Virus record (IMG/VR): IMGVR_UViG_3300044996_000506
Span: 1 to 26,599 of that record
Direction: 5' to 3' (one strand)
Source of the DNA: a virus
Length of the DNA stretch: 26,599 bases
Each line of letters begins with the position of its first letter. The first letter of the stretch is position 1. The position numbers were made by a program, and so were the translations under genes. Shown piece by piece: positions 1 through 26,599 of the stretch. Under the pieces are notes generated by a model that saw nothing but the letters and a program-made list of their open reading frames with translations, had not been told where the DNA came from and searched no databases.

Positions 1-2
1 AG

Positions 3-1523
3 TTCGAGCGCGCGGACGCGGCGGCGGAGATGATCGGTTGGCAGGCGCGGGGGACGGAGGTGTGGATCGAGGAGTGCGACGGGCAGCTCGTGATCCGGTT
101 CGGCGGGATCGCCGAGCCGTGGGTCTACCAGCCGGAGAGCGGCTGCGAGCCGCTGGCGGGCCCCTGGAACGTGGCCTTCGAGGCCCACATCGGCCTGGTG
201 AACGTCGCGGAGATCGCCTACCCGACCTCCGGCGTGTGCACGGCGGCGCACTACATCGACCTGCCGGCGGACTGCAACCCCCTGCCCGGGCAGGTGATCG
301 CCGAGGAGACGTTTGGCGGGCCGGCCAGCAGCGTGGTATGGCTGACGAATGGCGGGCAGATCAAGCCGGAGGTGACGCTACAGACGGCGGACGTGCACCA
401 ACGGCCGATCGTGCGGGTGGTGCACGAGTTTCACGAGGCCACGCTGACGTCCAGGCCGATGGACACGCCGATCGACACCGAGACGCGGAAAGCCACGTTG
501 ATCGCCGGCGGCCTGGACCCGGCGGAGCTGGTGGGGTTGCGCTGGCGGCGCAACCTGTGGCGGGACTGGCAGTTCCGCGCGCTGATCCGGGACCCGCACG
601 AGTATTGGGAGGGCGCGCTGAAGCCGAACATGCCGGTGACGGTCCACGCCGGCTGGGACGGCAGCCTGACCGAGCTGATGACCGCGTACCTGACGCGGCC
701 GAAACCGATCCGCCAGCCGGCCCCCTCCCCTACCCTGTTCGACCTGGAGTGCCGAGACTACATCACGGCCCGCCTGGCCGGGAAGAAGTTCCTGCTGGAA
801 ACCTGCAGCCCGGAGGGGTGGGACCTGGGCGCCTGGGCCGAGTGGCAGATCGTCCGCGCGGGGTGCGGGCTGAGCACGAGCTTCCCCAGCGGGACGATCG
901 TGACCCAACAGAGCCTCGGGGAGATCGCCTGGCGGCGCGGGGCGACGGACGATCTGGTGACGGCCCTGGACGAGGTGTTCGCGGCCCACGGCTGGGCGCC
1001 GCTGGCGATCGACGCCGATAATACGATCTGGAGCGGGCCCGAGCCGGCCTACAGCGGGACGCCCGACTTCACCCTGGACGAGAGCACCGCCAGCGGGGAC
1101 GACATCATCGTGGGGCTGGACGTGGAGCTCGAGGACGCCGAGTTCCGGAACATGGTCGCGGGCGAGAGCGAGGCCGGCCTGATCCGGACCTGGGCGGAGG
1201 GCTGGAACGACCCCGATGACCCGGACTTCGTGGGCGATGACTGGTGGCACGCCGAGCGGCGCGGCGGGGACTCGGCGAACGCGCTGGCGGCGTGGGCGCA
1301 AGAGGAGCTGAGGCGGCGGCTGCAGACGCGCCAGGTGCTGACCTGGACGCGGCTGGCGGCGCCGGCGGACGTGTGGCCCGGGGCGTATGTGGAGGTGACC
1401 GTCGATCACCTGGCCGTGCCCGCGGGCACCATCATGCGGGTGGTGAGCGACGAGGGGGAGCTGAGGCCGGGGCGGCTCGAGGGCTGGGCAACGTATGTCT
1501 GTGAGCGCGTCGATACGGGCTAA
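3..1523 (+). CDS. Tail hub / baseplate-like structural protein, 5'-open
   Basis: A large acidic protein whose reading frame stays open to the left edge, so the gene is probably truncated; the first ATG is at 30 but has no convincing ribosome binding site, and the codons before it (FERADAAAE) read smoothly into it. Residues about 150-260 after that ATG look like a phage tail-hub (late control D or gp27-like) region: 'TLIAGGLDP', a stretch with many Trp and Arg, then 'MPVTVHAGWDG' and 'LFDLECRDYITARLAGKK'. The C-terminus ends in a β-rich segment ('GAYVEVTVDHLAVPAGTIMRV') typical of hub proteins. It precedes a methyltransferase and a fibre-like gene, which fits the distal end of a tail module. 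The family is inferred from pattern only; a generic minor tail protein is the alternative. Confidence 0.5.
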   Translation, partial: FERADAAAEMIGWQARGTEVWIEECDGQLVIRFGGIAEPWVYQPESGCEPLAGPWNVAFEAHIGLVNVAEIAYPTSGVCTAAHYIDLPADCNPLPGQVIAEETFGGPASSVVWLTNGGQIKPEVTLQTADVHQRPIVRVVHEFHEATLTSRPMDTPIDTETRKATLIAGGLDPAELVGLRWRRNLWRDWQFRALIRDPHEYWEGALKPNMPVTVHAGWDGSLTELMTAYLTRPKPIRQPAPSPTLFDLECRDYITARLAGKKFLLETCSPEGWDLGAWAEWQIVRAGCGLSTSFPSGTIVTQQSLGEIAWRRGATDDLVTALDEVFAAHGWAPLAIDADNTIWSGPEPAYSGTPDFTLDESTASGDDIIVGLDVELEDAEFRNMVAGESEAGLIRTWAEGWNDPDDPDFVGDDWWHAERRGGDSANALAAWAQEELRRRLQTRQVLTWTRLAAPADVWPGAYVEVTVDHLAVPAGTIMRVVSDEGELRPGRLEGWATYVCERVDTG

Positions 1524-1527
1524 CGGC

Positions 1528-1580
1528 CTTCGACGCCACCGCTGCCGGTCCCGCACATGCGGGAGTGCCGGCGCTCCCGG
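1528..1580 (+). repeat. Dispersed hairpin repeat, copy A (left flank of methyltransferase)
   Basis: Fifty-three bases identical to 2936-2988. The core is a hairpin with arms TCCCGCA and TGCGGGA around a CA loop, followed by TGCCGGCGCTCCCGG. Similarity continues outward: 1585-1614 resembles 3031-3060 after a gap, and 1501-1584 resembles 8792-8866. It begins just after the stop codon of the hub gene. Confidence 0.9.
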
Positions 1581-1610
1581 CGGCGCGGCAGGATGAGGTG
1601 ACTGCAGGCG

Positions 1611-3041
1611 ATGCAACCGTACTGGACGGATGGCGAGCGGGAGGTTCGGCAGGGCGACGCCTGGGCGTTGGCGGGGCAGCTCGCGCCGACGTCCGTGGAC
1701 TGCCTCGTGACCAGCCCGCCGTACTGGGGGCTTCGCGACTACGGCGTTGAGGGGCAGTGCGGCCTGGAGGCGCACCCGCAGGAGTGGCTGGAGAAGATGG
1801 TGGACCTGTTCGTGCGGCTGCGTCCGGCGCTGAAGCCCACGGCAACGCTGTGGGTGAACCTGGGGGATACCTACGGGTTCAGCGGCAAGGGCCAGGGCAA
1901 GGAGCGGTCACCCGGCTTCGACCAGTGGAAGCAGGCCACCAACAGGGGCACCATCGGGGTTGAGGCGCCTGACTGGAACCGCATTCGAGACGGATGGGTG
2001 CGCCCGAAGCAGCTTCTGATGCTCCCGGAGCGGTTCGCCATCACAATGCAGGACGCGGGGTTCCTGCTCCGCAACAAGGTGATCTGGGCGAAGCCTAACG
2101 CGATGCCCTCCAGTGCGCGGGACCGGCTGACCACGAAGCATGAGACGGTGTTCTTCTTCACGCTCGGGCCGAAGTACTACTTCGACCTGGAGGCGGTGAG
2201 GGTGCCATTGGCCCAGGCGTCGGTAACGCGACTGAGCCAGCCGACCTTCGATGACCAGACCGGCGGACCGAAGGACGGGATCAACCCGAACCGCTCCGCG
2301 CGCAAGGCGCTGGTGAACCTACAGAAGCGATACCCGAACGGGCCAGGAGGGTCGCCGCTGCATCGAGGATCGCCGGATGGAGAGAGCCACGGCGGCCAGG
2401 AGCGAGAGAGCAATCCCTATGGAGGCGCGAACCCCGGGGATTTCTGGATGATCCCGCCCGCTCCGTTCCCCGAGGCGCACTTCGCGACGTTCCCGCCGCA
2501 GCTCGTGGAGCGGCCCCTGAAGGCGGGCTGCCCGCGGGAGGTGTGCGTGGAGTGCGGGAAGCCGAATGTGAGGGAGGTCGTCGCCTACGGCGGGGCCATC
2601 GGACGGTCCTGGCATGGGCACGAGTCTGATTTGCGGGTCGGCGCGGGGCAGGCTGCGTGCCTTGCAGAACGGCGGGACTCCCAGGGCCGGGCATACCGGA
2701 GAGAGACCCTCGGCTGGCGACCTACCTGCGACTGCGAGGCGCCCTTCGTGCCGGGCCTGGTGCTCGACCCGTTCCTGGGTAGCGGCACGACGCTCTGTGT
2801 CGCGAAGGAGCTGGGCCTGCGCGGGATCGGCTTCGAGCTGAACCCGACGTACTGCGCGATGGCCGCCCGGCGGATCGCGGACTGGCGGAGGCCGAAGGCG
2901 ATGGTCACCGCCGAAGCCAACGGCCAGGCTACCCTCTTCGACGCCACCGCTGCCGGTCCCGCACATGCGGGAGTGCCGGCGCTCCCGGAGGCGGCGTGCT
3001 CAGTGTTCACTGCTGAGGTGGAGGAGGTAGCGGCAGGATGA
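1611..3041 (+). CDS. Orphan DNA methyltransferase (N4-cytosine/N6-adenine type)
   Basis: Transfers a methyl group from S-adenosylmethionine to an exocyclic amine of a DNA base. The catalytic motif IV is at residues 34-39 (TSPPYW) and the AdoMet-binding motif I near the C-terminus at residues 386-394 (DPFLGSGTT), followed by 'GIGFELNPTYC'. Motif IV before motif I places it in the β class of amino-methyltransferases. Between them are Cys312-x2-Cys315 and Cys373-x-Cys375, a possible zinc-binding insert. No restriction endonuclease is adjacent, so self-protection from host restriction is a likely role. Its last about 30 residues come from a dispersed repeat and a 7-bp tandem array, so the natural C-terminus may be shorter. 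Its stop overlaps the next start (ATGA). It sits between tail genes, an unusual place, and is flanked by direct repeats. Target sequence cannot be read from the protein. Confidence 0.9.
   Translation: MQPYWTDGEREVRQGDAWALAGQLAPTSVDCLVTSPPYWGLRDYGVEGQCGLEAHPQEWLEKMVDLFVRLRPALKPTATLWVNLGDTYGFSGKGQGKERSPGFDQWKQATNRGTIGVEAPDWNRIRDGWVRPKQLLMLPERFAITMQDAGFLLRNKVIWAKPNAMPSSARDRLTTKHETVFFFTLGPKYYFDLEAVRVPLAQASVTRLSQPTFDDQTGGPKDGINPNRSARKALVNLQKRYPNGPGGSPLHRGSPDGESHGGQERESNPYGGANPGDFWMIPPAPFPEAHFATFPPQLVERPLKAGCPREVCVECGKPNVREVVAYGGAIGRSWHGHESDLRVGAGQAACLAERRDSQGRAYRRETLGWRPTCDCEAPFVPGLVLDPFLGSGTTLCVAKELGLRGIGFELNPTYCAMAARRIADWRRPKAMVTAEANGQATLFDATAAGPAHAGVPALPEAACSVFTAEVEEVAAG
2936..2988 (+). repeat. 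Dispersed hairpin repeat, copy B (inside methyltransferase 3' end)
   Basis: Exact copy of 1528-1580. Here it is translated, giving part of the methyltransferase tail (DATAAGPAHAGVPALP). The same peptide pattern recurs in the prohead protease at copy D. Confidence 0.9.
2997..3017 (+). repeat. 7-bp tandem array in methyltransferase 3' end
   Basis: Three 7-bp units: TGCTCAG, TGTTCAC, TGCTGAG. Translated in the last residues of the methyltransferase. The unit is the reverse complement of the GAGCACT type seen at 8311 and 8743. Confidence 0.6.
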
Positions 3042-3301
3042 GTCGACTGCGGGCGATCGGCAGACTGTGGAGGGGGCGCGGCGCGGGGGCGCCCGGAGAG
3101 CGGATTGCGCTCGGGTCTCCGAACATGGCGGAGGTGGGCCTCTTCGACATGAGCTACTTCGACGACTGCACTTTCGCTGATGACCAGGTCGACGGGCATT
3201 TCGACGGGAGCTACTTCGACCACTGCTACTTCGTAAACGAGCCGGACCTGTCGGCGCGGTTCGACCTGGACTGCTTCGACGAACGCTGCTTCGGGGAGTG
3301 A
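3038..3301 (+). CDS. Small Asp/Phe/Cys-rich protein, function unknown
   Basis: An 87-residue protein starting in an ATGA overlap with the methyltransferase stop, with GGAGG-type purines 11-20 bases upstream. The N-terminal 29 residues are basic and low in complexity; residues 30-87 are acidic and hold three imperfect repeats of a pattern FDxSYFDxCxF ('FDMSYFDDCTF', 'FDGSYFDHCYF', 'FDLDCFDERCF'). An internal ATG at 3125 would give just this repeat domain (MAEVGLFDMSYF), but it lacks a ribosome binding site. The setting between hub and fibre-like genes suggests a small virion or tail-tip component. The regular spacing of Cys and aromatic residues could pack a small β-repeat. I do not recognise the family. 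Confidence 0.6.
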   Translation: MSRLRAIGRLWRGRGAGAPGERIALGSPNMAEVGLFDMSYFDDCTFADDQVDGHFDGSYFDHCYFVNEPDLSARFDLDCFDERCFGE

Positions 3302-3306
3302 GGAAC

Positions 3307-4095
3307 ATGGCCTACAAGGAGTTTGACGGCAAGTTCGTGCCCACCGGCGCGACCAAGGTCGGGAGCACGGCGTTCGACAACGTGTTCGACGGACTGCAGG
3401 CGGAGCTGGAGGAGCGGATGGAGGCGGCGGGGCTGAACGGGATCGAGAGCGGCTGCGCGCTGAGCATCAGCACGACCAATATCTCGATCGCGACGGGCGT
3501 GCTGTGGGTCGAGGGCCGGCGCTTTGAGCCGGCGCCCAGCACGATCGCGTTCACCGCGGGCGACGGCAACAACACCTACTACCTCTATGTCGATCCGACC
3601 GACACCGGGAGCCCGTACAAGAAGTCGACGTCGGATCCCGGAGCCGGGTACCTCGTGCTAGGCACGGTGGCCTGGAACGGGTCGGACACGCTCTCCAGCC
3701 TGGTCGACTACAGCGTGACGGGGATGGAGGCGTGGGAGTTTCACGCCCAGGTCGTGGGGGCGGTGAGCGCCGACACCATCGGCTTCTGCATCCTGCCGTT
3801 CAACGTGTGGATCGAGAGCGTGTCGGCGAGCCTGGAGAACTGCGGCACGGCCGCCGGTCCAAGTTACATCGACGTGCACGGCGGCGCCGGCGGGAGCGAG
3901 GCGACCATCTTCACCACGCAGAGCCGGCGGCCCACGATCGCCCACGACGGCACCGATGGCGCGGTCTACACCAGCGGCGTTCCGGACGGCACGCGGAAGT
4001 TCACGGCGGGGCAGAAGCTGCTGGTGATCGTGGATGCCGCGAGCACCAACGCGGCGGACCTGGCGGTCGTGGTGAAAGGCAGGAGGTACAACTGA
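3307..4095 (+). CDS. Putative tail fibre or minor virion protein
   Basis: A 262-residue protein. The ATG at 3307 is preceded by AGTGAGGA; a GTG three codons earlier is possible but overlaps the previous stop. The N-terminus (MAYKEFDGKF) is followed by a short helical stretch (LQAELEERMEAAGLNG) and then β-rich sequence: 'SISTTNISIATGVLWVEGRRFEPAPS', where a 'GxxWVxGRRF' turn resembles the anchor regions of tail-spike or fibre proteins, then 'NTYYLYVDPTD'. The C-terminal 120 residues are rich in Gly, Thr and Ala and look like a jelly-roll type β-domain. It is the last gene before a strong hairpin, as expected for the end of a tail operon. Receptor binding is an inference from position and composition. 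Confidence 0.55.
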   Translation: MAYKEFDGKFVPTGATKVGSTAFDNVFDGLQAELEERMEAAGLNGIESGCALSISTTNISIATGVLWVEGRRFEPAPSTIAFTAGDGNNTYYLYVDPTDTGSPYKKSTSDPGAGYLVLGTVAWNGSDTLSSLVDYSVTGMEAWEFHAQVVGAVSADTIGFCILPFNVWIESVSASLENCGTAAGPSYIDVHGGAGGSEATIFTTQSRRPTIAHDGTDGAVYTSGVPDGTRKFTAGQKLLVIVDAASTNAADLAVVVKGRRYN

Positions 4096-4097
4096 GG

Positions 4098-4136
4098 CGG
4101 GAGTTTGGGAGTGTAGGAGTCTTGGAGTTTGGGAGC
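4098..4136 (+). repeat. 8-bp tandem array after the tail operon
   Basis: Nearly five 8-bp units of the TGGGAGTT type: CGGGAGTT, TGGGAGTG, TAGGAGTC, TTGGAGTT, TGGGAGC. It lies directly between the fibre-like stop codon and the terminator stem. Confidence 0.85.
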
Positions 4137-4165
4137 GCGGCCCGGGCGAGGTTGCCCGGGCCGCG
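4136..4165. terminator. Hairpin between convergent genes
   Basis: Perfect 12-bp stem (CGCGGCCCGGGC and its complement) with the six-base loop GAGGTT, then TTGCTT. It lies between the plus-strand tail operon and the minus-strand gene at 4183-4326, so it can serve both directions. The T-rich tail is short, so intrinsic termination is probable but not certain. Confidence 0.65.
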
Positions 4166-4182
4166 TTGCTTATGGGAAGCGC

Positions 4183-4326
4183 TCAGGGCTGAGAAAGGAG
4201 CATGTCGGCATAAGACTGAACGGACAGGCAGTAGACCCCGATGGCGATGGCGGTGGAGAGCAGCCACGCGCCGGTGACGATCCAGAAGATCAGGGGCGGT
4301 GTACGGGGGCGCGGATCGGTCGGCAT
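4183..4326 (-). CDS. Small single-pass membrane protein on the minus strand
   Basis: A 47-residue protein, the only leftward gene in the window. Its start is well supported: on the minus strand GGAGG lies six bases before the ATG. Residues 1-9 are polar and proline-rich (MPTDPRPRT), residues 11-36 form one hydrophobic segment (PLIFWIVTGAWLLSTAIAIG, then VYCLSV), and the tail is short and polar. The stop is just left of a terminator-like hairpin at 4136-4165. It is divergent from the HTH gene at 4537, with a long palindrome between them. A role at the cell membrane in lysogeny, exclusion or lysis is possible, but none can be shown from the sequence. Confidence 0.6.
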   Translation of the reverse strand: MPTDPRPRTPPLIFWIVTGAWLLSTAIAIGVYCLSVQSYADMLLSQP

Positions 4327-4339
4327 GAGGGGCCTCCGT

Positions 4340-4368
4340 GGAATGCGTTCACGGGCGAGCCGCCCGTG
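4340..4368. repeat. Dispersed TTCAC-hairpin repeat (partial copy)
   Basis: GTTCACGGGCGAGCCGCCC and the following GTGCTAC fold into a hairpin with arms CACGGGCG and CGCCCGTG. The same pattern with compensating base changes occurs at 13989-14017 (TTCACCGGCGAGACGCCGG then TGCCAC), which marks one repeat family. Confidence 0.6.
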
Positions 4369-4431
4369 CTACCCGGAGGGTTCGCCCGCGGGTGTGCGGG
4401 TTCCTGCCGGCGCGCGAACGACGGCATGATG

Positions 4432-4477
4432 CGACGGCGTTACAGCGTTATGACGTCATAGCGGTGTAACCCCGTCG
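4432..4477. promoter_or_regulatory. 46-bp imperfect palindrome, candidate operator or recombination site
   Basis: The two 23-base arms match at 20 positions. The centre is TATGACGTCATA and the inner arms carry GTTACA and TGTAAC. It lies between the divergent small membrane gene (minus) and the HTH gene (plus), a natural place for a dimeric repressor. It is much richer in A+T than its surroundings. Alternatives are a recombinase or resolvase site. No promoter hexamers are convincing beside it. Confidence 0.55.
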
Positions 4478-4536
4478 GCATTCCGGCAAGAAGGAGGGTG
4501 GGCGCGGACGAGGAAACGGGTGGGCGAGGTGCGACA

Positions 4537-5004
4537 ATGGGACAGGGACAGAATGGGACAGGCGCCCGGGTGAGCCTCAGCGAGGCGGCCCGGCGGGCGC
4601 GCGTGAGCCGGAAAACCCTGCGACGCTGGGAGCTCGCCGGAACGCTCTCCGTGGACCGTAGCGGCCCGCAACCGCGTGTGGACATTGCGGAGCTGCTGCG
4701 GTTAGGGGTCCTGGACAGGGTGGGCGCGGACATGGGACATGCTGGGCAGATGTCCCAGGATGTCCCTGGGCAGGTGGGCGCGACGGCGGAGGCGAGCGAG
4801 CTGGCGGCGCTGCGCGCCGAACGGGATCGGCTGCAGGACGAGGTGCGGTGGCTGCGCGGACGCATCGAGCACCTGGAGGGCACAATCGGTCAGCTCGCGC
4901 TGCCGGCGGCCAGGGCGGAGACGCCGGCGCCGAGCTCGCCGGACAGCCGCGGCCGCTGGGCGCGCTGGTGGGGATGGTTTGTGGGGCGGAAAGAGGGGAG
5001 TTGA
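4537..5004 (+). CDS. HTH coiled-coil DNA-binding protein
   Basis: A 155-residue protein. Residues about 10-55 form a MerR-like helix-turn-helix ('SLSEAARRARVSRKTLRRWE', then 'AGTLSVDRSGPQPRVDIAELLRLGV'). Residues about 85-115 are a charged heptad-like coiled coil ('ASELAALRAERDRLQDEVRW', 'LRGRIEHLEGTI'). The last 20 residues are basic and Trp-rich (RWARWWGWFVGRK), perhaps binding membrane or nucleic acid. The start at 4537 follows GAGGTG by six bases; a GTG at 4498 is in frame but sits too close to its purine run. Position next to a palindrome and before an excisionase-like gene suggests a regulator or a partition-like adaptor. The segment between the HTH and coiled coil is built from repeated GGGACAT-type sequence (4732-4770). 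Confidence 0.7.
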   Translation: MGQGQNGTGARVSLSEAARRARVSRKTLRRWELAGTLSVDRSGPQPRVDIAELLRLGVLDRVGADMGHAGQMSQDVPGQVGATAEASELAALRAERDRLQDEVRWLRGRIEHLEGTIGQLALPAARAETPAPSSPDSRGRWARWWGWFVGRKEGS

Positions 5005-5030
5005 CAATTGGTGCCGAAGTGCGCTATGGT
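5001..5030 (+). promoter_or_regulatory. Sigma-70-type promoter for the excisionase-like gene
   Basis: TTGACA at 5001-5006 and TATGGT at 5025-5030, spacer 18 bp. The -35 box overlaps the stop codon of the preceding HTH gene. The match is unusually good for this GC-rich sequence. Confidence 0.7.
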
Positions 5031-5065
5031 GCGCGGGATGGAGTGGCTGGAAGGAGGTGATCGAG

Positions 5066-5272
5066 GTGACGCATGTGACTGACATCGAGCCCCTGCTGAC
5101 CGTCGCCGACCTCGCGAGGTGGCTGCGGAAGCACGAGAACCAGATCCGACGGATGGCCGGCGACGGAACCATGCCTGCCTTACGGATCGGTGAAACCTGG
5201 CGTTTCGACCGGCGCGAGATCGAGCGTTGGCTCCGGGGCGAGGGGCCGGCGCGGACGGAGGAGACAGACTGA
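5066..5272 (+). CDS. Excisionase-family HTH protein (HTH_17)
   Basis: A 68-residue DNA-binding protein. Residues 9-57 match the excisionase/HTH_17 pattern: 'LLTVADLARWLRKHENQIRR' for the helix-turn-helix, 'GTMPALRIGETWRFDRREIE' for the wing and final helix, then RWLR. Start chosen at GTG 5066, eight bases after GGAGG; the leader AAGGAGGTGATC at 5051-5062 is fully complementary to the usual 16S rRNA tail, so translation should be strong. It has its own promoter at 5001 and its stop codon is fused to a hairpin terminator, making a one-gene transcription unit. Family members direct phage excision or act as repressors. No integrase is in the window, so a regulatory role is as likely as excision. 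Confidence 0.85.
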   Translation: MTHVTDIEPLLTVADLARWLRKHENQIRRMAGDGTMPALRIGETWRFDRREIERWLRGEGPARTEETD

Positions 5273-5299
5273 AGCCCACGGGCGCGATCCGTGGGCTTC
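5271..5299 (+). terminator. Hairpin at the stop of the excisionase-like gene
   Basis: Perfect 11-bp stem (GAAGCCCACGG and CCGTGGGCTTC) with a seven-base loop, starting inside the TGA stop. No long T-tract follows, only GTCACTACT. Confidence 0.6.
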
Positions 5300-5336
5300 G
5301 TCACTACTGGGGTGTCAGGCAGGCGGACAGCATGGC

Positions 5337-5436
5337 CTTGACACTCACAACGGAGACGTCGGGCGCCGGACTGGGGCTCTGGCACTCTGGCGCTCACGAC
5401 GGGCATAGTGTAGACGTTCCCCTCGTGAGTGTCAAG
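5337..5436. promoter_or_regulatory. Inverted CTTGACACTCAC pair with a leftward promoter candidate
   Basis: CTTGACACTCAC occurs at 5337-5348 on plus and at 5425-5436 on minus. The minus copy forms a promoter: TTGACA (5435-5430), 17-bp spacer, TACACT (5412-5407). No gene lies leftward before the hairpin at 5271-5299, so it could make a short antisense RNA, or the two sites may be operators. The plus copy lacks a -10 box. The rest of 5300-5539 holds no gene that I can support. Confidence 0.45.
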
Positions 5437-5449
5437 AGCCCCCAACGAT

Positions 5450-5511
5450 GTGAGACGTGAGACATGAGACCGGCCGTTGCCGTGCGTGCCCAGTGCTGAG
5501 TGCTCAGTGCC
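5450..5511 (+). repeat. Two 7-bp tandem arrays upstream of the replication gene
   Basis: 5450-5470: GTGAGAC, GTGAGAC, ATGAGAC. 5491-5511: CAGTGCT, GAGTGCT, CAGTGCC. Both hold exactly three units; the second is the reverse complement of the GAGCACT family. Confidence 0.8.
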
Positions 5512-5539
5512 GCCGTACCGCGTTACCCTGGGAGGGGCG

Positions 5540-6523
5540 ATGACGGCCTCGCGCAAGCCCCCCGAACCGGAACGGGAAGAGGGACGGAACGGGTACGTGA
5601 AGGTTCCGCGGGCCGTGCTGTTTCGCACGAGCCTGTCGGCGGAGGCGCGCATCGTGTACGCGAAGCTGCTGGAACATGCCCGGGGCGGCGCCGAGTGTTG
5701 GCCGCGCCAGGACGTACTGGCCGCCGAGCTGGCGATGTCGCGGCGCAGCCTCGAGCGCCGCATCGCCGAACTCGTGAGTGCCGGGCTCGTGGAATGGGAA
5801 CGCAAAGGGCGCGGACACCCGAGCGTGTATCGGCTCGCAGTGACCGTTCCCGATCTGTTTGACCCGCCAACAGTGGCGGGTCAAACGAAGCCGCGCGAGA
5901 CACTTGACCCGCCAACGGTGGCGGATCAAACGAAGCCGCGCGAAGCACTTGACCCGCCAACGGTGGCGGCAGAACGACGTAGAAGTACGTCGTTACGTCT
6001 TGAGGACAGTAGAAGTTCTCCTCCTCCTCGTCGTTGTCGGTCGTCGTTGACGTTGCCGTTGCGCGACGGCGAGGAGGAAATGGCCCGCGCTTCGCGCGAC
6101 ACGGCGACGGACGAACTGCAACGGCTCGGGATGGACCCACAGACTGCTCGCGACGTGGCCAGTCAGTATGACGAAGCTACCATCGCCGAGGCGTGCCGCC
6201 GCCTACGGGAACGGCGTCCACCACCACGGCATGTGGTGGGTTGGCTGAAGCGGACCCTCAAGAGCGTGCACGTCGCGAACACCGAGTGTGCTCAGCCGAC
6301 AGCCGAGGAACGCCAGGCGCAACGCACGGCCGCGCGGCTCGCGGAGCAGAAGCGGATGGATCGGGAGCGCGCGGCGGAGCTGCGGCGGACGTGGGAGAGG
6401 CTGAGCGCCGCGAAACGCCGGAGCCTGATCGCCGAGGCGCGCCGACGTATGCCGGCGCTTCAGGGGCGACCGGATGACCATCGGCTCGTGGTCGCGGCGG
6501 CCATCAACGTCCTGGGGGAGTGA
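5540..6523 (+). CDS. Replication initiator-like protein, winged helix (HTH_36)
   Basis: A 327-residue protein. Residues about 18-100 form a winged helix of the HTH_36 kind found in phage and plasmid initiators: 'YVKVPRAVLFRTSLSAEARI', then 'CWPRQDVLAAELAMSRRSLE', 'RRIAELVSAGLVEWERKGRG' and 'HPSVYRL'. Residues 107-146 are 15-residue repeats (xDPPTVAxQTKPREx) encoded by 45-bp DNA repeats. The C-terminal half is basic and helical: 'DELQRLGMDPQTARDVASQY', 'RPPPRHVVGWLKRTL', then a charged coiled region. The start at ATG 5540 follows GGAGG by four bases; an in-frame ATG at 5477 lies in repeat sequence without a ribosome binding site. Iterons inside the initiator gene are the layout of lambda O. 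No helicase or loader gene follows, so host helicase recruitment is implied. Confidence 0.75.
   Translation: MTASRKPPEPEREEGRNGYVKVPRAVLFRTSLSAEARIVYAKLLEHARGGAECWPRQDVLAAELAMSRRSLERRIAELVSAGLVEWERKGRGHPSVYRLAVTVPDLFDPPTVAGQTKPRETLDPPTVADQTKPREALDPPTVAAERRRSTSLRLEDSRSSPPPRRCRSSLTLPLRDGEEEMARASRDTATDELQRLGMDPQTARDVASQYDEATIAEACRRLRERRPPPRHVVGWLKRTLKSVHVANTECAQPTAEERQAQRTAARLAEQKRMDRERAAELRRTWERLSAAKRRSLIAEARRRMPALQGRPDDHRLVVAAAINVLGE
5858..5993. repeat. Iteron-like repeats inside the initiator gene, candidate origin
   Basis: Direct repeats of 45 bp begin at 5858, 5903 and 5948 (third partial). Each holds a palindrome: at 5858-5885 arms TTTGACCCGCCA and TGGCGGGTCAAA are perfect around ACAG; the second has one mismatch; the third has decayed on the right. 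A further palindrome ACGACGTA-GAAG-TACGTCGT follows at 5974-5993. The stretch 5974-6060 is locally richer in A+T and pyrimidines, as expected of a melting region. The set-up matches origins embedded in initiator genes; origin activity is inferred. Confidence 0.65.
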
Positions 6524-6933
6524 GGGGGCGAGGGGGCGCGGGAGGAGGGTACTGGGAAAACAGAAGGGGCGGTGGACGCGAATGCATCTTATGTTAACTA
6601 CACAGGTTGGACACAGGGGAAACCGGAGGGAACGGGGCGCGGCGGGGCTGATAGGGGGCACAGCGGGGCTGGCAGGGGGCGCGGCGGGGAGACGGGGCGC
6701 CGGGCGAGGCGCGGGACCGGGCGAGTGAAGATGTGAACGCTGAGCGCCGGCGAGGCCGGCGGAAGGGGGTGAGCGGACGGGCGAGAGGGGAGGTTGTGGC
6801 GGATCGACACAGATCGCCACACGCGCGAGGGGGGAGCCCGGTCCGAAAATCAGGGGCCGGGCGGGAGGGGTGAGGAGAGGGGGGAGGGGGTCACACGCGG
6901 GCGCGGCGGCAACACGAACCGGGAGGTGAGGGC
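6524..6933. other. G-rich gap without a supportable gene
   Basis: Long runs of G on the plus strand (many GGGG groups between 6640 and 6720 and 6840 and 6895) could form G-quadruplexes in the mRNA-like strand. A small A+T-rich island lies at 6580-6605. An inverted repeat (GTGGCGGATC and GATCGCCAC, one-base bulge) lies at about 6795-6819. A 48-codon frame from ATG 6581 is Gly/Arg-only in its second half and was not called. Confidence 0.5.
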
Positions 6934-7272
6934 GTGAGCGGGTATCCGTACCGGGTGAGGATCGAGTTCTGGGACCATGTGAGTGAGACGTGGGGCAGGC
7001 GGCCGTTATGGGTGAGTCAGTGGGACGCCGGGCAGAGCCATGTGCTGCACTTGCGGAAGGTAGCGGCGGCGTTTCGACAACTGGCGGCGGCGCGGAGCTG
7101 CGCGTTCGATGTCCTACAGCGAATTGAGCGCCAAGCAAGACAGGGTGAGCGCGCCCGGGCGGTGATCGAACGCGGCGTGCGAGTGATCCTGGACCTCGAG
7201 GTCTGTGAGCTCGCGGCGCCGGCCGAGATCACGGGCGGCGGGCAGATCGAGCCGGTCTGTCACCCGGCGTGA
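6934..7272 (+). CDS. Hypothetical phage protein
   Basis: A 112-residue protein starting at GTG 6934, with GGAGGTGAGGGC just upstream. The next gene has almost the same leader, so the two starts support each other. The N-terminus is β-like and aromatic (YPYRVRIEFWDHVSETWGRR), the middle is helical and Ala/Arg-rich ('LRKVAAAFRQLAAARSCAFD', 'RIERQARQGERARAVIERGV'), and the end is 'VILDLEVCELAAPAE'. No catalytic motif or membrane segment is visible. It begins the accessory operon between the replication gene and the terminase. I do not recognise the family. Confidence 0.65.
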   Translation: MSGYPYRVRIEFWDHVSETWGRRPLWVSQWDAGQSHVLHLRKVAAAFRQLAAARSCAFDVLQRIERQARQGERARAVIERGVRVILDLEVCELAAPAEITGGGQIEPVCHPA

Positions 7273-7306
7273 GCGAGGGCAGACAACGAACAGGGAGGTG
7301 AGGGCG

Positions 7307-8158
7307 TTGGCGATACGGCTGGTGCTGGTGGAGGCGGAGCAGGCGGACGAGGTGGAGGCCTTGGGGCGCGCGGTCGAGCGCGTGATCCTGGCGGCGCGGG
7401 GTGAGGAGGGGTTGGGCGGCGAGCGGTTCGCGATCACGGGACTGGGGCGAGCGGCGATCGGGGACGGGGCGCCGGCGGAGGTGAAGGCCCTGGGCGACGG
7501 CGGCGAGGTGGCGGACCCTCCGCTGCCTGGCGTGGAGGCGGTGCACGATTACCGGGGGATGCCGATGGAGGTGGGAGAAATCACGACGACGGCGGACGAC
7601 GAGGTGTGGATGGCGGCCGATGCGGAGGCGGGTGAAACGGCACGTACGGTAACGCCGAGGAGGAACGTGAGGCGCGACGCGGACCGTCGCGCCGCGGCGG
7701 CGGCGGACGGACCGTTCGTGTGCGAGGTGGAGAACTGCGGCCGGAGCTTCGGATCGACGAAGGGGCTGGGGCGGCACCGGCGGGCCGCGCATGGGATCGC
7801 CGGCAGCAGCGCGGCGGCGGTGTATCGGCAGGACCGGCAGCAGCGCGGCGGCGCGACGCGGATCGAGCGCGATGGGTTGGCGGTCGATCCGGAGGGGCGG
7901 GTCGAGTGCGCGGTCTGTGGGAAACGGATGCCGGCGAGGGGGTACGGGAAACACATGCGCTCCCACGAGGTACAGGGGGAGAGCGCGGGAGCGTTGGCGA
8001 GGGCGACGGTCGGGCCGCGCCACCGGCCGCGGACCCGGATCTATGACGGGGTGCCGGCTTCGCTGGCGAGGAAGGCGAGCGTGTTGAGTCCGTCTCTGTT
8101 GGATAGCGGAACGGTCGGCGGGACGACGGGAGGGGATGAACAGGATGGAGACGACTGA
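7307..8158 (+). CDS. Two-finger C2H2 zinc-finger protein
   Basis: A 283-residue protein. The start is TTG 7307, eight bases after GGAGG; the leader GGGAGGTGAGGGCGT is shared with the gene before. Residues 1-125 are acidic with no clear motif. Residues 139-162 form a canonical C2H2 finger: Cys139-x4-Cys144-x12-His157-x4-His162, with the conserved Phe and Leu in place (C-x3-F-x5-L-x2-H). A second finger is Cys201-x2-Cys204-x11-His216-x3-His220. The flanks are basic, with 'RNVRRDADRR' before the first finger. Binding to DNA or RNA as a regulator is likely. Bacterial C2H2 proteins are mostly Ros/MucR with a shorter Cys-His spacing, so classical fingers in a phage are notable. The gene overlaps the next by 14 bases. 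Confidence 0.75.
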   Translation: MAIRLVLVEAEQADEVEALGRAVERVILAARGEEGLGGERFAITGLGRAAIGDGAPAEVKALGDGGEVADPPLPGVEAVHDYRGMPMEVGEITTTADDEVWMAADAEAGETARTVTPRRNVRRDADRRAAAAADGPFVCEVENCGRSFGSTKGLGRHRRAAHGIAGSSAAAVYRQDRQQRGGATRIERDGLAVDPEGRVECAVCGKRMPARGYGKHMRSHEVQGESAGALARATVGPRHRPRTRIYDGVPASLARKASVLSPSLLDSGTVGGTTGGDEQDGDD

Positions 8159-8288
8159 CGGAGGGACGGGGCGCGGCGGGGCGCGGCGGCGGTTGATGGA
8201 GGCGTTGGTGGATGCGCTGATCTGTGGGTTGTTGCTCGGGGTCCTGGTCGGCGGGGTGACGGTGGAGCTGTGGCATTGGTGGCGGTGA
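8145..8288 (+). CDS. Tiny single-pass membrane protein
   Basis: A 47-residue protein in another frame that overlaps the last 14 bases of the zinc-finger gene. GGAGGGG lies nine bases before the ATG. Residues 1-16 are Gly/Arg-rich and basic; residues 19-40 are one hydrophobic helix ('EALVDALICGLLLGVLVGGV'), and the end is Trp-rich (VELWHWWR). The basic N-terminus suggests an N-in, C-out topology. Size, hydrophobic core and aromatic end are like small phage membrane proteins of unknown role; a pinholin or exclusion protein is possible but unproven. A better holin candidate lies next to the endolysin at 22964. Confidence 0.6.
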   Translation: METTDGGTGRGGARRRLMEALVDALICGLLLGVLVGGVTVELWHWWR

Positions 8289-8310
8289 GGGCGGCTGCAC
8301 CGAACCGAAT

Positions 8311-8324
8311 GAGCACTGAGCACC
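8311..8324 (+). repeat. Short 7-bp array
   Basis: Two units, GAGCACT and GAGCACC, in the gap after the tiny membrane gene. Same family as 8743-8777. Confidence 0.5.
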
Positions 8325-8556
8325 GCGCGGAAGGGGGGAGCGAGACGTGAAGCGGAGCGCGAAGGTCGGAGGCCGACACGCGAGCGATCCCGGCCCAACG
8401 GGATCGGGACGACCCCCGACCTATCCCGCTCTTCGCGGTCAACAACCGAGACTCCTGCCGGGTGGAGCTGCGTCGGCTGGGGTGAGCCGATTCGCCGGGC
8501 CGAAGATTGCCACGGCCGCTCGCGCGCGGGTGGCCGAACAGGGGGAGGGCGGCCAC

Positions 8557-8778
8557 GTGACATGCGAACGTGTTGCGCCGCTAAGAGCAGAGCGGTTGAT
8601 GGGCACCTCGGAGTTCGCGCGCCGCTTGGGCGTGCATCCGAACACCGTCTATCGCTGGGTCCAGGAGGGGCGGGTGCGCCCGCTGCAGGTTGGCCGCCGA
8701 TGGCGGTTCGGGCCGTCGCAGATCGCCGAGGCGTGCGGTATCGAGCACTCAGCACGGAGCACTGAGCAGCGAGCATGA
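8557..8778 (+). CDS. Second excisionase-like HTH protein
   Basis: A 73-residue HTH_17-type protein. The motif runs from about residue 15: 'LMGTSEFARRLGVHPNTVYR' then 'WVQEGRVRPLQVGRRWRFGP' and SQIAEACG. Start set at GTG 8557, eight bases after GGGAGGG. A GTG at 8347 is also in frame and would add 70 residues, but that extension is Pro/Gly/Arg-rich, and the stretch holds the hairpin GATCCC-GGATC-type sequence rather than a clear domain. The last 13 residues (IEHSARSTEQRA) are translated from a 7-bp tandem array, so the native C-terminus was probably shorter. It lies before the small terminase candidate and could be a late-gene regulator. Unlike the protein at 5066 it has no promoter of its own that I can see. 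Confidence 0.7.
   Translation: MTCERVAPLRAERLMGTSEFARRLGVHPNTVYRWVQEGRVRPLQVGRRWRFGPSQIAEACGIEHSARSTEQRA
8743..8777 (+). repeat. Five-unit 7-bp array at a gene junction
   Basis: GAGCACT, CAGCACG, GAGCACT, GAGCAGC, GAGCATG, exactly 5 x 7 bp. The last unit contains the ATG of the next gene, and the TGA stop of the HTH gene runs from its final bases. Confidence 0.9.
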
Positions 8779-9743
8779 GCGGCAAGGGCAGGCGAGCGCG
8801 TCGAGACGGCGTAACGGCCTGCGACGCCACCGCTGCCGGCAAGGGTGCCGGCGCTCCCGGCGGCTGGACGTCGATCCCGCTGCCGCTCGAGCTGGGGGAG
8901 GACGCGGGCCGCCCGGCCGCGGTGGAGAACGTCGCCGCGGCCGGGCAGCTCGCCCGGAGGGACGAGGGCGAGCTGCGGGAGCGGATGCGCCGGGCGGAGG
9001 AGGAGCAGCGGCGGCAGGCGGAGCGCCGCCGCGAGATCCAACGGGCGAACCTGCAGCCCGACCAGGCGCCGGTCCGGCACGGGGTGCACGCGCGACCGGG
9101 CGCCTACATGCTGTGCGATCGGTGCCCGATCCGGGAGCAGTGCGAGGAGTACGAGCCGGGCGAACGCTGCGGGCCCGAGCAGGAGTATGTCGAGCGGCGG
9201 ACCCGCGAGCTGTACGCGGTCGAGTGGATCGAGCCGCAGCTCGATGGGCCCACGGTGAAGTTCCTGGTGTGGCTGGAGGTGCGGATGGAACGGGCCGCGC
9301 GCTACATCGGGATGCGGGGCGAGATCGAGGGCGGGGCGTACCTGCCCGTCGCGAAGGACGTGCAGGGGCTGCACAACAGTTGGCTGCGGACGCTGGAGAA
9401 GCTGGGCTTGACCCCCGAGCGGCGCAAGGCCATGAGCGAGACCGGCCAGGCGGGCTTCGGCGATCTCGCGGCGGCGCTGCTGGGGATTGCACGGGAACGG
9501 GCCGGGGAGCCGGAGGGCGGGGGCGCGGAGGTGGTGGAGGCGGAGTTCACGGTGACGGGTGAGACGGGCGACGGGCTGAACGACGAGGACGCGCCGCGCA
9601 CGCCGCGGCACGAAGAGGGCGCGGGTCTGGGAGACGACGCGGAACCCGCGACGGAGCCTGAAGGAGGCTGGGGAGATGAAGGGCCTGCCGACAACGAGGA
9701 TCCCCTACGCGACACACGCCTGGGGGATCGCGACGGGCTGTAG
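8775..9743 (+). CDS. Candidate small terminase subunit (P27-like)
   Basis: A 322-residue protein. Small terminase subunits recognise phage DNA and load the large subunit. Residues 56-92 are a charged helix ('RRDEGELRERMRRAEEEQRR'). Residues 114-132 carry Cys114-x2-Cys117-x5-Cys123-x8-Cys132, a possible metal site. Residues about 160-230 contain 'LPVAKDVQGLHNSWLRTLEK' followed by LGLTPERRKAM, the conserved end motif of P27-family small terminases. The acidic C-terminal 80 residues are low in complexity. The gene lies upstream of the large subunit, with four genes between, and this gap is larger than usual. Its N-terminal 30 residues come from a dispersed repeat and the start codon lies in a tandem array with no ribosome binding site, so the true start may be internal. 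Confidence 0.5.
   Translation: MSGKGRRARRDGVTACDATAAGKGAGAPGGWTSIPLPLELGEDAGRPAAVENVAAAGQLARRDEGELRERMRRAEEEQRRQAERRREIQRANLQPDQAPVRHGVHARPGAYMLCDRCPIREQCEEYEPGERCGPEQEYVERRTRELYAVEWIEPQLDGPTVKFLVWLEVRMERAARYIGMRGEIEGGAYLPVAKDVQGLHNSWLRTLEKLGLTPERRKAMSETGQAGFGDLAAALLGIARERAGEPEGGGAEVVEAEFTVTGETGDGLNDEDAPRTPRHEEGAGLGDDAEPATEPEGGWGDEGPADNEDPLRDTRLGDRDGL
8792..8866 (+). repeat. Dispersed hairpin repeat, copy C (variant)
   Basis: Aligns with 1501-1584. Shares TAACGGCCT, then CGACGCCACCGCTGCCGG and TGCCGGCGCTCCCGGCGGC; the central hairpin of copies A and B is replaced by CAAGGG. Sixteen of the first 20 bases also match copy A. It is translated near the N-terminus of the small terminase candidate. 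Confidence 0.75.
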
Positions 9744-10635
9744 CGAGGGGCTGCCCTGTGCCGATCGGTGCTGGGCCAAAGCCGATGCGGCGCGCCTGGC
9801 CAACAACCCCCGCGAGGAGATCGCGCGGCGGTATCGGGGGTTGGTGGCGCCCGCCGGGGAGAGCAGCTGCCGGCCTTACGAACGAGCGGAGCCGGAGGGG
9901 CGCTGGGCGTGGACCGGACGCATCAACGAGTTCCCCGAGTTCCTCGAGGCGCCGGGTCGGCTGCGCGATCCGGCGGTGATCTTTGTGGGGACTCATACGG
10001 ACCTGGGGTTGGTGAGCACGGAGCTGAAGTGCAGGATCTGGGGCGCGATGGAGGGCTGCCCCCGGCATGAGTTCCTGGTGGTCACGAAGCGGTGGTATTG
10101 GCTCTCCAAGGCCGTCGTAGTGTGGAGTGGCCGCGAGGTTTGGGGCGCGCTGCCGAACGTGACGGTGTGCCTGTCGTGCAGCACGCAGGAGCAGTTGGAT
10201 GCGGAGATGACGCGGGCAGGCGGAGAGTTCCACTATGCCTGGCGCGGCCGCCTCGCGGCGTTCCTCGAGCCGCAGCTCGAGCCCATCGACATCCGGCGGT
10301 GGGTGCGCCGGCTGGACTGGGTCGTGCAGGGCTGCGAGAGTCTCGGACGGGGGACGCCGGGGAGGCCGTTCGCGGAGACGTGGGCCTGGGAGACCTTGCG
10401 CGCCTGCCGAGACGCGGGCGTGCCCTACTGGCTGAAGCAGATTCCGGGGTGGTGGTGCAGCAAGTGTCGGGAGTGGACCCTCACGCAGAAGGGCTGTCCC
10501 GAATGTTGCGGGCGGCAAGCACTCCGGTTGATCCACGCCCCGAGGCTGGACGCGTACCGGGACTGGCAGCAGGCGCCGGAGCGGATCGCGAACATCCTCG
10601 AGGCGCGCGGAAAGCGGTTAGAGGGGCAGCCATGA
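9676..10635 (+). CDS. Phage Gp37/Gp68 family protein (DUF5131)
   Basis: A 319-residue protein. The N-terminus has the family signature: 'WGIATGCSEGLPCADRCWAK' with Cys22-x5-Cys28-x3-Cys32, the place where members carry a radical-SAM-like cysteine cluster. Near the end 'WVVQGCESLGRGTPGRPFAE' and 'TLRACRDAGVPYWLKQI' match the conserved family block (usually WV-x-GGES ... AGVPF-x-KQ). An extra four-Cys ribbon follows (Cys-x2-Cys ... Cys-x2-Cys in GWWCSKCREW and KGCPECCGR). The biochemical role is not established to my knowledge; a nucleic-acid modification enzyme is a reasonable guess. It overlaps the upstream gene by 68 bases and has AAGGAGG eight bases before the ATG. Confidence 0.8.
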   Translation: MKGLPTTRIPYATHAWGIATGCSEGLPCADRCWAKADAARLANNPREEIARRYRGLVAPAGESSCRPYERAEPEGRWAWTGRINEFPEFLEAPGRLRDPAVIFVGTHTDLGLVSTELKCRIWGAMEGCPRHEFLVVTKRWYWLSKAVVVWSGREVWGALPNVTVCLSCSTQEQLDAEMTRAGGEFHYAWRGRLAAFLEPQLEPIDIRRWVRRLDWVVQGCESLGRGTPGRPFAETWAWETLRACRDAGVPYWLKQIPGWWCSKCREWTLTQKGCPECCGRQALRLIHAPRLDAYRDWQQAPERIANILEARGKRLEGQP

Positions 10636-10652
10636 TCGTCGCCCAGCCCGAC

Positions 10653-10684
10653 CCGTCCCCCTCTCCGGCACGGAGGGGGGACGG
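10653..10684. repeat. CCCTCTCC-type palindrome
   Basis: Arms CCGTCCCCCTCTCCG and CGGAGGGGGGACGG with a GCA loop and one unpaired base, in the gap before the ASCH gene. Related sequences occur at 16744-16806 and 23825-23852. Confidence 0.6.
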
Positions 10685-10716
10685 CAGGCCGGGTGAGGGC
10701 AGGAGGTGAGGGAGCG

Positions 10717-11280
10717 ATGGCGACGCAGCAGCTGAGCCTGCCGTTTGAGAGCGGGCTGAGGCTCGAGCGGGAGAGCAGTCCCGAGCGAGAGGTGCGACTC
10801 TATGAGTGGCTGGCCTCGCGGCCCGCGCCAGGGCAGATCCTGACCCGGGCCGTGAGCCTCCGCCAGCCGTGGCTGCGGCTCATCACGCTCGGGCTGAAGA
10901 CGTGGGAGTTCCGGACGCGGCCTCACGGTCGACCGGACTGGACGATCGCGCTGCACGCGAGCAAGAAGGTGGACCCGGACTGGCGCGCCATCCTGCGCCA
11001 CTGGCACGCGCCCGGTGAGACGATGGGTCCCATCGCGGCGATCTGCGCGGTGGCCACGCTGGGCCGCTGCGTGCCCCTGGGTCCGCTCTCGCAAGATCCG
11101 GAGCGCCACCGGGTTCCTGATCGACACCCCGGCCGACCGCCGGACGAGTGGAGCGGATTCGCGTGGGAGCTGCTGGACATGCGCCCGATCGATCCGCCGC
11201 TCGAGTGCGGCGGGCAGCTCGGGGTCTGGGTCCTGCGGCCGCAGCAGAGGGAGGAGCTGCTGAGGCGGGTGAGGGTGTAA
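10717..11280 (+). CDS. ASCH-domain protein
   Basis: A 187-residue protein. ASCH domains are small PUA-like folds that bind RNA or modified nucleotides, and some cleave N4-acetylcytidine. The domain runs from about residue 44: 'AVSLRQPWLRLITLGLKTWE' and FRTRP form the first conserved strand and helix, 'WTIALHASKKVD' the next, 'IAAICAVATLGRCVPLGP' the central strand, and 'SGFAWELLDMRPIDPP' near the end. The start at ATG 10717 follows AGGAGGTGA by about eight bases; a GTG at 10693 is upstream but lies in leader sequence. Next to a DUF5131 protein and near the packaging genes, it may take part in nucleic-acid modification or repair. Substrate unknown. Confidence 0.8.
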   Translation: MATQQLSLPFESGLRLERESSPEREVRLYEWLASRPAPGQILTRAVSLRQPWLRLITLGLKTWEFRTRPHGRPDWTIALHASKKVDPDWRAILRHWHAPGETMGPIAAICAVATLGRCVPLGPLSQDPERHRVPDRHPGRPPDEWSGFAWELLDMRPIDPPLECGGQLGVWVLRPQQREELLRRVRV

Positions 11281-11292
11281 GACGGCAACGGC

Positions 11293-11316
11293 TGGGAGTC
11301 TGGGAGTTTGGGAGTT
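11293..11316 (+). repeat. 8-bp tandem array
   Basis: Three units: TGGGAGTC, TGGGAGTT, TGGGAGTT, between the ASCH stop codon and the leader of the next gene. Same family as 4098-4136. Confidence 0.85.
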
Positions 11317-11346
11317 GCGGACCGATCTGAACGGAGGGAGACGGAA

Positions 11347-11583
11347 ATGGAACGCGGGCATTATGCGGACGCACAGTCGACCGTGCTGGCGATCGGCCAT
11401 CGGTTGTTGGACACCCCCCTCGAGGACCTGATCGCGGCCCTCGATAACGGTGAGCATCGCGGGGTCTTTACCGATAAACCGGAGGAGGAGGATGTGGGCC
11501 GCAAGGTGGTGCGGGAGCTGAGCGTTGCGCTGCAGCCGGTCCGGGAGATCGCGCGGCGCGAGCTTGGACCGTCCCGGAGGTGA
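11347..11583 (+). CDS. Small hypothetical protein before the large terminase
   Basis: A 78-residue protein with GGAGGGAGAC just before the ATG at 11347. It looks fully helical: 'AQSTVLAIGHRLLDTPLEDL' and 'VGRKVVRELSVALQPVREIA'. No catalytic motif. It ends four bases before the large terminase start, so the two are translationally linked; a packaging accessory role is possible. Its last residues (ELGPSRR) are encoded by an 18-base stretch also found in the portal linker at 15337-15354, where it reads as the same peptide, so the C-terminus is repeat-derived. Family not recognised. Confidence 0.65.
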   Translation: MERGHYADAQSTVLAIGHRLLDTPLEDLIAALDNGEHRGVFTDKPEEEDVGRKVVRELSVALQPVREIARRELGPSRR

Positions 11584-11586
11584 GCG

Positions 11587-13200
11587 ATGGGCGTGAGCGA
11601 GGCGCAGATCAAGCGGTGGTCGGTGGACCCGGCGGCGTTTGCCGAGGAAGTGCTGTGGGCCGTGCGGCCCGATACCGGGCGGCTCGGGCCGCTGCAGCTC
11701 GAGCCGCAACAGAGTGCGTGGCTGCGCGCAGCGGCCGCGCGCGATGACCGCGGGCACTTTCGGCGGCGGGTGTGTGTCGCCAGCTGGCCGAAGCGCGAGG
11801 GCAAGACGATGCTCGCCGGGCTGTACGGCTGTTGGCGCGGCGTGACCATGCAGCGCCAGAACATCGGGGTGCTCGCGAACAGCGAGCGCCAGGCGCAGAG
11901 CAACGTGTTCGCCGAGCTGAGCGGGTTCTTCCGGAACTCGCCGATGCTGAAGGGCCTGGTGCCGGAGTCGGACTTCCAGACCCGGGTGCTGCGGGTGCCC
12001 GGGCTACACAACAAACTCGAGTGCTACCCCGCGAACTTCCGGACGATCCAGGGCACCGAGTTCCACGTGCTGCTGACCGACGAGCTGCACGCGGCGGAGG
12101 ACCGCGGGCGGGCCTTCACGTACGCCGCCCAGCAGACCGAGAGCCGCGACGCCCAGGTCGTCATCGCGAGTCAGGCCGGCGAGAACGTGGAGGCCAATGC
12201 GCTGTGGCGCTACTACCAGGCCTGGCAGCAGGACCCGGAGGGGCACATCCTGTTCGACTATCGGCAGGATCCGGTGACCCCGTGGGCGCGGCGGCTGGCG
12301 CGACTCGCGCAGCGCGAGCTGCTGCCGGCGGAGTACGATCGCCTGTGGCGGAACTGCTGGGGGGCCCTGGGCCAGAAGCTCTTTCGCGCCGAGGACGTGG
12401 AGGCGGCGGCGCGGGACTTCGAGCCGCCGCGCTCGCGGGAGGCATGGCGGGCCCTCCAGGAGGCGCTGGGGATCGCCGGACGACCGCTGGCGTATGGCGC
12501 GGGATTGGACCGGGCCGGCGTGAGCCGCGAGGGCGACCGGACGGTGTGGACGGATGTGGTGCAGGTTGAAACGGCGACCACAGACCACAGACCACAGACC
12601 GCAGACTCGGCGGATGACGATCCAAGTCTGAAGTCTGAGATCCGGAGTCCGGGGTCGCCGTTGATCCTGGTCGCGGACTGTGAGACGTTGCCGACCGGCA
12701 GCGAGGCCGAGGTGTTGGACAAGGCCCGCCGCAGCCGCGCGATCTATGGCGGCGGCCCGGTGGTGATGGAGTACTACGGCTGCAGCGATCTGTACGGGAA
12801 GGTGGCGGAGGCGCGGCTCGAGCACCCGACGCCTCAGGCGCAGCAGGCGATGTTCAACCGCGCCTACCGCGCCCTGCGCGAGCGGCGGATGATCCTGCCG
12901 GCGCGGGCCGGAACCAGCCCGACTGACGGGACGCCCGGGCTGCTGAAGGCGGAGCTGCTGAACCTGGAGTATGAGATGGGCACGACGCTGCCCAGGTTCG
13001 GGACGCAGTCGGGACATGACGACCATCCCTACAGCCTGGCCTGGGCGATGATCGCCGCGGCGGAAGCCGCGGGCAGCCCGGTGTTCGTGCAGGAGCTGGG
13101 GGCGGCCGAGAGGGCGGAGGAGCGGACGGCGGCGGAGATCCGCCGGCTGCAGCTGGCGGGCAGGAGCGAGGCCTTGTGGGGGGAGGACGGCGAGGAGTAG
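11587..13200 (+). CDS. terL: Terminase large subunit
   Basis: Packages DNA into the prohead with an N-terminal ATPase and cuts it with a C-terminal RNase H-like nuclease. Walker A-like motif at residues 66-74 (SWPKREGKT), Walker B with catalytic glutamate at 161-166 (VLLTDE). Nuclease acidic residues are probably Asp308 in 'GLDRAGVSREGD', Asp364 in 'ILVADCE' and Asp478/Asp479 in 'GHDDHPYSLAWAM'. Length (537) is normal. Residues about 330-358 (DHRPQTADSADDD then PSLKSEIRSPGS) are translated from short tandem repeats and interrupt the nuclease between its first two β-strands; they probably form a surface loop. The start is four bases after the preceding stop, with GGAGGTGAGCG as leader. Portal, protease and capsid genes follow. 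Confidence 0.92.
   Translation: MGVSEAQIKRWSVDPAAFAEEVLWAVRPDTGRLGPLQLEPQQSAWLRAAAARDDRGHFRRRVCVASWPKREGKTMLAGLYGCWRGVTMQRQNIGVLANSERQAQSNVFAELSGFFRNSPMLKGLVPESDFQTRVLRVPGLHNKLECYPANFRTIQGTEFHVLLTDELHAAEDRGRAFTYAAQQTESRDAQVVIASQAGENVEANALWRYYQAWQQDPEGHILFDYRQDPVTPWARRLARLAQRELLPAEYDRLWRNCWGALGQKLFRAEDVEAAARDFEPPRSREAWRALQEALGIAGRPLAYGAGLDRAGVSREGDRTVWTDVVQVETATTDHRPQTADSADDDPSLKSEIRSPGSPLILVADCETLPTGSEAEVLDKARRSRAIYGGGPVVMEYYGCSDLYGKVAEARLEHPTPQAQQAMFNRAYRALRERRMILPARAGTSPTDGTPGLLKAELLNLEYEMGTTLPRFGTQSGHDDHPYSLAWAMIAAAEAAGSPVFVQELGAAERAEERTAAEIRRLQLAGRSEALWGEDGEE
12578..12652 (+). repeat. Tandem repeats inserted in frame in the terminase gene
   Basis: Two arrays. 12578-12605 is four 7-bp units (CCACAGA three times, then CCGCAGA). 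12624-12652 starts with AAGTCTG twice, followed by decayed units (AGATCCGG, AGTCCGG). The reading frame is kept across both. Confidence 0.9.
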
Positions 13201-13252
13201 GCGCCGCCATAGCCTCCGGTCTCGGTGAACGTCAACGGAAGGGAGCACGAAC

Positions 13253-13696
13253 GTGAACCTGTGGGCGGTGTACGACGGGCAGGGCGGGCTGATGCTGGCG
13301 GCGCCGGAGACGGAGGTGAGCGGGGAGGCGGGCGACTGCCTGTTTTGGCGGCTCTCGAGCCGGGATCGGCTCAAGCTGGGGCCCGCTGACGACGAGTTGG
13401 AGGTGTGTGAGGAGTGCAAGGGGGAGGGCAACGTGGTCTGCCTTGAATGCGATGGCCGGGGTTGCGGCGAGTGCGAGCGCGAGGGCGTGGTGACCTGCGG
13501 GGAGTGCGAGGGGCTCGGGATGTGGCCGAGGCCCTATGAGCCGTGGAAGCCCATCGAGGTGGCGCCGGTGCGGCTGGAGGGGGTGCCGGAGGACCTGGCG
13601 GCGACGCTGTGCGCCGCGTACTGGGAGACGGGCTACATGGCCGATCGGCTGCGGGCGGCCTGGTGGACAGAGCCGTACCGGCGGGCCGAGCGATGA
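13253..13696 (+). CDS. CxxCxGxG zinc-finger protein (DnaJ-like)
   Basis: A 147-residue protein starting at GTG 13253 after GGAAGGGAG. Residues about 50-85 hold a compact cysteine-rich domain: 'CEECKGEG', 'CLECDGRGCGECEREG' and 'CGECEGLG', i.e. CxxCxGxG units as in the zinc-binding domain of DnaJ. There is no J domain. The N-terminal 45 residues are β-like (MNLWAVYDGQGG) and the C-terminal 55 residues are helical (EDLAATLCAAYWETGYM). It sits between terminase and portal, so a chaperone-like or scaffolding role in head assembly is plausible, but the domain is also common in small phage proteins of unknown function. Confidence 0.7.
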   Translation: MNLWAVYDGQGGLMLAAPETEVSGEAGDCLFWRLSSRDRLKLGPADDELEVCEECKGEGNVVCLECDGRGCGECEREGVVTCGECEGLGMWPRPYEPWKPIEVAPVRLEGVPEDLAATLCAAYWETGYMADRLRAAWWTEPYRRAER

Positions 13697-14037
13697 AAGC
13701 GCCTCGGAGGTCAGCATTTTTCACCAAACACCACCATGTTCCACCACTGCGCTTGACGCACCGGGGGGAGGCCGCGTAAAAGCGGGGAGACATCTCCCTG
13801 TTGGTGGCGCGGTTCAGGCAGGCGGACGGTCGGTCGCAGGGCCCAGGGGAAGCGCGAGCCCCGACGGCCCAGGAGCTCTGAAGCTGCGGTGGGGAATGAC
13901 CCGATACCCCAATCGGGCCCACCCTCCCCGCCGCAGCCGGGGCTCGATGAATGTGGCACCGCCGTCCCGGCGGTGAACCGAGAGCGGCATTCACCGGCGA
14001 GACGCCGGTGCCACGAATATGGTCGCGCGGAGACGCT
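13697..14037. other. Repeat-filled gap before the portal gene
   Basis: No gene with a ribosome binding site. It holds short palindromes (GGGGAGA-CA-TCTCCC at about 13784-13799; CCCGAT ... ATCGGG at about 13899-13916) and a dispersed repeat at 13953-14017. The stretch 13718-13750 has CACCA-rich units of 7-8 bp, weakly tandem. An ATG at 13951 is in frame with the portal but would translate only the repeat. Confidence 0.6.
13953..14017. repeat. Dispersed palindrome at the 5' end of the portal reading frame
   Basis: TGGCACCGCCGTCCCGGCGG opens the element and its complement-like end is CGCCGGTGCCACG; the inner part has TTCACCGGCGAG as at 4340. Translated in the portal frame it gives FTGETPVPR, a peptide pattern I associate with repeats in Planctomycetota-like genomes. 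Confidence 0.7.
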
Positions 14038-16125
14038 GTGCTCAGGTGGCCCTCGTGGCTACGGCAGGCGCCCCCGCCCCCGGCTGAAGCCGGGGTGTTC
14101 TTTGGTCCCCAGCACACCGCCGTGCCGTTGGCCCCCCCGAGCAACCCCGAGGAGTGGTATCGCAGATCGACCTGGGCGCACGTCGGCGTGAAGCGCGTCG
14201 CACAATCCGTCGCCGCCATCCCCTGGATCGTGGAGGAGAAGCGGGGCGGACTGTGGCGCGAGCCGGACGACCACGCGCTCGCGCGACTGCTGGGGTATGT
14301 CAACGCGCGGGACAACCTCTACACGCTGAAGTGGGGCACGGCCAGCTCGCTCATCCTGCGCGGCAGCGCCTACTGGCAGATGGCGGGCGGCGGCCAACCG
14401 GCGGCGCTGTTCCCCCTGCCGGCGCACCTCACCCGGCCCCAGCCGTCCGAGGGGAATGGGCAGCTGCAGGGCTTCGTGTACTTCCCGCGGGGGGAGGGCA
14501 CGCGCGGCCTTGTGTACGCGGCGGACGAGGTGCTCCACTTCCGGCAGTGGGACCCGCTGGACCCCTGGTTCGGGCAGGGCGATTGCGTAGCGGCGGAGAC
14601 GGAGCTGAACCAGGCATGGCAGGCGGGCAGCCTGGTGAATGCGATCCTGCGCGCCGGCGGCCTGCAAGGGATCTTCACGGCCGACCGCGCGGTGGACGAC
14701 CCGGACGAGAAGCGGCTGACCGCCTGGGCCCGCAAGCTGGCGGCGAAGTTTCGGGGCGACCGGATCACCGTCATCGGCAACAACCTGAAGTGGCAGGAAG
14801 TCGGGCAGCAGGTCAACGAGACGATCGTGAAGGACGTGCCGGAGAGCACGCGCCGCGCGACCCTGGCGGTGTTCGGGACGCCGCCCACGATGGCGGGCAT
14901 CGGCGAGCGCGCGAGCTATGCCCAGGCGCGGGTCGAAGCCAAGGTGATGTACGAGACGGTCGTGATCCCCCTGGACACGCTGCTGCTGGCCACCGTGAAC
15001 GACGGGCTCGTGCGGAAGTTCGGCGACCCCTCGCGGCTGAGGGTGCGCCACAGCGTCGATCACATCTCGTGGCTGCAGGACGACCTGATGACGCGCGTGG
15101 AGGCGGCCGCGAAGTTCGTGAGCGGCCTGCTCGGCACGCCCAACGAGGCCCGGGCGCAGTTCCTCTCGCTGGCGCCGCGACCCGGCGGCGACGTGATCCT
15201 GGGGCCGATCAGCACGGTGGTCATTCAGGATGCGCGGGGGCAGGGGAACACCGTGGAGACGGTGACGGGGGGGGGTCGGGAGAACGGCAACCGACAGCTG
15301 CAACATGGGACAGTCCATGCGCTCCCGCCGGTGCGGGAGCTTGGACCGTCCCGGCGGCGGTTCGGCGCGGAGGCCAGGGTCGCCATCCACCGCGGGTACA
15401 ACCGCCGGCGCGACACGCAGGCGGAGGAACTCGCGAAGCAGATCGGCGGGTGGTACGAGACGCTGGGGCAGCAGATGATCGAGCGGATCGAGGCGGACGG
15501 GGACCTCGCGCGGCGCGCGCGCGTCCGGCAGCCGCAGGTGTCGGCCCTGGTGTTCGACGTGGCCGAGGCGACGGCGGCGCTGGAGGACATCGTGGCGCCG
15601 GCGCTGGCGCAGCTGTATGCGGAGAGCGGCGCGGCCGAGCTGGAGACGGTCGGCGTCGACGTGAACTTCGACCTGGACAACCCCCGGGCGCGCGAGCTGC
15701 TGAGGGCCCGGCAGCAGGAGCTGCAGACGGTCGCCCGAGGGGCTGAGCAGCGCGTGCGGGAGAGCCTGGACGAGGGCCTGGCCCAGGGCGAGACGGTGGA
15801 GGAGCTGACGGCTCGGGTGGAGGCCTGGACGGAGGCCGGCCGCGAGGCGTATGCCGTGACCACTGCGCGGACCGAGACCGGCATTGTGATGAACGAGGCG
15901 GCCCGCGAGGCCGATCGGCAGGCGGGAGCGAGCGGGTTTGAGTGGCTGGCGATCGTGGACGACCGCACGCGCGACAGCCACGCCGAGATGGACGGCGTGA
16001 CGCGCGGGATGGACGAACCGTTCGAGGTCGACGGCCACGAGTGTGACGGCCCGGGCGATCCGGCGCTGCCGCCGGAGGAGATCTGCAACTGCCGCTGCAC
16101 CACGGCGGCGGTGTTCGGGTCGTGA
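14038..16125 (+). CDS. Portal protein fused to MuF-like head morphogenesis domain
   Basis: A 695-residue fusion. Residues about 1-400 are an HK97-type portal: 'PPSNPEEWYRRSTWAHVGVK', then 'NLYTLKWGTASSLILRGSAY', 'VLHFRQWDPLD' and 'FGTPPTMAGIGERASYAQAR', the last near the clip region. Residues about 590-695 are a MuF (SPP1 gp7) domain: 'TTARTETGIVMNEAAREADR', 'GFEWLAIVDDRTRDSHAEMD', ending 'EEICNCRC'. The linker (about 400-450) holds a run of nine G at 15267-15275 and a hairpin repeat at 15321-15354. Start chosen at GTG 14038, five bases after GGAG; the ATG at 13951 would add 29 residues made only of repeat. Fusions of portal and MuF are known but uncommon; separate products through slippage on the G run are possible. 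Confidence 0.88.
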   Translation: MLRWPSWLRQAPPPPAEAGVFFGPQHTAVPLAPPSNPEEWYRRSTWAHVGVKRVAQSVAAIPWIVEEKRGGLWREPDDHALARLLGYVNARDNLYTLKWGTASSLILRGSAYWQMAGGGQPAALFPLPAHLTRPQPSEGNGQLQGFVYFPRGEGTRGLVYAADEVLHFRQWDPLDPWFGQGDCVAAETELNQAWQAGSLVNAILRAGGLQGIFTADRAVDDPDEKRLTAWARKLAAKFRGDRITVIGNNLKWQEVGQQVNETIVKDVPESTRRATLAVFGTPPTMAGIGERASYAQARVEAKVMYETVVIPLDTLLLATVNDGLVRKFGDPSRLRVRHSVDHISWLQDDLMTRVEAAAKFVSGLLGTPNEARAQFLSLAPRPGGDVILGPISTVVIQDARGQGNTVETVTGGGRENGNRQLQHGTVHALPPVRELGPSRRRFGAEARVAIHRGYNRRRDTQAEELAKQIGGWYETLGQQMIERIEADGDLARRARVRQPQVSALVFDVAEATAALEDIVAPALAQLYAESGAAELETVGVDVNFDLDNPRARELLRARQQELQTVARGAEQRVRESLDEGLAQGETVEELTARVEAWTEAGREAYAVTTARTETGIVMNEAAREADRQAGASGFEWLAIVDDRTRDSHAEMDGVTRGMDEPFEVDGHECDGPGDPALPPEEICNCRCTTAAVFGS
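15321..15354. repeat. Hairpin repeat in the portal-MuF linker
   Basis: GCTCCCGC-CGGT-GCGGGAGC stem, then TTGGACCGTCCCGG. The 18 bases at 15337-15354 are identical to 11560-11577 at the end of the small gene before the terminase. Confidence 0.7.
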
Positions 16126-16157
16126 GGGGCCATGCCGCCGCCGGAGGGAGGGACAGA

Positions 16158-17222
16158 ATGGGACGGGACCTGAGGATGCCGACCGAGGAGGAGTATCGGG
16201 CCCACGGGGCGGCGCCGTTCGCTCACATGCGCGCGACGGCGTTCACGCCGCTGGCCCTGGACGAGGCGGAGCACACGATCGACATGATGGTGAGCACCGG
16301 CCAGTGGGCGCGGGACGGGCAGCGCATTCTGCCCCAGGCCTGGCAGCGGAACCTGGGCACCTATCTGGAGAATCCGCAGGTCACTTGGGCCCATAGCTGG
16401 TGGGAGCCGGGGATCGGCCTATGCCGCGACGCGCAGGTGCGGGACAACGGCTTGTGGGCGCGCCTGTGGTTCGACGTGGATGACGAGGAGATCGCGCGCA
16501 TCTGGCAGGCCATCCGCACGACCAGGGTGCGTTGTGCGAGCGTGAGCTGGGATGGCGAAATGGCATACACCTACCCGCGCAAGATCGGCGACAACAATGA
16601 GTTCGGTGAGTGGGTGGAGCGCGCCGACGGGAGCCTGGGGTGGGAGTGGCGCGACAACATCACCCTGATGGAGATCGCGATGGTGCCGATCCCGAGCGAT
16701 ACGGGCGCCAACACGACCCTGAGTCGGATGCTCGGGATCGCCTCGCCCCCTACCCACTCTCCTGAACGGCAGCTCGCGCACGAGCTGCCTGGGAGAGGGG
16801 GGACGGAGGCGGAGGTGCTGGAGTATCTCGGCCGGCTGAACGGGGCGGCCGAGTGGCTGCGGAACTGGACCCGACACGTCGCGAAAGGCGGGGGAGCCCC
16901 CTCCCCCGCAGTGATCGAGCAGGCGCTGAGCCCTCTCGGCGACCTGATCGAGATCGCGGCCGGCCGGACGGGCGAGGCCCGGGCGTTGAGCGCCGATAAC
17001 CGGGCCCTGGTGGACGGAGCGGTGGAGGCCTTGCAGCGATTGGCGGGGAGAGGCGAGGAGGAGGGACGGGCGTTCACGGCTGCCACCCCGGCCGGTCCCG
17101 CACATGCGGGAGTGCCCGGCGCTCCCGGTGGCGACCACGGGCAGACCCTCGATGGGTTGCTCGCCAACATCGAAGAGCAGCGCGCGGAGGCCGCTCTGCG
17201 CGCGGTAGGGATGAGATCATGA
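16158..17222 (+). CDS. Prohead protease (S78-like)
   Basis: A 354-residue protein that processes the prohead. The protease part is residues 25-200: 'FTPLALDEAEHTIDMMVSTG' opens it, the histidine is His79 in 'VTWAHSWWEPGIG', and the serine is Ser128 or Ser130 in 'RCASVSWDG', as in HK97 gp4-type enzymes. Residues about 200-354 are a helical, partly scaffold-like tail ('VLEYLGRLNGAAEWLRNW', 'IEEQRAEAALRAVG'). Three palindromic repeats are translated in this tail. Start ATG 16158 follows GGAGGG by five bases; upstream starts lack this. It overlaps the capsid gene by four bases (ATGA), so coupled translation is likely. A δ-domain-like scaffold role for the tail is inferred. Confidence 0.85.
   Translation: MGRDLRMPTEEEYRAHGAAPFAHMRATAFTPLALDEAEHTIDMMVSTGQWARDGQRILPQAWQRNLGTYLENPQVTWAHSWWEPGIGLCRDAQVRDNGLWARLWFDVDDEEIARIWQAIRTTRVRCASVSWDGEMAYTYPRKIGDNNEFGEWVERADGSLGWEWRDNITLMEIAMVPIPSDTGANTTLSRMLGIASPPTHSPERQLAHELPGRGGTEAEVLEYLGRLNGAAEWLRNWTRHVAKGGGAPSPAVIEQALSPLGDLIEIAAGRTGEARALSADNRALVDGAVEALQRLAGRGEEEGRAFTAATPAGPAHAGVPGAPGGDHGQTLDGLLANIEEQRAEAALRAVGMRS
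16744..16806. repeat. Palindrome inserted in the protease tail
   Basis: Stem GGCAGCTCG-CGCA-CGAGCTGCC at 16768-16789, with outer CCCACTCTCC and GGGAGAGGGG on the two sides. Translated as PPTHSPERQLAHELPGRGG. A second perfect 9-bp hairpin (GCGGGGGAG, loop CCCC) is at 16888-16909. Confidence 0.65.
17079..17132 (+). repeat. Dispersed hairpin repeat, copy D
   Basis: Shares GCCGGTCCCGCACATGCGGG and AGTGCC with copies A and B, then CGGCGCTCCCGG after one extra C. Translated in the protease tail as AGPAHAGVPGAPGG. Confidence 0.85.
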
Positions 17223-18649
17223 ACGAGACACCGACGGCGGTGCAGGCGTTTCGGCGGGAGCTGGTGGGGGGGCTGGAGGATCCCGGGGTCAGGAACGCCC
17301 TGATGGGCTGGTACCAGGCGATGGATGACAACGCCCGGCGCGAGTGGATGCGCCAGGCGTTGGAGCACGAGTTCGACGAGAAGCTGCTGCCCAAGATCGA
17401 GGCCCTGGTTCAGGAGCGGGCGGCGCGCCAGCTGGCGGAGGCGCAGTACGTGCCGCCGGACCGCCGGGCGCTGCGCTACATGGAGCAGCCGCTGAGCGAG
17501 CGGCAGCTGAAGTATCCGGCGGACGGCGACGAGCTGATCCTCCGGCAGCAGCAGCTGCACGACGATCTATACTTCCTGAGCGAGCTGAGCCCGCGCGGGA
17601 TCCGCGCGAACGTCATCCGGCGCTACCTGGAGTGGATCGACGCGCCGGATCACATCCGCGCAGCCCTCACCTCCACCACGTCCGGCGCCGCGAGCCAGTG
17701 GGTGCCGACGATCCTGAGCGCGGACTTCTACACGCTCATTCAGGGGCAGCTCGCCGTCGCGGCGCTGTTCCCCGAGTTCGAGATGGTCGGGGGCACGGTG
17801 GACGTGCCCACCGCCCTGACCCGCACGCGGCCGTACCTGAAGACGGAGGGGTCGGCGGTCACCGAGGACAGCACGCTCGCCTCCGGCAAGGTCACGTTCG
17901 CCGCCAAGACGCTGGGCGCGTTCCGGGACTTCACGCGGGAGCTGGACGAGGACTCGATGCTGACGATCCTCCCGCTCCTGCGGGACGCCCTGGGCGGGTC
18001 GATCGCGTACGGCATCGACCTGGTGATGCTGGACGGGGACACCACCGCCACCCACATGGACACCGACATCGAGGCCCTGGGGGCGAGCGACTGCCGGACG
18101 GCGTGGATCGGCCTGCGGAAGAAGGCGCTGACCAACACCGGCGCCAACGCGGACCTCTCGACCTGGAACCTGGACGCCTTCAACGCGATCCCGGCCGCGA
18201 TGGGAAAGTACGCGAACCCCAGCGAGCTGGCGATCATCGTGGGCAACAAGGTCTTCTGGAAGCACCTGCCCACGACGATCGACAACTCCACGAACAAGAA
18301 CAGCGTGTTCCTCCCCGGCACGTTCGGCGGCAGCATGGGCCCGGTCGTCAACGGGTTCACGGGCATCCGCCTGATGGGCGCGCCGATCGTCTACGCGCCG
18401 CTGCTGCGCGAGGACGTGGATGCCACCGGCGTCAACGGCGCCTCGGGCAACACCTACACCTACCTGGTCGTGGTGAACGTCCGCGCCTGGCGCCGGGGCA
18501 CCCGGCGCGAGGTGACGGTGCAGTACGCGGACAGCGATGCGGCCTCGATCAAGGCGGGCACGGCGACGGTGGCGGCGAGCTGGCGCGGGACGGCGATGCA
18601 CATGGAGGGGTCGGGCCTGACGACCGCGATCGGCTACAAGATGAGCTGA
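17219..18649 (+). CDS. Major capsid protein, HK97 fold
   Basis: A 476-residue protein that forms the icosahedral shell. Residues 1-140 are helical and charged ('LMGWYQAMDDNARREWMRQA', 'LPKIEALVQERAARQLAEAQ'), an N-terminal arm or scaffolding segment that the upstream protease may remove. The fold starts near 'AALTSTTSGAASQWVPTILS', with the E-loop region around 'TALTRTRPYLKTEGSAVTED', then 'GKVTFAAKTLGAFRDFTREL' and the P-domain 'ALGGSIAYGIDLVMLDGD'. 'PSELAIIVGNKVFWKHLP' and 'GIRLMGAPIVYAP' match the late A-domain strands. It is the last of the protease-capsid pair, begins in the ATGA overlap, and is followed by a repeat-rich gap. Confidence 0.9.
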   Translation: MNETPTAVQAFRRELVGGLEDPGVRNALMGWYQAMDDNARREWMRQALEHEFDEKLLPKIEALVQERAARQLAEAQYVPPDRRALRYMEQPLSERQLKYPADGDELILRQQQLHDDLYFLSELSPRGIRANVIRRYLEWIDAPDHIRAALTSTTSGAASQWVPTILSADFYTLIQGQLAVAALFPEFEMVGGTVDVPTALTRTRPYLKTEGSAVTEDSTLASGKVTFAAKTLGAFRDFTRELDEDSMLTILPLLRDALGGSIAYGIDLVMLDGDTTATHMDTDIEALGASDCRTAWIGLRKKALTNTGANADLSTWNLDAFNAIPAAMGKYANPSELAIIVGNKVFWKHLPTTIDNSTNKNSVFLPGTFGGSMGPVVNGFTGIRLMGAPIVYAPLLREDVDATGVNGASGNTYTYLVVVNVRAWRRGTRREVTVQYADSDAASIKAGTATVAASWRGTAMHMEGSGLTTAIGYKMS

Positions 18650-18655
18650 GGGACC

Positions 18656-18738
18656 GTCTGGTCTTGGGTCTCGCGTCTCTGGTGGACGGCACGACCGGAA
18701 CGCGGGACCCAAGACCTCAGACCAGAGACCCCAGACTG
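18656..18738. repeat. Inverted pair of 7-bp arrays after the capsid gene
   Basis: 18656-18683: GTCTGGT, CTTGGGT, CTCGCGT, CTCTGGT. 18704-18738: GGGACCC, AAGACCT, CAGACCA, GAGACCC, CAGACTG. The second is close to the reverse complement of the first, so the RNA can fold into a long imperfect stem between capsid and decoration genes. Confidence 0.85.
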
Positions 18739-18751
18739 GAGCGAAGCGACG

Positions 18752-20032
18752 ATGGCAGCCACGAGCAACCTGACGTTCTTCGTGAGCGGGAACCTCGGCC
18801 ACGACGCGGGAGTAGGGTCGGACGGCTGCCTGATCGGCGCCCTGACGGCCACGGATCCCGATGACGGCCTGCTGAAGTCCGCGGCGCTGGATCCGCTATG
18901 CCTCGCGGAGGACAAGAGCGGCGACACCTACACCAGCTTCACCACGGAGATCGCGGAGGCCACGGCCAATGACGTGACCTGCCTGCCCGCCACGCCCGCG
19001 GTGAACGATGCGCTGTATCTCGGCCACGCCACGCTGCAGTTCAAGCAGGCCGATCTGCAGATCACCACCCAGGGCGTCGGCACGTGGACCATCACGTGGG
19101 AGTACAGCAAGAACGACGGGACCTGGGCGGCCCTGGCCGGCGTGACGGACGGCACCACGCATCTCACGGCGGCGACGGGAATCAAGAGCGTGAGCTTCAC
19201 GGTCCCCACCGACTGGGAGAAGACGCGCGTCAACAACGTGTACGGCTACTGGATCCGGGGGCGGGTCGCCACCTATTCGGCGGTGACCACGGTGCCGCTG
19301 CTGGGGCAGGGGTGGCTGGTGGCCAACACGGGCAGCGAGGCCTATACGGACGACACGGCGGACCTGACGGATGCGGACGTCGGCGATGTGGCCCTGCTGC
19401 CCGCACACGTCTGCGTCGGCGATGCGTTCTGCATCGGGTATGACGACCCGTTCTGCAAGGTGAAGCTGACCTACTCGCAGGCCAAAGCGGGGGGCACCGG
19501 CACCTACGCCTGGCAGTACTGGAACGGCACGACGTGGGCCACGCTGACCTGCCAGGATGACAGCAGCGGGTTCACCGTCGCCGCCGGCACGAAGTATCTG
19601 TCGTTCAACCCGCCCTCGGCGTGGGCCAAGTGCACCGCCGAGAACGGGCCCAACGGCCAGGCCGGCTACTTCATCCGGTGGGCCTGCACGGCCGTGAGCG
19701 TGCAGCCGACGACCCTGCCCCTGGGCACCCGGGCCTGGGTCTACCCGACGAACGTCGGCAGCGGGATCCCGATCCCCGACGCGGTGACGATCGACCGGGT
19801 CAGCATGAACGCGCAGACGGCGAGCGCGACCAACGCCGACACCCTGTTGCTGATCGTGAACGTGACCCAGGGGACCTACGACCTGGCGACCTGGACGAAG
19901 GGCGATGCGTGCGACGCGGATGCCACGGTGAGCCTGGCCTTCGTCGCGAACGAGGAGCTGGCGATCGTGCAGGTCGGGGAAGACGGCACGACCGAGTTTG
20001 CGAACGCGAACCTCGTGTTGCACGCGGCGTAA
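18752..20032 (+). CDS. Virion decoration or fibre-like protein with duplicated domain
   Basis: A 426-residue β-rich protein, Thr/Ala/Gly-rich, with no membrane segment. Two about 105-residue domains align: 'ALYLGHATLQFKQADLQITT' and 'AFCIGYDDPFCKVKLTYSQA' open them, 'WTITWEYSKNDGTWAAL' and 'YAWQYWNGTTWATL' form the centre, 'VYGYWIRGRVA' and 'AGYFIRWACTA' follow, and 'PLLGQGWLV' and 'PLGTRAWVY' close them. The N-terminal 60 residues and the C-terminal 80 residues ('ADTLLLIVNVTQGTYDLATW') flank the pair. Directly after the capsid gene this is the usual position of a head decoration or head-fibre protein. The start at 18752 has GGAG ten bases upstream. Sugar or cell-surface binding is a guess. 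Confidence 0.7.
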   Translation: MAATSNLTFFVSGNLGHDAGVGSDGCLIGALTATDPDDGLLKSAALDPLCLAEDKSGDTYTSFTTEIAEATANDVTCLPATPAVNDALYLGHATLQFKQADLQITTQGVGTWTITWEYSKNDGTWAALAGVTDGTTHLTAATGIKSVSFTVPTDWEKTRVNNVYGYWIRGRVATYSAVTTVPLLGQGWLVANTGSEAYTDDTADLTDADVGDVALLPAHVCVGDAFCIGYDDPFCKVKLTYSQAKAGGTGTYAWQYWNGTTWATLTCQDDSSGFTVAAGTKYLSFNPPSAWAKCTAENGPNGQAGYFIRWACTAVSVQPTTLPLGTRAWVYPTNVGSGIPIPDAVTIDRVSMNAQTASATNADTLLLIVNVTQGTYDLATWTKGDACDADATVSLAFVANEELAIVQVGEDGTTEFANANLVLHAA

Positions 20033-20039
20033 GGTCCTA

Positions 20040-20070
20040 CCCCCCCGGCCTTCGGAAGGGGGCCGGGGGG
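20040..20070. terminator. GC-rich hairpin, possible terminator
   Basis: CCCCCCGGCC and GGCCGGGGGG form a perfect 10-bp stem with a ten-base loop, eight bases after the stop of the decoration gene. No T-tract follows, so it may instead be a copy of a dispersed palindrome or an mRNA end-protecting stem. Confidence 0.4.
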
Positions 20071-20091
20071 AAAAGGCGACGGAGGACGGCG

Positions 20092-20355
20092 ATGATCCTG
20101 AAGCTGGTGGGAGCGGCAACGTATCGGGGGACGGTGGATGGGCGGTTTGTGGAGCTGGCGCGGGGGGAGAGCCTGAAGGTCAGCCCCGAGGCCGGGCAGG
20201 ACCTGCTGGAGAGCTTTCCGGCATGGTTCGAGTCCAGCGAGCGCGAGGGGCCAGGCGAGGCTGAAGCTGCGCCGGCTCGCTTGAGCGATGGGCAACGGCA
20301 GGAGCGCGGGGGGAAGCGGGATCGGATGCAGCGGGGGACGGCGCACGATCGGTGA
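20092..20355 (+). CDS. Small head-module protein, paralogue of 22352 gene
   Basis: An 87-residue protein with GGAGG six bases before the ATG. Residues 1-50 (MILKLVGAATYRGTVDGRFV, then ELARGESLKVSPEAGQDLLE) form a small β-barrel-like pattern; the rest is polar and low in complexity. The same layout (short β start, 'GxxLxV', then a helix with 'LL', then an aromatic-plus-glutamate end) occurs in the protein at 22352-22594, so they are probably distant paralogues. Proteins of this size and pattern often lie beside capsid and connector genes in siphoviruses; function unknown. Confidence 0.65.
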   Translation: MILKLVGAATYRGTVDGRFVELARGESLKVSPEAGQDLLESFPAWFESSEREGPGEAEAAPARLSDGQRQERGGKRDRMQRGTAHDR

Positions 20356-20360
20356 ACGGC

Positions 20361-20388
20361 AGTGGCAAGTGGCAAGTTTCCAGTGGCA
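20361..20388 (+). repeat. 7-bp tandem array
   Basis: Four units: AGTGGCA, AGTGGCA, AGTTTCC, AGTGGCA, in the gap before the connector gene. Confidence 0.85.
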
Positions 20389-20440
20389 CGCAACGGCGAC
20401 GGGGCGCGGGTTCTGAGGGGAGCGTAACCGGGGGAGTCCG

Positions 20441-21034
20441 ATGCTACTGACCGTCGAGGACGTGACGGCGTGGGTGCCGCAGGCGAGTGGGGACACGGCC
20501 CTGATCGAGTCGGCCATCGAGCAGGCCACCGCCCTGGCCAGCGGCTACTGCCGCCGGGTGCTCGAGCAGGCGGACCGTGATGAGCGATACGATGTGGAAG
20601 CGGGACAAACCCTCCTGCAGCTGAGGCAGTACCCGGTGACCGAAGTCGCGGCGGTGTACCTGGATCCGGACGACACCAACGAGCTGCTGAGCGAGATCGA
20701 CGACTATCTGGTGGACGGGTCGGCGGGCGTGTTGACCCGACTGAATACGACCTGGCCGGTGCAGACGCCGGGCATCGAGGGGCACTGGCCCCCGGGCAGC
20801 GCGATCGTGCGGGTGCAGTACACGGCGGGCTACACTCCCGAGGATCTGAGCGACGAGCAGGGCGATCTGAAAGTGGCGCTGCTCGAGCTGGTGGGCTGGC
20901 GGCTGGGCTGGCGCGGCGGGGCGGGGGTCGGGCAACAGGCGCTGGACGGTGTGAGCACCACGCGGGAGCCGCTGGTGCGCGGGATCCCGGAAAGCACCGC
21001 GGGGATGCTGGAGCGGTACGTAAGGATCGTCTGA
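20441..21034 (+). CDS. Head-tail connector protein (gp6-like adaptor)
   Basis: A 197-residue adaptor that binds the portal ring after packaging. It begins with the family pattern 'MLLTVEDVTAWVPQASGDTA' followed by 'LIESAIEQATALASGYCRRV', a helix pair, then 'YPVTEVAAVYLDPDD', 'AIVRVQYTAGYTPEDLSDEQ' and 'LKVALLELVGWRLGW', the conserved late segment of HK97 gp6-like connectors. Length is at the high end of the family because of a central insertion. GGGGGAG lies eight bases before the ATG. Next in line would normally be the head-closure gene, but the endolysin intervenes. Confidence 0.85.
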   Translation: MLLTVEDVTAWVPQASGDTALIESAIEQATALASGYCRRVLEQADRDERYDVEAGQTLLQLRQYPVTEVAAVYLDPDDTNELLSEIDDYLVDGSAGVLTRLNTTWPVQTPGIEGHWPPGSAIVRVQYTAGYTPEDLSDEQGDLKVALLELVGWRLGWRGGAGVGQQALDGVSTTREPLVRGIPESTAGMLERYVRIV

Positions 21035-21046
21035 AGCGGCAGCCGT

Positions 21047-21078
21047 CTCCCAAACTCCTGCACTCCTGAACTCCTGAG
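21047..21078 (+). repeat. 8-bp array that borders the endolysin ribosome binding site
   Basis: Four units: CTCCCAAA, CTCCTGCA, CTCCTGAA, CTCCTGAG. The last unit runs into TGAGGTGA, the likely ribosome binding site of the endolysin gene. It is the reverse complement of the TGGGAGTT family. Confidence 0.85.
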
Positions 21079-21088
21079 GTGAAGAGCG

Positions 21089-22306
21089 GTGGCCATCTGG
21101 ATGCCCGGGCAGGTCGTGAGCGTGGAGCAGTGGCGGTATCACGAGTGGGATGCCGTCGGGTGGCTGCAGGAGATCGGCAGCCCGCGCGCCGCCGACACCC
21201 CGCAGCTCGGCGTCTGGTGCAACACCCACGGCCAGGCCAACGGGATGGACCCGCGGATCCTGCTGACGATGCTGGAGAAAGAACAGAGCTTCGTCACCCG
21301 GGGCCAGCTGAGCGCCCACCGGCGGGACTGGGCGATGGGCTTCGGCGTGTACCCCGACGGCACGCACCTGTTGACCTGGCGCGGCGAGCCGAACGTCGGT
21401 CCCGAGCAGCAGATCCGGCACGCGGCCATCCGCCTGCGGGAGCTGGCAAACTATGCGGACCCACACCTGACCCCGAACATGGGCTTCCCGCTGGAGAACG
21501 GTCCGACCCGCGCCCTGTATACCTACAACCCGAGCGTGGCCGGCAACTACAACTTCTGGGTGATCTATCACCGCTGGTTCGGCGACGGCGGCGGCACGGC
21601 CGAGCCCGCGCCGGCGACCCAGCCGACGGCGGACCCGAAGCCGCCGCGGGCGACCAAGTCCGACGTGGCCAACGTGGCCCACGCGGCGGTGGAGGCGCAT
21701 CGGGCGGGGCGGCGGACCGTCACGCTCCACGGCGTGACGTTCGATCTGGCGGCGCTCGGGTGGTGCGGGCGCTTTGTGCGCCAGTGCTATGCGGCGGCCG
21801 TGCGGCAGCACGACCCGGGCTTTGACGAGTTCGGTTTCGGGTGGCTGGCCCCCGACGCCTGGCAGGCGGAGATCAAGCTGCGGGCCCAGGGCTATGAGAT
21901 CCCGAGCTCGCAGGCCAAACCGGGCGACATCGTGGGGCTGAACCGGGGGCTGACGGCCGCGAGTCACGGCCACATCGGCATCTGGCTGGGCGATACCATC
22001 GCCGAGAATACCAGCCGCGAGGGCTACGGCACGGTCGAAACGCCGGTCGCCACGCTGGCCCACCGGATCAGCGGACACTTCAGCGTGCTGCCGGGCGGGA
22101 AGCTCGACGTTCCCGGCGTCGCGGTGGTCTACCCCAGCGACATCGAGCACGCGCAGCGCGTGGACTGCAACCCCTACATCGGCACGGACGGCCGGATGTA
22201 CGCCCAGGTGGCGCCGCTGGTGGCCGCCCTGGGCAAGGCCGGGCAGTACCGCGAGGTGACGATGGGGGAGCGGCGGGTCAAGCGGTACTACGTGCAGGAT
22301 GCGTGA
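21089..22306 (+). CDS. Two-domain endolysin (transglycosylase-like plus NlpC/CHAP-like)
   Basis: A 405-residue peptidoglycan hydrolase. Residues 40-165 look like a lysozyme-fold transglycosylase: 'GMDPRILLTMLEKEQSFVTR' with Glu63 or Glu65 as the likely acid, 'WAMGFGVYPDGTH', then 'TRALYTYNPSVAGNYNFWVI'. A Pro/Thr linker covers 168-190. Residues 195-345 are a cysteine peptidase of the CHAP or NlpC/P60 kind: 'LGWCGRFVRQCYAAAVRQ' with Cys226, 'KPGDIVGLNR', and 'SHGHIGIWLGDTIAENTS' with His295. The last 50 residues resemble a small wall-associated module ('PYIGTDGRMYAQVAPLVAAL'). No signal peptide, so release needs a holin. Start GTG 21089 after TGAGGTGA. Confidence 0.8.
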   Translation: MAIWMPGQVVSVEQWRYHEWDAVGWLQEIGSPRAADTPQLGVWCNTHGQANGMDPRILLTMLEKEQSFVTRGQLSAHRRDWAMGFGVYPDGTHLLTWRGEPNVGPEQQIRHAAIRLRELANYADPHLTPNMGFPLENGPTRALYTYNPSVAGNYNFWVIYHRWFGDGGGTAEPAPATQPTADPKPPRATKSDVANVAHAAVEAHRAGRRTVTLHGVTFDLAALGWCGRFVRQCYAAAVRQHDPGFDEFGFGWLAPDAWQAEIKLRAQGYEIPSSQAKPGDIVGLNRGLTAASHGHIGIWLGDTIAENTSREGYGTVETPVATLAHRISGHFSVLPGGKLDVPGVAVVYPSDIEHAQRVDCNPYIGTDGRMYAQVAPLVAALGKAGQYREVTMGERRVKRYYVQDA

Positions 22307-22351
22307 GGCGAAACGGCGCGGCAGTGAGCACGGCGGCAACGGAGGGCCCTG

Positions 22352-22594
22352 ATGGAATTCATCCGCTACACCGGAACGACGGAGCTGAGGCTTGAGGACG
22401 AAACGGGCCTGCGCGCCTACTTCAGCCCGGGCGCGCAGCTGGCGGTGGGGGAGCACAACCGAGCCCTGGCCGAGGAGCTGCTGGGGACCGGGCAGTTTGA
22501 GGCGGTCGCGGCGGAAGAGGCGGTCACGGCCGAGACGCGGGTGCCGCCGGATGCCGACGGCGGCATGGGCCCGGCGCCGGACGGAGAGGCGTGA
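22352..22594 (+). CDS. Small head-module protein, paralogue of 20092 gene
   Basis: An 80-residue protein with GGAGGG six bases before the ATG. 'MEFIRYTGTTELRLEDETGL' and 'RAYFSPGAQLAVGEHNRALA' then EELLGTGQFEAV make a small β start, a turn and a helix, as in the 20092-20355 protein. The last 25 residues are acidic and flexible. Its stop overlaps the start of the head-closure gene (TGATG). Function unknown; the position suggests a virion or connector accessory protein. Confidence 0.65.
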   Translation: MEFIRYTGTTELRLEDETGLRAYFSPGAQLAVGEHNRALAEELLGTGQFEAVAAEEAVTAETRVPPDADGGMGPAPDGEA

Positions 22595-22932
22595 TGCTCG
22601 GCCTGGGCAGCGCCATGCGCGACGAGATCTCCATCTGGGCCCGGACGGCCGAATCCGATGACTGGGCCGTCGTGGCCACCGGCGCCCGGGCGGCCCTCAC
22701 CGAACTCGACGCGCGAGGTCGCCGGAGGACCGACGTGTATCTCGACCCCGAGATCACGCACGTCGCCCGCGTGCCTTTGATGTGGGAAGACGAGCTGGTG
22801 GAGGGACGGCGAATTGTGCGCACGAGCGACGGGGCGGAGTTCGTGATCGGGCCGCGGCAGGTGCACGACGAACCGCCGGAGCGGCACGTGCGGCTGTACC
22901 TGAAGGCCGCGGCGGCGGTGACGGAAGGATAG
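22594..22932 (+). CDS. Head closure / head-tail joining protein
   Basis: A 112-residue protein of the head-closure kind (SPP1 gp16 / HK97 gp7-like), which plugs the portal-adaptor channel. The pattern is clear in 'DDWAVVATGARAALTELDAR', 'PEITHVARVPLMWEDELVEG' and 'IVRTSDGAEFVIGPRQV', with the usual β-strands near the end ('RHVRLYLKAA'). It begins at ATG 22594 in a TGATG overlap; an adjacent GTG at 22591 is possible. Its stop codon (TAG) lies in an 8-bp tandem array. Confidence 0.75.
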   Translation: MLGLGSAMRDEISIWARTAESDDWAVVATGARAALTELDARGRRRTDVYLDPEITHVARVPLMWEDELVEGRRIVRTSDGAEFVIGPRQVHDEPPERHVRLYLKAAAAVTEG

Positions 22933-22953
22933 GAGTCTGGGAGCTTGGGAGGA
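22930..22953 (+). repeat. 8-bp array containing a stop codon
   Basis: Three units: TAGGAGTC, TGGGAGCT, TGGGAGGA. The first TAG is the head-closure stop; the last runs into GGAGGCGAGG, the leader of the holin candidate. Confidence 0.8.
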
Positions 22954-22963
22954 GGCGAGGACG

Positions 22964-23272
22964 ATGACACAGGATGAGGTCGTGAAGCTGGGCCTGCAGC
23001 TGGTGGCGATCGCCGGCCTGATCGGGCCCGCCGTGGAGGCGGCCATCACGTTCCTGGTGTGGCTGCTGGGGCGGTGGGGCATCCAGCTGCCGCCGCCGGT
23101 GAAGTTGTATCTGGCCGGCCTGCTGTCCATCGGCGGCTCGGCCGCCATTGCCGGCGGGATGGGGTGGATGCCTTGGATGCCGTGGCATACCGTGTGGGTC
23201 GCGTCCATCTTCGGCCTGGCCGCGTGGCTGGTGGCGCACGCCAACCATAAGGCGAGCGTGGCGAACGGGTGA
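22964..23272 (+). CDS. Holin candidate, three membrane segments
   Basis: A 102-residue membrane protein. Hydrophobic segments at about residues 8-34 ('LGLQLVAIAGLIGPAVEAAI' then TFLVWLLG), 44-65 ('VKLYLAGLLSIGGSAAIAGG') and 72-93 ('TVWVASIFGLAAWLVAHA'), with a short charged C-terminus (ANHKASVANG). Three segments and this size fit a class I holin, which forms membrane holes that release the endolysin. It sits three genes after the two-domain endolysin, with head-closure and a small gene between. RBS GGAGGCGAGGACG is upstream. A generic small membrane protein is the alternative. Confidence 0.65.
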   Translation: MTQDEVVKLGLQLVAIAGLIGPAVEAAITFLVWLLGRWGIQLPPPVKLYLAGLLSIGGSAAIAGGMGWMPWMPWHTVWVASIFGLAAWLVAHANHKASVANG

Positions 23273-23276
23273 GGCG

Positions 23277-23813
23277 ATGCTCCGGATCGCGGTCGTCGGA
23301 GGGCGGGAGGCGTTGGCCTGGGCGCGGGGCGCCGTGGAGGCCTGCCACCGCGCCGTCGAGCAGGGGCTGCGCAAGAGCGCGGCGCTCGTGGCCAACCGCG
23401 CGAAGCGCACCGTCTATGGCGGGCACCCCGAGCACCTCGAGGGGGACACCGGCCGCCTGCGCCAGAGCATCACCTACCAGGTGCACGGCGCGCGGTACGC
23501 CGAGGTCGGCACGAACGTGCGGTATGCCAAGATCCATGAGTTCGGGGGGGTCATCGAGGCCCGCGATCGGAAGCTGGTCATTCCGGTCGGGGGAGCGCAA
23601 GGCAGCCCACGCGGGAAGGACCTGCGCTGGGCCCCGACGGCGGACGGCCAGGGGCGGCTGGTGGACGCCGGCGGGACGACGCAGTACCTGCTGCGCGACC
23701 AGGTGACGCTGCCGGCCCGCCCGACCTTCGGACCCGCCCTGGCGGAGAGTCAAGATGAGGTGCGCGAGGCGATGGCGGAGGCGCTGCGCAACGCAATGGC
23801 GGCGGCGACGTGA
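23277..23813 (+). CDS. HK97 gp10-like head-tail / tail completion protein
   Basis: A 178-residue protein. The core matches the gp10 family: 'RAVEQGLRKSAALVANRAKR', 'GDTGRLRQSITYQVHGARYA', then EVGTNVRYAKIHEFGG, the most conserved block, and 'PARPTFGPALAESQDEVREA' close to the end. An insertion about residues 95-140 carries a β-hairpin region ('RKLVIPVGGAQGSPRGKDL'). Such proteins join the tail to the head. The ATG at 23277 follows the holin stop by two bases, with GAGG as a short ribosome binding site. Confidence 0.85.
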   Translation: MLRIAVVGGREALAWARGAVEACHRAVEQGLRKSAALVANRAKRTVYGGHPEHLEGDTGRLRQSITYQVHGARYAEVGTNVRYAKIHEFGGVIEARDRKLVIPVGGAQGSPRGKDLRWAPTADGQGRLVDAGGTTQYLLRDQVTLPARPTFGPALAESQDEVREAMAEALRNAMAAAT

Positions 23814-23824
23814 GCTTCACTACC

Positions 23825-23852
23825 GGCCCCTCTCCGGAAGGGCGAGGGGGGA
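23825..23852. repeat. CCCTCTCC-type palindrome
   Basis: CCGGCCCCTCTCC, then GGAAGGGCGAGGGGGG, an imperfect hairpin in the gap after the gp10-like gene. Related to 10653-10684. Confidence 0.45.
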
Positions 23853-23865
23853 AAGGAGCGCCCCG

Positions 23866-24408
23866 ATGGCGGCGAGCGACGTGTGGTTTGAGATGGCCCC
23901 TACGGGGGTGCAGTCGCGACTGCAACGGCTGATCGCTGAGCATTACCCGGCCACCTATGCCGAGGAGAGCCTGGTGGTCGTGTTGCGGCACGAAGCCGTG
24001 GGGAAGCGCGGCACCGGACAGGATTGGATGGCAGGCGGGGTGCGGGTGTTGGGACAGTTCGTTTCGGTACCCCCTCGCTTCAAGTGCCTGATGGAGGTGC
24101 CCTGGGATGTGGTCATCCTACTGAACGCGAAGGCTTGGAATGATGAGCTGACCGAGGCGCAGAAGGATGCGCTGCTGGATCATCAACTGTATCACGGTAT
24201 TCAGCAGAGCCACGACATTGGGGAGTTCTACCCGGTCCTGGCCCGCCGCGGCGATTGGGCACATGGCATTCGGGAGCACCTGCCGCCTGAGGATCCGAAC
24301 CGGGACATCGCGCTGATCGATCGAGAAACCGGCGAGGTCCTGGAGCATTCGCCTCGGGCCGGCGAGCGCAGACGCGCAGAGGAACGGTTGGGCCACAGCG
24401 TCTCCTGA
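23866..24408 (+). CDS. Phage metallopeptidase-like protein with altered HExxH
   Basis: A 180-residue protein of the putative phage metallopeptidase family. The characteristic block is present: 'WDVVILLNAKAWNDELTEAQ' and KDALLDHQLYHG. In the family the zinc site reads HExxH; here it is His106-Gln107-Leu-Tyr-His110, so the general base is replaced by glutamine (codon CAA in place of GAA or GAG). The protein is therefore probably a non-catalytic relative, or has a sequence error. The C-terminus is charged and helical (ALIDRETGEVLEHSPRAGER). Usual neighbours of the family are tail or head genes, as here. Start ATG 23866 follows AAAGGAG. The stop codon lies in an 8-bp tandem array. Confidence 0.75.
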   Translation: MAASDVWFEMAPTGVQSRLQRLIAEHYPATYAEESLVVVLRHEAVGKRGTGQDWMAGGVRVLGQFVSVPPRFKCLMEVPWDVVILLNAKAWNDELTEAQKDALLDHQLYHGIQQSHDIGEFYPVLARRGDWAHGIREHLPPEDPNRDIALIDRETGEVLEHSPRAGERRRAEERLGHSVS

Positions 24409-24433
24409 ACTCCCAAACTCCTGAACTCCTGGA
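24402..24433 (+). repeat. 8-bp array at a gene junction
   Basis: Four units: CTCCTGAA, CTCCCAAA, CTCCTGAA, CTCCTGGA. The TGA stop of the metallopeptidase gene is in the first unit and the last borders GGAGGTG, the ribosome binding site of the next gene. Confidence 0.9.
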
Positions 24434-24444
24434 GGTGTCCGGCG

Positions 24445-24879
24445 GTGGCGGAAGCGACGATGACGCAGATGGTGGAGGCGGTGCACGCGCTGCTGCAGGC
24501 GGAATTGACCGGCTGCGTGGTGGAGCAGGGCAACAAGGACGAGGCGCCGACCGTGACGACCGCCTATGTCCGCCGGAAGGGCGACAGCCCCGACACCGGA
24601 CTGTACCTCACCGGCGACGTCACCGAGGGCATCTTCAAGCGGGTTTCGATCGAAGTCATGCTCGAGAGCCCGATGGTCGGCGAGGCGGCGGAAGAAGAGC
24701 TGGACGACCTGCGGGAAGCGGTGCGCGGAATCGTCCAGGCCAACCGGGACCTGTCGATCGCGGGTGCGGACGATCCCGCCGACGGCCGCGACGAGGGCTG
24801 TGAGTGTGTGTACGTCTACCGCCCCGGGCGCACGACGCCCAACTCGGGGCGACGAATCACGGCGAGCTGGCGAGTGTAG
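24445..24879 (+). CDS. Tail terminator / tail completion protein
   Basis: A 144-residue protein that caps the tail tube. 'MTQMVEAVHALLQAELTGCV' is the first helix, 'DSPDTGLYLTGDVTEGIFKR' and 'VSIEVMLESP' the central strands, 'EELDDLREAVRGIVQANRDL' the second helix, and 'CECVYVYRPGRTTPNSGRRI' the late strand with a basic loop. The pattern is like gp17/U tail terminators. Start GTG 24445 is seven bases after GGAGGTG; an ATG at 24460 is possible. It precedes the tail tube gene as expected. Confidence 0.65.
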   Translation: MAEATMTQMVEAVHALLQAELTGCVVEQGNKDEAPTVTTAYVRRKGDSPDTGLYLTGDVTEGIFKRVSIEVMLESPMVGEAAEEELDDLREAVRGIVQANRDLSIAGADDPADGRDEGCECVYVYRPGRTTPNSGRRITASWRV

Positions 24880-24931
24880 TACCCCCTGACCCGCTGTCCG
24901 CGGCGGAGAGCGGGACGAACGGAGGACGACG

Positions 24932-25768
24932 ATGGCGGTCGAGACCGGAATTGCCACCTATGCCGCGACGGGCGGAAGTTACGCGAACCCTCTGCACCTG
25001 GTGCGCCCGGGCACGCGCTGGGGGCAGGGGGCGCCGAGCCAATCGCGGGAGGCGCTGAGCGGGGCGGTGAAGGTGGGCGGCGCGATCGTGGAGGTCGCGC
25101 GGGTGCAGCTGTTCCCGGTGGACGCGAACTGCCTGATCGACAAGGTCCTGCGCGCCACGCTGGGGGCCCTGCCGCCGGACGCGATCCTGGAGCTGGGGAA
25201 CAGCACCAAGTCGATCAAGGACACGGGCTGGAAGTGCAACGCCTGCGAGATCGAGGTTGAGGCCAACGGGGCCCTGCAGCTGACCTATGAGTTCGTGAAC
25301 CCCACCAAGCCGACCTACTCCACGGGCGGATCGCCGGGCACCCTGGTGAAGACGACGTTTGAGTGGTGGCGCGGGAGCGTCACCACCGGGGGCGCCAACA
25401 AGAAGGCGCGGCGCATCCGCTTCCGGATCGGCAACAACATCCAGGCGGCGCATGATCTGGGCAGCAAGGCGAGCAACAAGCGGTACCCGACGAGCCTGGC
25501 CGTGGGGGCGATGACGGTGGAGGCCGAGGTCGAGTACATGGACGATCCCGGCCACGACACCAGCGCGGATGAGCTGCCGACCAGCACGATCGTCCTGACC
25601 GCGGTCAACAACGCCGGCACCCCCAAGACGATCACCGCCACGGCCACGAGCATGAAGGTTCCGCAGTGGTACTTTGAGCCCGGCGGGGCCTCGCAGTTCA
25701 ACCGCTACACCGTGCCCTACGAGCAGGACGACAACGACCTGACGGGGTTCACGCTGGCGATTGCGTAG
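24932..25768 (+). CDS. Major tail protein (tail tube)
   Basis: A 278-residue protein that polymerises into the tail tube. 'AVETGIATYAATGGSYANPL' is the N-terminal arm, 'GAIVEVARVQLFPVDANCLI' and 'GWKCNACEIEVEANGALQLT' carry the β-sandwich strands, 'YEFVNPTKPTYSTGG' follows, and the C-terminal part ('LAVGAMTVEAEVEYMDD', 'SMKVPQWYFEPGGASQFNRY') is another β-domain. Polarity, lack of sheath gene nearby and the frameshift gene right after it support a siphovirus tube. GGAGG lies eight bases before the start. Confidence 0.8.
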   Translation: MAVETGIATYAATGGSYANPLHLVRPGTRWGQGAPSQSREALSGAVKVGGAIVEVARVQLFPVDANCLIDKVLRATLGALPPDAILELGNSTKSIKDTGWKCNACEIEVEANGALQLTYEFVNPTKPTYSTGGSPGTLVKTTFEWWRGSVTTGGANKKARRIRFRIGNNIQAAHDLGSKASNKRYPTSLAVGAMTVEAEVEYMDDPGHDTSADELPTSTIVLTAVNNAGTPKTITATATSMKVPQWYFEPGGASQFNRYTVPYEQDDNDLTGFTLAIA

Positions 25769-25804
25769 CGGCGGCCGTCGAGCCGCCGTAGGGAGGTTGC
25801 GGGG

Positions 25805-26200
25805 ATGCAGGTCCGACTGGAGACGCGGGTGGAGGTCGACGGGGCGACCTTCTGGTTCGGGGCGACCGACCGGACGCTGGCGCCGCTGCTGGTGCTGTTC
25901 CGGGCGCACCGGGAGGAGACCGGGCAGGAGAGGATCGACGAGGGGCAGCTGCCGGCGCACATGATCGCGCCGGCCTGCGCGCTGTTCGTGGAGGGGGTCC
26001 GGCGCTGGGAGGGCGTGATGGACGCGGAGGGGCGCCCGCTCGAGTGCACGGCGGCGAGTGTGGCAGACTTCCCCACGCTGCAGAAGATCCAGGTCGCGGC
26101 GGCCTATCTGAACACCTGGGCGGCCCTGCAGGGAAACGGGTCCGGGTCCGGAGAGCGGGGTACGACGCCCACGCTCCCCGGACCAACCTCGGGAGACTGA
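25805..26200 (+). CDS. Tail assembly chaperone, G-type short form
   Basis: A 131-residue protein, product of normal decoding. The N-terminal 110 residues ('DGATFWFGATDRTLAPLLVL', 'PAHMIAPACALFVEGVRRWE', 'QKIQVAAAYLNTWAAL') resemble the G proteins that coat the tape measure protein during tail assembly. The last 20 residues (GNGSGSGERGTTPTLPG) are flexible and encoded by the frameshift region. Chaperones of this type are made in excess over the frameshifted form. Start ATG 25805, preceded by GGGAGG about nine bases upstream. Confidence 0.8.
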   Translation: MQVRLETRVEVDGATFWFGATDRTLAPLLVLFRAHREETGQERIDEGQLPAHMIAPACALFVEGVRRWEGVMDAEGRPLECTAASVADFPTLQKIQVAAAYLNTWAALQGNGSGSGERGTTPTLPGPTSGD

Positions 26201-26415
26201 CCTACAGCCACGACGAAGCGCAGGCCCTCTATGAGATCGAGCATCCGGAGGGCCTGTCCGTGCCGGAGGAGGCCCTGGCGCCGTACTTGTGCGAGACGCT
26301 GGGCCTGCAGGTGAGCGAATTGGCGCGGTGGGACTGGAACGAGGTGGTGGTGCACGTGGCCTGGGCGGAGGGGCGGAGTCTGGCCGGGTGGATGCAGCAG
26401 CACGTCAACGGCTGA
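25805..26415 (+). CDS. Tail assembly chaperone, GT-type -1 frameshift product
   Basis: Joins the first 111 residues of the G-type protein with 92 residues read in the -1 frame from 26137 to the stop at 26413-26415, total 203. The extension has its own conserved look: 'LTYSHDEAQALYEIEHPEGL', 'ALAPYLCETLGLQVSELARW' and 'VHVAWAEGRSLAGWMQQH', a helical domain that in lambda (the T part) contacts the tail tube protein. The frame has no ribosome binding site of its own, and its first in-frame ATG (26044) lies inside the G reading frame. The frameshift signal at 26131-26184 explains how it is made. Confidence 0.85.
26131..26184 (+). promoter_or_regulatory. Programmed -1 ribosomal frameshift signal
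   Basis: Slippery heptamer G GGA AAC at 26131-26137, in register with the G reading frame (codons GGA and AAC). Seven bases later a stem forms: left arm GGTCCGGAGAGCG at 26145-26157, right arm CGCTCCCCGGACC at 26172-26184, 13 bp with one mismatch and a 14-base loop. Lambda G/T uses GGGAAAG, one base different. Heptamer, spacing and stem all fit the class. Confidence 0.9.
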
Positions 26416-26442
26416 ACCGCGAAGAGACGCAGGTGGCGCACG

Positions 26443-26599
26443 GTGGCCCTCGATCTGAAGATCATCATCTCGGCCGTCGAGCAGATTGATGCCGCGTTCC
26501 GGAAGACCGAGGCCGGGCTCGACGGGTTGGCCAGCAAGGCCGGGGTTGTCGGGGGCGCGATGACGGCGGCCGGCGCCGCCATCATCGGGGCGTTCGCGG
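26443..26599 (+). CDS. Tape measure protein, 5' part only
   Basis: Starts at GTG 26443, with AGGTGG about eight bases upstream, and runs off the right edge of the window. The 52 residues seen (MALDLKIIISAVEQIDAAFR then KTEAGLDGLASKAGVVGGAM and TAAGAAIIGAFA) have the typical beginning of tape measure proteins: amphipathic helix, short linker, then a Gly/Ala-rich hydrophobic stretch. It lies directly after the G/GT chaperones, as in nearly all siphoviruses. The protein sets tail length and is ejected during infection; the remainder is outside the window. Confidence 0.8.
   Translation, partial: MALDLKIIISAVEQIDAAFRKTEAGLDGLASKAGVVGGAMTAAGAAIIGAFA

Follow-up and report, generated by a model that had tools for sequence, protein, structure and literature searches.

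Between the genes of a probable tail tube protein and a tape measure protein of an uncultured phage lie two overlapping open reading frames, the second in the -1 frame, which raises the question of whether they form a frameshift cassette for tail assembly chaperones of the G/GT type known from phage lambda. The window, i.e., the whole stretch of DNA analyzed, is an IMG/VR viral contig of 26,599 bases with 70% GC, in which family matches revealed genes for terminase, portal, capsid and tail completion. The features of the tail region described below are located on the plus strand. The probable tail tube (major tail) protein gene (24932–25768) was recognized by its position 5' of G and by a match to Phage_tube_2 [PF18906] that lies under the Pfam cut-off (E = 0.002). 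The tape measure gene (26443–26599) is represented by its 5' part, being cut by the end of the window; it matches phrog_3981 (E = 0.015), and its start is similar to that of the tape measure protein of L003, a related viral contig. Both matches are weak in the window, but in L003 the tape measure protein is matched strongly. Another contig, L004, is 100% identical to the window over the portal region and reaches 8.8 kb further left. Since the left end of L004 consists of tape measure-like sequence, the order of the tail module looks usual, and we infer that the ends of the two contigs adjoin.

Gene G (25805–26200) starts with ATG at 25805 and encodes a 131 aa protein in frame 0, assigned as a tail assembly chaperone through its links to the G proteins of L003 and of a second relative, L009. 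The slippery heptamer G_GGA_AAC is located at 26131–26137, and its codons GGA (26132–26134) and AAC (26135–26137) are those read in frame 0, so that the register given in the original prediction is correct. By itself the word means little, because GGGAAAC occurs four times in the window against 2.3 copies expected; in total, the main frames contain 15 in-register heptamers of any kind. When the last 25 codons of G were resampled synonymously, an X_XXY_YYZ heptamer of any sort appeared in 41% of trials and an in-register one with A or T at Y in 10%. A slippery word of some sort is thus common by chance at this GC content, and one might suppose that the heptamer and the stem described below coincide fortuitously, G being made alone and the -1 frame left untranslated. 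This is hardly credible, given that past the stop of G the base composition by codon position in the -1 frame is that of a genuine gene, and that this frame is also conserved in L003.

Downstream structures are common, though not universal, in G/GT-type cassettes. Here a 7 nt spacer (GGGTCCG, 26138–26144) separates the heptamer from a predicted stimulatory stem-loop at 26145–26184, with arms at 26145–26157 and 26172–26184. The 13 bp stem with one mismatch that had been proposed was recovered as 12 pairs with a single A-C mismatch, to which four inner pairs with one bulge are added around a loop of 5 nt; the proposed spacer of seven bases was likewise found. The minimum free energy of the region 26138–26187 is -31.5 kcal/mol (z = -3.3), and one of 200 shuffled sequences folded as well. 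Equally strong downstream folding was found at 98 of 7246 codon positions, and a stem of at least 12 pairs starting 5–8 nt downstream at about 0.9% of random places.

The first codon after the slip is CGG at 26137, from which the T region extends for 92 codons in the -1 frame to the TGA at 26413–26415 (26137–26415). The predicted fusion therefore comprises 111 + 92 = 203 residues, with the junction ...LQGN-RVRVR..., and both its length and the open frame to 26415 agree, at the level of sequence, with what was originally predicted. The open -1 frame under G is uninformative, because no stop codon occurs in this frame anywhere from 25804 to 26413, at 70% GC. More can be learned from the G+C content of the three codon positions. 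Before the heptamer, it amounts to 0.73/0.48/0.96 in frame 0. In the overlap, the values are 0.76/0.62/0.86 for the -1 frame vs. 0.62/0.86/0.71 for frame 0, and beyond the stop of G the -1 frame shows 0.72/0.41/0.93, like other genes of the window. Thus, the coding signal changes from frame 0 to -1 at the heptamer.

To characterize relatives of this locus, we searched viral contigs with G, A1, the tail tube protein, the G protein of L003 and the tail tube protein of L003 as queries. Among viral contigs, relatives of G were revealed in L003 and L009 only, both highly divergent, and none was revealed among genome contigs. A search of the phage collection with the G proteins of the window and of L009 gave no significant match. 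Three further contigs related through their portal proteins (L005–L007, 22–24% identity) were left out of the slip-site comparison.

L003 is a viral contig of 52.6 kb whose G protein is 36–45% identical to that of the window and in which the G/T organization is kept. Its -1-frame protein is homologous to T of the window; the alignment of the two is gap-free, beginning with the first residue read past the slip and continuing through the motif R.R.R.AGY...APR.N.GRL. At the exact position aligned with GGGAAAC, L003 carries G_GGG_GAA.

This alignment bears on the possibility that translation of T starts internally, at GTG 26044 or GTG 26260, giving a separate protein without any frameshift. In favor of this, GGAGGGG lies 11 nt upstream of the former and GGAGG 8 nt upstream of the latter; however, GGAGG is common at 70% GC. 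A start at 26260 would omit the segment AGY...APR.N.GRL, in which T is most conserved between the window and L003, and the L003 codon aligned to it is not a start. GTG 26044 lies deep within G, where the codon signal is that of frame 0. Between the heptamer and 26260 the -1 frame contains no ATG, GTG or TTG, and in L003 no start codon was found between the last -1 stop and position 3513. Because neither the window nor L003 has a start codon immediately 5' of the conserved N-terminus of T, internal initiation is very unlikely, and a -1 frameshift remains the preferred reading.

In the more remote L009, the heptamer T_TTT_TTC was found in register at 1728–1734, within the G/T overlap, and is followed after 6 nt by a perfect hairpin of seven pairs. 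The stems of the window, L003 and L009 have 12, 8 and 7 pairs, respectively, and each of them starts 6–7 nt past the heptamer; stems matching these were found at about 0.9%, 6% and 9% of random places. Individually, the stems of L003 and L009 are weak (folding z-scores from -1.3 to -2.3). Comparison of the three loci revealed that the slippery word itself differs (GGGAAAC, GGGGGAA and TTTTTTC), while its place and its distance to the stem are constant. Conservation of the heptamer in related phages had been proposed as a check; what is conserved is the presence of a slippery word at the site in both L003 and L009, but not GGGAAAC itself.

The same comparison speaks to whether the frame change in what is really a single G-T gene could result from mutation or from an error in sequencing or assembly. 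In favor of this, the G/T region is covered by a single contig, as the identical contig L004 stops short of it. However, in L003 and L009 the frame likewise changes by -1 at this place, in sequences that differ, and an error would not produce a slippery word that is in register and followed by a stem at the right position. Since the relatives share the frame change, we regard an artifact as highly improbable and a genuine -1 overlap as the appropriate reading.

The assignment of the two proteins to known chaperone families is less direct. Neither G nor the 92-residue T of the window gave a family match in Pfam, PHROGs or NCBIfam, so that the chaperone-like domain originally attributed to the -1 product was not recovered and T is linked only via L003. 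The G protein of the window was linked to that of L009 by hhalign (E = 6e-8), and the latter matches the tail assembly chaperone family phrog_313 (E = 3.5e-12), to which G of L003 shows a weak match (E = 0.036). T of L009 matches Phage_TAC_18 [PF23812] with E = 6e-11; it gave nothing against profile A2 and has no detectable homology to T of the window. In a fold search with a modest model of G (pLDDT 66), the best PDB match was the HK97 tail assembly chaperone 2ob9, which is not significant (E = 0.72); the viral list of this search repeatedly contains entries named as tail assembly chaperones.

The combination of heptamer and stem, together with the gene position and the relatives, is well past chance. 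The site is very probably a standard tail assembly chaperone -1 frameshift cassette of tailed phages, in which we infer slippage from the sequence data, and the proposed likeness to lambda G/GT is supported by the gene order, the switch of frame in codon composition, and the -1 overlap and slippery words in L003 and L009. Most ribosomes would read G to its stop at 26198–26200 and produce the 131 aa chaperone. A minority would pause at the hairpin located 7 nt 3' of the heptamer and slip back by one base, the tRNAs on GGA and AAC re-pairing on GGG and AAA; their translation would then proceed in the -1 frame as far as 26415, yielding the 203 aa G-T fusion as a minor product. By analogy with lambda, G may coat the tape measure protein while T may recruit tail tube subunits.

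The likeness to lambda G/GT concerns the gene position, the -1 direction, the slippery word of the same X_XXY_YYZ type at the end of G, and a short and a long product, which are predicted here. The window differs from lambda in having AAC instead of AAG in the A site, in the predicted strong hairpin 7 nt downstream, and in proteins that, unlike those of lambda, lack sequence matches to known chaperone families. The role of GGGAAAC in tail chaperone genes is already known and is not new: the same heptamer is reported for genes of the same role in different phages, namely Caulobacter phage Colossus (PMC3556154), Burkholderia phage KL1 (PMC3483164) and haloarchaeal virus HCTV-1 (PMC5009743). In its word and gene role the L003 site, in contrast to the window with GGGAAAC, corresponds to the "fivetwo" slippery word GGGGGAA of actinobacteriophage tail assembly chaperones (PMC10885494). 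The SEA-PHAGES data contain about a thousand "fivetwo" motifs, every one of them GGGGGAA, and the glutamate tRNA requires just a G-U pair to re-pair on GGA (PMC10885494).

In E. coli, G_GG.A_AA.C is a word of low efficiency, yet in IS elements it ranks among the more frequent ones (PMC4066793). In lambda, the molar ratio of G to GT is about 30:1, and both proteins join the tape measure and tube proteins (PMC5009743). The combination of a low-efficiency word and a strong stem fits a product that, as in lambda, would be needed at a few percent. The unusual efficiency originally suggested for the AAC variant finds no support in these data. A more speculative and rather unlikely alternative is that the host ribosome, unlike that of E. 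coli, slips efficiently on AAC, which would bring the G:GT ratio far from that of lambda, with the slippery word freely exchanged between relatives and its distance to the stem retained.

The locus is a new instance of a known mechanism and leaves the knowledge of frameshifting unchanged. It allows the 203 aa fusion of this uncultured high-GC phage to be annotated correctly, the chaperone family being otherwise unassigned, and provides a small example of the exchange of slippery words at a fixed site.

Several other features of the window should be noted. The lambda slippery word GGGAAAG was found in register at 18202–18208 in the capsid gene; it is not followed by a strong structure and probably occurs there by chance. 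A 405 aa protein encoded at 21089–22306 gave a weak match to a CHAP (lysin-like) domain and is located among head-tail connector genes, where a lysin would not be expected. A DUF5131 protein (E = 2e-23) is encoded at 9676–10635. Finally, a DNA methylase (N6_N4_Mtase, 476 aa) is encoded at 1611–3041 and has a counterpart in the phage of L003 (L014; an open frame of 472 aa); therefore, the two phages may share more than tail genes.
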